This document shows, piece after piece, positions 1 to 64,000 of a DNA stretch of 64,000 nucleotides. Below the pieces are notes generated by a model. It did no database searches. It was not told the origin of the DNA and saw only the letters and a list, made by a program, of their open reading frames with translations. Every line of letters starts with the position of its first letter. Within the stretch, counting starts at the first letter, position 1. The position numbers and the translations under genes were made by a program. The DNA comes from Bacillota bacterium. GTDB taxonomy: Bacteria > Bacillota > Limnochordia > Limnochordales > Limnochordaceae. The stretch lies in contig PIUA01000020.1 of NCBI GenBank assembly GCA_017577405.1, positions 62,001 to 126,000 of the forward strand, read 5' to 3'.

Positions 1-1436
<1,436 letters not shown>

Positions 1437-1445
1437 CTTCGTCAC

Positions 1446-1754
1446 CTACCACTTGAGAAGGTTGATCTTGTCGATATCCACGTCGTCCCGCCGGTGGGCG
1501 ATCACCAGGATGATCGCCAGCGCTACGGCGACCTCCGCCGCCGCCACCGTCATGACGAAGATGGCGAAGAGCTGGCCGCCGGGACGGTCGGGTTCCAAAT
1601 ACCGAGCGAAGCCGACCAGGTTCAGGTTGACCGAGTTGAGCATCAGCTCAATGGCCATGAGGATCCGGACCGCGTTCCGCTGGGTGAGGACCCCGTACAG
1701 GCCCAGGGAGAAGAGCAGGGCCGCCAAGCCCAAGACATAGGGCAGGGGAACCAT
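1446..1754 (-). CDS. nuoK: NADH-quinone oxidoreductase subunit K
   Basis: Small membrane subunit of complex I (102 residues, the usual size) with three predicted transmembrane helices. The family signature is present: a helix carrying IELMLNSVNLNLVGF, with the conserved membrane glutamate, and a later helix with AAAEVAVALAIILVI. The ATG at 1754 overlaps the nuoJ stop as TGATG, which indicates translational coupling. The gene lies in the nuoA-L operon and shows nothing unusual. Confidence 0.97.
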   Translation of the reverse strand: MVPLPYVLGLAALLFSLGLYGVLTQRNAVRILMAIELMLNSVNLNLVGFARYLEPDRPGGQLFAIFVMTVAAAEVAVALAIILVIAHRRDDVDIDKINLLKW

Positions 1755-2341
1755 CAGCGACCCTCCTTCCGCTCGGCGGCCGGGGCGGCCTGGCCGGTGC
1801 TCCCGGCGGGCGGCTGATCATCCCGGCGGGAGAGGGCCACCGCGCCCAAGACGGCCGCCAGCAAGATCACCGAGGCGATCTCGAAGGGGACCACATACTC
1901 GGTGAAGAGGAGCCTCCCAACAGTCGCCAGGTTGGACCCAGAGGCAGGCGGGGCCTCCGCCGGCCAGAGGCTCTGGCGGTAGATGACCAGCATCAAGATG
2001 GCGAAGCCCGCGGCCGCCACCAGGGGGACCAGCCCCCGGCGGAAAGAGGCCAAATTCCGTACCACCCTGGCCCACACGCCCCGACCCCCGGCCTTCAGAT
2101 CCTGGAGGTTGGAGACCATGATCCCGAACACGATCAGCGTGGTGATGGCCCCCACATAGATCAGGATCTGGGCCGCGGCCAGGAACTCAGCGCCCAAGAC
2201 CAGGTAGATGCCCGCCACGCCCACAAAGCTCAAGCCCAGGAAAAGGGCGGCGTGCATCAGGTTGGCGCTGGCCACCACCAGGTAGCCCGAGACGAGGGTG
2301 ATGATGCCGAGAACGATGAAGCTGATCAGGTCCAGGCTCAC
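1754..2341 (-). CDS. nuoJ: NADH-quinone oxidoreductase subunit J
   Basis: Membrane subunit of complex I, 195 residues with five hydrophobic segments. The helix LVVASANLMHAALFLGLSFV and the segment LAAAQILIYVGAITTLIVFG match the NuoJ family. It starts with GTG at 2341, overlapping the nuoI stop by four bases, and ends in an overlap with nuoK. The C-terminus beyond the last helix (SRRDDQPPAGS...) is polar, alanine-rich and not conserved in the family as I know it. Confidence 0.96.
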   Translation of the reverse strand: MSLDLISFIVLGIITLVSGYLVVASANLMHAALFLGLSFVGVAGIYLVLGAEFLAAAQILIYVGAITTLIVFGIMVSNLQDLKAGGRGVWARVVRNLASFRRGLVPLVAAAGFAILMLVIYRQSLWPAEAPPASGSNLATVGRLLFTEYVVPFEIASVILLAAVLGAVALSRRDDQPPAGSTGQAAPAAERKEGR

Positions 2342-2919
2342 TGGGAGACCGCCGTCCTTTCCGAACCGGGCTGCCCAACGGCCGGGCGGGTGACCACGCT
2401 GTCCAGCGGTACCGTCTTGCCGCTGGCCTCGGTCCCGACGTAGGTGGTCTTCACCCCGTAGTTGGTGATGGGCGTGGTCTGCTTCCGCCCCAGCTCAGCC
2501 AGCCGCTTGATGTCGTAGACGAAGGTGGTGGGATCGTCCGTCGTCAGCTCGTACACGTCCGACATGGCGATGGCCTCGAAGGGGCAGACCTCCGCGCAGA
2601 GGCCGCAGAACATGCACCGGCTGGCATCCAGGTTGAAGCCGTCCAGGATCTTCTTGCCCTTGCCGTCCTCGCCCCGATGCCAGATGATCTCGATGATCTG
2701 CGGCGGGCAGATCTTGGCGCAGAGCTCGCAGGCCACGCACTTCAGGTTGCCTTCCTCGTCGGAGAGGAGAACGGGGATACCCCGGGCGCCATCGGGGAGT
2801 TCCGGCCGGGTGTAGGGGTAGAACTCGGTGATGGTGGGGCGGACCATCTCCCGGAACGTGACCCCCATCCCCTTCAAGATGCTCCAGACCGCGTCGAAGA
2901 AGGTCGCGATCCTCGCCAT
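2338..2919 (-). CDS. nuoI: NADH-quinone oxidoreductase subunit I, 2x[4Fe-4S] ferredoxin type
   Basis: Peripheral-arm subunit that carries two tetranuclear clusters relaying electrons toward NuoB. It has 193 residues with two complete CxxCxxCxxxCP motifs: Cys61/64/67/71 (CVACELCAKICP) and Cys102/105/108/112 (CMFCGLCAEVCP). The C-terminal 70 residues include a YELTTDD stretch typical of bacterial NuoI and a polar tail. The ATG start lies 57 bases after nuoH, and the gene overlaps nuoJ by four bases. Confidence 0.97.
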   Translation of the reverse strand: MARIATFFDAVWSILKGMGVTFREMVRPTITEFYPYTRPELPDGARGIPVLLSDEEGNLKCVACELCAKICPPQIIEIIWHRGEDGKGKKILDGFNLDASRCMFCGLCAEVCPFEAIAMSDVYELTTDDPTTFVYDIKRLAELGRKQTTPITNYGVKTTYVGTEASGKTVPLDSVVTRPAVGQPGSERTAVSQ

Positions 2920-2976
2920 GCTCTCACACTCCTATCCAGACCCGGCGCCGGGCCGGGTCAAGTTGCCGGTTCCCCG

Positions 2977-4023
2977 TCAGGTGAGGATGACAAAGACCCC
3001 CGTCAGCGCGATGTTGGCCAGGCCCACCGGGATCAGGAACTTCCAGCCCAGCTCCATGAGCTGGTCCACCCGGATCCGGGGGAGGGTCCACCCCACCCAC
3101 ATGATCAGGAAGACGAACAGGTACGTCTTCAGCAGCCACCAGAGGAAGGGGGGGAGGAACGCGGGACCCGACCAGCCGCCCAGGAAGAGGGTGGCCGCCA
3201 TCCCCGCCATGAAGAGCAGGTTGGCGTACTCCGCCACGAAGAAGACACCCCACCGGAAGCCGCTGTACTCGGTGTTGAAGCCGGCGACCAGCTCCGACTC
3301 GGCCTCAGGCAGGTTGAAGGGGGCCCGGTTGATCTCGGCCGTGGCGGCCACGATGAAGACCAGGAAACCCAGGGGTTGGAGGAGGAGGAACCAGGTCCGT
3401 TCCTGCTGGGCCTCGACGATCCCCTTCAGGCTGAGGGTGCCGGCCAGCATCCCCACCGCCACCAGGGCCAGGCCCAGGGGGATCTCGTAGCTGATCATCT
3501 GGGCCGCCGACCGCATAGCCCCCAGGGTGGACCACTTGTTGTTGGAGGACCATCCGGCCATGATCAGGGCGAGGATGCTGAAGCTGCTCACCGCGCTTAC
3601 GTAGAGGAGGCCGACGTTCAGATCCCGGGCGATGAGATCAGGCCCGAAGGGCATCACCACCCAGATCATCAAGGCGGGCGCGATCATCACCAGCGGTGCG
3701 GTGATGAAGACCCACTTGTCCGCCTGGGAGGGGATGATGTCCTCCTTGATCACCAGCTTCAGGGCGTCAAAGAGGGTCTGGAAGATGCCTTGGGGCCCAT
3801 GGTGCATCGGCCCTGGCCGGCGCTGGATGCGCCCGGCCACCTTCCGCTCCAGCCAGATCAGGAAGAGGACGTTGAGAAGCAGGAAGGTGAGGACCGCGAC
3901 CCCCTTGAGGACCGCCATCAAGGCCACCCAGACCCACTCGGGGATGCCCAGGCTGGTCCACCAGGACAGGCCGGCCGCGTACAGGTTGCCTACCCATTGA
4001 ACCAACGACTGCTCAAGCTGCAC
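2977..4023 (-). CDS. nuoH: NADH-quinone oxidoreductase subunit H
   Basis: Membrane subunit at the quinone-binding junction of complex I, 348 residues with about eight transmembrane helices. Family blocks seen include LIWLERKVAGRIQRRPGP near the N-terminus, EIPLGLALVAVGML, NRAPFNLPEAESELVAGF and YSGFRWGVFFVAEYANL. The GTG start at 4023 is preceded by a GAGGGAG ribosome-binding site. It follows nuoD directly: no nuoE, nuoF or nuoG lies between them, the arrangement of the 11-subunit complex I. Confidence 0.97.
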   Translation of the reverse strand: MQLEQSLVQWVGNLYAAGLSWWTSLGIPEWVWVALMAVLKGVAVLTFLLLNVLFLIWLERKVAGRIQRRPGPMHHGPQGIFQTLFDALKLVIKEDIIPSQADKWVFITAPLVMIAPALMIWVVMPFGPDLIARDLNVGLLYVSAVSSFSILALIMAGWSSNNKWSTLGAMRSAAQMISYEIPLGLALVAVGMLAGTLSLKGIVEAQQERTWFLLLQPLGFLVFIVAATAEINRAPFNLPEAESELVAGFNTEYSGFRWGVFFVAEYANLLFMAGMAATLFLGGWSGPAFLPPFLWWLLKTYLFVFLIMWVGWTLPRIRVDQLMELGWKFLIPVGLANIALTGVFVILT

Positions 4024-4055
4024 GGGTCTCCCTCTTTCCGCCGGATTTGCCCGCC

Positions 4056-5213
4056 TTAGCGGTCGACCTCGCCGAAGACCGGGTCAAGGCTCCCGATGAC
4101 GGCCACCAGGTCCGCAATCAGGAGGCCCTTGCTGATCACGGGGATCAGCTGCAAGTGGACGAAGGAAGGCGCCCGCCAGTGGAGGCGGTAGGGCTTGTCG
4201 CTCCCGTCGCCGACCAGGTAGCAGCCCACCTCGCCCTTGGGGCCTTCGGTGCGCACATAGGTCTCACCCTCCACCTTCCAGCGGCGGGGGAGGGGGGCCA
4301 TGACGTCACCCGCCTCGATCCCCTCCAGGGCCTGCTTGATGATCTTGGCGCTCTCCTCCATCTCCAGCATCCGGACCATGTACCGGTCGAAGACATCGCC
4401 GTTCTCGCCCACGGGCACGTTGAAGTCGTACTTTTCGATGCCGCAGTAGGGCTCCACCTTGCGCAGGTCCCGGGCCACGCCGGAGCCGCGCAAAACGGGT
4501 CCCGAGGCGCCCCAGGCGATGGCATCCTCCGGGGTCAGGACGGCGATGCCCTTGGTCCGCCGAACAAAGAGGCGGTTGCCGGTGATCAGCCGGTGGTACT
4601 GGGGCAGCTTGTCGCTGATGAAGTCGTCCACGAAGGCCCGCACCCGGCGGAGCCAGTCGTCGGTGACATCGTTGCGCACGCCGCCGATCCGCACGTAGTG
4701 GAAGAGCATGCGGGCCCCGGAGATCTCCTCCAGGAGGTTGATGATGCTCTCCCGCTCCCGCCAGCAGTAGAGGAAGGCGGTGGTGGCGCCCAAATCCATG
4801 GCAAAGGTGCCGAAGGCGATGAGGTGGCTGGCGATCCGCTGCAGCTCCATGGTGATGACCCGGAGGTACTGGGCCCGGGGCGGCACCTCAAGCCCCAGCA
4901 GCTTCTCGACGGCCAGGGCAAAGGTGAGCTCGTTGTTGATGGCCGCCAGGTAGTCGCAGCGGTCGGTGTAGGGAACGATCTGGGGGTAGGTGAGCTGCTC
5001 AGAGTGCTTCTCGAAGCAGCGGTGGAGGTACCCGATGTCCGGGTCGACGTCGACGATCCGCTCGCCGTCGATCCGGGCCTTCAGCCGGAGCACGCCGTGG
5101 GTGCTGGGGTGCTGGGGCCCCATGCTGACGTAGAGGTGCGAGCTCGAGCGGTCTTGCTCATCGGGCACCACACGGACATCGGGTGCCTGCGCCGGTGGGC
5201 TGGTGGTCGCCAC
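4056..5213 (-). CDS. nuoD: NADH-quinone oxidoreductase subunit D
   Basis: 49-kDa-type peripheral subunit that forms the quinone cavity with NuoB and NuoH. Visible family features are SMGPQHPSTHGVLRL near the N-terminus, the DIGYLHRCFEKHSE segment and the C-terminal GSLDPVFGEVDR ending. I chose the GTG at 5213 because a GGGAGG site lies 9 bases upstream. An ATG at 5270 in the same frame would overlap the nuoC end and add 19 residues not typical of the family. With the GTG start the protein has 385 residues. Confidence 0.95.
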   Translation of the reverse strand: MATTSPPAQAPDVRVVPDEQDRSSSHLYVSMGPQHPSTHGVLRLKARIDGERIVDVDPDIGYLHRCFEKHSEQLTYPQIVPYTDRCDYLAAINNELTFALAVEKLLGLEVPPRAQYLRVITMELQRIASHLIAFGTFAMDLGATTAFLYCWRERESIINLLEEISGARMLFHYVRIGGVRNDVTDDWLRRVRAFVDDFISDKLPQYHRLITGNRLFVRRTKGIAVLTPEDAIAWGASGPVLRGSGVARDLRKVEPYCGIEKYDFNVPVGENGDVFDRYMVRMLEMEESAKIIKQALEGIEAGDVMAPLPRRWKVEGETYVRTEGPKGEVGCYLVGDGSDKPYRLHWRAPSFVHLQLIPVISKGLLIADLVAVIGSLDPVFGEVDR

Positions 5214-5251
5214 GACCCATTCCCTCCCAAAAAGGTGCTCGCGCAGGAGCG

Positions 5252-5896
5252 TTACGCCCTGCGCTCCCAATCGGCCTTCACCTGGATCTTCCGGGGCGGC
5301 CGCCGGTCGATGTAGTCCTTCCGGAGCGGGTGCCCCACCCAGTCCTCCTTGAGCAGAATCCGCCGCAGGTCGGGGTGGCCCTCAAAGCGGATGCCCAGCA
5401 GGTCATAGGCCTCCCGCTCGTGCCAGTTGGCCCCGGGCCAGACACCCGTCAGGGTGGGGCAGACCGGCTCCTCCCGGGGCACCTGAGTGCGCAGGATCAG
5501 CCGGAGGTTGCTCGTCAGCGCGTTGAGGTGGACCACCACCTCAAAACCGTCGTCCAGCCGGTCGATCCCCGTCAGGAGGGCCAGGTAGTCGAAACGGAGC
5601 TCCGGATCGTCCCGGAGGAAGGTGGCCACCTCGACCCAGCGGCTGGGCTCGGTCCGGATCTCCAACCAATGGTCCCGCCGGCCCCGGACCTCCACACCGG
5701 GCAGTCCGGCGCGGATCCGCTCCACCGCCCGGGCCAGCTCTCCAGGCAGGTCCTCCAGGGTGTCGTGGGGGCCGGGGGCCTCCTCCTTCTTCGGAGTCCG
5801 GGTCCGCCGGGCCGGCCGCTGCTTCTCGCCGTGCTCCCCTCGGGAGCCCTCCGCCGGTGCCTCCTGCGACTGAAGTTCCTTCTCTTCGTCGGCCAC
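5252..5896 (-). CDS. nuoC: NADH-quinone oxidoreductase subunit C
   Basis: 30-kDa-type peripheral subunit of complex I (214 residues). The C-terminal signature is clear: EREAYDLLGIRFEGHPDLRR followed by LLKEDWVGHPLRKDY. The first roughly 50 residues form a charged, low-complexity extension (glutamate, lysine and arginine rich) not needed for the NuoC fold. It lies between nuoB and nuoD in the operon. Confidence 0.96.
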   Translation of the reverse strand: MADEEKELQSQEAPAEGSRGEHGEKQRPARRTRTPKKEEAPGPHDTLEDLPGELARAVERIRAGLPGVEVRGRRDHWLEIRTEPSRWVEVATFLRDDPELRFDYLALLTGIDRLDDGFEVVVHLNALTSNLRLILRTQVPREEPVCPTLTGVWPGANWHEREAYDLLGIRFEGHPDLRRILLKEDWVGHPLRKDYIDRRPPRKIQVKADWERRA

Positions 5897-5964
5897 GTCG
5901 TCTCCGCCCCTTACCTTGCAAAATCGTTGTCCCGCGCCGGGTGGCGTGGGCTTGAAGGCCCGGC

Positions 5965-6477
5965 CTAGGCGCGGACGGGAAGGCCCTCGTTCAGGATCTT
6001 CTCATGGAGCTGCAGCACGCCGTGGAGCAGGGCCTCGGGCCGGGGAGGGCACCCCGGAACGTACACGTCGACGGGGATGATCTCATGCACCCCGTTGACC
6101 ACGTTGTAGAGCCCATGATAGGGCCCACCGTTGGTGGCGCAGGCCCCCATGGCGATGACGTACCGCGGCTCGGCCATCTGGTCGTACAGGTTGACGATCC
6201 GCTCGGCCAGCTTCTCGTTGACCGTCCCCGAGACGATCATCAGGTCCGACTGGCGCGGCGAAGCACGGAAGATCATGCCGAACCGGTCGAAATCGTACCG
6301 GGAGGCCCCGGTGGCCATCATCTCGATGGCGCAGCAGGCGATGCCGAAGGTCATGTACCAGAGGGACGCCTTCCGGCTCCAGTTGAGGACCTTCCGGAGG
6401 CTGGTGGTCAGCACCCCAGGATGGCCGGCGGCGTTGATCTCCGGATCGCCGGAGTGGACCACGGGATTCACACCCAT
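5965..6477 (-). CDS. nuoB: NADH-quinone oxidoreductase subunit B
   Basis: PSST-type subunit that carries cluster N2, the last iron-sulfur cluster before quinone. The diagnostic cysteines are present: the tandem pair in [11 protein letters not shown], a third in [10 protein letters not shown] and a fourth in [14 protein letters not shown] use the ATG at 6477, with AAGGTG upstream, giving 170 residues. A longer reading from 6588 adds a glycine/alanine-rich stretch that is the antisense of nuoA. It overlaps the nuoA end by 10 bases. Confidence 0.96.
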
Positions 6478-6824
6478 CGGAGCACCTTCTTTCGCCAGGC
6501 GTAGACCAGGCCTACCACCAAGAGGCCCAAGAAGATCAGCATCTCCACCAGCCCGAAGAGCCCCAGCTGCTCCAGAACCACGGCCCACGGGTACAGGAAG
6601 ATGATCTCGACATCAAAGACCAAGAAGACGAGGGCGAAGATGTAGTACCGGATGTGGAAGCGGACTTGCCCATCGCCCACGGGGATCTCCCCGCACTCGT
6701 AAGGCGCCAGCTTGTTGGCGTAGGGGTTCTTGGGACGCAGGAGGGATCCGATGGCCAGGGTGATGGCGACGAAGGCCACAGCGACCAGGGCGAAGATGCC
6801 GACCTCCAGGTAGTTGATCACCAT
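6468..6824 (-). CDS. nuoA: NADH-quinone oxidoreductase subunit A
   Basis: First gene of the complex I operon, a 118-residue, three-helix membrane subunit. Family landmarks are [20 protein letters not shown] in the loop after helix 1 and [17 protein letters not shown] in helix 2. The ATG at 6824 is preferred over an in-frame start at 7169, because the extension would read through the promoter and has no NuoA similarity. A GGGGGAGG site lies about 13 bases upstream. Confidence 0.95.
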
Positions 6825-6896
6825 CGTCGTGCGACCGCCTCCCCCGGGGTCGTGACGAAAACGCAAATAAAAGTGAAGATCGTAACGACCCGCCTC

Positions 6897-6925
6897 ATTA
6901 TAGAACCCGTTCCTAGGGATGTCAA
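6897..6925 (-). promoter_or_regulatory. Consensus sigma-A type promoter of the nuo operon
   Basis: Read on the minus strand there is a perfect TTGACA (6925-6920), a 17-base spacer and a perfect TATAAT (6902-6897). Transcription would start near 6889 and leave a leader of about 65 bases before the nuoA ATG at 6824. Such a full-consensus promoter suggests strong constitutive expression of complex I. Confidence 0.9.
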
Positions 6926-7018
6926 CCCGCGCTATGGGCTCAAAAGCCCATTTGATGCGGGTTTCCGTGGAGAAGGCCCCCGGCCCGCGGTCTGCTGGCG
7001 AGGACCCCTGCCCTGGGT

Positions 7019-7041
7019 GTCCTGGCCCGATGGGCCAGGAC
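7019..7041. other. Perfect hairpin in the nuoA/7241 divergent intergenic region
   Basis: The 415-base gap between nuoA and the plus-strand gene at 7241 holds the nuo promoter, this hairpin and a weaker plus-strand promoter. The hairpin has two perfect 10-base arms (GTCCTGGCCC and GGGCCAGGAC) around a 3-base loop. It has no following T tract, so it is not an obvious terminator. I see no other gene in the gap. Confidence 0.5.
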
Positions 7042-7147
7042 GATGCTCCTTTAGCGGCAGGTACATTCGACCCAAAGGGAACGTTCTCCTGCCCTGGGCC
7101 CTTCCCGGGACCTGGCAGCTCCTGCCGGTCCTGGGCCGCCTCCACCT

Positions 7148-7177
7148 TTGGGAGCTTCGAAGTCCTCATGATATCAT
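7148..7177 (+). promoter_or_regulatory. Candidate promoter for the FtsH-like operon
   Basis: TTGGGA (7148-7153), an 18-base spacer and TATCAT (7172-7177) lie 63 bases before the GTG at 7241. The -10 sits inside the palindrome ATGATATCAT. The match is moderate, but it is the only AT-rich promoter-like element before the operon. Confidence 0.45.
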
Positions 7178-7240
7178 CGTTTTGAGCCAGTCCCCGTCTC
7201 GGGCGGCGCCTGTCGTTCCATGCTGCGAGGAGAGGGTCGT

Positions 7241-7795
7241 GTGAAACTTTTCGGATGGCGAATCGATGTGGTCCTGCTCGCTTTCGGGCTGGGCCTGCTC
7301 TTGGCCTTGGGCGGGCAGGCGCTCTACCTCCGCTGGCAGGTGGAGGCCCCCCTCGTCGAGGAGCTGGCCGCCTGGGACGGGGTGGACGAGGTTCACCTGG
7401 AGACGGGACCAGGCGGCGCTCGGCGGGTTCGGGTGACCTTGGGTCCGGAGGCCCGCCTCATCGACGTCTACGCTCCCCTGACCCGGGTGGTGGAGGAGCG
7501 GCTGGGCGGGGAGGCGGCGGTGGTCCTGGCCGATGGCCGGTCGCCGGAGCTGCAAGCCGCGTGGGATCGCCTAGGCTTCACCGTCCAAGAGGGGGCGGCC
7601 ACAGGCGAGCTGGAGACCATGCGCCGCCGGGTGGAAGCCTGGGCAGCGAGCCGGGGGCTGGCCAGCCAGCTCTTCGTTGATGATCAGTACATCTATGTGA
7701 CCTTACGGGATCAGGAGCACTACCTGCACGAGGTGATCCGCCGCCAGGACGGAGCCGGCGGCGTGCCGGGCAGGGGGAAGGGGGAAGGGGGATGA
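7241..7795 (+). CDS. Hypothetical single-pass membrane protein upstream of FtsH-like protease
   Basis: Not recognised. The protein (184 residues from the GTG at 7241, preceded by GAGGAGAGG) has one N-terminal transmembrane segment (VVLLAFGLGLLLALGGQALYL) and then a soluble alpha/beta region of about 140 residues with an unstructured glycine-rich tail. An upstream ATG at 7220 is possible but would place the ribosome-binding site inside the coding region. Its stop overlaps the protease start as ATGA, so the two are probably co-translated. A role as substrate adaptor or partner of the protease is inference from context only. Confidence 0.75.
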   Translation: MKLFGWRIDVVLLAFGLGLLLALGGQALYLRWQVEAPLVEELAAWDGVDEVHLETGPGGARRVRVTLGPEARLIDVYAPLTRVVEERLGGEAAVVLADGRSPELQAAWDRLGFTVQEGAATGELETMRRRVEAWAASRGLASQLFVDDQYIYVTLRDQEHYLHEVIRRQDGAGGVPGRGKGEGG

Positions 7796-9294
7796 GACGG
7801 GAGGTGACGGCCGGCCTGGGCTTGGCCGCGCTGGTCTTTCTCGGGCTGCAGGGCCTCCACCAACTCCTGCCTGTCCTCGTCCTGGCGGCCATCCTGGGGA
7901 TGGTCTTCCTCATGGCCCAGGGGCGCTTGGCTGGCGGGCGCCCCTTCGCCCTCCAGGCCTCCGGCGGCCAGGGCGGAATGCCCCCCATCGGGTTCGAGGC
8001 CATTGGCGGGCAGGAGGTGGCCAAGCGGGAGCTCATGGAAGCCCTCGACTTCCTGCGCCGCAGCGACGAGGCGGCCGCGTTGGGCATCCGGCCGCTCAAG
8101 GGGATCCTCCTGGCCGGCCCGCCGGGAACGGGCAAGACCCTCATGGCCCGGGCCGCGGCGAGCTACACCCAGTCGGTCTTCCTGGCCGCCTCGGGCAGCC
8201 AGTTCGTCGAGATGTACGCCGGGGTGGGCGCCCAGCGGATCCGCCAGCTCTTCTCCCAGGCCAAGAAGCAGGCCAAGAAGGAGGGGCGGGCCAGCGCCAT
8301 CATCTTCATTGATGAGCTGGAGGTCCTGGGCGGCAAGCGGGGGCGACACACGAGCCACCTGGAGTACGACCAGACCTTGAACGAACTCCTGGTCCAAATG
8401 GACGGCATCACCCCCTCGGAAGAGGTCCAAGTGCTGGTCATCGGGGCGACCAACCGGCCCGACCTCCTGGACCCGGCCCTCTTGCGGCCAGGCCGCTTCG
8501 ACCGGACCGTCCGGGTGGACCTCCCCGACAAGGAGGGTCGCCGCCACATCCTGGCCATCCACGCCCAGGGGAAGCCCCTGGCCGCGGACGTGGACCTGGA
8601 TGAGCTGGCCCGGGAGACCTACGGCTTCTCGGGCGCCCATCTGGAGAGCCTCCTCAATGAGGGGGCGATCCTGGCCATGCGCCAGGGGGCCCGGGAGATC
8701 AGCGCCCGGCACCTGCGGGAAGCGGTGGACAAGGTGCTCCTGGGGGAGAAGCTGGACCGGCGGCCCCGGGAGACGGAGCGGCGCCGGGTGGCCTATCATG
8801 AGATGGGCCATGCGTTGGTGAGCGAGCTGGGCCGGCCGGGGTCGGTGAGCGTGGTCACCCTCTCGCCCCGGGGCCGGGCTCTGGGGTACATGCGCCAGAC
8901 GCCCGAAGACGATCCTTACCTTTATACGAAGGAGGAGCTGGAGCACCAGATCGACGTCTGCCTGGGCGGCGCGGCGGCCGAGGAGCTGGTCTTCGCCAGC
9001 CGGAGCACCGGGGCTGTGGGCGACTTTGAGCAGGCGGTGGACCTCGCGCTCCGGATGATCCTGGCGGGCATGTCCTCTTTGGGCATCGTCAGCCGGGAGC
9101 TGGTGCCCGACGAGCTCCTCCACCAGGAAAGCCAGCGGATTCTCAAGAGGAGGGAGGCGCGGGTACGGGCCCTTCTGGCGGAGCATCGGGAGGCCCTCGA
9201 GGCGGCAGCCCAGGAGCTTCTGCAGGAGGAGAAGCTCTCCGGGGACCGGATCCGCCAGCTGCTCCAGGCGGCCCCGCAGCCCGCGAGCCGATGA
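7792..9294 (+). CDS. Short FtsH-like membrane AAA+ zinc metalloprotease
   Basis: ATP-dependent membrane protease of the FtsH type, 500 residues against about 600-650 for canonical FtsH. The N-terminus has a hydrophobic hairpin (residues about 6-42) with almost no extracytoplasmic domain between segments. The AAA module shows Walker A GPPGTGKT (109-116), Walker B IIFIDE (170-175) and the second region of homology ATNRPDLLDPALLRPGRFDR. The M41 peptidase has HEMGH (336-340), with Met in place of the usual Ala, and a probable third zinc ligand Asp411. All catalytic residues are present, so it should be active. It overlaps both neighbours by four bases. Confidence 0.88.
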   Translation: MRREVTAGLGLAALVFLGLQGLHQLLPVLVLAAILGMVFLMAQGRLAGGRPFALQASGGQGGMPPIGFEAIGGQEVAKRELMEALDFLRRSDEAAALGIRPLKGILLAGPPGTGKTLMARAAASYTQSVFLAASGSQFVEMYAGVGAQRIRQLFSQAKKQAKKEGRASAIIFIDELEVLGGKRGRHTSHLEYDQTLNELLVQMDGITPSEEVQVLVIGATNRPDLLDPALLRPGRFDRTVRVDLPDKEGRRHILAIHAQGKPLAADVDLDELARETYGFSGAHLESLLNEGAILAMRQGAREISARHLREAVDKVLLGEKLDRRPRETERRRVAYHEMGHALVSELGRPGSVSVVTLSPRGRALGYMRQTPEDDPYLYTKEELEHQIDVCLGGAAAEELVFASRSTGAVGDFEQAVDLALRMILAGMSSLGIVSRELVPDELLHQESQRILKRREARVRALLAEHREALEAAAQELLQEEKLSGDRIRQLLQAAPQPASR

Positions 9295-10055
9295 CAGGTT
9301 TAGAGCAAGCGGATGTCTACCGGGAGTTTGCCTCGATCTACGATGAAGCGGGCTTCTCCACCTTCAGCCAGGAGATGGTCCCCTACACCCTGGCCCTTCT
9401 GGAGCACCTGGGGTGGACGCCGCCCGCCCGCACGGTCCTGGATCTGGCCTGTGGCACGGGCACGGCCGCCCTGGAGTTCTTCCAGCGGGGTTGGCAGGTG
9501 GCGGGTCTGGATCGCTCGGAGGCGATGCTGGCCGTGGCCCGCCAGAAGGCGGCGGCCCAGGGGGTGGAGATCGACTGGCGCCAGGGCGACATGCGCACCT
9601 TCACGGTGGCCCAACCCTTCGGCCTGGTCACCTGCTTCTTCGACGCCCTCAACTACCTCTTGGCGCCCGAAGAGCTTGCCCAGACCTTCCGGCAAGTTCA
9701 TGAGGCGCTCTTGCCGGGGGGCCTCTTCGTTTGTGATGTGAACACCCCCCAGGGTTTGGAGGCGGGAGCGGCCGGGGAGGCGGTGGAGATCTTCCCCCGG
9801 CTGGTGACCTTCATGCGGGAGCGGTACGATGCGGAGAACCGGCTGGCCCGGGTGCGGCTCTCCTTCTACGTGGCCGACGCCGGCGGCTACCGGCGCCTGG
9901 AGGAGATCCATGTGGAGCGGGGCTACACCTTCGACGAGGTGGGCCAGCTCCTGCACGGGGCGGGCTTCACCGAGGTCCGCCTCTTCGACTGCTTCACCTT
10001 TGATCCCCCGGTGGGCACCAGCCACCGGGTGGCTGCCGTGGCCCGACGCGGGTAG
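9291..10055 (+). CDS. Class I SAM-dependent methyltransferase
   Basis: 254-residue Rossmann methyltransferase. The SAM-binding motif I is VLDLACGTGTAALEFF (about residues 47-62), followed by an acidic residue at the end of strand 2 (VAGLDRSEAMLAVAR) and QGDMRTF before motif IV. The substrate is not evident. It resembles the many small-molecule methyltransferases of the family, and N-terminal YREFASIYDEAGF is typical of that group. It starts inside the stop of the FtsH-like gene (ATGA) and is the last gene of this three-gene unit. Confidence 0.85.
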   Translation: MTGLEQADVYREFASIYDEAGFSTFSQEMVPYTLALLEHLGWTPPARTVLDLACGTGTAALEFFQRGWQVAGLDRSEAMLAVARQKAAAQGVEIDWRQGDMRTFTVAQPFGLVTCFFDALNYLLAPEELAQTFRQVHEALLPGGLFVCDVNTPQGLEAGAAGEAVEIFPRLVTFMRERYDAENRLARVRLSFYVADAGGYRRLEEIHVERGYTFDEVGQLLHGAGFTEVRLFDCFTFDPPVGTSHRVAAVARRG

Positions 10056-10072
10056 GCGGACCGCCAGCTCCC

Positions 10073-10093
10073 CCCAACCGTGAGCAGGTTGGG
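10073..10093. terminator. Hairpin between convergent genes
   Basis: CCCAACC (10073-10079), a 7-base loop and GGTTGGG (10087-10093) sit between the methyltransferase stop and the convergent spoVT stop. There is no T run on either strand, so a terminator role is a weak inference from position. Confidence 0.35.
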
Positions 10094-10130
10094 CAGGGAG
10101 CCGGGAGCGGCACGCGGAGCACCCAAGGAC

Positions 10131-10655
10131 TCAACCCAGTTGTTTGGCCAGAAAGTCAGCGGCCGTCTTGCAGAGCTTCACCTCCAGCTCGCCCATGGGC
10201 TGTTCTTTGGAGAGCAGGAAGACGGCGCCCACCACATCCCCCTCGTGGATGATGGGGACCATGACCTGGTGGGCGGCCTCAAAGCCCTCAACGGGGAGCG
10301 GCTGGGCGTCCGCGGAGCGGAAGGGCTGCCGCTCCTCCATCCGCTGGATCACCTCGTCGGGCAGGGAGCGGCCCACCAGCTGCCGCTTGGAAGCTCCGGA
10401 AACGGCGATGTAGACGTCTCGGTCGGCGATGACCGCCACATGCCCCGTCGATTCGAAGAGCGAGTCGGTGTACTCCTGGGCGAAGTCTTCCAGGTCGGCG
10501 ATGGGCGAGTACTTCTTCAGGATCACCTCGCCGTCCCGGTCGGTGAAGATCTCCAGGGCGTCCTTCTCGCGGATGCGGAGGGTGCGGCGGATCTCCTTTG
10601 GAATGACGATGCGTCCCAGATCGTCGATGCGGCGAACCATTCCCGTGGCCTTCAA
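10131..10655 (-). CDS. spoVT: Stage V sporulation transcription regulator SpoVT
   Basis: Forespore transcription factor with an AbrB-type swapped-hairpin DNA-binding domain and a GAF-like sensor domain. The N-terminus KATGMVRRIDDLGRIVIPKE is nearly the Bacillus SpoVT sequence, and DRDVYIAVSG in the GAF part also matches. The start is TTG at 10655, preceded by GGGAGGTGG at 7-base spacing. An upstream in-frame start at 10808 adds unrelated sequence. The protein has 174 residues. It is transcribed convergently with the methyltransferase and divergently from cinA. Confidence 0.95.
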   Translation of the reverse strand: MKATGMVRRIDDLGRIVIPKEIRRTLRIREKDALEIFTDRDGEVILKKYSPIADLEDFAQEYTDSLFESTGHVAVIADRDVYIAVSGASKRQLVGRSLPDEVIQRMEERQPFRSADAQPLPVEGFEAAHQVMVPIIHEGDVVGAVFLLSKEQPMGELEVKLCKTAADFLAKQLG

Positions 10656-10785
10656 GCAGTTTCCACCTCCCGCGCAAAAGTCTTCGCCTGGGCCGAAGCT
10701 TTGATGAGTGGGAGTCAAAGGCAACGACCACAGGAGTTGGCCTGGGGAAGGGCGAAAAGCTTGCCGAACCGGAGGCGATGGACGG

Positions 10786-12066
10786 GTGCGGGCAGAACTG
10801 GTGACCATCGGGACGGAACTGCTTCTGGGTCAGATCGTCAACACCAACGCGGCCGCCCTGGCCGCCCGCCTGACCCAGGTGGGGTTGGATTGTTACTATG
10901 TGACCACGGTGGGGGACAACTGGACCCGTCTGGCCGAGGTCCTGGCCCAAGCCCTGGGCCGGTCGGACGTGGTCATCACCTCCGGGGGGCTGGGCCCCAC
11001 CCAGGATGATCTGACCCGGGAGGTGGCGGCCGCGGTCCTCGGCGTGCCCCTGGAGGAGCGGCCCGAGCTTTGGGAGGCGATCCAGGCCTATTTCCGCGCC
11101 ACCGGCCGGGAGGCCCCCGAGGCCAACCGGAAGCAGGCCTTCCTGCCCCAGGGGGCCGAGCCCATTCCCAACCCGGTGGGGACCGCGCCGGGTTTTTGGG
11201 TGGAGCGGAACGGCAAGATCCTCATCGCGGTGCCCGGTGTCCCCCGGGAGATGGAGTGGATGGTGGACCACGTCATCCTCCCCCGGCTGGCCCGGCTGGC
11301 GCCCGAACCGCTCCATTCCCGGGTCCTCCGCTTCACGGGTCTGGGCGAGTCGCACCTGGAGCAGGCGTTGGAGGACCTGATCCGCCACCAGGGCCGGGTG
11401 ACCGTCGCCCCCTACGCCTCGCCAGGCGAGGTGCGGATCCGGCTCAGCGTGCGGGCCGCCACGGAGGCTGAGGCCCAAAGCCTCCTCGCGCCGGTGGAGG
11501 AGGCGATCCTGGAGCGGGTGGGCCGGTACTGCTTCAGCCGGGAGAACGAGCCCCTCGAAGTGGTGGTTGGGCGCATGCTCCGGGAGCGCCAGCTCACCCT
11601 GGGGGTGGCTGAATCGTGTACGGGCGGCCTCATCGGCCACCGCCTCACCTCCGTGCCGGGCAGCTCCGCCTACTTCTTGGGCAGTCTGGTCACCTACGCC
11701 AACTCAGCCAAAGAGCAGATCCTGGGGGTGCCGGCAGCCATCCTGGAGACCCACGGGGCCGTGAGCCGGGAGACCGCCCTGGCCATGGCCCAGGGGGCCC
11801 GGGACCGGCTGGGGGCCGCGTGCGGCCTCGCGGTCACGGGCATCGCCGGCCCGGGCGGCGCCACACCCACCAAGCCCGTCGGCCTGGTCTACGTCAGCGC
11901 GACGGTGGGGGAGAGGGCGTGGGTGGAAGAGCACCGGTTCCAGGGCGACCGGGGCTCCATCCAGGCCCGGAGCGCTCAAGCCGCCCTCGACCTGCTCCGG
12001 CGGGCGCTCCTGGAGGGCGAAGGGTTTCCAGGAAGGGGTGTCGAACGAACCGGTGGCCAGGTCTGA
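10786..12066 (+). CDS. cinA: CinA family protein: competence/damage-inducible, nicotinamide-nucleotide amidase domain
   Basis: Two-domain protein of 426 residues. The N-terminal MoCF/MoaB-like domain includes TIGTELLLGQIVNTNA and TSGGLGPTQDDLTRE. The C-terminal CinA/PncC-type deamidase domain includes VAESCTGGLIGHRLTSVPGS and TGIAGPGGATPTKPVGLVY. Members hydrolyse pyrophosphate bonds or NMN. The GTG at 10786 (after GGAGG, spacing 10) is the family-like start. The gene lies ahead of thpR and recA, the classical cinA-recA linkage of Bacillota. Confidence 0.95.
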   Translation: MRAELVTIGTELLLGQIVNTNAAALAARLTQVGLDCYYVTTVGDNWTRLAEVLAQALGRSDVVITSGGLGPTQDDLTREVAAAVLGVPLEERPELWEAIQAYFRATGREAPEANRKQAFLPQGAEPIPNPVGTAPGFWVERNGKILIAVPGVPREMEWMVDHVILPRLARLAPEPLHSRVLRFTGLGESHLEQALEDLIRHQGRVTVAPYASPGEVRIRLSVRAATEAEAQSLLAPVEEAILERVGRYCFSRENEPLEVVVGRMLRERQLTLGVAESCTGGLIGHRLTSVPGSSAYFLGSLVTYANSAKEQILGVPAAILETHGAVSRETALAMAQGARDRLGAACGLAVTGIAGPGGATPTKPVGLVYVSATVGERAWVEEHRFQGDRGSIQARSAQAALDLLRRALLEGEGFPGRGVERTGGQV

Positions 12067-12670
12067 CCGTACCGGGCGTCCCTCGCCCGCCAAGGAGAGG
12101 GCCCGTCGGCTCTTCATCGCCGTGCCCCTGACGGCCGCCCTGCAGGAGGCGGTGGTCCGGGTGCGGGCGCCCCTCCCCGACGGGCGGGCCATCCGCTGGG
12201 TGGCGCCCGAGAACTTGCACATCACCCTCCGCTTCCTGGGGTCGGTGCCGGAAAGGCGTCTCGCGGACGTGGCCGGCGCCCTGGCTGAGGCCTCACGCCT
12301 GGTGGGGCCCTTTCTTCTGGAGCTCGGGTCGTGCGGGTATTTCCCGCCCCGGGGCACGCCCCGGGTCCTCTGGGTCGGCGTGGCGGCGGGCGGGGACCAG
12401 CTGAGCTCCCTGGCTGCGGCCGTGGAGGAGGCCCTTGCCCGACGGGGGTTCCCCCGGGAGACCAGGGCCTTCCGGCCCCACGTGACCGTCGCCCGCATCC
12501 GGGAGGGAGCGTCCCTGCCGGGCGTGGAGCAGTGGCTGGCCGCGTGGGAGGGCGAGTCCTTCGGCCAGATGCCCGTGGAGACGGTCCACCTCATGGAGAG
12601 CCAGCTGCGGCCCCAAGGTCCTTTGTACCGAACCTTGAGCCAAGTTCCCCTAGGCGGCGGGGGGTCCTAG
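12038..12670 (+). CDS. thpR: RNA 2',3'-cyclic phosphodiesterase (2H superfamily)
   Basis: LigT/ThpR-like protein of 210 residues. Both catalytic HxT motifs of the 2H fold are present, H61-I-T63 and H148-V-T150, spaced as in the family. It opens 2',3'-cyclic phosphate ends or links 2'-5' RNA ends in vitro; the cellular role is poorly defined. The GTG at 12038 overlaps the cinA end by 29 bases, and a GTG at 12053 is an alternative. Position between cinA and recA suggests a co-transcribed unit. Confidence 0.9.
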   Translation: MSNEPVARSDRTGRPSPAKERARRLFIAVPLTAALQEAVVRVRAPLPDGRAIRWVAPENLHITLRFLGSVPERRLADVAGALAEASRLVGPFLLELGSCGYFPPRGTPRVLWVGVAAGGDQLSSLAAAVEEALARRGFPRETRAFRPHVTVARIREGASLPGVEQWLAAWEGESFGQMPVETVHLMESQLRPQGPLYRTLSQVPLGGGGS

Positions 12671-12697
12671 GGTCGGGGGAGAAGGGAGGCGACTCCA

Positions 12698-13741
12698 GTG
12701 GACAAGGAGAAGGCGTTGGAGGTGGCGCTCAGCCAGATCGAGCGTCAGTTCGGCAAGGGGTCGATCATGCGGCTGGGGGAGGCGGCGACCAAGCAGGTCC
12801 CGGTCATCCCCACGGGCTCCCTCGCCCTCGACATGGCCTTGGGGGTGGGGGGTATTCCCCGGGGGCGGGTGGTGGAGATCTACGGGCCTGAGTCCTCGGG
12901 CAAGACCACCCTCACCCTCCACGTGGTGGCCCAGGCCCAGCGTATGGGCGGGATCGCGGCCTTCATCGACGTGGAGCACGCCCAGGACCCGCTCTACGCC
13001 CAAGCCCTCGGCGTGGACATCGAGAACCTGCTCATCTCCCAGCCGGACAATGCGGAGCAGGCCTTGGAGATCGCGGAGGCCCTGGTCCGGAGTAACGCGG
13101 TGGACGTCATCGTCATCGACTCGGTGGCCGCCTTGGTGCCCAAGGCGGAGATCGAGGGGGAGATGGGTGACTCCCACGTGGGGCTGCAGGCCCGCCTCAT
13201 GAGCCAAGCCCTCCGGAAGCTGACGGGCGCCATCTCCAAGTCCATGACCACCGTCCTCTTCACCAACCAGATCCGGGAGAAGGTCGGGGTCATGTTCGGG
13301 AACCCCGAGACCACCCCGGGCGGCCGGGCCCTTAAGTTCTACGCCTCCATCCGGATGGACATCCGCCGGATCGAGACCCTGAAGAAGGGGGCGGAGGCCA
13401 TCGGCAACCGGACCCGGGTGAAGGTGGTCAAGAACAAGCTGGCGCCACCCTTCCGCGAGGCTGAGTTCGACATCCTCTACGGGGAGGGCATCTCCCGGGA
13501 GGGGGACGTGCTCGACGTGGGGGTGGCCATGGGTCTGGTGGAGAAGACGGGCGCCTGGTACGCGGTGGGCGATGTGCGGCTCGGGCAAGGCAAGGAGAAC
13601 GCCCGTCAGTACCTGAAGGAGCACCCTGAGCTGACGGACGAGCTGGAACGGAAGATCCGCGAGGCCATGGGCTGGACGGTGGAGCCCTTGGGCGAGGGTG
13701 CGGAGGCCGACGCCCCGGCCAAGGATGGGGCCAAGGAGTAA
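12698..13741 (+). CDS. recA: Recombinase RecA
   Basis: DNA strand-exchange ATPase that also activates LexA self-cleavage. The 347-residue protein has Walker A GPESSGKT (63-70), [20 protein letters not shown] with Walker B, and the [17 protein letters not shown] loop. The C-terminal tail is acidic. It starts with GTG after GGGAGG. I see no LexA-box match directly upstream, so SOS control, if any, would act from a cinA-proximal promoter. Confidence 0.98.
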
Positions 13742-13768
13742 GCTCCGCTCCCGAAGGGCGCGTCTCCC

Positions 13769-14446
13769 ATGAAACCCCAATCCGAGCGGACCATCGCGAG
13801 CATGGAGCCCGCCGGCCGGGGGCCTGCGGGCTCCCGGGTTCGGATCGGCTTCGATGACGGCTCCAGCCTGGAGCTGCCCCACGAGCTGGCCATCGGCCTG
13901 GGCTGGCATCCGGGCGACCGGGTGAGCGACCGGGAGGTGGAACGGGCCCGGCGCCGGGGGGAAGCGGTGGAGGCCCGGGAACACGCGCTCCGTCTCCTGG
14001 AGTACCAGGCCAGGACCCGGAGCGAGCTCCGCCACCGTCTGGAACGGGCCGGTTACCGCCCGCCGGCCGTCCGCTTCGCCCTCCACTGGTGCGCGGCGCG
14101 CGGCTTCCTGGATGACCGGCGCTTCGCGGAAGCCTGGCTCGCCTCCCGCTTGACCCGGCCCGAGTACGGCTCCTACCGGCTCCGCCACGAGCTGATCCAG
14201 CGGGGCATCAACCCAGCCCTGGCCCAGGAGCTGGTGGAGGCGGCCCTGCCGCCCGAGACGGAGCTGGAGCGGGCGGTGGAGGCCGCCCGCCGGTATTGGC
14301 GCCGCAAGGGAAAGGCCGAGACCCTCTCGCCCCAGGAGGCCCTCAAGCTCAGCCGGTACCTGGCCGGGCGGGGCTTTCCCTACGCCACCGTCCGTGAGGC
14401 GGTCCGGCAGTTGGGCGGCGAGCTCCTTCCCGAGGAGACCCCCTGA
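13769..14446 (+). CDS. recX: RecA regulator RecX
   Basis: Binds RecA filaments and limits their activity. The 225-residue protein is built of three-helix repeats: ALRLLEYQARTRSELRHRLE is the first, and GFLDDRRFAEAWLASRL and YGSYRLRHELIQRGI follow. The first 70 residues are a DNA- or RecA-facing extension seen in many Bacillota RecX. It lies 27 bases after recA. Confidence 0.93.
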   Translation: MKPQSERTIASMEPAGRGPAGSRVRIGFDDGSSLELPHELAIGLGWHPGDRVSDREVERARRRGEAVEAREHALRLLEYQARTRSELRHRLERAGYRPPAVRFALHWCAARGFLDDRRFAEAWLASRLTRPEYGSYRLRHELIQRGINPALAQELVEAALPPETELERAVEAARRYWRRKGKAETLSPQEALKLSRYLAGRGFPYATVREAVRQLGGELLPEETP

Positions 14447-14689
14447 GCGCCGGCCGCGGGGAAAGGGCGGGCGCCCTCTTGACAGGCCGCCTAGCTCGGC
14501 TCACCATGGTTGCACACCCCAAGGAGCAGGGGCCTCTCCCGCCTTGCACCGCCATGATCCAGGCCGGGGGACGGTGCCCGCAAAAAAGTCCACCCATCCC
14601 CTGAAATGAAAGAGGATTCCGATACCAGGAGCCACAATCATACGGGTATCGGCAGGCTCCAACGGTTCCGGCACGGAGGAGGCGATCCA
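14447..14689 (+). promoter_or_regulatory. recX-spoVS intergenic region with weak sigma-H-like site
   Basis: This 243-base gap has no convincing gene. AGAGGATTCC (14611-14620) followed by ACAATCAT (14634-14641) loosely resembles a sigma-H promoter, which drives spoVS in Bacillus; the -10 match and spacing are imperfect. A GGAGGAGG ribosome-binding site precedes the spoVS GTG. Confidence 0.25.
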
Positions 14690-14950
14690 GTGGAAGTTCT
14701 CAAGGTTTCAGCCAAGTCGAACCCCAACTCGGTGGCCGGTGCGCTGGCCGGGGTGATTCGGGAGCGGGGCGGCGCGGAGATGCAGGCGATCGGCGCCGGC
14801 GCCCTGAACCAAGCGGTGAAGGCGGTCGCCATCGCCCGGGGCTTCGTCGCCCCCAGCGGGGTGGATCTGGTCTGCATCCCCGCCTTTACCGACATTGAGA
14901 TCGACGGGCAGGAACGGACCGCCATCAAGCTCATCGTCCAACCGAGGTGA
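14690..14950 (+). CDS. spoVS: Stage V sporulation protein S
   Basis: 86-residue SpoVS, nearly identical in length and sequence to the Bacillus protein: EVLKVSAKSNPNSVAGALAG, AIGAGALNQAVKAVAIARGF and APSGVDLVCIPAFTDIEIDG. It is an Alba-like small protein needed for late sporulation. I choose the GTG at 14690 after GGAGGAGGCGATCCA. A longer reading from 14606 adds 28 residues absent from the family. Its stop overlaps the GTG of the dipeptidase gene. Confidence 0.97.
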   Translation: MEVLKVSAKSNPNSVAGALAGVIRERGGAEMQAIGAGALNQAVKAVAIARGFVAPSGVDLVCIPAFTDIEIDGQERTAIKLIVQPR

Positions 14951-15987
14951 CCCGAGATTTGACCGGAACCGGCATGTCGGCCGCGGCGGCGGAAGCCCTC
15001 GCGCGCCGGCTCCACGGGGAAGCGTTCATCGTCGATGCCCATACCGACGCGCTCTTGCACGCGCTCCGGGGCCGGGACCTCCTGGCCCGGACAAGCCAAG
15101 GCCACGTGGATCTCCCCCGGCTCCTGGAGGCGGGCGTCACCCTCCAGGTCTTCGCCCTCTGGGCCCCCCGGGAGGCTGGTCCTGCCGGATACCTGGCCCA
15201 CGCGCTCCGCCAGGTGGCCTCGTTCTGGCAGGCGGTGGACCGCTCCGCCGGGAGGCTCCGGCCCATCCGCTCCCGCCAGGAGTTGGACGGGCTGGTACCG
15301 GGAGCGGGGGTGGTGGGGGGGCTCCTCTCCATCGAAGGGGGGGAGATCCTCCAGGGCAGCCTGGAGATGGTGGAGATCTTCCACCGGCTGGGCGTTCGGG
15401 CCCTGGGCCTCACCTGGAACCACCGGAACGAGCTGGCCGACGGCTGCCTGGACCCGGAGGCGGGGGGCGGGCTGACCCGGTTCGGCCGGGAGGTGGTCCG
15501 GGCATGCGAAGCCCGCGGCTGGGTGCTCGACGTCTCCCATCTGTCCGAGCGGGGCTTCTGGGATCTGATGGAAACGGCCCAGGGGCCCGTCATCGCCTCC
15601 CACTCCAACGCCCACGCGGTCCATCCCCACCCCCGCAACCTGCGGGACGAGCAGCTGGTGGCCCTGGCCCAAAAGGGCGGGGTGGTGGGACTGAACTTCT
15701 ACCCCGGCTTCCTCACCCACGAGGCCCGGGGAACCCTTCAGGACCTGGTCCGGCATGCGGTCCACATCGCCCAGGTGATCGGCCCGGAACACCTGGGGCT
15801 GGGCTCGGATTTTGACGGCATCAGCCAAACGCCCGAGGACCTGCCCGATGTGACCGCCCTCCCCCGGCTGACGGCCGCCCTCTTGGAAGCCGGCTTCAGC
15901 GAGGAAGAGACCCGGGGCATCCTGGGGGGCAACTTCCGCCGGCTCTTCCAATCGGTCCTCCCGGTGGCTGAAGAACCCTCCCTCTGA
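14947..15987 (+). CDS. Membrane dipeptidase family (peptidase M19)
   Basis: Renal-dipeptidase-type zinc hydrolase, 346 residues. Metal-binding and family motifs are visible: VDAHTDAL (HxD), LLSIEGGEIL with the bridging glutamate, GLTWNHRNELADG, VLDVSHLSERGFWD, SHSNAHAVHPHPRNL and LGLGSDFDGI. No signal peptide is seen, so it is probably cytoplasmic. It is translationally coupled to spoVS by a GTGA overlap. Similar dipeptidases act on dipeptides or peptidoglycan-derived peptides, but the substrate here is unknown. Confidence 0.92.
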   Translation: MTRDLTGTGMSAAAAEALARRLHGEAFIVDAHTDALLHALRGRDLLARTSQGHVDLPRLLEAGVTLQVFALWAPREAGPAGYLAHALRQVASFWQAVDRSAGRLRPIRSRQELDGLVPGAGVVGGLLSIEGGEILQGSLEMVEIFHRLGVRALGLTWNHRNELADGCLDPEAGGGLTRFGREVVRACEARGWVLDVSHLSERGFWDLMETAQGPVIASHSNAHAVHPHPRNLRDEQLVALAQKGGVVGLNFYPGFLTHEARGTLQDLVRHAVHIAQVIGPEHLGLGSDFDGISQTPEDLPDVTALPRLTAALLEAGFSEEETRGILGGNFRRLFQSVLPVAEEPSL

Positions 15988-16062
15988 GGGGACCCGGCCC
16001 CGCAGAAGGCCGCCCCCGGCCGCGCAGACTACCCTCGACACTGCATGGTGGAGGGTGAGTGC

Positions 16063-16275
16063 GTGGCCGTCGTCAAGGTGATCGAACTGGTAGGCGACTC
16101 CCCCAACAGCTGGGAGGAGGCGGTGAAGAACGCGTGCCGGGAGGCCGCCAAGACCGTGCGGAACATCACCGGCGTGGAAGTGCTCAACTGGACGGGCAAC
16201 CTGGGGCCCGACGGTGAGATCCAAGAGTACAAAGCCAACATCCAGATCGCCTTCCGGGTGGAAGGCGACCGGTAA
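16063..16275 (+). CDS. Dodecin flavin-binding protein
   Basis: Small (70-residue) dodecameric flavin-storage protein. AVVKVIELVGDSPNSWEEAV matches the dodecin N-terminus, with the aromatic residue that stacks on flavin in VEVLNWTGNL and the C-terminal YKANIQIAFRVE strand. I choose the GTG at 16063 after GGAGGGTG; an ATG at 16045 would add six residues and overlap the ribosome-binding site. It lies between the dipeptidase gene and spoVAC, an unusual place next to spore germination genes. Confidence 0.92.
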   Translation: MAVVKVIELVGDSPNSWEEAVKNACREAAKTVRNITGVEVLNWTGNLGPDGEIQEYKANIQIAFRVEGDR

Positions 16276-16295
16276 CGGCTCGGGGAGGGAGCGGG

Positions 16296-16742
16296 GTGGG
16301 GGATCTCCAGGGGGCCCAGTTCCAGGCGACGGTGGAGGCGGTGCGGCCCAAGCCGGACTACATCGGGAACGCCCTGCGCGCCTTTCTCGTGGGCGGCCTC
16401 ATCGCCCTCTTGGGCCAGGGGGTCACCGAGTACTTCCTCGCCGCGGGGTACACCACGCCTCAGGCCGGCGCCCGGGCGGCGGTGGTGATGGTCTTCCTCG
16501 GGGCCATCCTGACGGGCCTGGGTTGGTACGACCGGATCGCCCAGTTCGGCGGCGCGGGCGCGGCCATCCCTGTCACGGGCTTTGCCAACGCGGTGGTCGC
16601 CCCCGCCATGGAGACCCACCCCGAAGGGACGGTGATGGGGACGGGATCCCAGCTCTTCACCGTCGCCGGCCCCGTCATCACCTACGCGGTGGTGGCCGGG
16701 GTGCTCTCCGCGCTGGCCCGCTGGCTGGTCCTGGGAGGCTGA
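16296..16742 (+). CDS. spoVAC: Stage V sporulation protein AC
   Basis: Inner spore membrane protein of the SpoVA channel that moves dipicolinic acid. It has 148 residues and four hydrophobic segments. Family landmarks are ALRAFLVGGLIALLGQGVTE, LTGLGWYDRIAQFGGAGAAI, PVTGFANAVVAPAMET and the C-terminal GSQLFTVAGPVITYAV. It starts with GTG at 16296 and is followed after four bases by spoVAD. Confidence 0.96.
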   Translation: MGDLQGAQFQATVEAVRPKPDYIGNALRAFLVGGLIALLGQGVTEYFLAAGYTTPQAGARAAVVMVFLGAILTGLGWYDRIAQFGGAGAAIPVTGFANAVVAPAMETHPEGTVMGTGSQLFTVAGPVITYAVVAGVLSALARWLVLGG

Positions 16743-16746
16743 GGGG

Positions 16747-17787
16747 GTGGCCACCCGACTGGGCCGGCGGAGCGTCACCTTCGACCGGGCGCCGGCCATC
16801 ATCGAGACCGCCAACCTGGCCGGGGCCATGGAGTTCGACGGCCCCTTGGGCGAGTACCTCCAGGTCCGCATCGACGACCCCTACCTGGGGGAGGCCTCCT
16901 GGGAGAAGGCGGAGAGCCGGATGCAGGAAGAGGCCCTCCGGGCCGTGCTCCGGCGGGCGGGTCGCCAGGAGACGGAGGTGGACCTCTGCATCACCAGCGA
17001 CATGCTCAACCAGTGCACCTCCTGCAGCATGGCCCTCCGCCACCTGGACGTGCCCCATCTGGGCATCTTCTCGGCCTGCGCCAGCCTGACCGAGGCTCTC
17101 TACCTCGCGGCCACCGCCATTGAGGCGGGCACCGCGGGACTGGTCATGGTCGATGTCTGCAGCCACCACGAGTCGGCGGAGCGGACCTACCGGTTCCCCA
17201 CCGAGCTGGGGATCCAGCGGCCCCCGACGGCCCAATGGACGGCGACGGGCGCGGTCGCCTTCCTCATCCAGGCAGGCGCGGCGGGGCCACGGATCACCGG
17301 GGCCACCGTGGGCCGGGTGATCGACGCGGGCATCACCGACCCCTACGACATGGGGAGCGCCATGGCGCCCGCGGCGGTGGACACCCTGGTCACCCACTTC
17401 CGGGAGTTCGGCCGCGCCCCTGACGCGTACGATCTGATCCTCACCGGCGACCTGGCCCGGGTGGGAAGCGCCGTCGCCCGCCAGCTCCTCCGGGAGCAGG
17501 GCTACGAGCTGGGCGACCGCTACAGCGACTGCGGGGTGCTCCTCTACGATGCCGAGCGGCAGGACGTCCACTCGGGCGGGAGCGGCATGGCCTGCTCCGC
17601 CTTGGTCCTGAGCGGTTTCCTCATGCACCAGCTCCGGACGGGCCGCTACCGGCGGATCCTCCTGGCGGCCACCGGGGCCCTTCACAGCCCCACCACCTAC
17701 AAGCAGGGGGAGAGCATCCCCGCCATTTGCCACGCGGTCGTCCTCGAGGCGGAGCCCGGCGGCGCAGGGGAGGGGGAGGGGGCGTGA
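16747..17787 (+). CDS. spoVAD: Stage V sporulation protein AD
   Basis: Thiolase-fold protein of the SpoVA complex that binds dipicolinic acid (346 residues). It shows FDRAPAIIETANLAGAMEFD near the N-terminus, FSACASLTEALYLAA, DVCSHHESAERTYRFP, and the HSGGSGMACSALVLSGF block. The start is GTG at 16747. Its stop overlaps the spoVAE start as GTGA, so the three genes are tightly coupled. Confidence 0.96.
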   Translation: MATRLGRRSVTFDRAPAIIETANLAGAMEFDGPLGEYLQVRIDDPYLGEASWEKAESRMQEEALRAVLRRAGRQETEVDLCITSDMLNQCTSCSMALRHLDVPHLGIFSACASLTEALYLAATAIEAGTAGLVMVDVCSHHESAERTYRFPTELGIQRPPTAQWTATGAVAFLIQAGAAGPRITGATVGRVIDAGITDPYDMGSAMAPAAVDTLVTHFREFGRAPDAYDLILTGDLARVGSAVARQLLREQGYELGDRYSDCGVLLYDAERQDVHSGGSGMACSALVLSGFLMHQLRTGRYRRILLAATGALHSPTTYKQGESIPAICHAVVLEAEPGGAGEGEGA

Positions 17788-18134
17788 GCTACCTGCTCGC
17801 CTTCTTGGTCGGGGGTGGACTGACGGCGCTGGGGCAACTCCTCATCGACGGGACCAAGCTGACCAACGCCCACATGATGGTGGTCTTTGTGGTGAGCGGC
17901 GCCGTTCTCACCGGCTTGGGGCTCTACGAACCCCTCCTGGAGGTGGCCGGGGCGGGGGCGGCCATCCCCGTCTCCAACTTCGGCTACGTGGTCACCCAAG
18001 GGGTCCTCCAGAAGCTTCAGGCTGAGGGGCTCTTCGGCCTCTTCAGCGGCATCTTCTCCGTGGCCGGCGGTGTCATCGGCGCCGCCATCCTTTTCGGGTA
18101 CGGCATCGCCCTCCTCTTCAAACCCCGGGGGTAG
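17784..18134 (+). CDS. spoVAE: Stage V sporulation protein AE
   Basis: Membrane subunit of the SpoVA channel (116 residues, SpoVAEb type). The hydrophobic segments contain LAFLVGGGLTALGQLLIDG, VLTGLGLYEPLLEVAGAGAA and PVSNFGYVVTQGVLQKLQ, close to SpoVAC with which it shares ancestry. The GTG at 17784 sits in the spoVAD stop. A longer reading from 17727 adds an arginine/glycine-rich stretch that is a shadow of spoVAD. Confidence 0.95.
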   Translation: MSYLLAFLVGGGLTALGQLLIDGTKLTNAHMMVVFVVSGAVLTGLGLYEPLLEVAGAGAAIPVSNFGYVVTQGVLQKLQAEGLFGLFSGIFSVAGGVIGAAILFGYGIALLFKPRG

Positions 18135-18193
18135 CATGTATCATCGGCCGTCCAAGGGAGAGACTAGCCTCGTAACGCTATGGGAGGAGTGTG

Positions 18194-18532
18194 GTGCGCG
18201 TGGATTGGGTGGGTGCAGCGGTCCGCTTTGTCGTCTCCGCCTTGGTCTTGATGTTCGTGGCGGCCATCTTGCCGGGCTTTTCGCCCATCAGCTTCGGCAC
18301 CGCGTTGCTCGCGGCGGCGGTCATCGCCGGGATCGGCTGGGTGATCGAGGCGACCCTGGGCCGGCGGGTCTCGCCCTACAGCCGGGGGATCGTCGGGTTT
18401 CTGGTTTCGGCCATCGTCATCTGGGCCTCCCAGTTCCTGGTCCCTGACCTGAACGTTACCTTCCTGGGCGCCCTCCTGGCCGCGTTCGTCATCGGCATCA
18501 TCGACCTCTTCGTGCCCGTCAACCTGCGCTAG
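18194..18532 (+). CDS. Phage holin family 4-like / YvlD-type membrane protein
   Basis: About 112 residues with four transmembrane segments, resembling the YvlD / holin-4_2 family of small membrane proteins: WVGAAVRFVVSALVLMFVAA, VIAGIGWVIEATLGRRVSPY and the C-terminal LAAFVIGIIDLFVP. Several GTG codons (18191, 18194, 18200) compete after GGGAGGAG; spacing favours 18194. It lies between spoVAE and spoVAF, so expression in the forespore is plausible. Its function is unknown; despite the family name there is no sign of a prophage. Confidence 0.8.
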   Translation: MRVDWVGAAVRFVVSALVLMFVAAILPGFSPISFGTALLAAAVIAGIGWVIEATLGRRVSPYSRGIVGFLVSAIVIWASQFLVPDLNVTFLGALLAAFVIGIIDLFVPVNLR

Positions 18533-18543
18533 GGGCGAGGCCC

Positions 18544-20016
18544 ATGGCCCGGCAACCGGCCAAGGTGGCCCGCTCCCTCCAGACCAACCTGGAAGAGCTG
18601 GGCCGGAGGCTCGGAGTGGAGACCAACTTTGACGTGGTCGTCCGGGAGATCGAGATCGGCGGGCGGAAAGCCGCCCTCGTCTTCGTGGACGGCCTCTGCA
18701 AAGACATCCTCACCCGGGTGCTCCAACAACTTCAGGAGATGACGCCCCGAGAGCTGGCCCCGGACCCGCTCCGGGCCATCATGCACCGGGGGCTCAACTA
18801 CTTCGAGGTGGAGACCACCGACCTTTTGGACCAGGTGGTCGACTCGGTCCTGGCCGGTCCGGCCGCGCTCCTGATCGACGGCGTGACCACCGCCGTCATC
18901 ATCGACAGCCGGACCTACCCGGCCCGGTCGGTGGATGAGCCCGCCTTGGAACGGGTCACCCGGGGGCCGAAGGATGGCTTCACCGAGACCCTGGTCGTCA
19001 ACACCGCCCTGATCCGGCGGCGGGTGCGGGACCCCCAGCTCCGCTTCGAGGTGCTCCGGGCGGGGACCCGTTCCCAGACCGACATCGTCGTCGGCTACCT
19101 GGCCGACGTGGCCTCCCCCGCCCTGGTCGCAGAGATCAAGCGGCGGGTCCAGGCCATCGAGACGGACAGCGTGGTGAGTGGGGCCCGCACCGTGGAGGAG
19201 GCGATCCTGGGCCGGAGCCTCAACCCCCTTCCCCGGGCCCGGTACACCGAGCGGCCCGATGTGGCCGCCGCCCACCTGTGGGAGGGCCACGTCCTGCTCC
19301 TGATCGACACCAGCCCCGTCGCCCTCATTCTTCCGGCCAACCTGTGGCACTTCACCCAGCATGCGGAGGAGTACTTTCAAAGCCCCCTGGTGGGGACCTA
19401 CCTCCGCTGGGTGCGGCTCTTGGGGATCGCCGCCTCTTTGTGGCTGACGCCTCTGTGGCTGGTCCTGGCCCAGTGGCCGGGGCCTCTGCCCGGCTTCCTG
19501 GGCACCATCGGCCCCAAAGAGCCGGCCGCCTTGCCCCTGCTCGTCCAGTTTCTGGTCCTGGAGGTGGGGATCGATCTCATCCGCATGGCCCTCATCCACG
19601 TGCCTGGCGCCTTGGCCACCTCCCTGGGTATTGTCGGCGCCATCCTCCTGGGCCAGTTGGCGGTGGATGTGGGCCTCTTCGTCCCGGAGACGTTGCTGTA
19701 CACCGCCCTCACCTTCCTGGGCTTTTTCGCCACGCCGAGCCAGGAGCTCGCCCTCAGCTTCCGCCTCTTCCGGTACGGGCTGCTGGTGGCCGCGGGGCTC
19801 CTCGGCTGGCCCGGGCTGGTGGCCGGGACGTTGCTGATGGGGCTCTTCATGGCGGCCACCGAATCCCTGGGGATGCCCTATCTGTGGCCCCTGATCCCCT
19901 TCGACTGGGAGGCCCTGCGGGGGCTGCTGGTCCGCACCCCCATCCCCAGCGTGGGGCGGCGGGCCCCTGGCGCGGCCTCGCCCGACCGGCCCCGGCCCGA
20001 GCCCTCGCCCGCCTAA
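18544..20016 (+). CDS. spoVAF: Stage V sporulation protein AF / GerA-type spore germination protein
   Basis: 490-residue membrane protein of the GerA/SpoVAF family. The N-terminal cytoplasmic half has ETNFDVVVREIEIGGRKAAL, DVVSPALVAEIKRR-like YLADVASPALVAEIKRR and ALLIDGVTTAVIIDSRTYPA. The C-terminal half has five or six helices, starting near FTQHAEEYFQSPLVGTYLRW and including MALIHVPGALATSLGIVGAI and FFATPSQELALSFRLFRY. In Bacillus, spoVAF ends the spoVA operon and lies next to lysA, as here. Confidence 0.95.
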   Translation: MARQPAKVARSLQTNLEELGRRLGVETNFDVVVREIEIGGRKAALVFVDGLCKDILTRVLQQLQEMTPRELAPDPLRAIMHRGLNYFEVETTDLLDQVVDSVLAGPAALLIDGVTTAVIIDSRTYPARSVDEPALERVTRGPKDGFTETLVVNTALIRRRVRDPQLRFEVLRAGTRSQTDIVVGYLADVASPALVAEIKRRVQAIETDSVVSGARTVEEAILGRSLNPLPRARYTERPDVAAAHLWEGHVLLLIDTSPVALILPANLWHFTQHAEEYFQSPLVGTYLRWVRLLGIAASLWLTPLWLVLAQWPGPLPGFLGTIGPKEPAALPLLVQFLVLEVGIDLIRMALIHVPGALATSLGIVGAILLGQLAVDVGLFVPETLLYTALTFLGFFATPSQELALSFRLFRYGLLVAAGLLGWPGLVAGTLLMGLFMAATESLGMPYLWPLIPFDWEALRGLLVRTPIPSVGRRAPGAASPDRPRPEPSPA

Positions 20017-20035
20017 GACCTCGCCAGCCCCATCG

Positions 20036-20063
20036 TTGACCGGCTTGACCCCTCTGGGATACC
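20036..20063 (+). promoter_or_regulatory. Candidate promoter of lysA
   Basis: TTGACC (20036-20041), a 16-base spacer and GATACC (20058-20063) lie in the gap after spoVAF, 32 bases before the preferred lysA start. The -35 is strong and the -10 weak. No lysine riboswitch is apparent in this short leader. Confidence 0.5.
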
Positions 20064-20094
20064 ATGGGCAGAGATGATGACCAGGGGGGCGACC

Positions 20095-21450
20095 ATGCGA
20101 CTGCGGGGCACCATGCGGGTGAATGAGGCCGGGCGGCTGGAGATCGGCGGCTGCGATACCGTCGAGCTGGCCGAGCGGTTCGGCACGCCACTCTATATCC
20201 TGGACGAGGCGGCCTTCACCGCCCGGGTGGCCGAGCTGGCCGCCGCCTTTCAAGCCGCGTATCCGGGCGAGGTGGCCCTGGTCTACGCGGGCAAAGCCTT
20301 TCTCACCGTGGGCTTCGCCCGGCTCCTGGCCTCCCTGGGGTTGTGGCTGGACGTCGCCTCCGGCGGCGAGCTGTACACCGCCAAGGCGGCGGGCTTTCCG
20401 CCCGAGCGGCTCCTGGTCCACGGGAACAACAAGTCTGATGAGGAGCTCCGCATGAGCCTGGAGGGGGGCGCGGGGCGGCTGGTGGTGGACAACCTCCCCG
20501 AGCTCCGCCGGCTGATCCGCCTCGCTCAAGGCAAGGCAGTCCAGACCCGGCTCCTCCTCCGGATCCGCCCAGGGATCCCCGTCCACACCCACAACCACAT
20601 GCAGACGGGCCAGGAAGACTCCAAGTTCGGCCTGGGACCCGACGAGATCACCCAGGCGGTGAGCCTCTTGCGGGACGCGCCCCACCTGCGGCTGGTGGGG
20701 CTCCACGCCCACCTGGGCTCCCAGCTCCACGACCCCGAGCCCTACCGCCGCCTGGCCGAAGGGATGGTGGCGTGGCTGGAGCGGGTGGGGGAGCTCTACG
20801 GCCAGCCCCTGACCGAGCTGGACGTGGGGGGCGGGTGGGCCGTCGCCTACCGGGAGGGGGATCGGGAGCCGCCCATCGGCCTGTGGGCGGAGGCCGTGGG
20901 AACGGGCGTTCAGGAGGCGGCCGCCGCCCGGGAGATGCCCTTGCCGAGGCTTCTGGTGGAGCCGGGCCGGATCGCCATCGCCCCCGCCGGCACCACCCTC
21001 TACCGGGTGGGGGCGGTGAAGACGATCCCCGGGGTGCGGCGCTACGTGGTGACCGATGGGGGCCTCTACGAGAACGTGCGGGCTGCCCTGTACGGGGCCA
21101 ACTATGAGGCGGCCGCGGCCAACAAGATGACGGCTCCCCCGGACCGGTCCCTCCCCACCCGGGTGGTGGGGAAGAACTGCGAGTCGGGGGATGTGATCGC
21201 CGACAACGTCGCCTTGCCCCCGCTGGAGCCGGGGGATCTGGTGGCGGTGCCCGTGACCGGAGCCTACCATTACTCTATGGCGAGCAACTACAACCGGCTG
21301 CCCCGCCCGGCGGTGGTGGTGGTCCACGAGGGGGAGGCGGAGCTCTTGGTGGAGCGGGAGAGCTACGCCGACCTGATCCGCCACGACCGGATCCCCGCCC
21401 GGTGGGTCCAGGCCGGCGCCCTGCCAGAGAGCGTGAGCCGCAGGCCGTGA
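20095..21450 (+). CDS. lysA: Diaminopimelate decarboxylase
   Basis: PLP enzyme catalysing the last step of lysine synthesis, meso-diaminopimelate to lysine. The PLP lysine is Lys67 in LVYAGKAFL, and the family blocks VHGNNKSDEEL, GLHAHLGSQ, ELDVGGGWAV, LVEPGRIAIAPAGTTLYRVG and CESGDVIADNV are all present. I prefer the ATG at 20095, after AGGGGGGCGACC; an ATG at 20074 is possible. The protein has 451 residues. Its stop overlaps scpA as GTGA. Confidence 0.96.
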   Translation: MRLRGTMRVNEAGRLEIGGCDTVELAERFGTPLYILDEAAFTARVAELAAAFQAAYPGEVALVYAGKAFLTVGFARLLASLGLWLDVASGGELYTAKAAGFPPERLLVHGNNKSDEELRMSLEGGAGRLVVDNLPELRRLIRLAQGKAVQTRLLLRIRPGIPVHTHNHMQTGQEDSKFGLGPDEITQAVSLLRDAPHLRLVGLHAHLGSQLHDPEPYRRLAEGMVAWLERVGELYGQPLTELDVGGGWAVAYREGDREPPIGLWAEAVGTGVQEAAAAREMPLPRLLVEPGRIAIAPAGTTLYRVGAVKTIPGVRRYVVTDGGLYENVRAALYGANYEAAAANKMTAPPDRSLPTRVVGKNCESGDVIADNVALPPLEPGDLVAVPVTGAYHYSMASNYNRLPRPAVVVVHEGEAELLVERESYADLIRHDRIPARWVQAGALPESVSRRP

Positions 21451-22211
21451 GCAGCGAGCGGGTGGAGCTGCGGGGAAGCGACTACCAGGTCCGCCTCGCG
21501 TTGTATGAGGGCTCCCTCCGGGGCCTTCTGGACCTCATGCGCCGGGGCGAGATCGCGCCGGAAGAGGTGCCCCTGGCCCAGATCGGCCGGGAGTACCTGG
21601 CCTACCTGCAGGGGCTGGCCGCCCCCGAGCCTGACCGGGAAGGGGAGGCGGTCCTCACCTACGCGCTCCTCATGTGGACCAAGCTCCAGAGCCTCCTTCC
21701 GGGCGAGCCGGAGCCCCCGGACGAGGAGCTGGACGAGGAAGAGATCCGGGAGCTTCTGGAGCGCCATCAGAGCCGCTACCGCCAGGTCCAGCAGGCCAGC
21801 GAGTGGCTGGCCGCCCGGGCCGAGGCAGCCAAGCGCTCCCTCCCCCGGCCGGCCGGCAGCCCGGCGGAGGTGCCGCCGGAACCGCCGCCCGAGGTGCTCC
21901 CCCAGGAGCCCCTGGATCCCCAGCTCTTGATCGAAGGGCTCCGCCGGGTGCTGGCCCGGCTCCCCCGGGAGGTGGAGCCGCCCACCCGGCCCATCGACTG
22001 GCCGGCCATCGTCCGCCGGGTCCGGCAACGGCTGGCCGCGGGGCGGCAGGTCCTCTTCGAGGAGCTGGTGGCCGGCGCCAGCCGGCGGGAGGTGATCGCC
22101 TCCTTCCTGGCCCTCTTGGAGCTGGTCCGGCTGGGTGAAGCCCGGGTCTGGCAGGAGGAGCTCTTCGGGCCCATCTATGTCACGCCCTGCGAAGTGGTGG
22201 TGCGTCCGTGA
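21447..22211 (+). CDS. scpA: Segregation and condensation protein A (kleisin)
   Basis: Kleisin subunit that bridges SMC heads in the bacterial condensin. N-terminal YQVRLALYEGSLRGLLDLMR is the SMC-neck binding region (family FxGPLDLLL block, here changed to EGSLRGLLDL). AVLTYALLMWTKLQSLLP forms the following helix. The middle is a proline- and glutamate-rich linker, and the C-terminal winged helix contains SRREVIASFLALLELVRLG. The GTG at 21447 overlaps the lysA stop. The protein has 254 residues. Confidence 0.92.
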   Translation: MSSERVELRGSDYQVRLALYEGSLRGLLDLMRRGEIAPEEVPLAQIGREYLAYLQGLAAPEPDREGEAVLTYALLMWTKLQSLLPGEPEPPDEELDEEEIRELLERHQSRYRQVQQASEWLAARAEAAKRSLPRPAGSPAEVPPEPPPEVLPQEPLDPQLLIEGLRRVLARLPREVEPPTRPIDWPAIVRRVRQRLAAGRQVLFEELVAGASRREVIASFLALLELVRLGEARVWQEELFGPIYVTPCEVVVRP

Positions 22212-22837
22212 CCCCTGAGAAAGAAGCGATCCTCGAGGCCTTGCTCTTTGCCTCGGCCGAGCCCCTTTCCCTGGCCCGTCTCGCGGAGCTGATGGGCTCG
22301 CCCCCGGCGGTGGTCCGGGGCCTCTTGGAGGCCTACGGGAACCGGCTGGCCAGCGATCCCCGGCGGGGGGTCCGCCTGGTGGAGGTGGCCGGCGGCTACC
22401 GGCTGGAGACCCGGCCTGACCTGGCCCTCTGGATTCACCAGCTGGACCGGCCCGACCGGGAGCTCCGGCTGAGCCGGGCCGCCCTCGAGTGCCTGGCCAT
22501 CGTGGCGTACCGCCAGCCCGTCACCCGGGCGGAGATCGAGGCGGTGCGGGGGGTTCAGTCGGAAAGTGTGCTCCGCTGGCTGGAGGAGCATGGGCTGGTG
22601 GAGGAGGCGGGCCGGAAGGAGGCGCCTGGGCGGCCCATCCTCTACCGCACCACGGCTCGCTTCCTGGATCTGTTTGGCCTCAAGAGCCTGGACGAACTGC
22701 CCCGGCCCGACCTGCCCGAAGAGGAGGGGCAGGGCTCCCGACGGGAGGGGGAGGCCCCGAACCACGACGGGCGCCCCGACGGGCGCCCCGCCCCGGCCCC
22801 GTCCGAGGGTGACGGCATCGCCTCGGTGGCAGAGTAA
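22208..22837 (+). CDS. scpB: Segregation and condensation protein B
   Basis: Winged-helix partner of ScpA in the SMC complex (209 residues). It begins KEAILEALLFASAEPLSLAR and shows GYRLETRPDLALWI, LSRAALECLAIVAYRQPVTR, VRGVQSESVLRWLEEHGLVE and GRPILYRTTARFLDLFGLKS, all typical. The last 40 residues are a disordered acidic/proline-rich tail. Its GTG start overlaps the scpA stop by four bases. Confidence 0.95.
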   Translation: MTPEKEAILEALLFASAEPLSLARLAELMGSPPAVVRGLLEAYGNRLASDPRRGVRLVEVAGGYRLETRPDLALWIHQLDRPDRELRLSRAALECLAIVAYRQPVTRAEIEAVRGVQSESVLRWLEEHGLVEEAGRKEAPGRPILYRTTARFLDLFGLKSLDELPRPDLPEEEGQGSRREGEAPNHDGRPDGRPAPAPSEGDGIASVAE

Positions 22838-22880
22838 GGCGGGGAAAGGATGGTTCACCAGGCTGGGAGGGGGCTGAGGC

Positions 22881-23519
22881 GTGAGCTGGGACGGGCTCTG
22901 GCCGCTTCTGGCCCTGATCGCTTGGATCACCCTCCTGTTCAGCCCCATCCTCCTGGAGCTGGACGTCCGCTGGCCCGCGCCGGTCGGCGAGCCCAGCGTG
23001 GCCGTCCAGTGGCTGGTGGGACCCTTCCGCATCGGCCTCCCATCCCGCTTCTCCGGCTCCGCCGGAGACCAGCCACGGCCCTCGTGGCAGCAGGCCCGCT
23101 CGACCGCCCTGGTGGTCCGGGACCTGGACCGGATGGTGGAGTCGGTCCGGAGGCTGGAAGGGCAGGTCGCCGTGGGGACGGGGGATCCGGCCTCCACTGC
23201 GTTCTTGAGCGGCGTCGCCTGGGCCGCCTGGGGGGCGCTCCTCGCCTCGGTGCAGAGCCGGATCCGGATCCAGACCCCGCCCCGGGTGGAGATCACGCCC
23301 CGGTACGGCCAGGGAGGAGTTGCCGTCCGCCTCCACTGCATACTCCAGACGCGGCTCGTGCACGTTATCGGTGCGATGCCAAACCTGAAGGTCCTTGGAG
23401 GCGGGCGTCATGGCCGAAAGCGTGCACCCTATGGACAGCGTCATGCGGCACACCATGGAGAACCTGAAAGAGATGGTGGCGGTCAACACCATCCTGGGCG
23501 AGCCGGTGGAGACGCCTGA
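22881..23519 (+). CDS. DUF2953 (YtfI-like) membrane protein with suspect 3' end
   Basis: The N-terminal helix (LLALIAWITLLFSPILLELD) and the later VRLHCILQTRLVHVIGA segment resemble the DUF2953 family, which precedes ytfJ in many spore formers. The family reading fades after about 23390: the last 40 residues (glycine, histidine and arginine rich) are the antiframe of ytfJ, which starts at 23410. Shifting one frame gives a stop at about 23385-23387, just before ytfJ. Either the genes overlap by 110 bases or a frameshift occurred near 23380. The function in spores is unknown. Confidence 0.7.
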   Translation: MSWDGLWPLLALIAWITLLFSPILLELDVRWPAPVGEPSVAVQWLVGPFRIGLPSRFSGSAGDQPRPSWQQARSTALVVRDLDRMVESVRRLEGQVAVGTGDPASTAFLSGVAWAAWGALLASVQSRIRIQTPPRVEITPRYGQGGVAVRLHCILQTRLVHVIGAMPNLKVLGGGRHGRKRAPYGQRHAAHHGEPERDGGGQHHPGRAGGDA

Positions 23520-23889
23520 CGGCAGCGTCATCCTGCCCGTCTCCCGGGTCTCCTTCGGCTTCGCGGCCGGCGGGACCGAGTTCCAAGGCGCCCCCACCGG
23601 CCGGCGGGAGGAGCGGGAGAGCGCCCCCTTCGGCGGCGGGAGCGGGGCGGGCATGTCCGTCAGCCCCGTGGGCTTCCTGGGGGGGGGGCAGAACGAGGGC
23701 CGGCTCCTGCCCGTGGATGCCAACCCGCTCTACGACCGGCTCATCGACCTGGCCCCCAAGGTGCTCCACCAGCTCTTGGGCCTCTGGCAGCCCGAGGGGA
23801 CGGTGGAGGAAGCGCCGGCCGGAAACGGCTACCCGTCCCAAGCCGACGGCTACCGGGGCCCGGAACGGAGCCAGGCGACCCGGCTCTGA
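23410..23889 (+). CDS. ytfJ: Spore protein YtfJ
   Basis: Small forespore protein (159 residues) of the GerW/YtfJ family. It shows MDSVMRHTMENLKEMVAVNT and GEPVETPDGSVILPVSRVSF, then a glycine-rich middle (GGGSGAGMSVSPVGFLGG) and PVDANPLYDRLIDLAPKVLH. I choose the ATG at 23410 after GGAGGCGGGCGTC rather than a TTG at 23395. It is tightly linked to the DUF2953 gene upstream, as in other Bacillota. Confidence 0.93.
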   Translation: MAESVHPMDSVMRHTMENLKEMVAVNTILGEPVETPDGSVILPVSRVSFGFAAGGTEFQGAPTGRREERESAPFGGGSGAGMSVSPVGFLGGGQNEGRLLPVDANPLYDRLIDLAPKVLHQLLGLWQPEGTVEEAPAGNGYPSQADGYRGPERSQATRL

Positions 23890-23904
23890 GGCGCCTCCTC
23901 CGTC

Positions 23905-23933
23905 TTTACCCGCCCGGCCCCCGAAGGTATACT
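23905..23933 (+). promoter_or_regulatory. Candidate promoter of rluB
   Basis: TTTACC (23905-23910), 17 bases, TATACT (23928-23933) lie directly after the ytfJ stop and before the pseudouridine synthase gene. This is a good vegetative-type match and separates rluB from the sporulation gene. Confidence 0.6.
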
Positions 23934-23966
23934 CGGGGTGAGTGGAGGCCCCAGGAGCCTCCCAGG

Positions 23967-24836
23967 GTGGTGGCCATCCCCTTGCCTCGTCGGCGCCCGC
24001 CGCGGAACCAGGCGAGCCAGAATCGAGCCCCTTCGTCCCATCGATCCATGCCTTCCCAGGGCCATGGGCGCCGCCCGCCCCAGGAGGGCCCGCCTGCCGG
24101 TGCCTCCGCGGCCGGCGGCGAGCGGCTCCAGAAGGTCCTGGCGCGCGCCGGTCTCGGCTCCCGCCGGGCCTGCGAGGAGCTGATCCGGCAGGGCCGGGTC
24201 TGGGTGGACGGCCGGCCGGCCAGCCTGGGCCAGCGGGTCGACCCGGCCCGATCCCGGATCGAGGTGGATGGCCAGCCCCTGCGTCCCCCGGAACCCCTGG
24301 TCTACCTGATGCTCCACAAACCCCGGGGCGTCGTCTCCACGGTCGCTGATCCCCACGCGACCCAGACCGTCCTTGACCTGGTGCCCCACAGGACCACCCG
24401 GCTCTACCCCGTGGGCCGCCTGGACCGGGAGAGCGAGGGCCTGCTCCTCCTCACCAACGATGGGCGCCTGGCGGAGCGGCTCCTCCACCCCCGGTACCAG
24501 ATCCCCAAAATCTACCGGGTCTGGGTGGCAGGCCGCATCGGTGAGAACGCCCTGGACCAGCTCCGCCGGGGCGTCCCCTTGGAGGATGGCGTGACCGCTC
24601 CCGCCCACGTCCGCGTCGTCGATGCGACGGAGGAGGGGAGCCAGCTGGAGGTGGTCCTCCGGGAGGGCCGGAAGCGCCAAATCCGCCGGATGGCCGAGTT
24701 CGTGGGCCATCCCGTCACCCGCCTGCTCCGGGTGGGCTTCGGGCCCCTCCGGCTGGGCCCTCTGCCGCCGGGCCAGGTGCGGCCCCTCACCCAAGAAGAG
24801 CTGGCCCAACTCCGCCGGACCGCCCGGCTGCCCTGA
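23967..24836 (+). CDS. rluB: 23S rRNA pseudouridine synthase (RluB/RsuA family)
   Basis: RsuA-type pseudouridine synthase. An S4 RNA-binding domain (ERLQKVLARAGLGSRRACEE ... GRVWVDG) is followed by the catalytic domain with the active aspartate in PVGRLDRESEGLLLLTNDG. HKPRGVVSTVADP and LREGRKRQIRRM are also typical. The first about 50 residues are a basic, proline-rich extension, so the true start may be the GTG at 23967 or a later codon such as the ATG at 24048. In Bacillota this gene often follows the scp genes. Confidence 0.9.
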   Translation: MVAIPLPRRRPPRNQASQNRAPSSHRSMPSQGHGRRPPQEGPPAGASAAGGERLQKVLARAGLGSRRACEELIRQGRVWVDGRPASLGQRVDPARSRIEVDGQPLRPPEPLVYLMLHKPRGVVSTVADPHATQTVLDLVPHRTTRLYPVGRLDRESEGLLLLTNDGRLAERLLHPRYQIPKIYRVWVAGRIGENALDQLRRGVPLEDGVTAPAHVRVVDATEEGSQLEVVLREGRKRQIRRMAEFVGHPVTRLLRVGFGPLRLGPLPPGQVRPLTQEELAQLRRTARLP

Positions 24837-24864
24837 CGGGGGCCCCAGCTTTCCCCTTCAGCCC

Positions 24865-24893
24865 TTGTAGCCGGTCCGCCTTTGTGCTACAGT
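24865..24893 (+). promoter_or_regulatory. Promoter of the aromatic amino acid operon
   Basis: TTGTAG (24865-24870), a 17-base spacer and TACAGT (24888-24893) lie 57 bases before the GTG of the AroH-HisC fusion. No T-box or attenuator hairpin is obvious in the short leader. Confidence 0.6.
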
Positions 24894-24949
24894 CATACCA
24901 AATTTGGACGGCCGAAGCCGGTCCCGAGGGCATGGAGGAGGGGGTTCAG

Positions 24950-26467
24950 GTGCGGCTCCGGGGCATCCGAGGAGCCATTACGGTAGCGGAAAACTCCGAA
25001 GAGGCCATTCTTGATGGGAGCGAGCAACTTCTGGCCGAGATCCTCCGGCGCAACCGCGTCCACCCCGAGGACGTGGCCGCCATCTTCTTCACCGCGACCG
25101 AGGATCTGACCGCGGCCTTTCCCGCGGCGGCGGCCCGAAGATTGGGGCTGGACGCGGTCCCCACCATCTGCAGCCGGGAGATCCCCGTGCCGGGTTCCTT
25201 GCCCCGGTGCATCCGGGTGCTGGTCCAGGTCCACAGCGAGCGCGCCCTGGATCAGATCCAGCATGTCTACCTGGGGGAGGCGGTCTCCCTCCGGCCCGAC
25301 CGGGCTGGGGTGGAGCCTGAGAGCACCCCGGCCGGTCCGCAACTCCGGCCCGAGGCGGAGCGGATCCGGCCGTACGTCCCCGGGCGCAGCCTGGAGGAGG
25401 TCCGCCGGGAGCTGCGCCTGGAGCATGTGGTGAAGCTTGCCTCCAACGAAAACCCCCTGGGCCCGTCGCCCAAGGCCCTCGAAGCCTTGAGCCGGCCCGG
25501 CTTTTTGGAGAACCTCCACCGCTACCCCGATGCCTCCTTCCGGGCGCTGCGGGAGGCCCTGGCCCAGAGGCACGGCCTGGCACCCGACCAGGTGGTGGTG
25601 GGCAACGGCTCCGATGAGCTCTTGAAACTCTTGGGCGAGGCCTATCTCCGGCCGGGCGATGAGGTGGTGCTGGGCTCGCCCTCCTTCAGCGAGTACAGTT
25701 ACGTCGCCCGCCTCATGGGCGCCCAGGAGGTGCTCGTCCCCCTGGAGGGCGGGCAGGTGACGGCGGAGGCGGTGCTGGACGCCATCACCCCCCGGACCCG
25801 CCTCCTCTTCCTCTGCACCCCCAACAACCCGACGGGAACCGGCCTCGACCCCGAGGAGTTCCGCCGGCTGGTGGACGAAGTGCCGTCCCATGTGGTGGTC
25901 GCCCTGGATGAAGCCTATCGTGAGTACGTCCGGCCCGAGCGGCGCATCGACAGCCTTCTGCCCATCCGCCAGGGGAAGCCCTGGATCTCCCTCAGAACCT
26001 TCTCCAAGATCTACGGCCTGGCGGGGCTCCGGGTGGGGTACGGTCTGGCGTCGGCCCCGGTGGCGGCGGCCATCATGCGGGTGAAGGAGCCGTTCAACGT
26101 CAACCAGGCCGCCCAGGTGGCCGCCCTGGCGGCCCTGGAGGATGAGGAGCACCTCCGCCGGAGCCAGGAGCTGGTCTGGCATGAGCGACGCCGCCTGGAG
26201 AAGGCCCTCGCCGCCCGGGGGCTCCGGTGCGAGCCCAGCGAGGCCAACTTCCTCCTGATCTGGCTGGGCCAGCCCGACGGGCCGGTGACCGAGGGCCTCC
26301 TCCACCAGGGGGTCATTGTGCGGGGGGGCTCCCAGCTGGGCGCGCCCGGCGCCATCCGGGTGACCGTGGGCCTGCCCCGGGAGAACACCCTCTTCCTGGA
26401 GGCCCTGGACCGGGTCCTCCACCGGGAGGCGGTCGGGGCCCGAGTGTCAGGAGGCGATGCCGTGTGA
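24950..26467 (+). CDS. Bifunctional chorismate mutase (AroH type) - HisC-type aminotransferase fusion
   Basis: Two enzymes in one chain of 505 residues. Residues 1-120 match monofunctional AroH chorismate mutase: RGIRGAITV with Arg7, the [17 protein letters not shown] block and [15 protein letters not shown] with the active tyrosine. From about residue 150 it is a HisC-like fold I aminotransferase: [43 protein letters not shown] and the PLP lysine Lys353 in [15 protein letters not shown]. It could make prephenate and transaminate a product, or histidinol phosphate. The GTG at 24950 follows GGAGGAGG. It overlaps aroF by GTGA. Confidence 0.9.
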
Positions 26468-27528
26468 TCGTGGTAATGAAGGCCGACGCAGGGGAGGCGG
26501 AACTTCAGGCCGTCGTCGCTCGGATCGAGGAGCTGGGGCTCCGGACCCACCTCTCCCAGGGCGAGCACCGGACCTTGGTGGGCGTCATCGGGCAGAAGCC
26601 CCAGGGCCTGGCCGAGCGGCTGATGGCCATGGACGGTGTGGAACGGGTGGTGCCCATCCTCCAACCCTACAAGTTGGCCAGCCGAGAGTTCCAGCCCACG
26701 CCCAGCCGGGTCCGGGTGGGCCCGGTGGAGTTCGGCCCCGAGGCCATCGTGGTCGCCGCGGGGCCCTGCTCCGTCGAGTCCCCGGAGCAGCTCATGGAGA
26801 CGGCCCAAGCGGTCCGTCAGGCGGGGGCGGTGCTCCTCCGGGGCGGCGCCTTCAAGCCTCGCACCTCGCCCTACGCCTTCCAAGGCCTGGCCGAGGACGG
26901 CCTGAAGCTGCTGGCCCAAGCCCGGGCGGCCACGGGCCTGCCGGTGGTGACCGAGGTGGTGGCCCCGGGCGATGTGGAACTGGTCGCCTCCTACGCCGAC
27001 ATGCTCCAGATCGGCGCCCGCAACATGCAGAACTTCGCCCTCTTGCGGGAGGTGGGCCGGAGCGGCATGCCCGTCCTCCTGAAACGGGGGCTTTCGGCCA
27101 CCATTGAGGAGTGGTTGATGGCCGCGGAGTACATCATGTCCGAAGGGAACCACCAGGTCGTCCTCTGCGAGCGGGGGATCCGCACCTTCGAGACGGCCAC
27201 CCGGAACACCCTCGACCTGAGCGCGGTCCCTGTGGTGAAGGAACGCTCCCACCTGCCCATTGTGGTCGATCCCAGCCACGGCACCGGGGCCTGGCACCTG
27301 GTCCTGCCCATGGCCCTGGCCGCGGTGGCGGCCGGCGCCGACGGCCTCTTGATCGAAGTCCACCCCAGGCCGGCGGAAGCCCTCTCCGACGGGCCCCAAT
27401 CCCTCAAACCGGACCGCTTCGCCCAGCTGATGGCCGGCGCCCAGGCGGTGGCCCAGGCCGTTGGCCGGTCCCTGGCCACCCTGCCGGTTCTGGACCGGCA
27501 GCCGGCAACAGGAGCCCGGGGAGGCTAA
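26464..27528 (+). CDS. aroF: 3-deoxy-7-phosphoheptulonate synthase, type I-beta with N-terminal regulatory domain
   Basis: First enzyme of the shikimate pathway, condensing PEP and erythrose 4-phosphate. Residues 1-75 form a ferredoxin-like/ACT-like domain ([20 protein letters not shown]) that in the Thermotoga enzyme mediates feedback by tyrosine or phenylalanine. The barrel has [62 protein letters not shown] and VVDPSHGTG. The GTG at 26464 overlaps the previous stop, with AGGAGG upstream. The protein has 354 residues. Confidence 0.95.
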
Positions 27529-27532
27529 GCCT

Positions 27533-28624
27533 GTGCGGGTGGGGATCGTGGGGGTGGGGCTCATCGGCGGCTCCCTGGGGCTGGCTCTTCGGCGGTTCGG
27601 GGGGGCGGACGCGGTGGTGGGGGTGGTCCCCACCCCCGAGGAAGGCCAGCAGGCCCAAAAGCTGGGCGCGGTGGACGCCTGGTCCGTCACCCCGGAGATC
27701 CTGGCAGGCTGCGAGCTGGTGGTCCTGGCCACCCCTGTGGAGGTGATCCTGCCCGCCCTGGAGCGGGCCCTCCCCCACCTGGACCCGGAGGCCACCGTCA
27801 CCGACGTGGGGAGCATCAAGGCGACCATCTGCCGGGAGGCCCAACGGCTGCTCGCCCCCACGGGGCAGCCGTTCGTGGGTGGCCACCCCATGGCCGGGTC
27901 GGAGAAGGGCGGGGTGGAGGAGGCCGATCCCTACCTGTTCCAGCACGCGGTCTACGTCCTCTGCCCGCCGGCGGACCATCCTCGGCGGGCGGAAGGGGTC
28001 GCCCGGGTGCGGCAGCTGGTGGCCGCGGTGGGAGCGGAGGCCGTCGAGCTGGATCCGGAGGAGCACGATGGGCTGGTCGCGGCGGTGAGCCACCTGCCCC
28101 ACCTGGTGGCCGCCGCCCTGGTCCTCTCCCTGGAGAACCGGCCGTCTCCCTGGACCGACCGCCTGGCCGCCGGGGGGTTTCGGGACACCACCCGGATCGC
28201 CTCGGGCAACCCCCGCCTCTGGCGGGAGATCCTCTTGGGCAACCGGGCGGCGGTTCTGGAGCAGGTGGCCAGCTTCCGGCGAGCCCTGGCCAGGCTGGCC
28301 CAAGCCCTGGAGCAGACCGACGGTGAAGGGTTGGAAGGGCTGCTGGCCGTCGCGGCCCGGCGCCGGGCCCAGGTGACGGCCAACGCGCGGGGGCTCCTCG
28401 CCCCCCACCCGGAGGTGATCGTGCGGGTGCCCGACCAGGTGGGGGCCATCCACCGGGTAACGGGGATCCTGGCCGATGCGGGGATCAATCTGGCTGATAT
28501 CGAGATCCTGCGGGTGCGGGAGGGCGAGGGGGGCAGCCTCCGCCTCGCCCTGGAATCGGAGGCCGATCGGGACCGAGCCTGCCGCCTCCTGGAGGCGGCG
28601 GGCTACTGGGCCCGGAGCCGCTGA
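27533..28624 (+). CDS. tyrA: Prephenate (or arogenate) dehydrogenase with C-terminal ACT domain
   Basis: 363-residue TyrA. The NAD-binding loop is VGIVGVGLIGGSLGLAL, followed by DVGSIKATI, the HPMAGSEKGGVEEA catalytic block, SHLPHLVAAALV and FRDTTRIASGNPRLW. The last 70 residues form an ACT domain (VRVPDQVGAIHRVTGILADA) expected to sense tyrosine. It starts with GTG at 27533 after GGGAGG, five bases beyond aroF. Together with the fusion gene and aroF it forms a chorismate-to-tyrosine unit. Confidence 0.94.
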   Translation: MRVGIVGVGLIGGSLGLALRRFGGADAVVGVVPTPEEGQQAQKLGAVDAWSVTPEILAGCELVVLATPVEVILPALERALPHLDPEATVTDVGSIKATICREAQRLLAPTGQPFVGGHPMAGSEKGGVEEADPYLFQHAVYVLCPPADHPRRAEGVARVRQLVAAVGAEAVELDPEEHDGLVAAVSHLPHLVAAALVLSLENRPSPWTDRLAAGGFRDTTRIASGNPRLWREILLGNRAAVLEQVASFRRALARLAQALEQTDGEGLEGLLAVAARRRAQVTANARGLLAPHPEVIVRVPDQVGAIHRVTGILADAGINLADIEILRVREGEGGSLRLALESEADRDRACRLLEAAGYWARSR

Positions 28625-28704
28625 GGCCCGGGCGGGGGTCGGGACGCCCGCGGCAGGTCTTGGCAGCCCGCCCTCGAATGAAGTGGGACGGGAGGCGTTC
28701 CTGT

Positions 28705-29463
28705 GTGAACCATCGCTTCCGGATAGCCATCGACGGTCCGGCCGGGGCGGGGAAGAGCACCGTCGCCCGCCGCCTGGCCCAGCGGCTCGGCTTCCTCTAC
28801 ATCGACACCGGGGCCATGTACCGGGCCCTCACCCTGAAGGCCTTGGAGGTGGGCGCCCGGTGGGATGATCCCGAGGCCCTCGCCCAGCTGGCGCGGGAGA
28901 GCCGGATTGAGCTGGTGCCCGCCCCGGAGACGTCCCGGGGCATCCGGGTCTTTTTGGATGGCCGGGAGGTGACCGAGGCGGTCCGGGCCCCTGAGGTGGG
29001 GCGGCATGTCTCCAAGCTCGCGGCCGTTCCCCAGGTGCGGGAGGTCATGGTGGAGCAGCAGCGGGCCCTGGCCGCCCAGGGCGGGGTGGTGATGGATGGT
29101 CGGGATGTGGGGAGCGTCATCCTCCCCGATGCGGAGCTGAAGATCTTCCTCACCGCCACCCCCGAGGAGCGGGCCCGGCGCCGGTGGCTCGAGCTGCAGG
29201 CGCAAGGGTATGCCGTCACGTGGGACGAGGTGGTCCGCGACGTGACCGAGCGGGACCGGCTCGACGCGACACGGACGACAGCCCCTCTGCGTAAGATGCC
29301 GGACGCGATCGAGGTGGAAACGACGGGCAGGGACGTGGAGACGGTAGTGGAAGAGATTCTCCGTCTGGCGAGAGGGGGCGGACGGCATGCTCTACCGGAT
29401 GCTCAAACCCCTGGTGAAGCGTCTCCTTTGGGCTTTCTTCCGGGTGGACCTGATCGGCGCTGA
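28705..29463 (+). CDS. cmk: Cytidylate kinase
   Basis: Phosphorylates CMP and dCMP. It has the P-loop IDGPAGAGKSTVARRLA, LYIDTGAMYRALTLKAL, the DGRDVGSVILPDAELKIFLTA block cut here to DGRDVGSVILPDAEL, and RDRLDATRTTAPL. I choose the GTG at 28705 after GGGAGG. The 252-residue chain is about 28 residues longer than usual: the tail after EEILRLARG overlaps the plsC start by 77 bases and is not family-like. It precedes plsC and the S1 protein gene, the common Bacillota order. Confidence 0.93.
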   Translation: MNHRFRIAIDGPAGAGKSTVARRLAQRLGFLYIDTGAMYRALTLKALEVGARWDDPEALAQLARESRIELVPAPETSRGIRVFLDGREVTEAVRAPEVGRHVSKLAAVPQVREVMVEQQRALAAQGGVVMDGRDVGSVILPDAELKIFLTATPEERARRRWLELQAQGYAVTWDEVVRDVTERDRLDATRTTAPLRKMPDAIEVETTGRDVETVVEEILRLARGGGRHALPDAQTPGEASPLGFLPGGPDRR

Positions 29464-29992
29464 GCGGATCCCTTCGGAAGGACCCGCCATTCTCGCCGCC
29501 AACCACGTCAGCTGGCTGGACGCCATCCTCCTGGCCCTGGTGGCCGACCGGCCCATTCACATGGTGGCCAAGCAGGAACTCTTCCGCATTCCCGTGATCG
29601 GCTTCATCCTCCGTCGTGCCTACGTGATGGAAGCCCACCGGGACGGTTCGGACTACGTGCTCCTTCGGCGGGCCCTTCAGCTCCTCCGGGACGGCCACCT
29701 GGTGGGCCTGTTTCCCGAGGGGACCCGCAGCCGGACCGGCCAGCTCCAAAAGCCCCGGGGCGGTGTGGCGTTGCTCGCCTTCCACGCCAACGCGCCCGTC
29801 ATCCCCGTGGCCGTTCGGGGGACGGACCAGGTCTACGAGAAGGGGTGGCTCTGGCGCCCCCGTCCCGTCCGGATGGTGGTGGGCCAACCCCTCACCTTGG
29901 GCCAGCGTCGGGGCCGGGTGGGCCGGCAGGAACTGAACGAGGCGAGTGGCCGTATTATGGGTGCCATCTCCTCCCTCTTGGAAGCCATGTGA
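29387..29992 (+). CDS. plsC: 1-acyl-sn-glycerol-3-phosphate acyltransferase
   Basis: Membrane-associated acyltransferase that makes phosphatidic acid. The 201-residue protein has the HX4D motif in NHVSWLD (His40, Asp45) and the substrate motif FPEGTRS (109-115), with an amphipathic, hydrophobic N-terminus (LVKRLLWAFFRVDLIG). The ATG at 29387 lies inside the cmk frame. Its family assignment rests on these motifs. Confidence 0.94.
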   Translation: MLYRMLKPLVKRLLWAFFRVDLIGAERIPSEGPAILAANHVSWLDAILLALVADRPIHMVAKQELFRIPVIGFILRRAYVMEAHRDGSDYVLLRRALQLLRDGHLVGLFPEGTRSRTGQLQKPRGGVALLAFHANAPVIPVAVRGTDQVYEKGWLWRPRPVRMVVGQPLTLGQRRGRVGRQELNEASGRIMGAISSLLEAM

Positions 29993-30251
29993 AGGGGCAG
30001 TTGGAGGCGGGTGTCGCCCTTTAGGGAGGAATCGCACGGTTAAGGACGAATACTACCGCGCGCGTGTGCCCATAGGGAAGGTCCCGGAGGGCCGGCCCTG
30101 GGCACCGGGACGCCTCGCAGGCCGCGCCCGAGGAGCCCGAACTTTGAGGCGCTTTTGGCTGTGACGAGGGTGGATACGGGAGTTGCTGCGGCAGACGGAC
30201 CGCCCCCAGGGGTGGCCGTCATTTGTGTCGCGGAGTAGGGGGACGAGTCAG
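29993..30251 (+). other. plsC to S1-protein intergenic region
   Basis: A 259-base gap. I see no gene, RNA or strong promoter. ispH, which sits here in several Bacillota, is absent. The AGGGGG site at 30237-30242 serves the S1-protein ATG at 30252. Confidence 0.4.
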
Positions 30252-31775
30252 ATGGCTGAATCGGACGAGAAGCGCGAGAGGGAGCAGCTGGCCGCTCAGG
30301 AAGGGCCGGCCGAAGCTGGGACGGCGCCTGACGGTATGGAGCTGGACGCGGCTCAGGCTGAGGCGGCCGTGGCGGGCGTGGGGGAGCAAAGCACCGGTGA
30401 TGCCCAGCCCGCGGCCCAGCAGGAGGTGCCCCAGGAGGACCAGGGGGCTGCCGCCGAGACTGAGGCGCGGGAGGCACCAGCGGCCGCGGCCCAGGCTGCT
30501 GACGACGCCCGTGAGGAGGCCGCATCCCGGGAGGAGGCCCTCAACGGCACAGCGGTTGCCGAGAACGCCACCCAACCGGAGGGTGAGGCGACGGCGTCGT
30601 GGATCGACCATCCCAGCTTTGAGCCCTTGAGTGCGGGGCAGATCGTCCGTGGTCATGTGGCCCAGGTGAACGACGATGAGGTGTTGGTCGATGTGGGCTA
30701 CAAGACCGAAGGCCGCATCCCCCTGCACGAGCTCAACATCCCGCGGGATAAGAAGCCTTCCGATGTCTTCCAGCCCGGCGACGAGATCGATGTCTTCGTC
30801 ATCAAAGTGGAGGACGCCGAGGGGACCATCCTGCTCTCCAAGCGGCGGGCCGATTACCGCCTGGTCTGGGAGAAGCTGGAGCGCCATTTCAAGTCCGGCG
30901 AACCCTTGGAGGCCAGGGTGACCGAGCGGGTGAAGGGCGGGCTCTTGGTGGATGTAGGGGTCCGGGGCTTCCTGCCCGCCTCCCACGTGGACGTCCGCTA
31001 TGTGGAGGATCTGGAGAAGTTTGTCGGCCAGACCCTCCGCCTGAAGGTGATCGAGATTGATCGCCAGCGCAACAACGTGGTCCTCTCCCGCCGGGAAGTG
31101 GTGGAGAAGGAGCTGGAGGCCATCCGCCAGCAGGCCCTCGAGGCCCTGGAGGCCGGGTCCATCGCCGAGGGCGTGGTCCGGCGGATCACCGACTTCGGCG
31201 CCTTCGTCGAGCTGGAGAACCACCTGGAGGGGCTCCTCCATGTCTCGGAGATGGCCTGGAGCCGGGTCCGGCATCCCAAGGACGTGGTCAAGGAAGGCCA
31301 GAAGGTGAAGGTAAAGGTCCTCTCCGTCGATGTGGAGCGGGGTCGGATCTCCTTGAGCCTGAAGGCGGCCCAGCCCGATCCGTGGGAGACCATCACCGAC
31401 CGCTACCAGATCGGCGAGCTGGTGACGGGCGAGGTGACCCGCACCGTCGACTTCGGCGCCTTCGTCAAGCTGGAGGATGGTGTCGAGGGTCTGGTTCACA
31501 TCTCCCAGCTGGCCCACCGGCACGTGGACGATCCCACAGAGGTGGTCTCACCCGGCGACCAGGTGACGGTCAAGGTGATCAGCCTCGATCCCAAGGCCCG
31601 GCGGATCGGCCTCTCCCTCAAGGAGGCCCAGGAGGACGAGGAGCGGCTCCGCACCTCCCAGTTCAACCAGAGCCAGCGGGAGACGCTGAAGCTGGGCGAC
31701 GTCTTCGGCAACCTCCACGAGCTTCTGGAGGAACAACGGGCAGCAGAGCGGGTGGAGAGCTCGCCGGAGAACTGA
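30252..31775 (+). CDS. rpsA: Ribosomal protein S1-like protein with four S1 domains
   Basis: RNA-binding protein of 507 residues. The first about 110 residues are an alanine- and glutamate-rich acidic extension with low complexity. Four S1 motifs follow: GQIVRGHVAQVNDDEVLVDV, EARVTERVKGGLLVDVGVRG, GSIAEGVVRRITDFGAFVEL and GELVTGEVTRTVDFGAFVKL. In Bacillota such proteins replace the six-domain S1 or act as general RNA chaperones. I use the ATG at 30252 rather than an upstream codon at 30183. A strong terminator follows. Confidence 0.93.
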   Translation: MAESDEKREREQLAAQEGPAEAGTAPDGMELDAAQAEAAVAGVGEQSTGDAQPAAQQEVPQEDQGAAAETEAREAPAAAAQAADDAREEAASREEALNGTAVAENATQPEGEATASWIDHPSFEPLSAGQIVRGHVAQVNDDEVLVDVGYKTEGRIPLHELNIPRDKKPSDVFQPGDEIDVFVIKVEDAEGTILLSKRRADYRLVWEKLERHFKSGEPLEARVTERVKGGLLVDVGVRGFLPASHVDVRYVEDLEKFVGQTLRLKVIEIDRQRNNVVLSRREVVEKELEAIRQQALEALEAGSIAEGVVRRITDFGAFVELENHLEGLLHVSEMAWSRVRHPKDVVKEGQKVKVKVLSVDVERGRISLSLKAAQPDPWETITDRYQIGELVTGEVTRTVDFGAFVKLEDGVEGLVHISQLAHRHVDDPTEVVSPGDQVTVKVISLDPKARRIGLSLKEAQEDEERLRTSQFNQSQRETLKLGDVFGNLHELLEEQRAAERVESSPEN

Positions 31776-31802
31776 CCCGGCTCCATCTCCCCCCAAGAGT
31801 GA

Positions 31803-31832
31803 GCGGGCGTGCTGAGGCACGCCCGCTTTTTT
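31803..31832 (+). terminator. Rho-independent terminator after the S1-protein gene
   Basis: Perfect 10-base arms GCGGGCGTGC (31803-31812) and GCACGCCCGC (31817-31826) with a TGAG loop and six T residues. This closes the aromatic/cmk/plsC/S1 transcription unit. Confidence 0.95.
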
Positions 31833-31962
31833 GTGCCCGCTCCTGGTCCGCGCCCCAGGCATCCCCAGCGGCATAGGCCCGGACGCCCGGGCCAAGCTAA
31901 CAGGTGCTGGGCTGGCTCCCCCACACGGGGACGGACGGGCCCCTTTGGGAGGCGATGGACCG

Positions 31963-32706
31963 ATGCCGCTGGGCTTGATGGTGCTTCTTGGGGTGGCAGC
32001 CCTGATCTTCTTCGGGGCCGCCCACCGGGTGCTGGACCGGCTGTACCTGACGGATTTCCAAGCCCTGCTCCTGGTCGCCCTGGTGGCGGCAGGCAGCTTC
32101 ATTGACCTTCCCATCCCGGCAGCCCGGGCCCAGCTCACCGTCAACGTCGGGGGGGCGCTCATCCCCTTGGGCCTTGCCATCTACGTCCTGGCCCGGGCCG
32201 GCAGCGTGCTGGAACGCTGGCGGGCCCTGATCGCCGCCGCGGTGACGGGGACCACCCTTTGGGCCGTCGGGCGTCTGACGGACTTCGAGCCCGGGTTCGG
32301 CGACTGGCTGGATCCCCTCTGGCTGGTGGGGCTGATCGGGGGCGGGGTCGCCTACCTGACGGGCCGCTCCCGGCGGGGGGCCTTCATCGCGGCCACCCTG
32401 GGCGTGCTGGCCTTGGACGCCATCCATCTGGCCCAGGCCCTGGGCGCCCCGGGGCCCGCCCGGGTGGCCGTTGGCGGTGCAGGCGCCTTTGACGCGGTGG
32501 TGGTCGCGGGCGTGCTGGCCACCGGATTGGCCGAGGTGGTGGGGGAGGGCGTGGAGCGGCTCCAAGGGGGGCCCGATACCGGCCCCGGCCGGCCCCAGGC
32601 TCTCTTCACCGAGGGCGGGCCCGTCCGCGACGACACGCCTGGCGGAGCGCCCGGGGGCCAGCGGCGCGGGGGCGATGGGAGCGGGGAAGGGGAGGGAGCC
32701 CAGTGA
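31963..32706 (+). CDS. DUF1614 membrane protein
   Basis: 247-residue membrane protein with about seven hydrophobic segments. It shows the DUF1614 landmark INVGGALIP-like block (here VNVGGALIPLGLAIYVLARA) after a loop DLPIPAARAQ, and later ALDAIHLAQALG. The C-terminus is glycine/arginine-rich and disordered. The ATG at 31963 follows GGGAGGCGATGGACCG. It overlaps spoIIP as GTGA, suggesting expression during engulfment, but its role is unknown. Confidence 0.82.
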   Translation: MPLGLMVLLGVAALIFFGAAHRVLDRLYLTDFQALLLVALVAAGSFIDLPIPAARAQLTVNVGGALIPLGLAIYVLARAGSVLERWRALIAAAVTGTTLWAVGRLTDFEPGFGDWLDPLWLVGLIGGGVAYLTGRSRRGAFIAATLGVLALDAIHLAQALGAPGPARVAVGGAGAFDAVVVAGVLATGLAEVVGEGVERLQGGPDTGPGRPQALFTEGGPVRDDTPGGAPGGQRRGGDGSGEGEGAQ

Positions 32707-33908
32707 GTGCCGATGGACGGAGGAACCAGTGGGCCTGGCTGCTCCTGCTGAGCCTGGTGCTGGCTGCGCCGGCCTTGTGGGCCGCCACCCGGGGGCCCTT
32801 GATCGACCGGGCGGCCCTGCCGCCGCTCCCGGCCGGGGTCCAGGAGGAGCTGGGCGAGCGGATCGACGGCGGGTACTACACCTTAGTCGACACGGCGGGC
32901 CAGGAGGTGACCAAGACAGCCTGGATCCTGGCGCCTGGCGACAGCTACATTGACGAGGCGAACCGGCTCTACCGGGTGCTCGCGGTGGAGGGGGATCGGG
33001 TCCGGGTGGAGGAGGCGGGGCAGGCCGAGATGCCCGATCCCGCCCAGATCCGGGCCGAGGCCAGCCGCGCCCCTTCGTTCTTGGCCTCCCTGGCCCAGTT
33101 CTTGGGCCTGGCCCAGCGGCCCAACCGGGTGATCGGCATCTACCACACCCACAGCGATGAGTCCTACGTCCCCACCAGCGGCACCGAGTCCAAGTGGACG
33201 GGGGACATCTACCAGGTGGGGCGGGTCCTGCGGGACGCCCTGGAGGAGGCAGGCTACGAGGTCCACTGGTCGGAGAACAACCACAACCCCCACGACGGCC
33301 AGGCCTACCTCCGCTCCCGGCGGACCGCGGCCCAACTCCTCCGGCACCGGCCCGGGACCCTGATCGACATCCACCGGGACGCCATCCCCGACCCAGACCT
33401 CTACCGCACCGAACACCAGGGCGACTCCCTCGCCCGAGTCCGGCTGGTGGTGGGCCGGCAGAACGCCAACCAGGAAGCCAACCTGGAGTACGCCAAGCGG
33501 CTCAAAGCTCTGGCGGACGACGAGTACCCCGGGCTGGTCAAGGGAATCTTCATGGCCCGGGGCAACTACAATCAGGACCTGGGCCCCAACACCATCCTTC
33601 TGGAGTTCGGCACCCACACCCTCACCCTGGCTGAGGCGGAGAAGGCGGCCCAGCTCTTCGCCAAGGTGATCCCCGCCGCCGCGGGGCTGGCTCCGGGCAC
33701 GGGCGGTTCGGCCCAGACCGACCAGGGATCGGCGGGCTGGCGGTGGGTGCTCTGGCTGGTGCTGGCCGTCGCCGGTGGGCTCATCGCTTTCGTCCTGCTG
33801 AACAAGGGGGGGCGGATGGGCAAGGCGTTCAGCCGAGCCGGAGCCGGTATGGAGGTTGCCGAGGAGCTGGCCCCCCACCCGGCCGATGACGAGGACGGGA
33901 GGCGGTGA
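32703..33908 (+). CDS. spoIIP: Stage II sporulation protein P
   Basis: Peptidoglycan amidase/endopeptidase of the engulfment DMP complex. The 401-residue protein has an N-terminal membrane segment (residues 10-28), the catalytic-domain motif IGIYHTHSDESYVP (His148, His150), LIDIHRDAIPD and ILLEFGTHTLTLAEAEKAAQ. An additional C-terminal transmembrane helix (WVLWLVLAVAGGLIAFVLL) is present. It starts with GTG in the DUF1614 stop and is followed by the YIEGIA gene. Confidence 0.95.
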   Translation: MSADGRRNQWAWLLLLSLVLAAPALWAATRGPLIDRAALPPLPAGVQEELGERIDGGYYTLVDTAGQEVTKTAWILAPGDSYIDEANRLYRVLAVEGDRVRVEEAGQAEMPDPAQIRAEASRAPSFLASLAQFLGLAQRPNRVIGIYHTHSDESYVPTSGTESKWTGDIYQVGRVLRDALEEAGYEVHWSENNHNPHDGQAYLRSRRTAAQLLRHRPGTLIDIHRDAIPDPDLYRTEHQGDSLARVRLVVGRQNANQEANLEYAKRLKALADDEYPGLVKGIFMARGNYNQDLGPNTILLEFGTHTLTLAEAEKAAQLFAKVIPAAAGLAPGTGGSAQTDQGSAGWRWVLWLVLAVAGGLIAFVLLNKGGRMGKAFSRAGAGMEVAEELAPHPADDEDGRR

Positions 33909-33911
33909 GGC

Positions 33912-34850
33912 GTGGGCCTGCCCCTGCTCATCGGCACCCTCCTGGGGTCCCTGGCACGCTTCTCCGCCCTCCGGGTCGATTACCGCCAGTACCCAAGCTA
34001 CCCCCAAGGCTACGTCATCCACACGGCCCTGGGGATCCTCGGGGCCTTTCTGGGCACCGCCGGCCCTCTGGCCCTGGCCCTGGGAGACTTCACCGCGGCC
34101 TCCTTCCTCGCGGTGGCCGCCTCCCAGTTTCGGGAGATCCGGGATGTGGAGCGCCAAACCCTCCAGGCCCTGGAACAGACCGAGTTGGTCCCCCGGGGAA
34201 CAGGGTACATCGAGGGGATCGCCCGGGTCTTTGAGGCCCGGAACTACCTGGCCATGGCGGCGGGGCTCCTCTTCAGCCTGGGCTACCTGGCCGGCGAAGC
34301 CCTAGCCGCCGGCCCCCTGGCCGCCCTCGGTGAGCGGTGGAGCGGGCTTCTGGTGGGCATCCCCCTCTCCCTCGTCGCCTGGGTGCGGCTGGAGCGGTAC
34401 ACCCGGGGCCCCCGGGTGGCCGACCTGGCCGATGTGGTCCCGGCTCCCATCGAATTCGACGGCCCCATGCTGACCGTGGCCGGAGTGGCGGTGATGAACG
34501 TGGGCTGGGGGCCGGCCCGGGAACGGTACCTGAAGGAGGGCCTGGCGGCGGAGATCCGCCCTCGCAGCGCCGCTGCCAAAGCGACCCTGGCCAACCTGGG
34601 GCAGCGGCAGGCCATCGCCCACGACGTCATGGCCCTGATCGGCTCCCAGCACGATGTGGACGAGCCCGAGTTTACCCCCCTTATCCGGCGGCGGGCCGAC
34701 GGAACCCTCGTTCTGGCCATCCTGCCCGCGGAGCGGGATGTGGACGCCTTCCTGGCCGCCATCCGCCAAGTGCCCGTGCTGGAGGGCTCGGTCCGGAAGC
34801 CCCTCCAATCCCCGGTGGGCCGGTACCTGAAAGGGGAGCGGCCTGAATGA
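33912..34850 (+). CDS. YIEGIA family membrane protein
   Basis: 312 residues carrying the family-naming motif in GTGYIEGIARVFEARNY. The N-terminal half is membrane-associated (LLIGTLLGSLARFSAL, FLGTAGPLALALG, MAAGLLFSLGYLAGEALA) and the C-terminal half is soluble. The family is restricted to spore formers and has no assigned biochemistry that I know of. The GTG start lies four bases after spoIIP, and the stop overlaps the next small gene as ATGA. Confidence 0.88.
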   Translation: MGLPLLIGTLLGSLARFSALRVDYRQYPSYPQGYVIHTALGILGAFLGTAGPLALALGDFTAASFLAVAASQFREIRDVERQTLQALEQTELVPRGTGYIEGIARVFEARNYLAMAAGLLFSLGYLAGEALAAGPLAALGERWSGLLVGIPLSLVAWVRLERYTRGPRVADLADVVPAPIEFDGPMLTVAGVAVMNVGWGPARERYLKEGLAAEIRPRSAAAKATLANLGQRQAIAHDVMALIGSQHDVDEPEFTPLIRRRADGTLVLAILPAERDVDAFLAAIRQVPVLEGSVRKPLQSPVGRYLKGERPE

Positions 34851-35044
34851 ACCGCTCCCAGAACGGCGTGGACATCGTAGCCGTCATCACCACCAACCCC
34901 GACCGGGCCCAGGGGGGCGGGGCGACGGTCCTCATCGCCCGGGACCGGGCGGATATGGAGCAGATCGCCTTCCGCACCGCCAAGCTGGTGAAGGGGATGG
35001 TCCACGAGCTGGCGGAGGATCTCTGGATCGTTGCCGTCCACTAG
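34847..35044 (+). CDS. Small protein coupled to YIEGIA
   Basis: 65-residue soluble protein (VDIVAVITTNPDRAQGGGAT ... MVHELAEDLWIVAVH). From memory, proteins of this type are listed as a capping-complex subunit for YIEGIA; I cannot confirm this here. Its ATG sits in the YIEGIA stop, so the two should be made in similar amounts. No motif gives a function. Confidence 0.8.
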   Translation: MNRSQNGVDIVAVITTNPDRAQGGGATVLIARDRADMEQIAFRTAKLVKGMVHELAEDLWIVAVH

Positions 35045-35588
35045 CGGGTGGGTGATCTACAGCTGCTACGGGGGGAACCATACCTCACCCCTGGCCGCCG
35101 GCCTCCACCTGGGCCTCATCCCCCGGGGCCGCCCCCTCACCCTGGCCGCGCTCCGGCGGCTGCCCCCCTTTGACCGGCAGACCAACCGGGACCTGGGTCG
35201 CCTGGTGCCGTGGGGTCCGGGCCCTTTCGGCCACCAGGTGGCCACGGTGGGCCATGGGGGCCAGCCCGCCCTGGTCCGCACCGCCATCCTCTCGGCCCTG
35301 GGGGCAGGGATGCCCGCGCCTCCGGGACCCGTCCTCTGGGTGGACCTCTACGACCTCCTCACACCCCTCTTGCGGGTGGGCGGGCTGCTCTCCCGCCGGC
35401 TGGGCTGGGTCGGCCCGGGCCAGGCCTTGATCGTCCGGGCCTTGGAAGGGATCCGGCCGAGGCTGGAGCGGCGGGTGGCCGGGGTGCTGGCGGAGCTGGC
35501 CCGCCAGGCGGGATTCGCCCGGGTCCTAAGCCCAGATGGTTCGGCCGGCCAGGTATGGTATACTCGTCCTCAGCCGGATGAGGGGTAG
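35031..35588 (+). CDS. DUF3189 family protein
   Basis: 185 residues beginning WVIYSCYGGNHTSPLAAGLH, the DUF3189 N-terminal pattern (CYGG-H-S ... AA-IHLG), and containing RTAILSALG and LWVDLYD. Start choice is uncertain: TTG at 35031 (with a distant GGAGG) or GTG at 35052; the first overlaps the small YIEGIA partner gene by 14 bases. Spore-former restricted and of unknown function. A TATACT (35559-35564) inside its 3' end may be a -10 for der. Confidence 0.8.
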   Translation: MPSTSGWVIYSCYGGNHTSPLAAGLHLGLIPRGRPLTLAALRRLPPFDRQTNRDLGRLVPWGPGPFGHQVATVGHGGQPALVRTAILSALGAGMPAPPGPVLWVDLYDLLTPLLRVGGLLSRRLGWVGPGQALIVRALEGIRPRLERRVAGVLAELARQAGFARVLSPDGSAGQVWYTRPQPDEG

Positions 35589-35602
35589 GAGGAGGGAGTA
35601 CG

Positions 35603-36979
35603 GTGTCAGGCCTGCCGCGGGTGGTCATCGTGGGACGGCCCAACGTGGGTAAGTCCACCCTGTTCAACCGGATGGTCCGCCGCCGGGTGGCCCTGGTCCA
35701 CGACGAGCCCGGGGTGACCCGAGATCCGCTGGAGGCGGTGGTGGAGTGGGCGGGGCGGCGGTTCCTCCTGGTGGACACGGGCGGGTACGACCCCCGCAGC
35801 CCTGAGCCCGTCGGCCCCCAGGTGGTGGCCAAGGTGCAGGAGATGATGGACCAGGCCGATCTCCTGGTCCTACTGGTTGACGGGAGGCAAGGCCTGACGG
35901 CCCTCGATGAGGAAGCGGCCGACCAGGTCCGCCGGCTGGGGAAGCCCATCCTTCTGGGCGTCAACAAGGTGGACGACGCCTCCCACAGGGCGCTCGTCGC
36001 CGAGTTCTACGCCCTGGGCCTGGGCGAGCCCATCGCCCTCTCGGCGGAGCACGGGACGGGGGTCTCCCGGCTGATGGATCTGATCGTGGAGGCCCTCCCC
36101 CAACAGCCGGCCTCCTCGGACGAGAGCGATCCCATCCGGGTGGCCATCATCGGCCGGCCCAACGTGGGCAAGTCTTCGCTCATCAACCGGCTCCTGGGCT
36201 ACGAGCGGCTCATCACCAGCCCCCAGGCAGGCACCACCCGGGACGTGATCGACAGCCATCTGGTCCAGGAGGGCCGGGAGTTCGTCCTGCTGGATACCGC
36301 GGGCATCCGCCGCCGCAGCCGGATCCTGGCCAGCCCCGATGGGACGTTGGAACGGATCAGCGTCTCCAAAGCCCTCGGGGCGCTCCGGCGGGCCCACGTC
36401 GCCTTGCTCCTCATCGACGGGGTGGAGGGCTTTACCGACCAGGACCGCCGCTTGGTCCGCCAGGTGGAGCAGGCAGGCTGCGGCCTGGTCCTGGTGGTGA
36501 ACAAGTGGGACCTGGTCCAGAAGGAGACCGGTACCCTGGAACGGTACGAGAAGCACCTCCGGGGCCAGTACCCCTTGCTCGAGTGGGTGCCCATGCTCTT
36601 CGTCTCCGCGGTGACGGGCCAGCGGGTGCGGCAGGTGCTCACCGCGGCGGCGTACGTCTACGATCAGGCGGGGGCCCGGGTGCCCACCGCGGTGCTGAAC
36701 GAGACCCTCCGGGCGGCCATCGCCACCCGCCAGCCCCCGGCCCGCAAGGGCCGCCGCCTCAAGATCTTCTATGGGACCCAGGTGGGGACCCGACCGCCCC
36801 AGATCGTGCTCTTTGTCAACGACCCCGCGCTGCTCCACGTCTCCTACCAGCGCTTCCTCGAAAACCAGATCCGCATGCGGTTCGGCTTTGCCGGCACGCC
36901 TCTGCGCCTCATCCTCCGGGCCCGGCGGGGCGAGGGCAGCTTGGGTGCCGGCTCGGGCCGGTCCCAGGCGGCACCGTAA
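35603..36979 (+). CDS. der: Ribosome-associated GTPase Der (EngA)
   Basis: Essential ribosome assembly GTPase with two tandem G domains and a C-terminal KH-like domain, 458 residues. G domain 1: GRPNVGKSTLFNRM, DTGGYD, NKVD. G domain 2: GRPNVGKSSLINRL, LDTAGIRR, NKWD. The KH part includes KIFYGTQVGTRPPQIVLFVN and YQRFLENQIR. It starts with GTG after GGAGGAGGGAG. Confidence 0.97.
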   Translation: MSGLPRVVIVGRPNVGKSTLFNRMVRRRVALVHDEPGVTRDPLEAVVEWAGRRFLLVDTGGYDPRSPEPVGPQVVAKVQEMMDQADLLVLLVDGRQGLTALDEEAADQVRRLGKPILLGVNKVDDASHRALVAEFYALGLGEPIALSAEHGTGVSRLMDLIVEALPQQPASSDESDPIRVAIIGRPNVGKSSLINRLLGYERLITSPQAGTTRDVIDSHLVQEGREFVLLDTAGIRRRSRILASPDGTLERISVSKALGALRRAHVALLLIDGVEGFTDQDRRLVRQVEQAGCGLVLVVNKWDLVQKETGTLERYEKHLRGQYPLLEWVPMLFVSAVTGQRVRQVLTAAAYVYDQAGARVPTAVLNETLRAAIATRQPPARKGRRLKIFYGTQVGTRPPQIVLFVNDPALLHVSYQRFLENQIRMRFGFAGTPLRLILRARRGEGSLGAGSGRSQAAP

Positions 36980-36997
36980 TCCTGGAGGCGTCCCGTC

Positions 36998-38038
36998 ATG
37001 GTGTGGCAGACCACCACCGTCGCCGTCCTCGGCGGGGGCAGCTGGGGGACCGCGCTGGCCCAGCACCTGGCCGGCCGGGGGTTGGAACCCCTTCTGTGGG
37101 TGCGGCAGCCTGAGCGGGCGGCCGACATCCGTCGGGCCCGGCAGAACAGCCGCTACCTTCCGGGCGTGGCCCTGGCGCCCCAGATCCGCATCACCGCCGA
37201 TCTGGAGGAAGCCTTCCAGGCCTCCCTCCTCTTCCTGGCCATCCCCACCCAGACCATCCGGGCCTGGGGCCAGGGGGTGAGGGGGCTCCTCCGGCCGGAG
37301 CACGTCCTGGTCCACGGCAGCAAGGGCCTGGAGGTGGGAAGCCGCCTCCGGGTGAGCCAGGTGCTGCTGGAGGTCTTGCCCTTGGAGCCTGAGCGCCTCC
37401 TCGCCCTCTCGGGACCCAACCTCGCGGAGGAGGTGGCCCGGGGGATCCCGTCGGCCACCGTCCTGGCCGGGGGCGACCCTGGCCTCCGGCGGCAGGTGCA
37501 GGAGCTCCTCACCGACCAGCGCCTCCGGGTCTACACCAGCGACGACCTGGTGGGGGTGGAGCTGGGCGGCGCCCTCAAAAACGTCATCGCGTTGGGGTGC
37601 GGCATCAGCGATGGTCTGGGTTTCGGTGAGAACACCCGGGCCGCGCTCATCACCCGGGGGCTTGCCGAGATGACCCGGCTGGGCTTGCGCCTCGGCGCCC
37701 ACCCTTTGACCTTCAGCGGCCTCTCAGGCCTGGGCGATTTGGTGGCCACCGCCACCAGCCTCCACTCCCGGAACCTGCGGGCGGGCCGAGCCATCGGCGC
37801 CGGCCGGTCCCCGGCGGAAGTCCTCAGGACGAGCCCCATGGTGATCGAAGGGGCCCCCACCGCCCACGCGGCCGTCGAGTTGGGGGAAGCCCTGGGGGTG
37901 GAACTCCCCATCGCCACCGCCGTCCACCAGGTCCTGGCGGGGCGGATCACCCCCCGGGAGGCGGTGGCCCAGCTCATGGGCCGCGACCCCCGGGAGGAGC
38001 GGGAGATCCTGGGCCTGCCCGCCCCCGGCCCGGCCTGA
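36998..38038 (+). CDS. gpsA: Glycerol-3-phosphate dehydrogenase [NAD(P)+]
   Basis: Reduces dihydroxyacetone phosphate for phospholipid synthesis. 346 residues with the dinucleotide motif VAVLGGGSWGTALAQHLA, SGPNLAEEVARGIPSATVLA, ELGGALKNVIALGCGISDGL with the catalytic lysine and TFSGLSGLGDLVATATSLHS. It lies 18 bases after der, then spoIVA follows; the der-gpsA-spoIVA-hup order is conserved in Bacillota. Confidence 0.97.
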   Translation: MVWQTTTVAVLGGGSWGTALAQHLAGRGLEPLLWVRQPERAADIRRARQNSRYLPGVALAPQIRITADLEEAFQASLLFLAIPTQTIRAWGQGVRGLLRPEHVLVHGSKGLEVGSRLRVSQVLLEVLPLEPERLLALSGPNLAEEVARGIPSATVLAGGDPGLRRQVQELLTDQRLRVYTSDDLVGVELGGALKNVIALGCGISDGLGFGENTRAALITRGLAEMTRLGLRLGAHPLTFSGLSGLGDLVATATSLHSRNLRAGRAIGAGRSPAEVLRTSPMVIEGAPTAHAAVELGEALGVELPIATAVHQVLAGRITPREAVAQLMGRDPREEREILGLPAPGPA

Positions 38039-38208
38039 CGGGCCCGGGAAGCCGTCGCCCTTCACCCGTCTTTCTCAAAAGATCCAACGGGAATTCCCAC
38101 CCGCCCGGTCTAGGAGAGACCCCTTCACCCATAAACTTGTACCGGTGTGCCCGGTGCGGCGGCAGGGGCGCCGGGTGTGGCGCCTTGGGACGCGAAGGAG
38201 GGCGACGG

Positions 38209-39687
38209 ATGGATCGCTTCGACATCTTTCAGGATATCTCCCGACGGACCCACGGGAGCGTCTACCTGGGCGTGGTGGGCCCCGTGCGGACGGGCAAGTC
38301 CACGTTCATCAAGCGGTTTATGGACCTGATGGTCATGCCGGGGATCACCGATCCCCACGACCGGAACCGCACCCTGGACGCCCTCCCTCAGAGCGGCTCG
38401 GGCCGGGCGATCATGACCACCCAGCCCCAGTTCGTCCCCGAGCGGCCCGTGGAGGTGGAGCTGGAGGACGGCCTCCGCTTCCGCATCCGCCTGGTCGACT
38501 GCGTGGGGTACGCGGTGGAAGGGGCCCAGGGGTACCTCACGGAGCACGGCCCCCGGATGGTCCGTACCCCCTGGTTCGAGCGGGAGATCACCTTCGAAGA
38601 GGCGGCGGAAATCGGGACCCGGAAGGTGATCCAGGACCACTCGACCATCGGCCTGGTGGTGACCACCGATGGCTCGGTGACCGACCTGCCCCGGGAGGCC
38701 TACGAACCCGCGGAGGAGCGGGTGATCCGGGAGCTGCAGGAGCTGGGCAAGCCCTTTGTGGTGCTCCTCAACTCGGTCCGGCCCGAGTCGGCGACCTGCC
38801 GGCAGCTGGCCCAGCAGCTGACCGAACGGTACGGGGTGCCGGTGGTGCCCACCGACTGCCTCCACCTGACCGAGGCCGAGATCCTGGACCTGATGCGGGC
38901 CGTCCTCTACGAGTTCCCCGTGCGGGAGGTGGCCGTCCAGCTCCCGGGCTGGGTGGAGGAGCTGGAGAGCACCCACTGGCTGGCCCAGCAGTTCCGGGAG
39001 GCCGTCTGGGCCGCGGTGGAGCCGGTGGAGAAGGTCCGGGACGTGGACCGGGCCGCCCGGACCCTGGCCGCAGCCGAGCCCGTCGCCGATGCCCGGGTCC
39101 GCTCGGTGGATCTAGGCGAGGGGCGGGCGCTCATCCGGCTGACGGCCGATGAGTCCCTCTTCTACCAGGTAATGCAGGAGATCACGGGCCTGGAGATCGC
39201 CGACGACCGAGCCCTGGTTCGGAACCTGCGGGAACTGGCCCAGGCCAAGCGGGTCTACGACAAGGTGGCCGAGGCCCTGGAACAGGTCCGCCGGACGGGG
39301 TACGGGGTGGTGGCGCCGCTCTTGGAGGAGATCACCTTCGAGGAGCCCGAGATCATCCGCCAGGGTGGCCGCTTCGGCGTCAAGTTGACCGCCTCCGCGC
39401 CGTCCATCCACATGGTCCAGGCCAACATCCTCACGGAAGTGACCCCCTTCGTCGGCACCGAGCAGCAGGGGGAGGAGCTGGCCCGCTACTTCACCGAGGA
39501 GTTCGAGAAGGAGCCGGCGAGGCTTTGGAACTCCGAGTTCCTGGGTCGCTCCCTGCAGGATCTGATCCGGGACGGCATCGAAAGCAAGCTCCACCGCATC
39601 CCCGAACACGCCCAGCACAAGCTGCAGGAGACCTTGACCCGCATCGTCAACGAGGGCTCCGGAGGCTTGATTTGCATCATCCTGTGA
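38209..39687 (+). CDS. spoIVA: Stage IV sporulation protein A (spore coat ATPase)
   Basis: Self-polymerising ATPase that forms the basement layer of the spore coat. The 492-residue length equals that of Bacillus SpoIVA, starting DRFDIFQDISRRTHGSVYLG, with Walker A GPVRTGKS (24-31), TTDGSVTDLPREAY, and the C-terminal region ending GSGGLICIIL. The ATG at 38209 follows GAAGGAGG. CATAAACT at 38130-38137 resembles a sigma-E -10 at a reasonable distance, but no good -35 is seen. Confidence 0.97.
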   Translation: MDRFDIFQDISRRTHGSVYLGVVGPVRTGKSTFIKRFMDLMVMPGITDPHDRNRTLDALPQSGSGRAIMTTQPQFVPERPVEVELEDGLRFRIRLVDCVGYAVEGAQGYLTEHGPRMVRTPWFEREITFEEAAEIGTRKVIQDHSTIGLVVTTDGSVTDLPREAYEPAEERVIRELQELGKPFVVLLNSVRPESATCRQLAQQLTERYGVPVVPTDCLHLTEAEILDLMRAVLYEFPVREVAVQLPGWVEELESTHWLAQQFREAVWAAVEPVEKVRDVDRAARTLAAAEPVADARVRSVDLGEGRALIRLTADESLFYQVMQEITGLEIADDRALVRNLRELAQAKRVYDKVAEALEQVRRTGYGVVAPLLEEITFEEPEIIRQGGRFGVKLTASAPSIHMVQANILTEVTPFVGTEQQGEELARYFTEEFEKEPARLWNSEFLGRSLQDLIRDGIESKLHRIPEHAQHKLQETLTRIVNEGSGGLICIIL

Positions 39688-39770
39688 GGTGTTGATGCAT
39701 AGACCCGCAGGCCGGGGGAGACCTTAAGCTCCGCCCCGAGGCCGTTCTCGGGCCCTGAGGAGGAGTGGCT

Positions 39771-40049
39771 ATGACCAAGTCGGATCTGGCGGACCGGGTG
39801 GCCCAGCTGACCCGGATCACCAAAGCCGAGGCCCACGCGGCGGTGGACGCCATGCTGGAAGCGATCCAGGAAGCCCTGGCCCAGGGGGAGCGGGTGCAGC
39901 TCATCGGCTTCGGAAGCTTCGAGGTCCGGAGCCGGGCGGCCCGGACGGGGCGGAACCCCCGAACGGGCGAGCCCATCACCATCCAGGCTTCGAACCTGCC
40001 CGTCTTCCGCCCGGGCCGGGCGCTGAAGGACGCCATCCAGGCGCCGTAA
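39771..40049 (+). CDS. hup: DNA-binding protein HU
   Basis: 92-residue nucleoid protein. It begins TKSDLADRVAQLTRITKAEA, has the beta-arm entry IGFGSFEVRSRAARTGRNPR and the arm residues TGEPITI. The ATG at 39771 (AGGAGGAGTGGCT) is preferred over a GTG at 39765. Position after spoIVA matches hup/hbs in Bacillus. Confidence 0.96.
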   Translation: MTKSDLADRVAQLTRITKAEAHAAVDAMLEAIQEALAQGERVQLIGFGSFEVRSRAARTGRNPRTGEPITIQASNLPVFRPGRALKDAIQAP

Positions 40050-40074
40050 GGGCCCTGGCCGCCTTTCCAACCTC

Positions 40075-40103
40075 TTCCGGGGTTCCCGCCGCTCTGTTAT
40101 ACT
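40075..40103 (+). promoter_or_regulatory. Candidate promoter of the hom-thrC-thrB-lysC operon
   Basis: TATACT (40098-40103) with an upstream TG (TGTTATACT), an extended -10, and a weak TTCCGG (40075-40080) at 17-base spacing. It lies 33 bases before the hom ATG. No T-box is seen. Confidence 0.5.
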
Positions 40104-40136
40104 GTCCCCATCGAGTGGCAGAAGGGAGCCCCAAGC

Positions 40137-41426
40137 ATGAGCCAAGCCCTAGGCGTCGCGCTGCTGGGCGCCGGCACCGTGGGGAGCGGGGTGCTCCGCA
40201 TCCTGGAGCGCCACCGCGAGCGGATTGAGGCCCGCGCCGGCGGCCCGCTGGACGTGCGCTGGATCGCCGTCCGTTCCCTCACCAAGCCCCGGGACCTGCC
40301 GACCAACGCCCGCCTGACCGATGATCCTCTGGAAGCCGTCCACGACCCTGGCGTCCACGTGGTGATCGAGGTGATGGGCGGCGAGGAGCCGGCGACCCAC
40401 CTCATCGAGACGGCCTTGGCGCAGGGGAAGCACGTGGTGACGGCCAACAAGGTGGTCATCGCCCGGTCGGGGCAGCGGCTCCTCGAGGCGTACCCGGACC
40501 GCCTCCACTATGAGGCAAGCGTCGCGGGCGGCATCCCCATCATCAAACCCCTGCAGGAGTGCCTCATCGCCAACCGGCTGGACCAGGTGCTGGGGATCGT
40601 CAACGGCACCACCAACTACATCCTCTCCCGGATGGACCAGGCGGGGATCTCCTTCGGGGAGGCCCTGGCCGAAGCCCAGGCCGCCGGCTACGCGGAAGCC
40701 GATCCCACCTATGACATCAGCGGTCTGGATGCGGCCCACAAGCTGGTCATCCTGGCCATGCTCGCCTTCGAGGCCCCCTTCAGCCTGGCGGACGTCCACG
40801 TGGAGGGGATCGGGCAGCTGGAGACCACTGATCTGGCCTACGCCCGGGAGTTTGGCTACACCGTCAAGCTCCTGGCGGTGGCCCGGCGGGAGGAGGCGGT
40901 GGAACTCCGGGTCCACCCGGCCCTCCTGCCCCGGGAGCACCCCCTGGCCAAGGTGGATGGGGTGACCAACGCGGTCTTCGTCGAGGGGGATGCCACGGGA
41001 CCGCTCATGTTCACCGGCGCCGGGGCGGGGAGCCTGCCCACCGCCTCCTCGGTGGTGGCCGATCTGGTGGAGGCCGCCCGGCGCCTGCGATCCCAAGGGC
41101 AGGAGCCCAACGGGCCCCTCTTCCGCCAGGGGCGGCCCCGGGTCCGGCCGCCGGAAGAGATGGTCAGCCCCTTCTACCTCCGCTTCCGGGTGGTGGACCG
41201 GCCCGGGGTGTTGGCCCAGATCGCCAGCGCCTTCGGCCGGCACCAAGTGAGCATCGAATCGGTCATCCAGCGGGGCAGGGGCCACGAGCCCGTCGACTTG
41301 GTCTTCATCACCCACCCGGCCCGGGTCGCCAGCCTCTCCCAAGCCCTGGAGGCGATCCGGGCCCTGCCGGTGGTCCACCAGGTGGCCGCCTGCCTCCGGG
41401 TCGAACGGGGGTGGGGGCATGCCTGA
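40137..41426 (+). CDS. hom: Homoserine dehydrogenase
   Basis: Reduces aspartate semialdehyde to homoserine. 429 residues: NAD(P) loop VALLGAGTVGSGVLRIL, ANKVVIA, the catalytic GGIPIIKPLQE and NGTTNYILSRM blocks, EADPTYDISGLDAAHKLVIL with the active lysine, and a C-terminal ACT domain (FRVVDRPGVLAQIASAFGRH) for threonine feedback. It overlaps thrC by eight bases. Confidence 0.97.
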   Translation: MSQALGVALLGAGTVGSGVLRILERHRERIEARAGGPLDVRWIAVRSLTKPRDLPTNARLTDDPLEAVHDPGVHVVIEVMGGEEPATHLIETALAQGKHVVTANKVVIARSGQRLLEAYPDRLHYEASVAGGIPIIKPLQECLIANRLDQVLGIVNGTTNYILSRMDQAGISFGEALAEAQAAGYAEADPTYDISGLDAAHKLVILAMLAFEAPFSLADVHVEGIGQLETTDLAYAREFGYTVKLLAVARREEAVELRVHPALLPREHPLAKVDGVTNAVFVEGDATGPLMFTGAGAGSLPTASSVVADLVEAARRLRSQGQEPNGPLFRQGRPRVRPPEEMVSPFYLRFRVVDRPGVLAQIASAFGRHQVSIESVIQRGRGHEPVDLVFITHPARVASLSQALEAIRALPVVHQVAACLRVERGWGHA

Positions 41427-42495
41427 GCGGTCCCCGGGTCTCATCGAGCGGTACCGTCCTTACCTCCCCGTCACCCCCTCCACACCGGTAGTCACCCTGG
41501 CCGAGGGGTGGACGCCCCTTCTGCCGGCGCCCCGTCTGGCCCGGGCCTTGGAGCTGCCCGTGGAGCTCTACCTGAAGGTGGAGGGGGCCAACCCCACGGG
41601 CTCCTTCAAAGACCGGGGGATGACCGTCGCGGTCAGCCTGGCGTTGGAGGCGGGGGCGCGGGCGGTGGTCTGCGCCTCCACCGGGAACACCTCCGCCTCC
41701 GCAGCGGCGTACGCGGCCCGGGCGGGGCTCCAGGCCGTCGTCCTCATCCCCCGGGGCGCGGTGGCCCGGGGGAAGCTGGCCCAGGCCGTCCACCTGGGGG
41801 CCCGGGTGCTGGAGGTGGAGGGGAACTTCGATGCAGCCCTCCGGCTGGTCCGGGCCCTGGCTGAAAGTGAGCGGCTGCCCATCCGGCTGGTCAACTCGGT
41901 CAACCCCCACCGGCTCCAGGGCCAGAAGACGGCCGCCTTCGAGGTGTGCGACCAGCTGGGCGGCCCCCCCGACATGCTGGCCCTGCCCGTGGGCAACGCG
42001 GGGAACATCACCGCCTACTGGATGGGCTTCCAAGAGTATGCAAGCCACGGCCTCATCGAGCGGCTGCCCAAGCTCTTGGGCTTTCAGGCGGAAGGGGCCG
42101 CGCCGCTGGTGCGGGGGGTGCCCGTCGCCGCCCCTGAGACGGTGGCCACTGCCATCCGCATCGGCCACCCGGCCTCGTGGGAGGGCGCCATCAAGGCCCG
42201 GGACCAATCGGGCGGGGTGATCGAGGCGGTGAGCGACGGGGAGATCCTCCAGGCCTACCGGGCCATCGCCGCCCAGGAGGGAGTTTTCTGCGAGCCAGCT
42301 TCCGCCATCTCCGTGGCCGGTGTGGCCAAGCTCGCCCGCCAGGGGTACTTCCGGGGGGGCGAGACGGTGGTCTGTGTGCTCACGGGCCACGGCCTGAAAG
42401 ACCCCGACCAGGCGGTGGCTGGGGTGCCCGAGCCCCAGGTGGTGCCCGATGAGCTGTCGGCGGTGATGGAAGCCCTGGAGGGGATGCTGGCATGA
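41419..42495 (+). CDS. thrC: Threonine synthase
   Basis: PLP enzyme converting O-phosphohomoserine to threonine, 358 residues of the short bacterial type. The PLP lysine is in NPTGSFKDRGMTVAVSLA, followed by CASTGNTSASAAAYAARAGL, NSVNPHRLQGQKTAAFE and PVGNAGNITAYWMGF. The ATG overlaps hom; the stop overlaps thrB as ATGA. Confidence 0.97.
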   Translation: MPERSPGLIERYRPYLPVTPSTPVVTLAEGWTPLLPAPRLARALELPVELYLKVEGANPTGSFKDRGMTVAVSLALEAGARAVVCASTGNTSASAAAYAARAGLQAVVLIPRGAVARGKLAQAVHLGARVLEVEGNFDAALRLVRALAESERLPIRLVNSVNPHRLQGQKTAAFEVCDQLGGPPDMLALPVGNAGNITAYWMGFQEYASHGLIERLPKLLGFQAEGAAPLVRGVPVAAPETVATAIRIGHPASWEGAIKARDQSGGVIEAVSDGEILQAYRAIAAQEGVFCEPASAISVAGVAKLARQGYFRGGETVVCVLTGHGLKDPDQAVAGVPEPQVVPDELSAVMEALEGMLA

Positions 42496-43418
42496 CCTCC
42501 GGCCGGAGGGTTCTGGTCCAGGCACCGGCGACGGTGGCCAACCTGGGGCCCGGCTTCGACACCCTCGGCCTGGCCCTGGACCTGGCCAACGAGGTGGAGC
42601 TGGTCCTCTTGGAGGAGGGGCCGGCCATGGAGGTTCCGCCGGCGCACGTCATCCTGACGGGCGAGGGGGAGGAGGAGCTTCCCCGGGACGGGACGAACCG
42701 GGTGGTCCAGGCGGCCAACCGGCTCTGGCAGCGGGTTCGGGGACGCTCGCCCCGCTTGCAGGTCCGCTGCACCAACCGGATCCCGCTCCAAAGCGGCTTG
42801 GGGAGCAGTGCCGCCGCGGCGGTGGCCGGCCTGGTGGGGGCCCACCGGCTCTTGGGCGAACCCCTGAACCCCGAGGAGCTCCTCTACCTGGCCTGGGAGT
42901 TGGAAGGCCACGGCGACAACGCAGCGCCCGCGCTGGCGGGGGGCCTGACGGTGGTCCTGCCCCAACGGCAGATGGTCCGTCTCGACCCGCCGGACCTGGA
43001 TGTAGCCGTCGCCTTGCCCCACCAGCGGTGGAGCACCCAGGCCTCCCGGGGGGTGCTGCCCCAGGAGGTCTCCCGGGCCGATGCGGTCTTCAACCTGGCC
43101 AGTCTCGCCGGGCTGGTCGCCTGCCTGGCCTCCGGGCAGTGGGCCCACCTCCGGGCCGCCATGGCCGACCGGCTGCACCAGCCCTACCGGCTGCCCCGGA
43201 TCCCCGGAGCCCAGGAGGCGATGGCCGCCGGGCTGGAGGCGGGGGCATGGGGGACCGCCCTGGCCGGGGCCGGCCCGGCGGTCGTCGCCTTGACCCCGCC
43301 CGGCGCGGGGGAGGCGGTGGCCCAGGCCATGGCCCAGGCCTTTGCCGCCGCGGGGCAACCGGCCCAAGCCTTGGCCTGCCGGCCGGCGGCTCAGGGAGCC
43401 CTGGGGAGAGAGGGGTGA
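42492..43418 (+). CDS. thrB: Homoserine kinase
   Basis: GHMP kinase of 308 residues. The N-terminal [20 protein letters not shown] and the ATP loop [20 protein letters not shown] are diagnostic, and [18 protein letters not shown] matches the family (here [14 protein letters not shown]). It phosphorylates homoserine for ThrC. The start overlaps thrC as ATGA, and lysC starts eight bases after its stop. Confidence 0.96.
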
Positions 43419-43425
43419 CGCAGGG

Positions 43426-44685
43426 TTGGAAGGGATTGTGGTGCAAAAGTACGGCGGCAGCTCCGTGGCCGACGCTGAGCGGATCCGCCGGGTGGCCCGG
43501 CGGGTGGTGGCCACCCACCAGACCGGGCGGCCGGTGGTGGTGGTCGTCTCGGCCATGGGCGATACCACCGATCACTTGATTGAGCTGGCCCACCAGATCA
43601 GCCCCAGCCCGCCCAAGCGGGAGATGGACATGCTGCTCAGCACCGGCGAGCAGGTCTCCATCGCCCTGCTGGCCATGGCCATCCAGGAAGAGGGGGCGGA
43701 GGCCATCAGCCTGACGGGCGCCCAGGTGGGGATCCGGACCGACAGCCAGCACATGCGGGCCCGGATCCAAGAGGTGCGCACCGAGCGGATCCTCCATGAG
43801 CTGAGCCAGGGCCGGATTGTGATCGTCGCCGGTTTCCAAGGGATTGACGACCTGAACGACATCACCACCTTGGGCCGGGGCGGCTCGGACACCACCGCCG
43901 TCGCCTTGGCGGCCGCGCTGAAGGCGGAGCGCTGTGAGATCTACACCGACGTGGACGGTGTGTACACCGCCGATCCCCGGGTGGTGCCGGAGGCCCGGCG
44001 GCTGGAGTGGGTGGCGTACGGGGAGATGCTGGAGCTGGCCAGCCTGGGCGCGGTGGTCCTCCAACCCAGGGCCGTGGAGTACGCCGCCCAGCACGGGGTG
44101 GTGCTCTGGGTCCGCTCCAGCTTCGTCGAGGGTCCAGGGACAGTGGTGAGGGAGGTATCCCCGATGGAGCATGCGCGCGTGGTGGTGGGGGTGACCCATG
44201 ACCGAAACGTGGCCAAGGTGGTGGTGGTCGACGTGCCCGACCGGCCGGGGGTGGCCCACCAGCTCTTCAACGCCTTGGCCCAGGAAGAGATCAACGTGGA
44301 CATGATCGTCCAGACCACCAAAGCCCAGCAGGCCACCGACCTGCTCTTCACCGTCACCCGGGACGACTTGCCCCGGGCCAAGCAGATCGTCGAGGCGGTG
44401 GCCCGGGACCTGGGGGCGACCGCGGTCCAGGAGGACCCGTCGGTGGCCAAGGTCTCCATCGTTGGGGCGGGGATGATGAGCCATCCGGGCGTGGCCGCCC
44501 GCATGTTCGGGGCCCTGGCCGAGGGGGGCATCAACATCCACGTGATCAGCACCTCGGAGATCAAGATCAGCTGCCTCATCGACGAGGACCGGGTGGAGGA
44601 GGCGGTCCGGCGGGTCCACCAGGCCTTCCGCCTGGACCAGCTGGACAGCGAAGAGGCTCCGGCGCCGCAGGAGGCCACCTCCTAA
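43426..44685 (+). CDS. lysC: Aspartate kinase
   Basis: First enzyme of the aspartate pathway (419 residues). [55 protein letters not shown] and [15 protein letters not shown] mark the kinase domain. Two C-terminal ACT domains include [20 protein letters not shown] and [19 protein letters not shown]. The likely start is TTG at 43426; GTG at 43438 or 43441 are alternatives. It ends the operon ahead of a terminator. Confidence 0.96.
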
Positions 44686-44706
44686 GCCGCCCGCCTCATA
44701 CTTCCG

Positions 44707-44740
44707 GGCCCGGCGGTTCTTCGGCCGCCGGGCCTTTTTT
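44707..44740 (+). terminator. Rho-independent terminator after lysC
   Basis: Ten-base arms GGCCCGGCGG (44707-44716) and CCGCCGGGCC (44725-44734), an 8-base loop and six T residues. It isolates the aspartate operon from the following cassette. Confidence 0.95.
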
Positions 44741-44753
44741 CTTGCCAGACCGC

Positions 44754-44783
44754 TTGCCTGGGACCGGACGCCCGGAGTAGAAT
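44754..44783 (+). promoter_or_regulatory. Promoter of the HTH/aminotransferase-reductase cassette
   Basis: TTGCCT (44754-44759), 18-base spacer, TAGAAT (44778-44783), directly after the lysC terminator and 47 bases before the GTG at 44830. It is the only promoter candidate seen before the three following genes. Confidence 0.65.
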
Positions 44784-44829
44784 GGGGGGCAAGGAGCACA
44801 CTTTTGTGCACAACCCGGAGGTGCATCCC

Positions 44830-45390
44830 GTGACCGACCTGGTCCGCATCGGCGACAAGGTAATCGACCGGGCCCGCCTCCACCGGCTGATCGACCAGGC
44901 CCTCGACCTTCGTGCCGGCGGGGCCTCCCAGCAGGAGGTGGCCGACCGCCTGGGCACCGACCGGACCTTTGTCTCCCGCCTGGAGACCCTGGGCGAGCTC
45001 CGCCGGGGCCGGCGGATCGGGCTGGTGGGCTTCCCCGTGGCCAACAAAGGGGAGCTGGAGGCCCTGGCCGCCGCGGAGGGGCTCGACTGGGTCCTGCTCA
45101 TGACCGATGCGGAACGCTGGGCCTACGTCCGGAACCGCTCCGGGATCGACCTGGTCAACGACATCATGGCCCTCATCTCCCAAGCGCAGGAGCTGGACGC
45201 GGTGATCGTGCTCGGCTCCGACATGCGGGTTCAGCTCTTGGAGGCCGTGCTGGGGCGGAAGGCGGTGGGTATGGTGATCGGTGCCTCGCCCATCCAGGGC
45301 GACCGCCCGGTGGACACCGATCGGCTGCGGGAGCTGATCCGGGCCCTCAAGGCCTCGGAGAACGGGCCAGGGCCGGCGAGGGGGGAGTGA
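44830..45390 (+). CDS. HTH-domain protein, putative regulator of the cassette
   Basis: 186 residues. The N-terminal third contains a helix-turn-helix: GGASQQEVADRLGTDRTFVS, then RLETLGELRRGRR. The rest is an alpha/beta domain (RIGLVGFPVANKGELEALAA, VLLMTDAERWAYV, DAVIVLGSDMRVQLLEAVLG) that I do not recognise and that might bind a small ligand. I choose the GTG at 44830 after GGAGGTG; an ATG at 44782 overlaps the -10. It leads a compact unit of three genes, so local autoregulation is a reasonable inference. Confidence 0.8.
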   Translation: MTDLVRIGDKVIDRARLHRLIDQALDLRAGGASQQEVADRLGTDRTFVSRLETLGELRRGRRIGLVGFPVANKGELEALAAAEGLDWVLLMTDAERWAYVRNRSGIDLVNDIMALISQAQELDAVIVLGSDMRVQLLEAVLGRKAVGMVIGASPIQGDRPVDTDRLRELIRALKASENGPGPARGE

Positions 45391-45392
45391 CG

Positions 45393-46340
45393 ATGAAGCG
45401 GATCGTGAGCGTCAGCCTGGGCTCCTCGGCCCGGAACACCTCGGCCACCGTCCAGATCGAGGGCGAGCCGGTGACCATCGAGCGGATCGGCACCGACGGT
45501 GACCGCCGCAAGGCCATCGAGCTCATCCAAGAGCTGGACGGGAAGGTGGACGCCTTTGGCATGGGCGGCATTGACCTCTACCTGGTAGCCGGCAACCGCC
45601 GCTACGCCATCCGGGAAGCCAAACCCCTCCTGCGGGCGGCCAAGCGCTCGCCCATCGTGGACGGTTCAGGGCTGAAGAACACCCTCGAGCGGCGGGTGGT
45701 GGAAGAGCTGGACCGGCGCGGGATTGTGCCGCTCCGCAAGAGGCGAGTGCTCTTGGTCTCGGGGGTGGACCGCTTCGGTATGGCCGAGGCCCTGCACCAA
45801 GTGGGCAGCGAGACCATCTATGGCGATGTCATCTTCGCCCTGGGCCTGCCCGTGCCCATCCGTCGCCTGCAGGCCCTTCGGGTGCTGGCCTACACCTTGC
45901 TGCCCATCATGACCCAGCTTCCCTTCAAGATGCTCTATCCCACCGGGGAGCAGCAGGATGAGGCCCGTCCCCGCCACGTCCGGTTCTTCCAGTGGGCCGA
46001 CGTCATCGCCGGCGACTTCCACTTTATCCGCCGGTCCATGCCCGATGACCTGTCAGGCAAGGTGATCCTGACCAACACCGTCACCCCCCAGAACGTGGAG
46101 GAGCTCCGGGCCCGGGGCGTGCGGCTGCTGGTGACCACCACGCCCAACATCCAGGGCCGCTCCTTCGGAACCAACGTGATGGAGGCCCTGATCGTCGCCC
46201 TGGCGGGGAAGCGTTGGGAGGAGATGACCCCCGAAGACTACCATCACTGGTTGGACCGCCTGGGCTTCACCCCCCGGGTGGAGTACCTGAACGGCACCCC
46301 CGAGTCGGAGAGCGGGCAGCCCATCGCCTCGGTCAACTAG
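45393..46340 (+). CDS. Unassigned conserved-looking protein of the cassette
   Basis: 315 residues from the ATG at 45393 (GGGGGAG upstream). Visible blocks: KRIVSVSLGSSARNTSATVQ, IERIGTDGDRRKAIELIQEL, GKVDAFGMGGIDLYLVAGNR, RVLLVSGVDRFGMAEALHQV and VTPQNVEELRARGVRLLVTT. From memory, similar proteins are sometimes labelled quinate 5-dehydrogenase in databases, but I see no typical dinucleotide loop or quinate dehydrogenase motif, so I leave the function open. Linkage to the aminotransferase-reductase fusion suggests a shared pathway. Confidence 0.75.
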   Translation: MKRIVSVSLGSSARNTSATVQIEGEPVTIERIGTDGDRRKAIELIQELDGKVDAFGMGGIDLYLVAGNRRYAIREAKPLLRAAKRSPIVDGSGLKNTLERRVVEELDRRGIVPLRKRRVLLVSGVDRFGMAEALHQVGSETIYGDVIFALGLPVPIRRLQALRVLAYTLLPIMTQLPFKMLYPTGEQQDEARPRHVRFFQWADVIAGDFHFIRRSMPDDLSGKVILTNTVTPQNVEELRARGVRLLVTTTPNIQGRSFGTNVMEALIVALAGKRWEEMTPEDYHHWLDRLGFTPRVEYLNGTPESESGQPIASVN

Positions 46341-46357
46341 TCGCCTCGGTCAACGAG
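46324..46357 (+). repeat. 17-base tandem duplication across a stop codon
   Basis: Units 46324-46340 and 46341-46357 are identical in 16 of 17 bases. The first copy ends in TAG, the stop of the preceding gene; the second has GAG in its place. The second copy ends 13 bases before the ATG of the fusion gene. Confidence 0.85.
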
Positions 46358-46370
46358 AAGGAGGACCTGC

Positions 46371-48893
46371 ATGGATCGCTTTGGCACGTACGTCAACCCT
46401 GTCATTGGCCAGCTCCTCCAGCGCCTGGAGATGGACAAGCGCTTCGTCCGGGGTGAAGGGTGCTTCCTCTGGGACGAAGAGGGCCGGCGCTACGTGGACT
46501 TCCTGGCCGCTTACGGCGCCCTGCCCTTCGGCTTCAACCCGCCCGAAGTCTGGGAGGCGATCCGCTCGGTGGAGCGGGCCCAGGCGCCCAGCTTTGCCCA
46601 GCCCTCCTCCCTGGACGCGGCGGGCGAGCTGGCCCAGCGGTTGATCGAGCTGGCCCCGCCCGGCTTCCGGACCGTGACCTTCACCAACAGCGGCACCGAG
46701 GCCATCCAGGCGGCCATTCGGGCGTGCCGGCTGGCGACGGGCCGTGCCCGGGTGCTCACCTGCCAGGGCGGCTACCACGGCCGGGCCCCCCTGGGGGCAC
46801 CCCCTGGCTGGAGCCCGGCCGGGTCGGCCCAGGAGACCAATCAGGTGCCCTATGGGGATCTGGAGGCGCTGGAGGCGGCGCTCCGGGCCAACCCCGAGGC
46901 CTACGCCTGCTTTGTGGTGGAGCCCATCCAGGGAGAGGGAGGCATCGTCGAGCCGCCGGCGGGCTACCTGGCCGAGGCCCAGCGCCTCTGCCGGGAACAT
47001 GGGGTCCTCATGGTGGTGGATGAGATCCAGACGGGTCTGGGCCGGACGGGTCGCCTGTTCGCCTGTGAGGAGGCGGGCATCACGCCCGATGTCCTCACCC
47101 TGGCCAAGGCCCTGGGTGGGGGTCTCATGCCCATCGGGGCCGTCTTGCTGACAGAGGCGGCCGCCTGCCCCGCCTACTTCGCCACCCAAGCGTCCACCTT
47201 CGCCGGGGGCACCTTGGCCTGCCGGGCCGGCCTGGCCACCCTGGACCTCCTCACCCGGAACGATCAGGAGCTGGTCCGGGAGGTGGCCCGGAAAGGGGCC
47301 CGCCTGAAGGCGCAGCTGGAGGCGCTCCGGGAGCGCTACCCCCGGGCGCTGGCAGCCGTCCGGGGCCGGGGCTTCATGCTGGGCCTGGAGCTGACCCCCA
47401 CCCGGGCCAGCCATCCCCAGAGCCTGGTGGGCATCCTGGGCGAGCAGGGGCTTCTCGCCTCCCTGGTGGCCAGCTACCTGTTGAATGTGGAAGGGATCCG
47501 GGTGGCCACCACCCTCAATCGGGCCAACGTCCTCCGGGTCGAGCCGCCCCTGACCCTCTCGGAGGAGCTCAGCGATCAGCTGGTGGCCGCCTTGGATCGG
47601 GTCCTCAGCCTGGTGGACCGGGGCGATACGGCGGGCCTGGTCGCCCACCTGGCGGGGGTCGAGCTGCCTGAGGGGCCCCGGCCGGTGGTCCAGGCGGTGC
47701 CGGCCGCGCCCCGGGTCCAGCCCAGCGGCTCGCCCGAGGAAGGCCGCTTCGCCTTCCTGGTCCACCCGCTCACCCTGATCAACTACCGGGATTACGATCC
47801 CAGCTTCGCCGTCTTCGACGAGGAGGCCCTGGGCCGCTTGGCCCGCCGCTGGAGCGACATCATGGAGCCCATGGTAGTAGGGGAGACCCGGATCGAGTCG
47901 GCCACAGGGGCGGTCGCCTATGGGGAGTTCGTCGCCGTTCCCCGGACGACCGAGGAGCTCTTGACCATGCCCCGGGAGCAGGCCCAGGCGGAGGTCCGCC
48001 GGGCGGTGGAGCTGGCCCGGGACCGGGGGGCCCGGATCGTGGGCCTGGGCGCCTACACCGCGGTGGTCACCATGGGCGGGCTGGGGTTGACCGACCTGGG
48101 CGTGGCCATCACCACCGGCAACAGCTACACCGTCATCTCCGCCCAGGAGGCCATCGGGCTGGCGGCCGAACGACTGGGGGTGCCCCTGAACCAGGCCGCG
48201 GTGGCGGTGGTGGGGGCGACGGGCTCCATCGGGCGGGCCCTGGCCCTTCTTCTGGCCGCGGAGGCGAAGCAGCTGATTCTCGTGGGCAACCAGGCCCACC
48301 CCCAGGCGAGCCTCCGGCGCCTGAAGCGGGTGGCGGAGGCGGCGGTCGAAGCCGGCCACCAGCCCGAGTTCGAGCTGACCGTCGATGTGGACGCGGCCCT
48401 CGCCGCCGCCGACGTGGTGGTAACGGCCACCTCCAGCACTCTGGAGCTGGTCCGGCCCGAGAACGTCAAGGCAGGGGCCATCGTCTGCGACATGTCCCGG
48501 CCGCCTAACGTGGCCGCCCGGATGCAGGCCGAGCGGCCTGATGTGCTCGTTATCGACGGCGGGGTGGTGGAAGTTCCGGGCCGGCCCTACATGGGCTTCA
48601 ACTTCGGCTTCGAGCGGGGACTCGCCTATGCGTGCATGTCAGAGACCATGATGCTCGCCCTGGAGCAGCATTACGAGCACACCAGCCTGGGCAGCGAGTT
48701 GCCCCTGGCCACCCTGGAGATGATGCGGAACCTGGCCGCGAAGCACGGCTTCCGCCTGGCCTGGCTCCGGAGCTTCGACCGGCCCTTGAGCGAGGCCGAC
48801 TGGCAGCGGGTCCAGAAAGCCCGGGCCGAAGCCCTGGGCCTTCACCCCCGGGCGGCAGGCGGCGGGGGGCCCCGCCAGGGTGCACGAGGGTAA
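46371..48893 (+). CDS. Fusion of class III aminotransferase and acyl-ACP reductase-like domain
   Basis: An 840-residue two-domain protein. Residues 1 to about 425 are a class III PLP aminotransferase: TFTNSGTEAIQAAIRACRLA, GGYHGR, VDEIQTGLGRTG and the PLP lysine Lys246 in LAKALGGG. After a proline-rich linker, residues about 465-820 resemble cyanobacterial acyl-ACP reductase: RIESATGAVAYGEF, GLGAYTAVV, ITTGNSYTV, VAVVGATGSIGRALALLLA, IDGGVVEVPG and Cys755 in AYACMSETMML, aligning by eye with that family's active cysteine. I infer thioester reduction followed by amination of the aldehyde; the true substrates are unknown. Confidence 0.85.
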   Translation: MDRFGTYVNPVIGQLLQRLEMDKRFVRGEGCFLWDEEGRRYVDFLAAYGALPFGFNPPEVWEAIRSVERAQAPSFAQPSSLDAAGELAQRLIELAPPGFRTVTFTNSGTEAIQAAIRACRLATGRARVLTCQGGYHGRAPLGAPPGWSPAGSAQETNQVPYGDLEALEAALRANPEAYACFVVEPIQGEGGIVEPPAGYLAEAQRLCREHGVLMVVDEIQTGLGRTGRLFACEEAGITPDVLTLAKALGGGLMPIGAVLLTEAAACPAYFATQASTFAGGTLACRAGLATLDLLTRNDQELVREVARKGARLKAQLEALRERYPRALAAVRGRGFMLGLELTPTRASHPQSLVGILGEQGLLASLVASYLLNVEGIRVATTLNRANVLRVEPPLTLSEELSDQLVAALDRVLSLVDRGDTAGLVAHLAGVELPEGPRPVVQAVPAAPRVQPSGSPEEGRFAFLVHPLTLINYRDYDPSFAVFDEEALGRLARRWSDIMEPMVVGETRIESATGAVAYGEFVAVPRTTEELLTMPREQAQAEVRRAVELARDRGARIVGLGAYTAVVTMGGLGLTDLGVAITTGNSYTVISAQEAIGLAAERLGVPLNQAAVAVVGATGSIGRALALLLAAEAKQLILVGNQAHPQASLRRLKRVAEAAVEAGHQPEFELTVDVDAALAAADVVVTATSSTLELVRPENVKAGAIVCDMSRPPNVAARMQAERPDVLVIDGGVVEVPGRPYMGFNFGFERGLAYACMSETMMLALEQHYEHTSLGSELPLATLEMMRNLAAKHGFRLAWLRSFDRPLSEADWQRVQKARAEALGLHPRAAGGGGPRQGARG

Positions 48894-48930
48894 GCGAGAC
48901 GGACCCGAGGGACCCAGAGCCCAGGGGCCC

Positions 48931-48964
48931 ACGACGGGGAGGCGGAGCGCCTCTCCGTTGTCGT
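48931..48964 (+). terminator. Hairpin after the fusion gene, possible terminator
   Basis: GGGGAGGCG and CGCCTCTCC arms around GAG, extended by partly paired ACGACG/TTGTCGT flanks. The following bases (GTTGTCGTT) are only moderately T-rich. It lies between the fusion gene and the convergent tRNA-Pro. Confidence 0.45.
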
Positions 48965-49065
48965 TCCAAGGCTCAAGCCCCGTGGCGCGGCCCACGCCTC
49001 TGGGATGCCACCCCTTCGGGCGCCCGGGCCTGCCTCGGGCCGTCTCGGTCTTTGGTCGAGATCGA

Positions 49066-49106
49066 GCGAAATAGAAAGAAGGGAGGCCTGCTTCAGCAGG
49101 CCTCCC
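49066..49106 (-). terminator. Terminator of tRNA-Pro
   Basis: Read on the minus strand: GGGAGGCCTGC (49106-49096), loop TGAA, GCAGGCCTCCC (49091-49081), then TTCTTTCTATTT. It starts two bases after the tRNA CCA end. Confidence 0.9.
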
Positions 49107-49107
49107 G

Positions 49108-49185
49108 TGGTCGGGCTGGCCGGATTTGAACCGGCGACCTCCACACCCCCAGTGTGGCGCGCTAACCAAGCTGCGCTACAGCCCG
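49108..49185 (-). tRNA. tRNA-Pro (anticodon GGG)
   Basis: Minus-strand cloverleaf with acceptor CGGGCTG/CAGCCCG, D-arm TAGCGCAGCTTGGTTAGCGC, anticodon stem CCACA/TGTGG with loop CTGGGGG (anticodon GGG) and T-arm CCGGTTCAAATCCGG. CCA is encoded at 49110-49108. It has its own promoter and terminator and reads against the flanking protein genes. Confidence 0.96.
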
Positions 49186-49195
49186 TCGCCTCCCC

Positions 49196-49224
49196 ACTTT
49201 ACCACTCAAGAGAGCACCCGTCAA
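49196..49224 (-). promoter_or_regulatory. Promoter of tRNA-Pro
   Basis: Minus-strand TTGACG (49224-49219), 17-base spacer, TAAAGT (49201-49196), ten bases before the tRNA 5' end. Confidence 0.8.
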
Positions 49225-49304
49225 CCGCCAGTTCGCAGGAGCGGGAATGGAGGTGTCGAAAGGACGGCTCCGAAAGCCCTTTTCCACCCAAAGGGGGCGG
49301 AGCC

Positions 49305-50723
49305 ATGGAGCGGATCACCCTTGCCCGCGCGCTGGCCATGGGCCGGGAGGAGGCCCGAGCCCTCGATCGTGACTCCCCCAAGGGCCGCCTCCGGAGCACC
49401 CCGCCGGGCAGGGACCGGCTCTTCATCCGGGCCGAGGGCTGCCGCCTCTGGGACGACCAGGGTCAGGTCTACCTCGACTTCGCCGGCCAGGGGGGCACCC
49501 TCAGCCTGGGCCACAACCCGGCCCCGGTCCTGGAAGCCGTCCGGCTCGTGGCCGAGCGGCCCAACCTGCTCCAGGTGGGCCTGGATCCGGTGATGTCCGC
49601 CCTCATGCAGAACCTCGCCGCCCTCGCGCCGGAGGCGCTGGCCCGCCCCCTCCTGACGGCCAGTGGGCGGGAGGCGATAAGGGCGGCCGTGGGTCTGGCC
49701 CGGCGGGCGACAGGCCGGCCCCGGATTCTCGTCTGCGAGGGCGCCTCGTCAGACCTCTCCCTGGACTCGTGGGCCGCCGAGCCACCACCGGCGGAGACTC
49801 CCACGGCCGCGGCCCCCGTGGCTGAGACCGCCGCCACCGCAACCTCCGCCCCGCCGGGGACCGGGCTGGCGGCGGTACCCTACGGGGATCTGGCCGCTCT
49901 GGAGGAGGCCTTGGCGGGCCGGGAGGTGGCCGCCTTCGTCGTCGAACCCATCCAGGTCGAGGCCGGGGTGCTGCTCCCGCCTCCCGGGTACCTCCAGCGG
50001 GCCAGGACCCTCTGCCGCGAACGCGGAACGCTGTTCATCGTGGATGAGCGTCGGACAGGCCTGGGCCGGACCGGCACCCTCTTTGCCTGCCAGGCCGAGG
50101 GGATCGAACCGGACATCCTCTGCCTGGGCCCCAGCCTGGGCGGCGGTGTGGAACCTCTGGGGGCCGTGCTCACCACCGAGGCCCTCTGGCGGCAAGCCAC
50201 CGCTCGCCGGGAGGGACGCTGGATCGAGACCCTCCTGCCCGAGGTGGGTACCAGGGCCGCGGCGGCCGGGTTGGCTACCTTGGAGAGCCTCCTGGACGAG
50301 GGCTTGCCCGCCCGGGCGGCGGAGCTGGGCGCCTACCTGCTGGCCCGGCTGGAAAGCCTTCAGGCTGAACACCACACCGTGGTCAAGGCGGTGCGGGGGC
50401 GAGGGTTTCTTGTGGGGCTGGAGTTCGAAGACGTCCGGAGCTGGGCGACCCGTCTTCCCTTCGGCGGCCGTGGGGCCTTCGGGCCCGGGGGCCTCGCCAC
50501 CTGGGTGGCGGGGGAGCTCCTCCAGCGCCACCGGATGCTCACGCACCCTGTCCAGCCCCAGGTGCTCCTCTTGGCACCACCCCTCACCATCGGCCGGAAC
50601 GAGATTGACCAGGTGGTGGACGCTTTGGGCCAGGTGCTGGCAGGCGCCCGGCCCGGGTGGAGTCTCGCCGTTCGGTCAGCGCTCACCGGGCTCCGGCACC
50701 TCCGGGGAGGCTCGCCAAGCTGA
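49305..50723 (+). CDS. Class III aminotransferase homologue lacking the PLP lysine (probable pseudoenzyme)
   Basis: 472 residues clearly homologous to class III aminotransferases and to the fusion protein upstream: VYLDFAGQGGTLSLGHNPAP, FVVEPIQVEAGVLLPPPGYL, VDERRTGLGRTGTLFACQ and PDILCLGPSLGGGVEPLGAV. The PLP lysine of the LAKALGGG motif is replaced by Pro276 (LGPSLGGG). SGTEA has become SGREA, and the Gly-Tyr-His block is replaced by a serine-rich stretch and an alanine/threonine-rich insert. The frame is intact with normal composition, so it is not a decaying gene by that measure. A structural or regulatory partner of the fusion enzyme is inference. The ATG at 49305 follows GGGGGCGGAG. Confidence 0.85.
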   Translation: MERITLARALAMGREEARALDRDSPKGRLRSTPPGRDRLFIRAEGCRLWDDQGQVYLDFAGQGGTLSLGHNPAPVLEAVRLVAERPNLLQVGLDPVMSALMQNLAALAPEALARPLLTASGREAIRAAVGLARRATGRPRILVCEGASSDLSLDSWAAEPPPAETPTAAAPVAETAATATSAPPGTGLAAVPYGDLAALEEALAGREVAAFVVEPIQVEAGVLLPPPGYLQRARTLCRERGTLFIVDERRTGLGRTGTLFACQAEGIEPDILCLGPSLGGGVEPLGAVLTTEALWRQATARREGRWIETLLPEVGTRAAAAGLATLESLLDEGLPARAAELGAYLLARLESLQAEHHTVVKAVRGRGFLVGLEFEDVRSWATRLPFGGRGAFGPGGLATWVAGELLQRHRMLTHPVQPQVLLLAPPLTIGRNEIDQVVDALGQVLAGARPGWSLAVRSALTGLRHLRGGSPS

Positions 50724-50847
50724 CGCGCTCGCCATCCGGGGCGCGGGCCGCCATGGCGACCCGCCCGGCAGCGAAGAGGGCAGCCAGAAGGGGCCGCTGG
50801 GCACGGAGAGGATTCAGTCGCCAGGTTCTCGAAAGCAGGGTGGAGAA

Positions 50848-51135
50848 ATGATCCCATCGGGTGGCCGTCAACGGCTCGAGGCAACCGTTCGGGGCCGGGT
50901 CCAGGGTGTTGGTTTCCGCCACTTTGCCCTCCGTCGGGCCCAGCAGCTGGGGCTCGATGGCTGGGTCCGCAATGCTTTGGACGGGACGGTCCGGGTGGCC
51001 GCCGAGGGTCCGGCGGAGGCGTTGCAGGCCTTTCTAGCCATGTTGCGGGAAGGGCCCGCCTGGGCTCACGTGGAGCGGGTCGAGGCCTCCTTCGGCCCTC
51101 CTCACGGGGAGCCGCCCGGTTTCCGCATCCGCTGA
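50848..51135 (+). CDS. acyP: Acylphosphatase
   Basis: 95-residue hydrolase of carboxyl-phosphate bonds. The signature VRGRVQGVGFRHFALRRA carries the phosphate-binding arginine (Arg24), and GWVRNALDGTVRV carries the catalytic asparagine (Asn42). The ATG at 50848 follows GGTGGAG. It lies 124 bases after the pseudo-aminotransferase gene, a gap with no visible features. Confidence 0.93.
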   Translation: MIPSGGRQRLEATVRGRVQGVGFRHFALRRAQQLGLDGWVRNALDGTVRVAAEGPAEALQAFLAMLREGPAWAHVERVEASFGPPHGEPPGFRIR

Positions 51136-51204
51136 CGGCCCGGTGAGGGCCTCCCAGCCCCGATACCGGCCCGTCCGGGGAGGGGAGGCCCAGGAGGCGA
51201 GGCC

Positions 51205-51993
51205 ATGCCCCACAACTTGCGGCAACTCTCCCTCTTTGGCGCCCCGGTCGAGCTGGATGGCGAGGTGGCCGCTGACGAGCCCCTCCCACCTTCGCTCCAG
51301 GTCCGGGGGCAGACCAACCTCTTCGGCGCCGAGGAGCCCGTCGGGTCCCCATCACGCGGCGCCGCCAGCGCCAACCAGCCCACCGAGGCCCCACCCTCCG
51401 CCCCCCGGCCGGCCACTCGGTCTGCCGCTGAGCGGGCCACGGCCTTAGCCCAGCTGGCCCAAGAGGCCGTGGGGTGCCGCCGCTGCCCCTTGCGGGAGGG
51501 GGCCCGCCAGGTGGTCTTCGGCGAGGGGAACCCCGACGCGACGCTGATGCTGGTGGGGGAGGGGCCCGGCGCCCAAGAAGACTTGGAAGGCCGCCCCTTC
51601 GTGGGCCGGGCCGGCCAGCTCCTGGATAAGATGCTGGCGGCCATCGGCATCGCCCGGGAGGAAGTCTACATCGCCAACGTGGTCAAGTGCCGGCCGCCGG
51701 GCAACCGGGTTCCCACCCCCGCGGAGCAGGACGCTTGCTTCCCCTACCTGCAGCAGCAGATTGAACTGGTGCAGCCGGAGATCATCCTCTGCCTGGGCGC
51801 CACCGCAGCCCGGCGGCTGATCGACCCGCGCTTTTCCGTCACCCGGAGCCATGGCGTCTGGTACGAGCGGGAGGGCCGGAGGGTGATCGCCACCTTCCAC
51901 CCGGCGGCGCTCCTGCGGGACCCTGGCAAGAAGCGGTTGGCCTGGGACGACCTGCAGAAGGTGCAAGCGGTCTATTTCGGCCGGGAAGGTTAG
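51205..51993 (+). CDS. Type 4 uracil-DNA glycosylase
   Basis: Fe-S uracil-DNA glycosylase of the thermophile-rich family 4. The four cluster cysteines are Cys91 and Cys94 (GCRRCPLREGA), Cys162 (VVKCRPPGNR) and Cys178. Motif A is LVGEGPGAQEDLEGRPFVG and motif B is HPAALLRDPGKK. About 75 N-terminal residues form a low-complexity extension absent from most members. Such enzymes remove uracil from deaminated cytosine, a load expected in GC-rich or heat-exposed DNA. Confidence 0.93.
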   Translation: MPHNLRQLSLFGAPVELDGEVAADEPLPPSLQVRGQTNLFGAEEPVGSPSRGAASANQPTEAPPSAPRPATRSAAERATALAQLAQEAVGCRRCPLREGARQVVFGEGNPDATLMLVGEGPGAQEDLEGRPFVGRAGQLLDKMLAAIGIAREEVYIANVVKCRPPGNRVPTPAEQDACFPYLQQQIELVQPEIILCLGATAARRLIDPRFSVTRSHGVWYEREGRRVIATFHPAALLRDPGKKRLAWDDLQKVQAVYFGREG

Positions 51994-52115
51994 AAGGGTG
52001 GGGCGAGGCCCGGTTCAGAAGGAAAGGCGCCCGTCCAGACGAAGGAAGGAAACGTGACCACAGAGCCAGCAGCCGACACAGCGTGGGTGGGCGACCGCAC
52101 GACTTTTCCTTGCGA

Positions 52116-52160
52116 GGGCTGGCATTCCGAAGGCTGGCATTCTGATCTGGCATTGTGTGG
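52116..52160 (+). repeat. Tandem 15-base repeats before the EF-G paralogue
   Basis: GGGCTGGCATTCCGA (52116-52130) and AGGCTGGCATTCTGA (52131-52145) differ at two positions, followed by a partial third copy beginning TCTGGCATTG (52146-52155). The array ends about 22 bases before the TTG start at 52182. In this 188-base gap I see no clear promoter. A regulatory role is speculative. Confidence 0.6.
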
Positions 52161-52181
52161 CTCGGAGGAGGGGAACCGACG

Positions 52182-54236
52182 TTGTCTCAAGGAACACCGG
52201 AGCGCATTCGGAACGTTGCACTCATCTCCCACCAAGGGGCGGGGAAGACCACTCTGGCGGAGGCGCTCCTCTTCAAGGCGGGTGTGATCAAGCGGCAGGG
52301 ATCGGTCGATGAGGGGAACACGGTCAGCGACTACGATCCCGAGGAGCAGCGCCGGCGGCTAAGCTTGAACGCCACGGTCCTGCCCGTTCCGTGGGAGTCG
52401 TACAAGATCAACCTCCTGGATACCCCGGGGTACTTCGACTTCGTCGGTGACGTGCTCAGCGCCCTGCGGGTCGTCGAGGGAGCGGTGGTCCTGGTCGAGG
52501 CGGCCGCGGGCGTTGAGGTGGGCACGGAGAAGGTCTGGCAGTACGCGGAAGAGCGGAAGCTCCCCCGGATCTGCTTCGTCAGCAAGATGGACCGGGAGAA
52601 CGCCGACTTCAGCAAGTGCCTGAGCGAACTCCGAGCTCGTTTTGGGAACCGGGTCGCGCCCATCCAGGTGCCGGTCGGGCAGGCGGAAAGCTTCCGGGGC
52701 GTGGTCGACATTCTCGAGGGCAAGGCCTACCTGGACGGCTCCGACACGGCAGCCGACGTGCCCGCGGAGGTGGAGGCGCTGGTCACCGAGGCCCGGGAGG
52801 CCCTCGAGGAGGCAGTGGCCGCCACCGATGACGATCTGACGGCCAAGTACCTGGAGGAAGGCTCCCTCAGCGCCGAGGAGCTCCGCCAGGGCCTGGCGGG
52901 GGCGGTGAAGAGCGGCGAGGTGGTCCCCGTGCTCTGCGGCTCGGCCGCCAAGGGCATCGGCCTTGCCCAGCTTCTCCAGGCCATTGGGACCCTCTTGCCG
53001 TCGCCCTTGGAGGCTGAGCCCCAGCCCACCGTGGCAGAGGGCGGCGAACCCGTCGCGCCCGGTGACGGCCCCCTGGCCGCGTACGTCTTCAAGACCATGG
53101 CCGACCCTTACGTGGGCCGGCTCACCCTCTTCCGGGTCTACCGGGGCACCATCAACTCCGACTCCACCGTGCACAACAGCGTGCGGGGCAAGGATGAGCG
53201 GATCGGCCAAATCTTTGTCCTGCGGGGCAAGGAGCAGCAGGCGGTCTCGAGCCTGGGCCCCGGCGACATCGGCGCGGTGGCCAAGCTCCAGCACACCCAG
53301 ACGGGCGACACCCTTTGCGCTGCGAACGCGGTGGTCCAGCTGCAGCCGGTCCAGTACCCGGCGCCCAAGCTCTCCCTCGCCGCCCATGCCGGGGAGCGGG
53401 GCGATGAGGACAAGATCTTCTCCGGGCTGGCCCGTCTGGTGGAGGAAGATCCCACGCTGGCCGTGGAGCGGGATCCGGTTACGGGTGAGACCTTGGTCCG
53501 GGGCCTGGGCGAGATGCAGCTGGATGTCGTCGTCTCCCGGCTGAAGGAGAAGTTCGGGGTGACCATGGAGCTCAAGACCCCCAAGGTCCCCTACCAGGAG
53601 ACCATCCGCTCCAAGGTCCAGGCCGAGGGCAAGCACAAGAAGCAGACGGGCGGCCGGGGCCAGTACGGCCACGTCTTCCTGGAGCTGGAGCCCCTGCCGC
53701 CCGGGGGCGGCTTCGAGTTCGTCGATAAGATCTTCGGTGGCGCGGTGCCCAAGCAGTACATCCCCGCGGTGGAGAAGGGCATCCGGGAGACCATGGCCGA
53801 AGGCGTCCTGGCCGGCTACCCGGTGGTCGACGTGCGGGCCACCCTCTACGACGGCTCCTTCCACCCGGTGGACTCCTCGGAGATGGCCTTCAAGATCGCG
53901 GCCTCCATGGCCTTTAAGAAGGCCTTCGAGCAGGCGAACCCGGTCCTCTTGGAGCCGGTCATGCGGGTGAAGGTGACCGTGCCCGAAAGCTACATGGGCG
54001 ACTGCATCGCCGACCTGAACAAGAAGCGGGGCAAGATCCTGGGGATGAACCCCGACGGGGACCTCCAGGTGATCGAGGCGCTGGTGCCGATGGCGGAGAT
54101 GTTCCACTACGCCACGGACCTGCGCTCCATGACCCAGGGCCGGGGCGACTTCGAGATGACCTTCGACCACTACGAGGAAGTCCCGGCAGAGCTGGCCCAG
54201 AAAGTGATCGAGGAGGCGAGCAACCAAGCCTCCTAG
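52182..54236 (+). CDS. Elongation factor G-like GTPase (EF-G2 type)
   Basis: 684 residues with the full EF-G domain order. The P-loop is SHQGAGKT (16-23) where canonical EF-G has AHIDAGKT. The switch I block RGITI is replaced by RLSLN, G3 is LLDTPGYFDF and G4 is SKMD instead of NKMD. Domain IV is present (KKQTGGRGQYGHVFLELEP), as is the C-terminal SMTQGRGDFEMTFDHYEEVP. These changes mark the EF-G paralogue group rather than housekeeping FusA, which is normally in the str operon. The TTG start at 52182 follows GGAGGAGGGG. Confidence 0.9.
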   Translation: MSQGTPERIRNVALISHQGAGKTTLAEALLFKAGVIKRQGSVDEGNTVSDYDPEEQRRRLSLNATVLPVPWESYKINLLDTPGYFDFVGDVLSALRVVEGAVVLVEAAAGVEVGTEKVWQYAEERKLPRICFVSKMDRENADFSKCLSELRARFGNRVAPIQVPVGQAESFRGVVDILEGKAYLDGSDTAADVPAEVEALVTEAREALEEAVAATDDDLTAKYLEEGSLSAEELRQGLAGAVKSGEVVPVLCGSAAKGIGLAQLLQAIGTLLPSPLEAEPQPTVAEGGEPVAPGDGPLAAYVFKTMADPYVGRLTLFRVYRGTINSDSTVHNSVRGKDERIGQIFVLRGKEQQAVSSLGPGDIGAVAKLQHTQTGDTLCAANAVVQLQPVQYPAPKLSLAAHAGERGDEDKIFSGLARLVEEDPTLAVERDPVTGETLVRGLGEMQLDVVVSRLKEKFGVTMELKTPKVPYQETIRSKVQAEGKHKKQTGGRGQYGHVFLELEPLPPGGGFEFVDKIFGGAVPKQYIPAVEKGIRETMAEGVLAGYPVVDVRATLYDGSFHPVDSSEMAFKIAASMAFKKAFEQANPVLLEPVMRVKVTVPESYMGDCIADLNKKRGKILGMNPDGDLQVIEALVPMAEMFHYATDLRSMTQGRGDFEMTFDHYEEVPAELAQKVIEEASNQAS

Positions 54237-54261
54237 GGCGTTACTCGGTCAGTTCTGAGCC

Positions 54262-54289
54262 AGGCCTCGGGCCCGCGGGCCCGAGGCCT
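54262..54289 (+). terminator. 28-base perfect palindrome after the EF-G paralogue
   Basis: AGGCCTCGGGCCCG and its exact reverse complement form an uninterrupted 28-base palindrome 25 bases after the stop. No T run follows. It may act as a transcription end or transcript stabiliser. Confidence 0.5.
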
Positions 54290-54426
54290 CTGCATGCCTG
54301 CCCCGAGCGGGGCATACACCTTTCGTGGATGGGTGGCGTGGGGGCCCGGGGGTGGACGGGGATGATGCGGGCGGGCCCCCATGGATCGAGGGAGCCCCAT
54401 GGTCCCAGGCAAGGGGGTGGACCCAG

Positions 54427-54819
54427 TTGCGCCGGTCACCGGGGAGCAGCACTGTCCGTTTCCGGCCGCTGGCAGTTCTGGTCGGCGTGGCGTGCTCGCT
54501 GGTCGTCTTCGGGGTGGTCACCGCGCTGATGGGGATCGCCTACGGGCTGATTGCCTCCCTGAGCTACCCCCGCTGGGCCTACCTCGCCGTCCACATCCCG
54601 GCGCTCCTGGTCGGGGGCGTGTGGGCGGGCCGCTCTGCCCGGTCCCTCGGATGGCTCCACGGCCTGCTGGTCGGACTGGGGTACGCCGCCGCGGCCTTCT
54701 GGCTCATGCCCCACAGCGGAAGCCTCCAGCTCGCGGATCTGTTCCGGGCCCTGACCCTCAGCCTCCCCGTCGCCCTCCTGGGAGGGGCCCTGGGGCGGAA
54801 TCTGGTAAGCGCCACCTGA
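54427..54819 (+). CDS. TIGR04086-like (YrzE-type) membrane protein
   Basis: 130 residues with four transmembrane segments (LAVLVGVACSLVVFGVVTAL, WAYLAVHIPALLVGGVWAGR, LHGLLVGLGYAAAAFWLMP, SLPVALLGGALGRNL). Layout and the glycine pattern fit the TIGR04086 family of spore formers. I choose the TTG at 54427 after GGGGGTGG; a reading from 54325 adds a tryptophan/glycine-rich non-family stretch. The function is unknown. The 280 bases after it hold only the tRNA-Trp promoter. Confidence 0.72.
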   Translation: MRRSPGSSTVRFRPLAVLVGVACSLVVFGVVTALMGIAYGLIASLSYPRWAYLAVHIPALLVGGVWAGRSARSLGWLHGLLVGLGYAAAAFWLMPHSGSLQLADLFRALTLSLPVALLGGALGRNLVSAT

Positions 54820-55058
54820 GATGACCACCCACCTAGCATGAGCCTGCTGGCCAGGCCGGGTGGGCCAAGAGGCCGGACGGGCGCGAGACGCTCATCACCA
54901 ACCTGCCCGCCCGACAAGCCCGGCCCGGCCCACGGGCTCTCAGCACCACTGGTCCCGGCCGAAAGGGTCCGGCGATGGGACGCCGGGAAGAAGGGTGGGG
55001 GAGGGGTGGGGGAGAGGGCCCCTGGGTCTCCCTGGGACCCGCAGCTCTCCTGAGAACC

Positions 55059-55088
55059 TTGACCTGAGCCAGGCTGCGATGGTATACT
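55059..55088 (+). promoter_or_regulatory. Promoter of tRNA-Trp
   Basis: TTGACC (55059-55064), 18-base spacer, TATACT (55083-55088), 11 bases before the tRNA 5' end. Confidence 0.85.
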
Positions 55089-55099
55089 TGCGACAGCGT

Positions 55100-55175
55100 A
55101 GGGGTGTAGCTCAACTGGCAGAGCACCGGTCTCCAAAACCGGGGGTTGCAGGTTCGAGTCCTGTCACCCCTGCCA
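55100..55175 (+). tRNA. tRNA-Trp (anticodon CCA)
   Basis: Cloverleaf with acceptor AGGGGTG/CACCCCT, D-arm TAGCTCAACTGGCAGAGC, anticodon stem CCGGT/ACCGG with loop CTCCAAA (anticodon CCA) and T-arm CAGGTTCGAGTCCTG. The 3' CCA is encoded. The DNA downstream becomes much richer in AT. Confidence 0.96.
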
Positions 55176-55193
55176 AGGAAAGCAAGGTCAGGA

Positions 55194-55230
55194 GGACCCC
55201 GAGATCGCCTCTCGGGGTCCGTTTCACTTT
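55194..55230 (+). terminator. Terminator of tRNA-Trp
   Basis: GGACCCCGAGA (55194-55204), loop TCGCC, TCTCGGGGTCC (55210-55220), followed by GTTTCACTTT. Confidence 0.85.
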
Positions 55231-55740
55231 CCTGAAGAGCCTGCCTTGACATGCCTTGACATGCAGAGCGTAAACTACCTCGCATTCCACAGGAGCAGGG
55301 GATCGAGATCATTCGACAAATGGACTCACCGAAAGCGAGTTTTGTACGGGGCGAGGACAGCAGGTTCCATCTTTAGTGAACGGCCAGCACAAATGATACT
55401 CCGGCCGCCGATAACAAAACTTGACAAGAATAATGTCACACTGCTGAGGGTTCTCCAATGGAACTGCTCGTACAGAACCTGACCTGTGTATTTCAACGGT
55501 TTAACTCGAATTTCATCAACTATAACTCGTTCCGAGATTTGGTTTCGGGAGCTCGAACAGCGCCTCAGTGGGTTGACCAAGCGATATCCGCAACTGCGTA
55601 AAGAGTTTTTGGAGCTTAGGAAGTCTCTCCGGTGGCAGGCTCTCACTCCCGTGCGACAAACGTACGAGACTTGCACGGTGAGCGGCTTATTGACGTATAA
55701 TAGCCCGTACACTGGGCAGTCTCTAGAGGAGGGTGCAGGC
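55231..55740. other. AT-richer intergenic region after tRNA-Trp
   Basis: About 500 bases with visibly lower GC than the rest of the window and no gene I trust. It contains a tandem decamer (GCCTTGACAT twice, 55243-55262), each copy carrying a TTGACA. TGACAAGAATAATGTCA (55423-55439) is an inverted repeat with 5-base arms. A reading frame from 55486 stays open into the gene at 55741, but it lacks a ribosome-binding site and contains the promoter. The composition suggests acquired or remnant DNA. Confidence 0.55.
55671..55701 (+). promoter_or_regulatory. Candidate promoter of the coiled-coil protein gene
   Basis: A perfect TATAAT (55696-55701) with TTGCAC (55671-55676) at a long 19-base spacing, 40 bases before the ATG at 55741. 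Confidence 0.5.
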
Positions 55741-56049
55741 ATGGCAGATCAGGACTGGCTGAGGACTCTCCTTGAGAAGATAGACCAGGACCGCCGTGAG
55801 TCGGAGGCCAGAGTGGAGCGGGGAATACAGCGGATAGAGCACATCATTGAGCGCATTGCAGACGGCCTCGAATTTACTCGCAAAGAGATTCAGGCACAGA
55901 ATGAAAGAGTCAATACTCGCATTGACCAGGTCTATGTTCATTTCCAGCAATCCACCGTGCAAGCTAGATGGGCCACGTTGGGTCTCATAGCGACGGTCAT
56001 AATAGGTTTCGTAGGCCTCATCGTCAGTGTCGTGCTAACACGCCCATAG
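55741..56049 (+). CDS. Coiled-coil protein with C-terminal membrane anchor (XhlA-like architecture)
   Basis: 102 residues. Positions about 8-70 form a charged heptad-like helix (LLEKIDQDRRESEARVERGI, FTRKEIQAQNERVNTRIDQV), and the C-terminus is one transmembrane segment (LGLIATVIIGFVGLIVSVVL). The ATG at 55741 has GAGGAGGGTG upstream. Phage haemolysin XhlA proteins have this architecture, but I see no specific sequence signature. It lies alone in AT-richer DNA next to tRNA-Trp, which favours acquisition by transfer. Confidence 0.72.
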   Translation: MADQDWLRTLLEKIDQDRRESEARVERGIQRIEHIIERIADGLEFTRKEIQAQNERVNTRIDQVYVHFQQSTVQARWATLGLIATVIIGFVGLIVSVVLTRP

Positions 56050-56073
56050 AGTACGCATAGCGCTGAAATCGCT

Positions 56074-56104
56074 ACCCCGCCCACGGAGAGGGCGGGGGTT
56101 CTCG
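56074..56104 (+). terminator. Probable terminator after the coiled-coil gene
   Basis: ACCCCGCCC (56074-56082) pairs with GGGCGGGG (56090-56097) across a short loop, followed by GTTCTCG. The T tract is weak. Confidence 0.55.
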
Positions 56105-56245
56105 CGTCCCAATTGTGCCGCAAGCCCGCCCCCGCCTCTTCAGTCCAAATGGGCCCCAGGACCCAGACCCAGATTTGTGCCTCCACCATACTCATGGAAC
56201 GGAATCGGACCCACGCAGGTTCCATCGACGGAAGGAGGCACGAGG

Positions 56246-56341
56246 ATGGCAGACGGGTATCGCCGGAAGAACAACAACGACCTGGTCTTTGTGATCTTCC
56301 TGATCCTGATCCTGCTGCTTCTCAGCGAGGACGACCTCTGA
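56246..56341 (+). CDS. 31-residue hydrophobic small protein
   Basis: A short gene below usual size limits: MADGYRRKNNNDLVFVIFLI followed by a leucine-rich run and SEDDL. An excellent ribosome-binding site (AAGGAGG, 7-base spacing) precedes the ATG at 56246. A polar head, one transmembrane segment and an acidic tail recall the tiny YjcZ-type proteins of spore formers, though the glycine-rich part of that family is missing. A role in the spore is a guess. Confidence 0.7.
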   Translation: MADGYRRKNNNDLVFVIFLILILLLLSEDDL

Positions 56342-56439
56342 GGGCGTGAGCCTCGCCTTCCACGCGCCTGGTCCGGAGGTGGTCGGTTCCCGCCTCCGGA
56401 CTCCTTGCTGCCGCCCCCGCCAGGGCGGCTGACGGTGTC

Positions 56440-56970
56440 TCAACCCTTCGCCTCTGGGCGGTCTCCGTCAAGATCACCCTCGAAGGGATCCTCGAAGGGG
56501 TCCGAAACGGCCTCGTCCAGGGGAGCACTCAACTCCAGATCCTGGAGGGGACCGGTCCACACAAGGCGGACCGACGCGGCGCCTGCCTCCCGGAGGATGG
56601 CCGCGGCCCGTTCCGCACCGTCGCCCCAAACCTGGACGAGGAGGCGCGTCTCCGGCGGGTGATCGGCCTCGAGCGGGTGCCGTTCTCGCTCGGCCATGGC
56701 CGAGAGGATGTCCGCGAAGGCGGAGAGGGACGTGTCGATGGTGGTGCTGTTGCCGACCAGGTTCCCGCCCGTGGCCGGGAGGCTGGCGATGGCGGTGCCG
56801 AAAAACTGCGCGGCGCCCACGGGGTCGTACGTCTCGGGAAAACTGGGCAGATCCTCAGGTCCCAGGAGGCGGATGGCGATGCGGGAGGGGCCGAAACCCT
56901 CCTGACGGAGCTGGTCGAAAATCCGGCGAGCTCGATCTTCACCCTGGACCACGCCCAAGGCCACAGCCAC
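56440..56970 (-). CDS. General stress protein-like (YflT/17M-type) protein
   Basis: 176 residues from the GTG at 56970 (AAGGAGG, 8-base spacing). The N-terminal half (ALGVVQGEDRARRIFDQLRQ, EGFGPSRIAI) and the C-terminal repeat-like segment (LVQVWGDGAERAAAILREAG) resemble the two half-domains of YflT-type heat-induced stress proteins. Between them lies a glycine/alanine region (PVGAAQFFGTAIASLPATGG). The tail is acidic. No catalytic motif is visible, so assignment is by pattern only. Confidence 0.65.
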   Translation of the reverse strand: MAVALGVVQGEDRARRIFDQLRQEGFGPSRIAIRLLGPEDLPSFPETYDPVGAAQFFGTAIASLPATGGNLVGNSTTIDTSLSAFADILSAMAERERHPLEADHPPETRLLVQVWGDGAERAAAILREAGAASVRLVWTGPLQDLELSAPLDEAVSDPFEDPFEGDLDGDRPEAKG

Positions 56971-57265
56971 GGAAACGGCCTCCTTGGCAGCGCACAACCT
57001 GGACCCCTGGATGGCGAAACGGCTTAGGGCTCAGGCCCAGCCGCAGGGCTAGTCTGAGGCGTGGTGAGTCGGCTCATACCAAGACCGGGCCGGAAGGGCC
57101 TTCCAGGCGGCTCCAGGGCACCTTCAAGGCGACTCCGGCCATCCGGGGCTCGTGCTCGACCCCAACGTCTTTCCTGAACTCAACAAAATGTTCATTTCGT
57201 TAAGCAGGAGGCGCCCGACGGGTGGCGAAGCCTCTGATGGCAGCCGATGTGAGGAGGCTTGGATC

Positions 57266-58255
57266 ATGGAGGCGGATCCCCGGCATAGCCCCGAGATGAC
57301 TTCGAACGGCTCCCCCGGCCGCTCCCCCCAGGAGGCCGGCCAGGATCCGGGAAGCCGGGAGCACCGGAGAGGACGCCACCCCTGGATTGAGGCCTTCCAG
57401 GAGTACCTGCTCGTGGAAGAAGGCTGCTCCGAGCAGACGGTGGATGCGTACGGGCGGGATCTGGAGCTTCTGGAGGCCTTCCTGAACCGTGAAGGGCTGG
57501 ACTTTGCCACAGCCGATCCGTTGGCCCTGAGCTCCTTCTTGGCCTTTCTCCAGCGGGAACGGGGCAACGGCCCGGCGGCCCGGGCCCGGAAAGCCAGCTG
57601 CATCCGGAGCTTCTACCGGTACCTGACCCGTCAAGGCTATGTCCACCAGAACCCGGCTGCCGACCTGCGGTCGCCACGGATTCCGAGCCGGGAGCCCATC
57701 TTCCTCAGCCGGCCGGAGGCCAGGGCCTTGCTGGACGCGGCCCGCCGAGCGGGACCAGCCCCGGTGCGGGATCATGCCATCATCGCCACCCTGCTCTACA
57801 CAGGCTGCCGGGTCAGCGAGCTGACCGCACTGCGGGTGCGGGATGTGAACTTCACCACCGAGACCATCCGCATCTTCGGTAAGGGCGCCAAGGAGCGGCT
57901 GGTGCCCCTTCACCCGGAGCTCGCGGTCATTCTGCGCAACTACCTGCGGGTCCGGCAGGTTCCCCCAGGAAGCCCCGAGCCTGAGCGCCTCTTTCGAAAC
58001 CAGAGGGGCGGCCCCATGACCCGGCACGGGGTTCACTACCTCATCAAGCGGATCGCCAAAGCGGTCCCGGGCGACCTGCCTGGGCTGTCGGCCCACAAGC
58101 TCCGCCACACCATGGCCACCATGCTCCTGGAGAACGATGCCGACCTCCGCTCCATCCAGGAGCTCCTGGGCCACGCCTCGGTGGCCACCACCCAACGGTA
58201 CACCCACGTGGTCAACCGCCGGCTCCGCCAGCAGGTCCAAAAGCTGGAGTACTGA
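57266..58255 (+). CDS. Tyrosine recombinase, XerC/XerD type
   Basis: 329-residue site-specific recombinase. The N-terminal SAM-like core-binding domain (FQEYLLVEEGCSEQTVDAYG) precedes the catalytic domain with all expected residues: arginine in TGCRVSELTAL, lysine in GKGAKERLVPL, HKLRHT, LGHASVATTQ and the nucleophile tyrosine in RYTHV. The ATG at 57266 has GAGGAGG upstream. The first 35 residues are a polar extension. It could resolve chromosome dimers or be an element integrase; the lexA linkage and high GC favour a chromosomal Xer role. Confidence 0.9.
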   Translation: MEADPRHSPEMTSNGSPGRSPQEAGQDPGSREHRRGRHPWIEAFQEYLLVEEGCSEQTVDAYGRDLELLEAFLNREGLDFATADPLALSSFLAFLQRERGNGPAARARKASCIRSFYRYLTRQGYVHQNPAADLRSPRIPSREPIFLSRPEARALLDAARRAGPAPVRDHAIIATLLYTGCRVSELTALRVRDVNFTTETIRIFGKGAKERLVPLHPELAVILRNYLRVRQVPPGSPEPERLFRNQRGGPMTRHGVHYLIKRIAKAVPGDLPGLSAHKLRHTMATMLLENDADLRSIQELLGHASVATTQRYTHVVNRRLRQQVQKLEY

Positions 58256-58316
58256 GCCCCCTGCCCCACCCTTGGCCCGGGGATACACCTCCACCGCCGA
58301 CCTCCCCGTCAAGACC

Positions 58317-58808
58317 CTACCGGTTCGGCCATACCCGCTCCCCTGCCGAGACCGTTCCTGAGCGGCCTGTCAAGCCTCCTGGGATGGTGAGCCGTTGGCC
58401 CACCTGCAGCACCGCGGAGCGGAGCCCGTTGACCTGGCGGAGGATCTCCACCGTCCGGCGGGGATCCTGCCCAGGGGCCACCTGCCGCGCGATGCTCCAG
58501 AGGGTCTCCCCCTGGGCCACCACCCAGATCTGCTCCCCGTCGGCGGAAGCCTCTTCCGGGCCAGAACGTGCCGGGCCGAGCTCGCCGGGACGTGCAGCGT
58601 CAGCGGGGATGGCTGCCTCCGGCCCAGCCGCCATCCTGCCCAACATGGGCGGGGCCGCCACCAAGACCGCCAACCCGACCAAGGCCAGCATAAGCCAGCC
58701 CACCATGCCCATGGGTGGCCTGACGCCCATGGCGGCCCCGGTTCCGGGGCGCCGGCGGCCTCCCCCGTGTGGGGCTCCCTTCCGGGCCCATCCCTCGCCG
58801 CCGAGCAC
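58317..58808 (-). CDS. LysM-domain membrane protein, YneA-like candidate cell division suppressor
   Basis: 163 residues with an N-terminal basic stretch, one transmembrane segment (MVGWLMLALVGLAVLVAAPP) and a C-terminal LysM domain (VVAQGETLWSIARQVAPGQD ... ILRQVNGLRSAVLQVGQRLT). In Bacillus, yneA encodes the same layout, lies divergent to lexA and blocks division during SOS. Here the gene is also divergent to lexA with a LexA-box match between them. The GTG at 58808 follows GGGGGGAGG. The proline- and glutamate-rich linker is longer than in YneA. Confidence 0.82.
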   Translation of the reverse strand: MLGGEGWARKGAPHGGGRRRPGTGAAMGVRPPMGMVGWLMLALVGLAVLVAAPPMLGRMAAGPEAAIPADAARPGELGPARSGPEEASADGEQIWVVAQGETLWSIARQVAPGQDPRRTVEILRQVNGLRSAVLQVGQRLTIPGGLTGRSGTVSAGERVWPNR

Positions 58809-58844
58809 GATGCCTCCCCCCTGCCCTGGCCGATGTCGGCCCCA

Positions 58845-58858
58845 CGAATGTTTGTTCG
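58845..58858. promoter_or_regulatory. LexA box, LysM-gene side
   Basis: CGAATGTTTGTTCG matches the Bacillus LexA consensus CGAACNNNNGTTCG except for one base. It lies 37 bases upstream of the LysM gene start. Confidence 0.75.
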
Positions 58859-58904
58859 CCTACCGAAGTTTACCACATGGCCGGGGCCTGCGTCAACCTT
58901 CTTC

Positions 58905-58918
58905 CGAACTTGCGTTTG
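58905..58918. promoter_or_regulatory. LexA box overlapping the lexA -35
   Basis: CGAACTTGCGTTTG matches CGAACNNNNGTTCG with one mismatch and overlaps the -35 at 58916. Repressor bound here would block lexA transcription, the expected autoregulation. Confidence 0.78.
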
Positions 58919-58944
58919 CAAGGGGCAAAGGGGCGTGCTATAAT
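58916..58944 (+). promoter_or_regulatory. Promoter of lexA
   Basis: TTGCAA (58916-58921), 17-base spacer, perfect TATAAT (58939-58944), 36 bases before the lexA ATG. Confidence 0.88.
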
Positions 58945-58979
58945 GGCTTCGCTCACCATGGCTGGAAAGGGGACGGAGG

Positions 58980-59588
58980 ATGCGGGGCGAGCTGAGCGAG
59001 CGGCAGCGGCAGATCCTCGAGTACATCCGGAAGTGCGTGGAGGAGAAGGGCTATCCTCCCTCGGTCCGGGAGATTGGCCAGGCCGTTGGGCTCAGCTCCA
59101 GCTCGACGGTTCACGGCCACCTGAACCGGCTGGAACAGAAGGGTTACATCCGCCGGGACCCGACCAAGCCGCGGGCCATCGAGCTCCTCAGCCCGCAGCA
59201 CCGACGCGTCCCCTATCAGCAGGTTCCCGTGGTCGGCCGGGTGACGGCCGGTGAACCCATTCTGGCGGTGGAGAACGTGGAGACCTATGTCCCCGTCTCC
59301 AAAGAGATTTTCGGGGATGACGAGCTCTTCGTCCTGAAGGTGCGGGGCGAGAGCATGATCGAAGCAGGCATCCTGGATGGGGACTGGGTCATCGTCCGGC
59401 GCCAGGCCACCGCCGAAAACGGCGATATCGTCGTGGCCCGGCTCGACGACGAGGCGACGGTGAAGCGCTTCTACCGGGAGCAGGGAAAGATCCGCCTCCA
59501 GCCAGAGAACCCGACGGTCGAGCCCATCATCACCGACCGGGTGGAGATCCTCGGGCTCGTCGTGGGTCTCTTCCGGAAGCTCGCCTGA
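58980..59588 (+). CDS. lexA: SOS repressor LexA
   Basis: 202 residues. The winged HTH begins [20 protein letters not shown] and has [20 protein letters not shown]. The cleavage site is Ala90-Gly91 in VTAGEP, with catalytic Ser125 (GESMI) and Lys162 (ATVKRFY). It should repress itself and the divergent LysM gene through the two boxes upstream and be cleaved when RecA filaments form. Confidence 0.97.
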
Positions 59589-59890
59589 AGAGTTGCCTGT
59601 TGGTCTGCCTTGCCTGGAGCCCTAGACAGCTTCCCTGAAGGCAGAACCGCATGGGGTCCCGTGGGCATGAGGCTGTGGGGGCTGTTCCGATCTTGAGGCG
59701 AACGACCGGGGCCCCTGGAGGTAACGGGCGCGGGAGCCGGAGCGGGCGCTCCTCGGACGCACGCGGCAGGGAGCCCGATCGCCCGCGGGTTGACCCGAAC
59801 CGGACGAGCAGGCTCTCTGTCTCGGCACCTCACCCATCCGACCACCCGGCGCCGCCGGGAGGACGGGCTCAGCCTTGGATGGACCTTCGC
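59589..59890. other. lexA to 59891 intergenic region
   Basis: About 300 bases between convergent genes. I see no credible gene, RNA or strong terminator. Confidence 0.5.
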
Positions 59891-60277
59891 CTATGAACTC
59901 GCCCCTTGAGCCGAGAGGCCGGGAGCTACCGAATTAGCGTCCGAAGCCCGGAGACCAGCAATCTCCTCCTCGTTCATCCCCAAGAGGCCGAAGAAGAGCT
60001 CCAGCGCCTGCTGGCGCCCGCTGACCTCGGGCGAAACCTCCTCGGAAGTGTGCGAAAGGGGTAGGGCTTCGTACCATTCCACTGCCTTCTGGTACGCTGC
60101 CTCTACCCCTTCATGCTCCACCCAAGCCATCAGCTCGGTGTATGCCTCCCGCCGAGCTTCAGCCTGCCGATGCCAAAACTCCGGCCGTGATGTGTGGGTG
60201 CTGGCAAGGATGTCCTGCTTGGCCAGGCGCTTGAAGCGCTTCAGCCCAGTCAGGACATCCTCCCGATGAGGGAACAT
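59891..60277 (-). CDS. Hypothetical soluble protein
   Basis: 128 residues, not recognised. It is charged and helical (EDVLTGLKRFKRLAKQDILA, HRQAEARREAYTELMAWVEH, ALELFFGLLGMNEEEIAGLR), with no membrane segment or cysteine motif. The ATG at 60277 has AGGAAGGGGG upstream. Codon use is less GC-extreme than that of its neighbours. It may share transcription with the 65-residue membrane protein gene upstream. Confidence 0.65.
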   Translation of the reverse strand: MFPHREDVLTGLKRFKRLAKQDILASTHTSRPEFWHRQAEARREAYTELMAWVEHEGVEAAYQKAVEWYEALPLSHTSEEVSPEVSGRQQALELFFGLLGMNEEEIAGLRASDANSVAPGLSAQGASS

Positions 60278-60376
60278 GGCGCATGCCCCCTTCCTGGTGA
60301 GGCCGTGTGGCCGCCTTCGTCCTCTTACTTCCCTTCTGCCCGACGGAAATCCTGTTGGCCCTGCCCCTTCTTGCCC

Positions 60377-60574
60377 TTACCGTGTCACCAAGGCACCCAG
60401 GATATCCAAGATGAGCCAAAGGAGGAGGAGTCCCCAGAGGGTGGCCGCGAGGCGGACGAGCCTCTCCCCCACCCCGCCCCTGGAAAGGGAGGGCGCGTCG
60501 AGGATGTGCCCGAGGTGGGCCCCACCGAGGGCGAGGGTGATCCACCCGAGGATGACCGCCAGCCAGAGGAGCAT
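60377..60574 (-). CDS. 65-residue membrane protein downstream of surE
   Basis: Two hydrophobic segments (LLWLAVILGWITLALGGAHL and AATLWGLLLLWLILDILGAL) around a polar loop with basic residues. The ATG at 60574 has AGGAGGT at 6-base spacing, which makes this short start more likely than the longer upstream reading that is a shadow of surE. It follows surE by 68 bases and is not recognised as a named family. Confidence 0.65.
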   Translation of the reverse strand: MLLWLAVILGWITLALGGAHLGHILDAPSLSRGGVGERLVRLAATLWGLLLLWLILDILGALVTR

Positions 60575-60642
60575 CCGCCCACCTCCTGAGGCGCTGCCCA
60601 CCCTATGCCGGCACCTTTCTGCGGGATCCCCCTCACCAAGCC

Positions 60643-61419
60643 CTAAAGCTGGCCGTCCACGCCTGGCCAGGCCTCGCCCTCCCAGGGCCGCAGCTGGTCC
60701 ATGGTGGCCAGGTCCGTCATGTCGAAACGGAGGGGGGTGATGGAGACAAAGCCGTCCTGAATCGCCCGGGCATCGGTACCCGGCTCCAGGTCCAGGTCGA
60801 TCGCCTCCCCGGCAAGCCAGTAATAGGCCCGGCCCCGGGGGTCCTCCCGGCGGTCGAAGACGTTCCGGTAGGTGCGGGTGCCCAGCCGGGTGATGCGCAC
60901 CCCCTGGGCCGGCCCCCGCCCCGGCACGTTGACGTTGAGCAGGAGCGGTACGGGCCATGCCACCAGCCGACGGGCCAGCTGGGCCGCCAGGCGAGCCGCC
61001 GGCCGGTACGCCTCCACATCGCTGGGAAAGCTATCCAGGGAGACGGCGAGCGCCGGGAGACCGTGGAGGTACCCTTCCACCGCGCCCGAGACGGTGCCCG
61101 AGTAGAGCACATCCGTTCCCAAGTTGGGGCCCCGATTGACGCCAGAGAGAACCAGGTCGCACCCATCCTCGATGAGGGCTTCAATGGCCAGCTTGACACA
61201 GTCGGCCGGGGTGCCGTTGAGGCTATAGGCTTGAACCCCGCTGCCCCACTCCACGGGGGTCACCCGCAAGGGGGTGTGAACCGTGATCCCGTGGCCGGTC
61301 CCGCTCCGTTCCCGGTCGGGCGCCACCACCACCACCGAGCCCAGAACCACCAGCTCCTGGACCAGGGCCCGCAGCCCGGGAGCGTGGATACCGTCGTCGT
61401 TGGTCACCAGGATGCGCAC
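60643..61419 (-). CDS. surE: 5'-nucleotidase SurE
   Basis: Metal-dependent survival protein that dephosphorylates nucleoside monophosphates. 258 residues beginning RILVTNDDGIHAPGLRAL, with VVVAPDRERSGTGHGITVH, SLNGTPADCVKLAI and LVLSGVNRGPNLGTDVLYSG, carrying the acidic and asparagine metal ligands. The GTG at 61419 has GAGGAGG upstream. It lies downstream of sigH on the same strand. Confidence 0.95.
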   Translation of the reverse strand: MRILVTNDDGIHAPGLRALVQELVVLGSVVVVAPDRERSGTGHGITVHTPLRVTPVEWGSGVQAYSLNGTPADCVKLAIEALIEDGCDLVLSGVNRGPNLGTDVLYSGTVSGAVEGYLHGLPALAVSLDSFPSDVEAYRPAARLAAQLARRLVAWPVPLLLNVNVPGRGPAQGVRITRLGTRTYRNVFDRREDPRGRAYYWLAGEAIDLDLEPGTDARAIQDGFVSITPLRFDMTDLATMDQLRPWEGEAWPGVDGQL

Positions 61420-61532
61420 CCAGAAGCCTCCTCGTACCAGGCCAGGACCCAGCCGGGCGCTGCCCCCTGCAGGGACCTGCCGCCAACTCCTAGGGCATGG
61501 TTCCGCCGCCGTGTCACCGGAAACCTGCGCTT

Positions 61533-62192
61533 CTAGAAGTGTGTGTCAATCTTGTTCTTGATGCGGCAGAGGGCGTTATCGATGGACTTGGTGTGGGTGT
61601 TGAGCCGCTCCGCCATCTCCTTGTAGGAGAGCCCGTTGATGTAGAGACGGAAGACCCGGTACTCGAAGTCGCTCAGGGTCTCTTTGATGTGACGCTGGGC
61701 GTAGATGAGCCGTTCCCGGTTGATGACCAGGGTCTCCGGGTCCTGCGCCTGGTCGCTGATCAGGACCTCCATCAGGGTCCTGTCCCCTTCGAGGTCATAG
61801 ATGGGCTTGTGAAGGGAGGTGTAGGAGTTGAGGGGGATGTGCTTCTGGCGGGTGGTTCCCTTGATGGCGGAGATGATGTTCCGGGTGATGCACAGCTTGG
61901 CGAAACTCCAGAAGGAGGAGGCCCCCGGGTTGAAGTCCCGGATGGCCTTGAAGAGGCCAATCATGCCTTCCTGGAGCAAATCGTCGTCCTCCGCACCCTG
62001 GAGGAAGTAGGGCCGCGTCCAGATATAGACCAGCTTTTCGTACTTCCGGAGGAGGTACTCGGTGGCGTCTTCGTCGCCCTCTTGCGCCAGGACCGCCACG
62101 TCTTCGTCGCTCATCGAGGCATAGTCCGGTCGAGTTGGCCGTTTCTCGGCGGGTTGGGCTGCGGGTTCCAGCGATGCAGAGGGCGTGCTCAT
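61533..62192 (-). CDS. sigH: RNA polymerase sigma-H factor
   Basis: Sigma factor for early sporulation and transition-phase genes. 219 residues: region 2 with YFLQGAEDDDLLQEGMIGLF and TRQKHIPLNSYTSLHKPIYD, region 4 with LYINGLSYKEMAERLNTHTK and SIDNALCRIKNKI. The first 25 residues are a nonconserved extension. The ATG at 62192 follows GGTGGAG. It is expected to drive sporulation genes such as spoVS seen elsewhere in the window. Confidence 0.95.
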   Translation of the reverse strand: MSTPSASLEPAAQPAEKRPTRPDYASMSDEDVAVLAQEGDEDATEYLLRKYEKLVYIWTRPYFLQGAEDDDLLQEGMIGLFKAIRDFNPGASSFWSFAKLCITRNIISAIKGTTRQKHIPLNSYTSLHKPIYDLEGDRTLMEVLISDQAQDPETLVINRERLIYAQRHIKETLSDFEYRVFRLYINGLSYKEMAERLNTHTKSIDNALCRIKNKIDTHF

Positions 62193-62289
62193 GCTCCACC
62201 ATCACCCCTCGAAGGCCATGGGCGTCCAGGCGGGTACGCGGGGTATACAGTTCGAGACGAGCCATGAAATTCCTGCTCCTGCCAGCACG

Positions 62290-62337
62290 GGCCCAAACAC
62301 GAAAGCGTCCGGAACCTCACCTTCCGGTCCCGGACGC
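62290..62337 (-). terminator. Terminator after speD
   Basis: Minus-strand GCGTCCGG (62337-62330) and CCGGACGC (62312-62305) enclose a partly paired 17-base loop, followed by TTTCGTGTTT. It separates speD from sigH. Confidence 0.65.
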
Positions 62338-62366
62338 CTTAGCCCACGCTCGCGTCTCTCGATCGT

Positions 62367-62774
62367 TTATAGGGTTTCATACACCCGTTCGGTCACCTCC
62401 GTGGAGTTCACCGTCGGGGCCTGCCGAATGATCCCGCGCCGCACTTCCTGGGCCGTGGTGGTCTGCGCCTTGAAATGCTCGACCATGTAGTTGCAGGCGT
62501 CCCACGGGTTCACATCCTCCCCGCAGGTAAACACGTCGATCGCCGCATACCCGAGCTCGGGCCAGGTGTGGATGGCCAGGTGGGATTCGGAGATGACCAC
62601 CACACCGCTCACGCCCTGCGGCGAAAATCGGTGGAACGCCACCTCCCGAACCTCTGCGCCAGAAACAATGGCGGCATCGACCATGATGCGCTGGACCGCA
62701 TCCAAGTCGTTGAGCACCTGCGCATCACACCCGTACGCCTCACACAGGATGTGGCGTCCCAACGCCTGCTCCAT
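62367..62774 (-). CDS. speD: S-adenosylmethionine decarboxylase proenzyme
   Basis: Pyruvoyl enzyme of spermidine synthesis, short bacterial class (135 residues). It begins MEQALGRHILCEAYGCDAQ. Self-cleavage occurs at Glu63-Ser64 in VISESHLAIHTWPE to give the pyruvoyl group; His69 and Cys84 (VFTCG) are the processing and catalytic residues. I choose the ATG at 62774 after GGAGGGGGG; a GTG at 62810 lies in the promoter. Confidence 0.95.
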   Translation of the reverse strand: MEQALGRHILCEAYGCDAQVLNDLDAVQRIMVDAAIVSGAEVREVAFHRFSPQGVSGVVVISESHLAIHTWPELGYAAIDVFTCGEDVNPWDACNYMVEHFKAQTTTAQEVRRGIIRQAPTVNSTEVTERVYETL

Positions 62775-62815
62775 CCAAGTCGTTCCCCCCTCCAATCGGT
62801 GTACAATCACCTAGC

Positions 62816-62843
62816 ATTGTAGCAGACGAACGCGTGGAGTCAA
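62816..62843 (-). promoter_or_regulatory. Promoter of speD
   Basis: Minus-strand TTGACT (62843-62838), 16-base spacer, TACAAT (62821-62816), about 40 bases before the ATG at 62774. Confidence 0.7.
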
Positions 62844-62927
62844 GCAATGCCGAGGTAAGCCGAGGAAACCCCCGCGTTTTCCGGTGTAGATCCCAGGTGA
62901 GAACGTCTCATCCCGGCTCATGGCGAT

Positions 62928-64000
62928 CTAGAATGACTCAGGTCGCCCGGAGGACCCCACGTCGGCTGGAGCCTCCAAACGGGCCCAGGCCGCACGCCAC
63001 CGGTCGTCAGGGATCCTCCCCAACTGGAGCAGCTCCTGAATGGCCCGCTCCAAGGCCAGGGCCACATGGCCCAGGGAAAGGCCCCCTTGCACGTAGACCG
63101 CATAGGGGGGGCGCATGGGGCCGTCGGCGCTCATCTCGATGGAAGAGCCGAGGACGAAGGTCCCCGCCGCCATGATGACGGGGTCCCGGTACCCGGGAAG
63201 CTGGGCCGCCACCGGATGGGCCCGGGAATCAACGGGTGAGGCGGCCTGGATGCCCCGGCAGAAAGCGACCACCGCCTCAGGATCGCCCAAGACCACCTGC
63301 TGGACCAGCTCCGTCCGGGGCTCATGCCAGCGGGGGCGGACTGGAAAGCCCAGGGCTTCCATCACCCAGCTGACCAAGACCGAGCCCTGAAGGGCCTGGG
63401 AGACCACGTGGGGGGCCACAAAGAGACCTTGCATCATGGACCGGATCAATCCCAACGTGGGCCCCACGGCCAGGCCGATCCCCGGCGCCGTCACCCGGGC
63501 GGCCACCTGCTCCACCGCCTCCGCTGGACCGACGATGTAGCCGCCGCTGGGGGCCAGCCCGCCACCGGGGTTCTTGGTCAGGGAGCCGGCCGCCAGGTCG
63601 AAGCCCACCTGGGTCGGCTCGTAGAGTTCGACGAACTCGCCGTAGCAGTTGTCCACGGCCAGGAGCACCCCGGGAGCGCCCGCCTTCAGCCGGCGGGCCG
63701 CTTGAGCCAGCTCCTCGATGGTATGGGAAGCGCCCCCCTCATAGCCCCGGGACCGCTGGATCATGATCATCCGGGTGTTGGGCGTGACCCGGGCGAGGAT
63801 GGCCTCCACATCGATACGGCCGTCTTCCTTGGGCGGCACCACCTGAGCGTCCACCCCGTACTCGCTCAGGTTGCCCGCGGCCGGTCCCCAGATGACCCGC
63901 TGGAGGGTCTCGTAGGGGAGCCCGGCGCCCAGGATGAGGTGGTCCCCCGGCCGGAGAAGGCCGAAGAGGAGCGCGGTGAGGGCGTGGGTTCCCGAGGCGA
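62928..64000 (-). CDS. Methionine gamma-lyase family / YnbB-like PLP enzyme (partial, N-terminus beyond window)
   Basis: C-terminal 357 residues of a PLP-dependent enzyme of the aluminium-resistance (YnbB) family. The frame runs off the window end. Visible are GTHALTALLFGLLRPGDHLI near the edge, PNTRMIMIQRSRGY, LLAVDNCYGEFVE and the PLP lysine in GSLTKNPGGGLAPSGGYIVG. Later blocks are GLIRSMMQGLFVAPHVV and FVLGSSIEMSADGPMRPPY. In many Bacillota it lies near lexA and hfq. The substrate is not established. Confidence 0.9.
   Translation of the reverse strand, partial: ASGTHALTALLFGLLRPGDHLILGAGLPYETLQRVIWGPAAGNLSEYGVDAQVVPPKEDGRIDVEAILARVTPNTRMIMIQRSRGYEGGASHTIEELAQAARRLKAGAPGVLLAVDNCYGEFVELYEPTQVGFDLAAGSLTKNPGGGLAPSGGYIVGPAEAVEQVAARVTAPGIGLAVGPTLGLIRSMMQGLFVAPHVVSQALQGSVLVSWVMEALGFPVRPRWHEPRTELVQQVVLGDPEAVVAFCRGIQAASPVDSRAHPVAAQLPGYRDPVIMAAGTFVLGSSIEMSADGPMRPPYAVYVQGGLSLGHVALALERAIQELLQLGRIPDDRWRAAWARLEAPADVGSSGRPESF

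Follow-up and report, generated by a model that had tools for sequence, protein, structure and literature searches.

A transaminase–acyl-thioester reductase fusion with an altered transaminase half in a Limnochordia genome

The window analyzed here, a stretch of 64,000 nucleotides from contig PIUA01000020.1 of a Limnochordaceae draft assembly (GCA_017577405.1), encodes a class III aminotransferase joined in one chain to an acyl-thioester reductase. As judged from its sequence, the protein belongs to the transaminase–thioester reductase fusions of the TamH/KecF/Thermincola type. It is probably an enzyme of this known kind, converting an acyl thioester via the aldehyde to an amine, with a second step that is possibly altered or lost in the window copy. 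What goes beyond the initial annotation is the housekeeping-like distribution and setting of the gene, its conserved uncharacterized partners and the damaged transaminase of the window copy. Domain homology, residue conservation, gene distribution and the lesion were established directly and are described below.

The fusion reading frame has no internal stop codons. It starts 31 bases past the stop codon of the upstream gene, and a strong Shine-Dalgarno-like sequence, AGAAGGAGG, lies just 5' of its ATG. Dozens of genomes share this fusion, and the domain matches described below are far stronger than chance would give. An AlphaFold model of the protein has a mean pLDDT of 89.7 and PigE as its best match among solved structures. 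A 14-base direct repeat (TCGCCTCGGTCAAC, window positions 46324–46353) runs from the end of the preceding gene, QDH, into the gap before the fusion gene and is perhaps a recent small duplication. For the coordinates of all features see Table 1.

Table 1. Features of the fusion gene and its surroundings (window coordinates).
Feature	Position	Strand	Basis
REG, helix-turn-helix regulator, 202 aa, overlaps QDH start	44782..45390	+	weak HTH matches, alignment
QDH, uncharacterized Rossmann-like protein, 317 aa, directly upstream of fusion	45387..46340	+	conservation
Transaminase–acyl-thioester reductase fusion, 840 aa	46371..48893	+	open frame, Pfam/NCBIfam/PDB matches, fusion conserved in relatives
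Class III aminotransferase domain, residues 1–430	46371..47660	+	Aminotran_3, PigE C-terminal domain, Foldseek
Aminotransferase lesion, residues 133–152	46767..46826	+	alignment with 31 fused relatives
Lys246 codon, predicted PLP Schiff-base lysine	47106..47108	+	unchanged in all 32 fusions
Acyl-ACP-reductase-like (thioester reductase) domain, residues 457–825	47739..48845	+	PDB, profile, NCBIfam matches
GATGSIG dinucleotide-binding motif, residues 615–621	48213..48233	+	alignment with SeAAR GATGDIG
Cys755 codon, predicted acyl-accepting cysteine (YACMSET)	48633..48635	+	SeAAR/PigE catalytic Cys alignment, conservation
AT2, second class III aminotransferase	49305..50723	+	Aminotran_3 5.9e-60

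Domain assignment and characterized relatives

The aminotransferase half matches Pfam Aminotran_3 over residues 25–412 (E = 1e-80) and the C-terminal domain of PigE (3.7e-74); the top Foldseek match is likewise PigE (PDB-entry 4ppm). The position of the class III PLP lysine, which the initial annotation had placed at Lys246, was confirmed, and the residue is invariant among the fusions. For the C-terminal half Pfam reports general Rossmann families only, at about residues 598–720. A phmmer search of this half alone against the PDB found the N-terminal domain of PigE (1.3e-26) and the Synechococcus acyl-ACP reductase 6jzq (8.5e-21), and the similarity to both spans nearly the whole domain. A profile built from 14 relatives raised these matches to 5.4e-59 and 1.1e-41, respectively. 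With the reductase domain alone, NCBIfam gave 184.7 bits for PigE and 98.0 bits for the acyl-ACP reductase family TIGR04058; the next families were glutamyl-tRNA reductase (30.1 bits) and shikimate dehydrogenase (18.4 bits). PDB, profile and NCBIfam matches thus agree with the earlier assignment of residues ~465–820 to an acyl-ACP-reductase-like domain, here delimited to about 457–825. The profile search that had been proposed as a check returned no better-scoring Rossmann family, and since PigE and acyl-ACP reductase score best, the assignment withstood this challenge. Shikimate/quinate dehydrogenase was rejected on its NCBIfam score and because Pfam PF01488 spans the nucleotide-binding part only; semialdehyde dehydrogenase and the general Rossmann families were ruled out on score.

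The phmmer alignment pairs Cys755 with Cys294 of SeAAR and Cys296 of PigE (numbering as in PMC9594044 and PMC8341465), in agreement with the acyl-accepting role first proposed for this residue. No variation was seen at this cysteine among 14 domains, fused or standalone, or among 32 fusions. The GATGSIG motif lines up with the NADPH-binding motif of acyl-ACP reductase. The protein therefore shows two of the features that mark TamH, KecF and TfFusion: an N-terminal class III PLP aminotransferase with its Schiff-base lysine, and a C-terminal acyl-ACP-reductase-like domain with GxxGxxG and an acyl-accepting cysteine. At the level of equivalogs, the PigE model NF053554 scored 530.8 bits, under its curated cut-off of 850, the domain order being reversed relative to PigE. 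The score for TIGR04058, the equivalog of the cyanobacterial long-chain acyl-ACP reductase, is far under the curated cut-off of 449.7 bits, so that family assignment does not define the acyl substrate.

The closest biochemical precedent is PtTamH from Pseudoalteromonas tunicata (2022), an N-terminal transaminase followed by a C-terminal NADH-dependent thioester reductase, for which both steps were shown (PMC9594044). In a coupled assay with NADH and L-Glu the purified enzyme converted C12-ACP to dodecylamine (PMC9594044). PtTamH shares with the window protein the order of the two domains, the GxxGxxG motif and the catalytic cysteine. Its gene, however, lies in a tambjamine biosynthetic cluster that also encodes a dedicated acyl-ACP ligase, TamA, whereas no such partner lies near the window gene, and the transaminase segment that is damaged in the window protein sets the two apart as well.

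Fusions with the same layout from Bacillota, namely Thermaerobacter marianensis, T. subterraneus and Thermincola ferriacetica, were characterized in 2024 (PMC10829540). According to the main text of that paper the transaminases of TfFusion, TmFusion and TsFusion use L-glutamate to convert aliphatic aldehydes, the assignment of the reductase is structural, and the cysteine was mapped to SeAAR Cys294; the main text describes no lesion and mentions no link to REG and QDH. Among the relatives, both reactions are established for TamH and the transaminase for the Bacillota fusions. KecF from the koreenceine pathway and PP_2782, both from Pseudomonas, have the TamH domain order as presented in PMC6498172 and PMC10829540. 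Like the window protein they combine a transaminase with a following COG5322 acyl-ACP-reductase-like domain; unlike it, they have a polyketide-ACP as proposed substrate and belong to a type II PKS cluster. PigE, from Serratia prodigiosin biosynthesis, carries TamH-type domains in reverse order (PMC8341465); it is the best PDB match for both halves and has both chemistries in common with the window protein, but its reductase comes first. The cyanobacterial acyl-ACP reductase shares fold family and catalytic cysteine with the reductase domain, but is a standalone enzyme whose aldehyde goes to an alkane-forming oxygenase. The initial annotation had stated that no enzyme of this layout was described in a spore former. 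The layout is published (PMC9594044, PMC6498172, PMC10829540), and because these TamH-order fusions include Bacillota, the statement of novelty is outdated.

The altered transaminase half

In the relatives inspected, the segment NSFHGKTLGALSATGxxxYQ is kept. In the window protein 14 residues of it are missing and the remainder is rewritten, a change that the initial annotation had overlooked. Residues 139–152 of this zone are modeled at pLDDT < 50, while the rest of the aminotransferase domain is confident. Compared with 31 other fusions, 30 out of 147 near-invariant sites are changed in the transaminase half of the window protein versus 2 out of 87 in its reductase half. The other fusions show between 0 and 14 changed transaminase sites, with 22 in the most divergent sequence, from a planctomycete; the ortholog from the same genus (G001) comes close to normal, with 6 of 143 sites changed. 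The changes cluster at residues 133–156, 265–280 and 363–384. Lys246, Asp217, Gln220, Tyr135-His136-Gly137-Arg138 and Ser275-Thr276 are kept, including the usual PLP contacts, and the overall dN/dS against G001 is 0.25 for the transaminase half, equal to that of the reductase half. With the PLP contacts kept and an ordinary overall dN/dS, the change is concentrated in the active-site region.

A second aminotransferase, AT2, follows the fusion gene, with a tRNA-Pro (49108–49185) in between. It carries a proline (codon 50130–50132) in place of the PLP lysine, whereas the ortholog in G001 is intact. Its dN/dS is 0.56, compared to 0.18–0.32 in ten neighboring genes or domains. By these signs AT2 is probably decaying under relaxed selection.

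Loss of the conserved segment puts the amine-forming step of the window copy in doubt. The initial annotation had proposed conversion of an acyl thioester via the aldehyde to the amine within one chain; homology and the activities shown for TamH and PigE support this for the family, and its last step is doubtful for the window copy. From the sequence, transamination seems to be altered or on its way out in this lineage, and the species may make the amine poorly or not at all.

In a rival reading the transaminase half of this species has lost all or almost all activity, leaving an acyl-thioester reductase that releases the aldehyde or passes it on and uses the PLP domain as a scaffold; we regard this as plausible though less probable. 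The loss after FHGK, the clustering of changes in one half of the protein, the missing lysine of AT2 and five relatives with a standalone reductase but without a clear TamH-like transaminase all point this way. They have to be weighed against the retained lysine and surrounding residues listed above, the equal dN/dS of both halves and the confident model of the remaining domain.

The lesion is known from one draft genome of the species (52 contigs, 86% complete), and the altered segment is very G+C-rich. Both would fit an assembly or sequencing artefact that hides an ordinary, intact fusion. We consider this unlikely, since the frame is open, substitutions extend over several parts of the domain beyond the gap itself, and AT2 decays independently.

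Distribution and genomic setting

Of 61 Limnochordia genomes, 57 encode the reductase. It is usually a single gene that is either fused or standalone, and no genome has both forms; one genome (G041) carries two standalone genes, each on its own contig. The fusion occurs in families f1, f2, f3, f7, f8, f13, f14 and f15, the standalone reductase in f4, f5, f6, f9, f10 and f12. In one genome (G006) the two halves are adjacent in separate frames. Of the 23 genomes whose reductase is standalone, 18 have a separate TamH-like transaminase, defined by at least 270 bits against the first half of the fusion (the five others being those mentioned above); none of the four genomes without any reductase has one. 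The hypergeometric probability of this co-occurrence is 0.007, a value that is indicative only, as the genomes are related.

Many other Bacillota outside the class have the fusion as well, and so do two planctomycetes and Pseudomonas. Alkaliphilus and Natronincola encode aminotransferase and reductase as split but adjacent genes. In a tree of the reductase the fused proteins, the Pseudomonas gingeri enzyme among them, group in one supported clade; entries labeled standalone within this clade are truncated at contig ends or by frame breaks, and PigE sits on a very long branch whose placement we do not trust. At the P. gingeri locus (L083, 475–12924) the genes around the fusion code for an AMP-binding enzyme, an acyl carrier protein and a fatty acid desaturase, which likely makes this an alkylamine-type biosynthetic cluster. 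One planctomycete fusion (L105, 164–7230) has an additional N-terminal extension and directly follows a 1371-aa protein that on visual inspection resembles an NRPS. A contig assigned by binning to Deltaproteobacteria (L043, 3921–8745) carries REG, the fusion and a relative of AT2 in the order of the window, without QDH; its grouping with Bacillota possibly reflects transfer or misbinning.

QDH was found in 60 and REG in 59 of the 61 class genomes, and in several phyla standalone reductases have QDH as a neighbor. QDH matched no Pfam family and contains no cysteine; a literature search on its annotation found nothing. We considered it as a divergent paralog of acyl-ACP reductase (AAR) and do not claim this: the TM-score of 0.50 to 6jzq stands among many weak fold matches, the profile comparison gave a probability of 0.8%, and the cysteine is absent.

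The gene order dusB-REG-QDH-reductase-greA-lysS recurs with the standalone form within the class, in Negativicutes, in Halonatronum and in other Bacillota. At one locus (L051) the fusion occupies the reductase slot of this order, and where the fusion sits elsewhere REG and QDH remain together. In many Bacillota, dusB and greA-lysS flank the standalone homologs. This position, together with the distant similarity to HemA (glutamyl-tRNA reductase), would suit a non-fatty thioester or an aminoacyl ester such as aminoacyl-tRNA as substrate, with the transaminase yielding a precursor of a small diamine or amino alcohol. We judge this quite improbable, as the similarity to acyl-ACP reductase and PigE extends over the full length and the adjacency to lysS is possibly mere conserved synteny.

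In the window the fusion is surrounded by genes of the homoserine/threonine pathway, elongation factor G and spoIVA, with no dedicated activating enzyme or carrier beside it. In a few relatives dapB adjoins the fusion. The neighbors of other Bacillota fusions vary (ProRS, 5-FTHF cyclo-ligase, M16 peptidases, a glycosyltransferase) and indicate no pathway.

The host assembly contains a single phosphopantetheine carrier domain. Exactly one is present in 56 of the 61 class genomes, two in four and none in one, so that a dedicated PKS or NRPS carrier is unlikely. On gene content, the acyl donor is likely the fatty-acid ACP of the cell, or CoA. A near-universal, essentially single-copy reductase together with one carrier fits a housekeeping role better than a secondary-metabolite cluster, and in Limnochordia the fusion or reductase looks like a conserved cellular function. 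That the fusion is instead a chain-release enzyme for a prodiginine- or alkaloid-type amine is very improbable given these counts and the neighbors of the window gene, even though TamH, PigE and KecF act in such clusters, the P. gingeri and planctomycete members have cluster-like surroundings, such a role has been suggested for the Thermaerobacter and Thermincola relatives, and PMC10829540 reports antiSMASH hits in thermophile genomes.

Proposed reaction and its place in the cell

Based on the domain assignment and the published enzymology we propose the following sequence of steps, in which we infer substrate, carrier, channeling and product for the window protein. Cys755 would accept the acyl group from a carrier, most likely the one fatty-acid ACP of the cell, or else CoA. 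The acyl-enzyme would then be reduced by NAD(P)H bound to the GATGSIG motif, and the aldehyde would be released. In the next step it would reach the N-terminal PLP domain and be transaminated at Lys246 with a donor such as L-glutamate to yield a primary alkyl amine. In the window species the reductase half appears intact in sequence, and the transaminase step may be altered or lost.

We favor the two-step reading because of the domain matches, the cysteine and lysine invariant in 32 fusions and the fold match to PigE. It draws further support from the context in P. gingeri, the split adjacent genes and the co-occurrence of transaminase and standalone reductase, as well as from the single reductase (57/61) and single carrier (56/61) per genome and the enzymology of relatives (PMC9594044, PMC8341465 and the main text of PMC10829540). 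It is weakened by the changed and lost residues of the window transaminase (30/147 sites and 14 residues), the low TIGR04058 score, the five reductase genomes without a clear TamH-like transaminase and the absence of a dedicated activating enzyme or carrier beside the gene. The main text of PMC10829540, in which the Bacillota fusions are assayed for transaminase only, weakens it as well.

Relatives of the protein have so far been treated as natural-product or biocatalysis enzymes. The near-universal, essentially single-copy reductase and the mostly single carrier suggest that spore-forming bacteria use fatty aldehydes or amines in a housekeeping role that has gone unrecognized. As a tentative and rather doubtful extension, the fused or split form in Limnochordia and many other Bacillota might, along with REG and QDH, belong to core lipid metabolism and supply long-chain primary amines from ordinary fatty acyl-ACP, with the lineage of the window losing the amine step and ending at the aldehyde. 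With its reductase intact in sequence and its transaminase damaged, the window protein is a natural variant that could help to tell the two steps apart. The spoIVA gene of the window (38209–39687) scores 716 bits against TIGR02836 (cut-off 459.9), and its presence is in line with a spore-forming host.

Follow-up and report, generated by a model that had tools for sequence, protein, structure and literature searches.

Genes at the locus

The window analysed here, a 64,000-nucleotide stretch from a Limnochordaceae bacterium (Bacillota), contains a gene for a class III aminotransferase of altered active site and, upstream of it, a gene in which an intact aminotransferase domain is fused to a reductase-like domain, with a tRNA gene on the opposite strand between the two (Table 1). 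All 472 codons of the altered gene are open, from the ATG at 49305 to the stop at 50723, as the preliminary description had stated, and neither a broken frame nor an internal stop, by which a pseudogene would be recognised, was found in it. A longer mechanical open reading frame starts at 49005; as it crosses the tRNA-Pro gene, and as homology to the copy in the one other genome sampled from this genus (hereafter the genus-mate, a single contig of 3,817,036 bases) starts at the Met of 49305, the latter is the likely start codon.

Table 1. Coordinates of the genes, signals and altered motifs, as positions of the window.
Feature	Position	Strand	Basis or remark
Fusion gene, TamH-like: class III aminotransferase (Lys246), then acyl-ACP-reductase-like domain (GxxGxxG, Cys755)	46371..48893	+	domain and motif matches
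tRNA-Pro(GGG) between fusion and separate aminotransferase; also in genus-mate	49108..49185	-	supports positional orthology
Shine-Dalgarno-like motif, AAAGGGGG	49290..49297	+	7 bases 5' of ATG 49305
Separate class III aminotransferase, probably inactive, 472 aa	49305..50723	+	open frame, Pfam match, orthologue alignment
SGREA, residues 120-124 (active relatives SGAEA or SGTEA); Arg122 at PLP-phosphate position	49662..49676	+	alignment
Residues 146-187: Ala/Pro-rich stretch, 13 residues longer, in place of FHGKTxGALSVTGRxxYxxPFxPL block; disorder predicted at 165-184	49740..49865	+	alignment, structure model
DERRT, residues 247-251 (relatives DE(I/V)QT); Asp kept, cofactor-touching Val/Ile and Gln replaced by Arg249 and Arg250	50043..50057	+	alignment
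Pro276 codon CCC at PLP Schiff-base lysine position (genus-mate AAG)	50130..50132	+	alignment, codon comparison
ETLLPEVG, residues 308-315, replacing HTSTFGGN loop that reaches partner subunit's PLP phosphate	50226..50249	+	alignment, YgjG
PVQPQVLLLAP, residues 415-425 (relatives TLNNPNVxRLEP); conserved substrate-switch Arg replaced by Leu422	50547..50579	+	alignment

The 472-residue product matches Pfam Aminotran_3 over residues 41-445 (E 5.8e-60), and its best PDB sequence matches, which share the class III fold, are the aminotransferase domain of PigE (4ppm) and YgjG, the putrescine aminotransferase of E. coli (4uox). An AlphaFold2 model built from 57 aligned relatives has a mean pLDDT of 85.3 and a pTM of 0.87, falling below 50 at residues 165-184 and to 60 in the block 301-310, and a Foldseek search with it again placed YgjG and PigE among the top fold matches. 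By descent, therefore, this is a class III aminotransferase, matched in sequence and fold across the domain. The alignment behind the model consists mostly of active homologues, so that the predicted fold is not independent evidence; it indicates that the class III fold can accommodate this sequence, which is distinct from actual folding.

The fusion keeps every motif examined in its aminotransferase domain (Lys246, SGTEA, GGYHG, DEIQTG, STFAGG, LRVEPPL). Its reductase domain carries the nucleotide-binding motif GATGSIG at 615 and a cysteine, Cys755, that aligns with the catalytic cysteine of acyl-ACP reductases, and it matches both these enzymes (6jzq, E 4.5e-21) and the N-terminal half of PigE. 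These motifs agree with the active fusion enzyme that had been described close by. In domain order and catalytic motifs it resembles TamH of Pseudoalteromonas tunicata, a transaminase-thioester reductase (PMC9594044), a likeness that concerns the fusion and not the separate copy; the domain order of PigE (PMC8341465) is the reverse. Two genes lie upstream of the fusion, at 45387-46340 and 44782-45390, and their homologues adjoin the fusion in the genus-mate (L116) and in L128. Neither has an NCBIfam match, and the former also has no Pfam match and a single weak PDB match, to a pentatricopeptide repeat protein.

State of the active site

The motif LGPSLGGG begins at residue 274 of the separate copy, which places Pro276 at the position of the Schiff-base lysine, and three base changes separate its codon from that of the genus-mate. 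Replacement of the PLP lysine by proline, SGREA in place of SGTEA and loss of the cofactor-stacking block, all three noted in the preliminary description, are seen in the alignment as well. When the PLP and substrate contacts given in the YgjG structure paper (PMC4244111) are carried over by alignment, seven of the ten are changed: Lys300, Phe180, Val273, Gln274, Thr332* (of the other subunit), Arg426 and Thr151 of YgjG correspond to Pro276, Ser148, Arg249, Arg250, Leu311, Leu422 and Arg122, respectively. At the Thr151 position most active relatives have Ala, so that the change here is from Ala to Arg. The equivalents of Gly150, Asp271 and Glu243 are kept, the latter two as Asp247 and Glu219.

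Only two lysines, Lys26 and Lys361, occur in the whole protein. Both are distant from the PLP site as judged by sequence, and a nearby lysine forming the Schiff base, the circumstance that had been named as refuting a dead enzyme, is accordingly unlikely. With the lysine and the phosphate-binding, ring-stacking and Arg-switch residues gone, established PLP chemistry indicates that the protein is most likely without transaminase activity. That it still catalyses something, via a different lysine or by a route that needs no Schiff base, would be consistent with retention of Asp247 and Glu219; given the position of the two lysines and the residues lost, we regard this as very improbable.

An assembly or sequencing artefact could be imagined for a genome that is 86.4% complete in 52 contigs. 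However, the changes are many, separate and in frame throughout the gene, the frame is unbroken, and flanking synteny is conserved within a 204 kb contig. Three changes are needed from AAG to CCC, and 43 of the 122 residues that never vary among the 20 active orthologues differ here; this excludes chance and a single base error, and an artefact of any kind is hardly credible.

Orthologues, subunit contacts and the fusion

The orthologue clade was assembled by genome search (39-53% identity), with one member added by contig search. All 20 other members, the syntenic genus-mate copy included, keep the PLP lysine and have SGAEA/SGAES or SGTEA as well as DE(I/V)QTG. Within this clade the altered copy groups with that of the genus-mate (SH-aLRT 99), to which it is 53% identical and which adjoins the same fusion gene and tRNA-Pro. 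Synteny between the two genomes is unbroken from homoserine dehydrogenase through the fusion, tRNA-Pro and the aminotransferase to acylphosphatase and EF-G, and the neighbouring proteins are 72-82% identical, against 53% for the aminotransferase. Judging from sequence and gene order, the gene at 49305-50723 has as its positional orthologue an active class III transaminase that resembles PigE or putrescine aminotransferase. Among the sampled genomes, of which two represent this genus, loss of the catalytic site is private to the source genome.

The preliminary description had proposed a retained pseudoenzyme and had itself named a lysine in the orthologues as evidence to the contrary, and a lysine is what all 20 have. 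Its picture of a catalytically dead homologue with a full frame, beside a fusion with intact motifs, stands; that of a conserved pseudo-subunit does not. Of 73 genomes of the class surveyed, only the two that belong to this genus have both a clade member and the fusion, and many have the fusion without a clade member. The TamH-like fusion is widespread in the class, being present in families such as f2, f3, f8 and f13, and outside this genus no surveyed genome has it alongside the separate aminotransferase. Families f4, f5 and f9 and one f12 genome have a separate aminotransferase and a separate reductase frame, mostly of 365-505 residues, and most relatives with the separate aminotransferase carry the acyl-ACP-reductase-like gene at another locus. 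An SDR-family oxidoreductase gene lies directly upstream of the separate aminotransferase in the three f4 genomes (L117 10724-11503, L118 8072-8851, L119 8383-9195). At G006:C1:505876-508385 the aminotransferase and reductase halves are in separate frames of 603 and 555 residues, and the fusion there may be split or frameshifted.

These results bear on whether the aminotransferase domain of the fusion depends on the altered copy as an obligate partner in a heterodimer, in the way that LCB2 of serine palmitoyltransferase is paired with LCB1. Like LCB1, it is a lysine-less homologue of an active PLP enzyme (PMC3794620); the two genes are adjacent and of common ancestry, aminotransferase domains of this family dimerise, dimerisation being treated as necessary to define the active site of TamH (PMC9594044), and some interface motifs are kept. 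LCB1, however, is an established heterodimer subunit, whereas here the lysine loss is not conserved among orthologues and is found in one genome, the genus-mate copy is intact, and the fusion does without a clade member in many related genomes. Furthermore, Thr332 of one YgjG subunit holds the PLP phosphate bound in the other (PMC4244111); with Leu311 in a rewritten loop at the equivalent place, the altered copy would not offer that contact to the fusion's site in a mixed dimer. As for the dimer-type segments that had been described as kept, LGHN, EPIQ and DExxTGxGRTG are present, but the HTSTFGGN loop is lost, and so is a portion of the N-terminal arm (Asn26, Leu29 and Gly34, as numbered in the genus-mate). 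The heterodimer that the preliminary description had put forward is thus disfavoured by the destruction of the loop on which the partner's phosphate site would rely, and we consider it improbable.

Probable relaxation of constraint and the fate of the separate copy

The losses are unevenly spread. Four loops, all active-site or subunit-contact loops and the STFGGN loop among them, are wiped out: these blocks hold 37 of the invariant residues, 30 of them changed, whereas of the other 85 only 13 are changed and 72 kept, a division that is descriptive, as the blocks were delimited after the alignment had been seen. Invariant residues were lost more often near the site (30/61) than far from it (13/61; Fisher p 0.001), and outside the blocks the figures are 8/33 and 5/52. 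Much of the near/far contrast comes from adjacent residues lost in blocks, each of them perhaps in one event, and site-selective loss with the scaffold spared is therefore suggestive only.

The protein branch leading to the altered copy is 1.05 long, 7.3 times that of the genus-mate (0.145). The neighbouring fusion gives 0.249 vs 0.151, a ratio of 1.7, which indicates that the lineage is generally about 1.7 times faster. Within 8 residues of the contact positions the branches are 1.45 and 0.136 for the altered and sister copies, and outside this zone 0.87 and 0.154, still a 5.7-fold difference against the 1.7-fold background. In an active pair 22% of the sites in the active-site zone differ vs 46% elsewhere, whereas for the altered copy the figures are 50% and 46%, so that the active site is no longer better conserved than the rest. 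The composition of the altered copy has shifted towards Gly/Ala/Arg/Pro (43.6% vs 36.9%), although in seven control genes this content is level or differs in the opposite direction. Synonymous rates are saturated between the two genomes and dN/dS was therefore left unused.

Neutral decay was simulated from the genus-mate sequence at 70% equilibrium GC with assumed indel rates. The probability of no stop was 0.12 at 21% and 0.03 at 35% amino-acid change, and 3-16 frameshifts were expected under those rates. The frame is open after an estimated 100-245 neutral-equivalent base changes, for which the probability of neither stop nor frameshift is roughly 0.03 or less. Because the frame is intact and 72 of the 85 invariant residues outside the blocks survive, uniform, fully neutral decay is unlikely, and a partial release of constraint fits better. 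Hidden compensated frameshifts were considered as a cause of the lost motifs, and none was convincing: the other frames of the divergent blocks match the orthologue no better than the frame in use, and one 16-residue stretch in frame +1 of the C-terminal block exceeds its own shuffles yet scores below the in-frame alignment.

A protein retained in a new, non-catalytic role, as a homodimeric binder, a scaffold or a regulator of the reductase/transaminase step, would account for the intact frame, the Shine-Dalgarno-like motif and the invariant residues kept outside the four loops, its scaffold still being under selection; the destroyed blocks, moreover, are mostly loops or coil in the model. On the other hand, such a copy is seen in one genome, its scaffold evolves faster than expected by the measure given above, and the model, built from active homologues, adds no independent evidence on the fold. 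We hold this reading to be possible yet unlikely. The narrower proposition of a newly arisen aminotransferase pseudoenzyme with such a role, alongside a transaminase-reductase fusion and with an intact orthologue in a sister species, seems more doubtful still; a limited literature search on aminotransferase pseudoenzymes found no direct precedent.

We favour, with a probability of about 0.58, the view that this is a redundant transaminase gene, still in frame and freed from the need to catalyse, rather than an established regulatory partner. The fusion in this genus probably performs both steps, thioester to aldehyde and aldehyde to terminal amine. This redundancy would have freed the separate copy from catalytic constraint in the source species, where it has lost the cofactor lysine, the residues for phosphate binding, ring stacking and substrate switching, and the four loops, with the frame and most of the scaffold persisting. 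The protein is most likely made and approximately folded, and devoid of transaminase activity. This reading supposes that the fusion takes over the reaction of the separate copy, as the class-wide pattern of fused vs separate genes suggests, that the altered protein is expressed, and that its old function has presumably not been replaced by an essential new one. The long branch and the vanished protection of the active site agree with release, but the scaffold is largely kept, and the intact frame and small loss outside the loops suggest that selection still acts. Moreover, the genus-mate keeps an intact separate copy together with the fusion, so that redundancy alone does not force loss, and two genomes are a small sample of the genus.

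In summary, the two genomes provide a before-and-after pair at one locus, in which the catalytic motifs are intact in the genus-mate and lost in the source genome while the frame persists. Within the class, a probable acyl-to-amine pathway comes in two forms, with transaminase and reductase either separate or fused. A functional altered copy would count as a young pseudoenzyme, and one without function as a case of the ordinary loss of a redundant gene.
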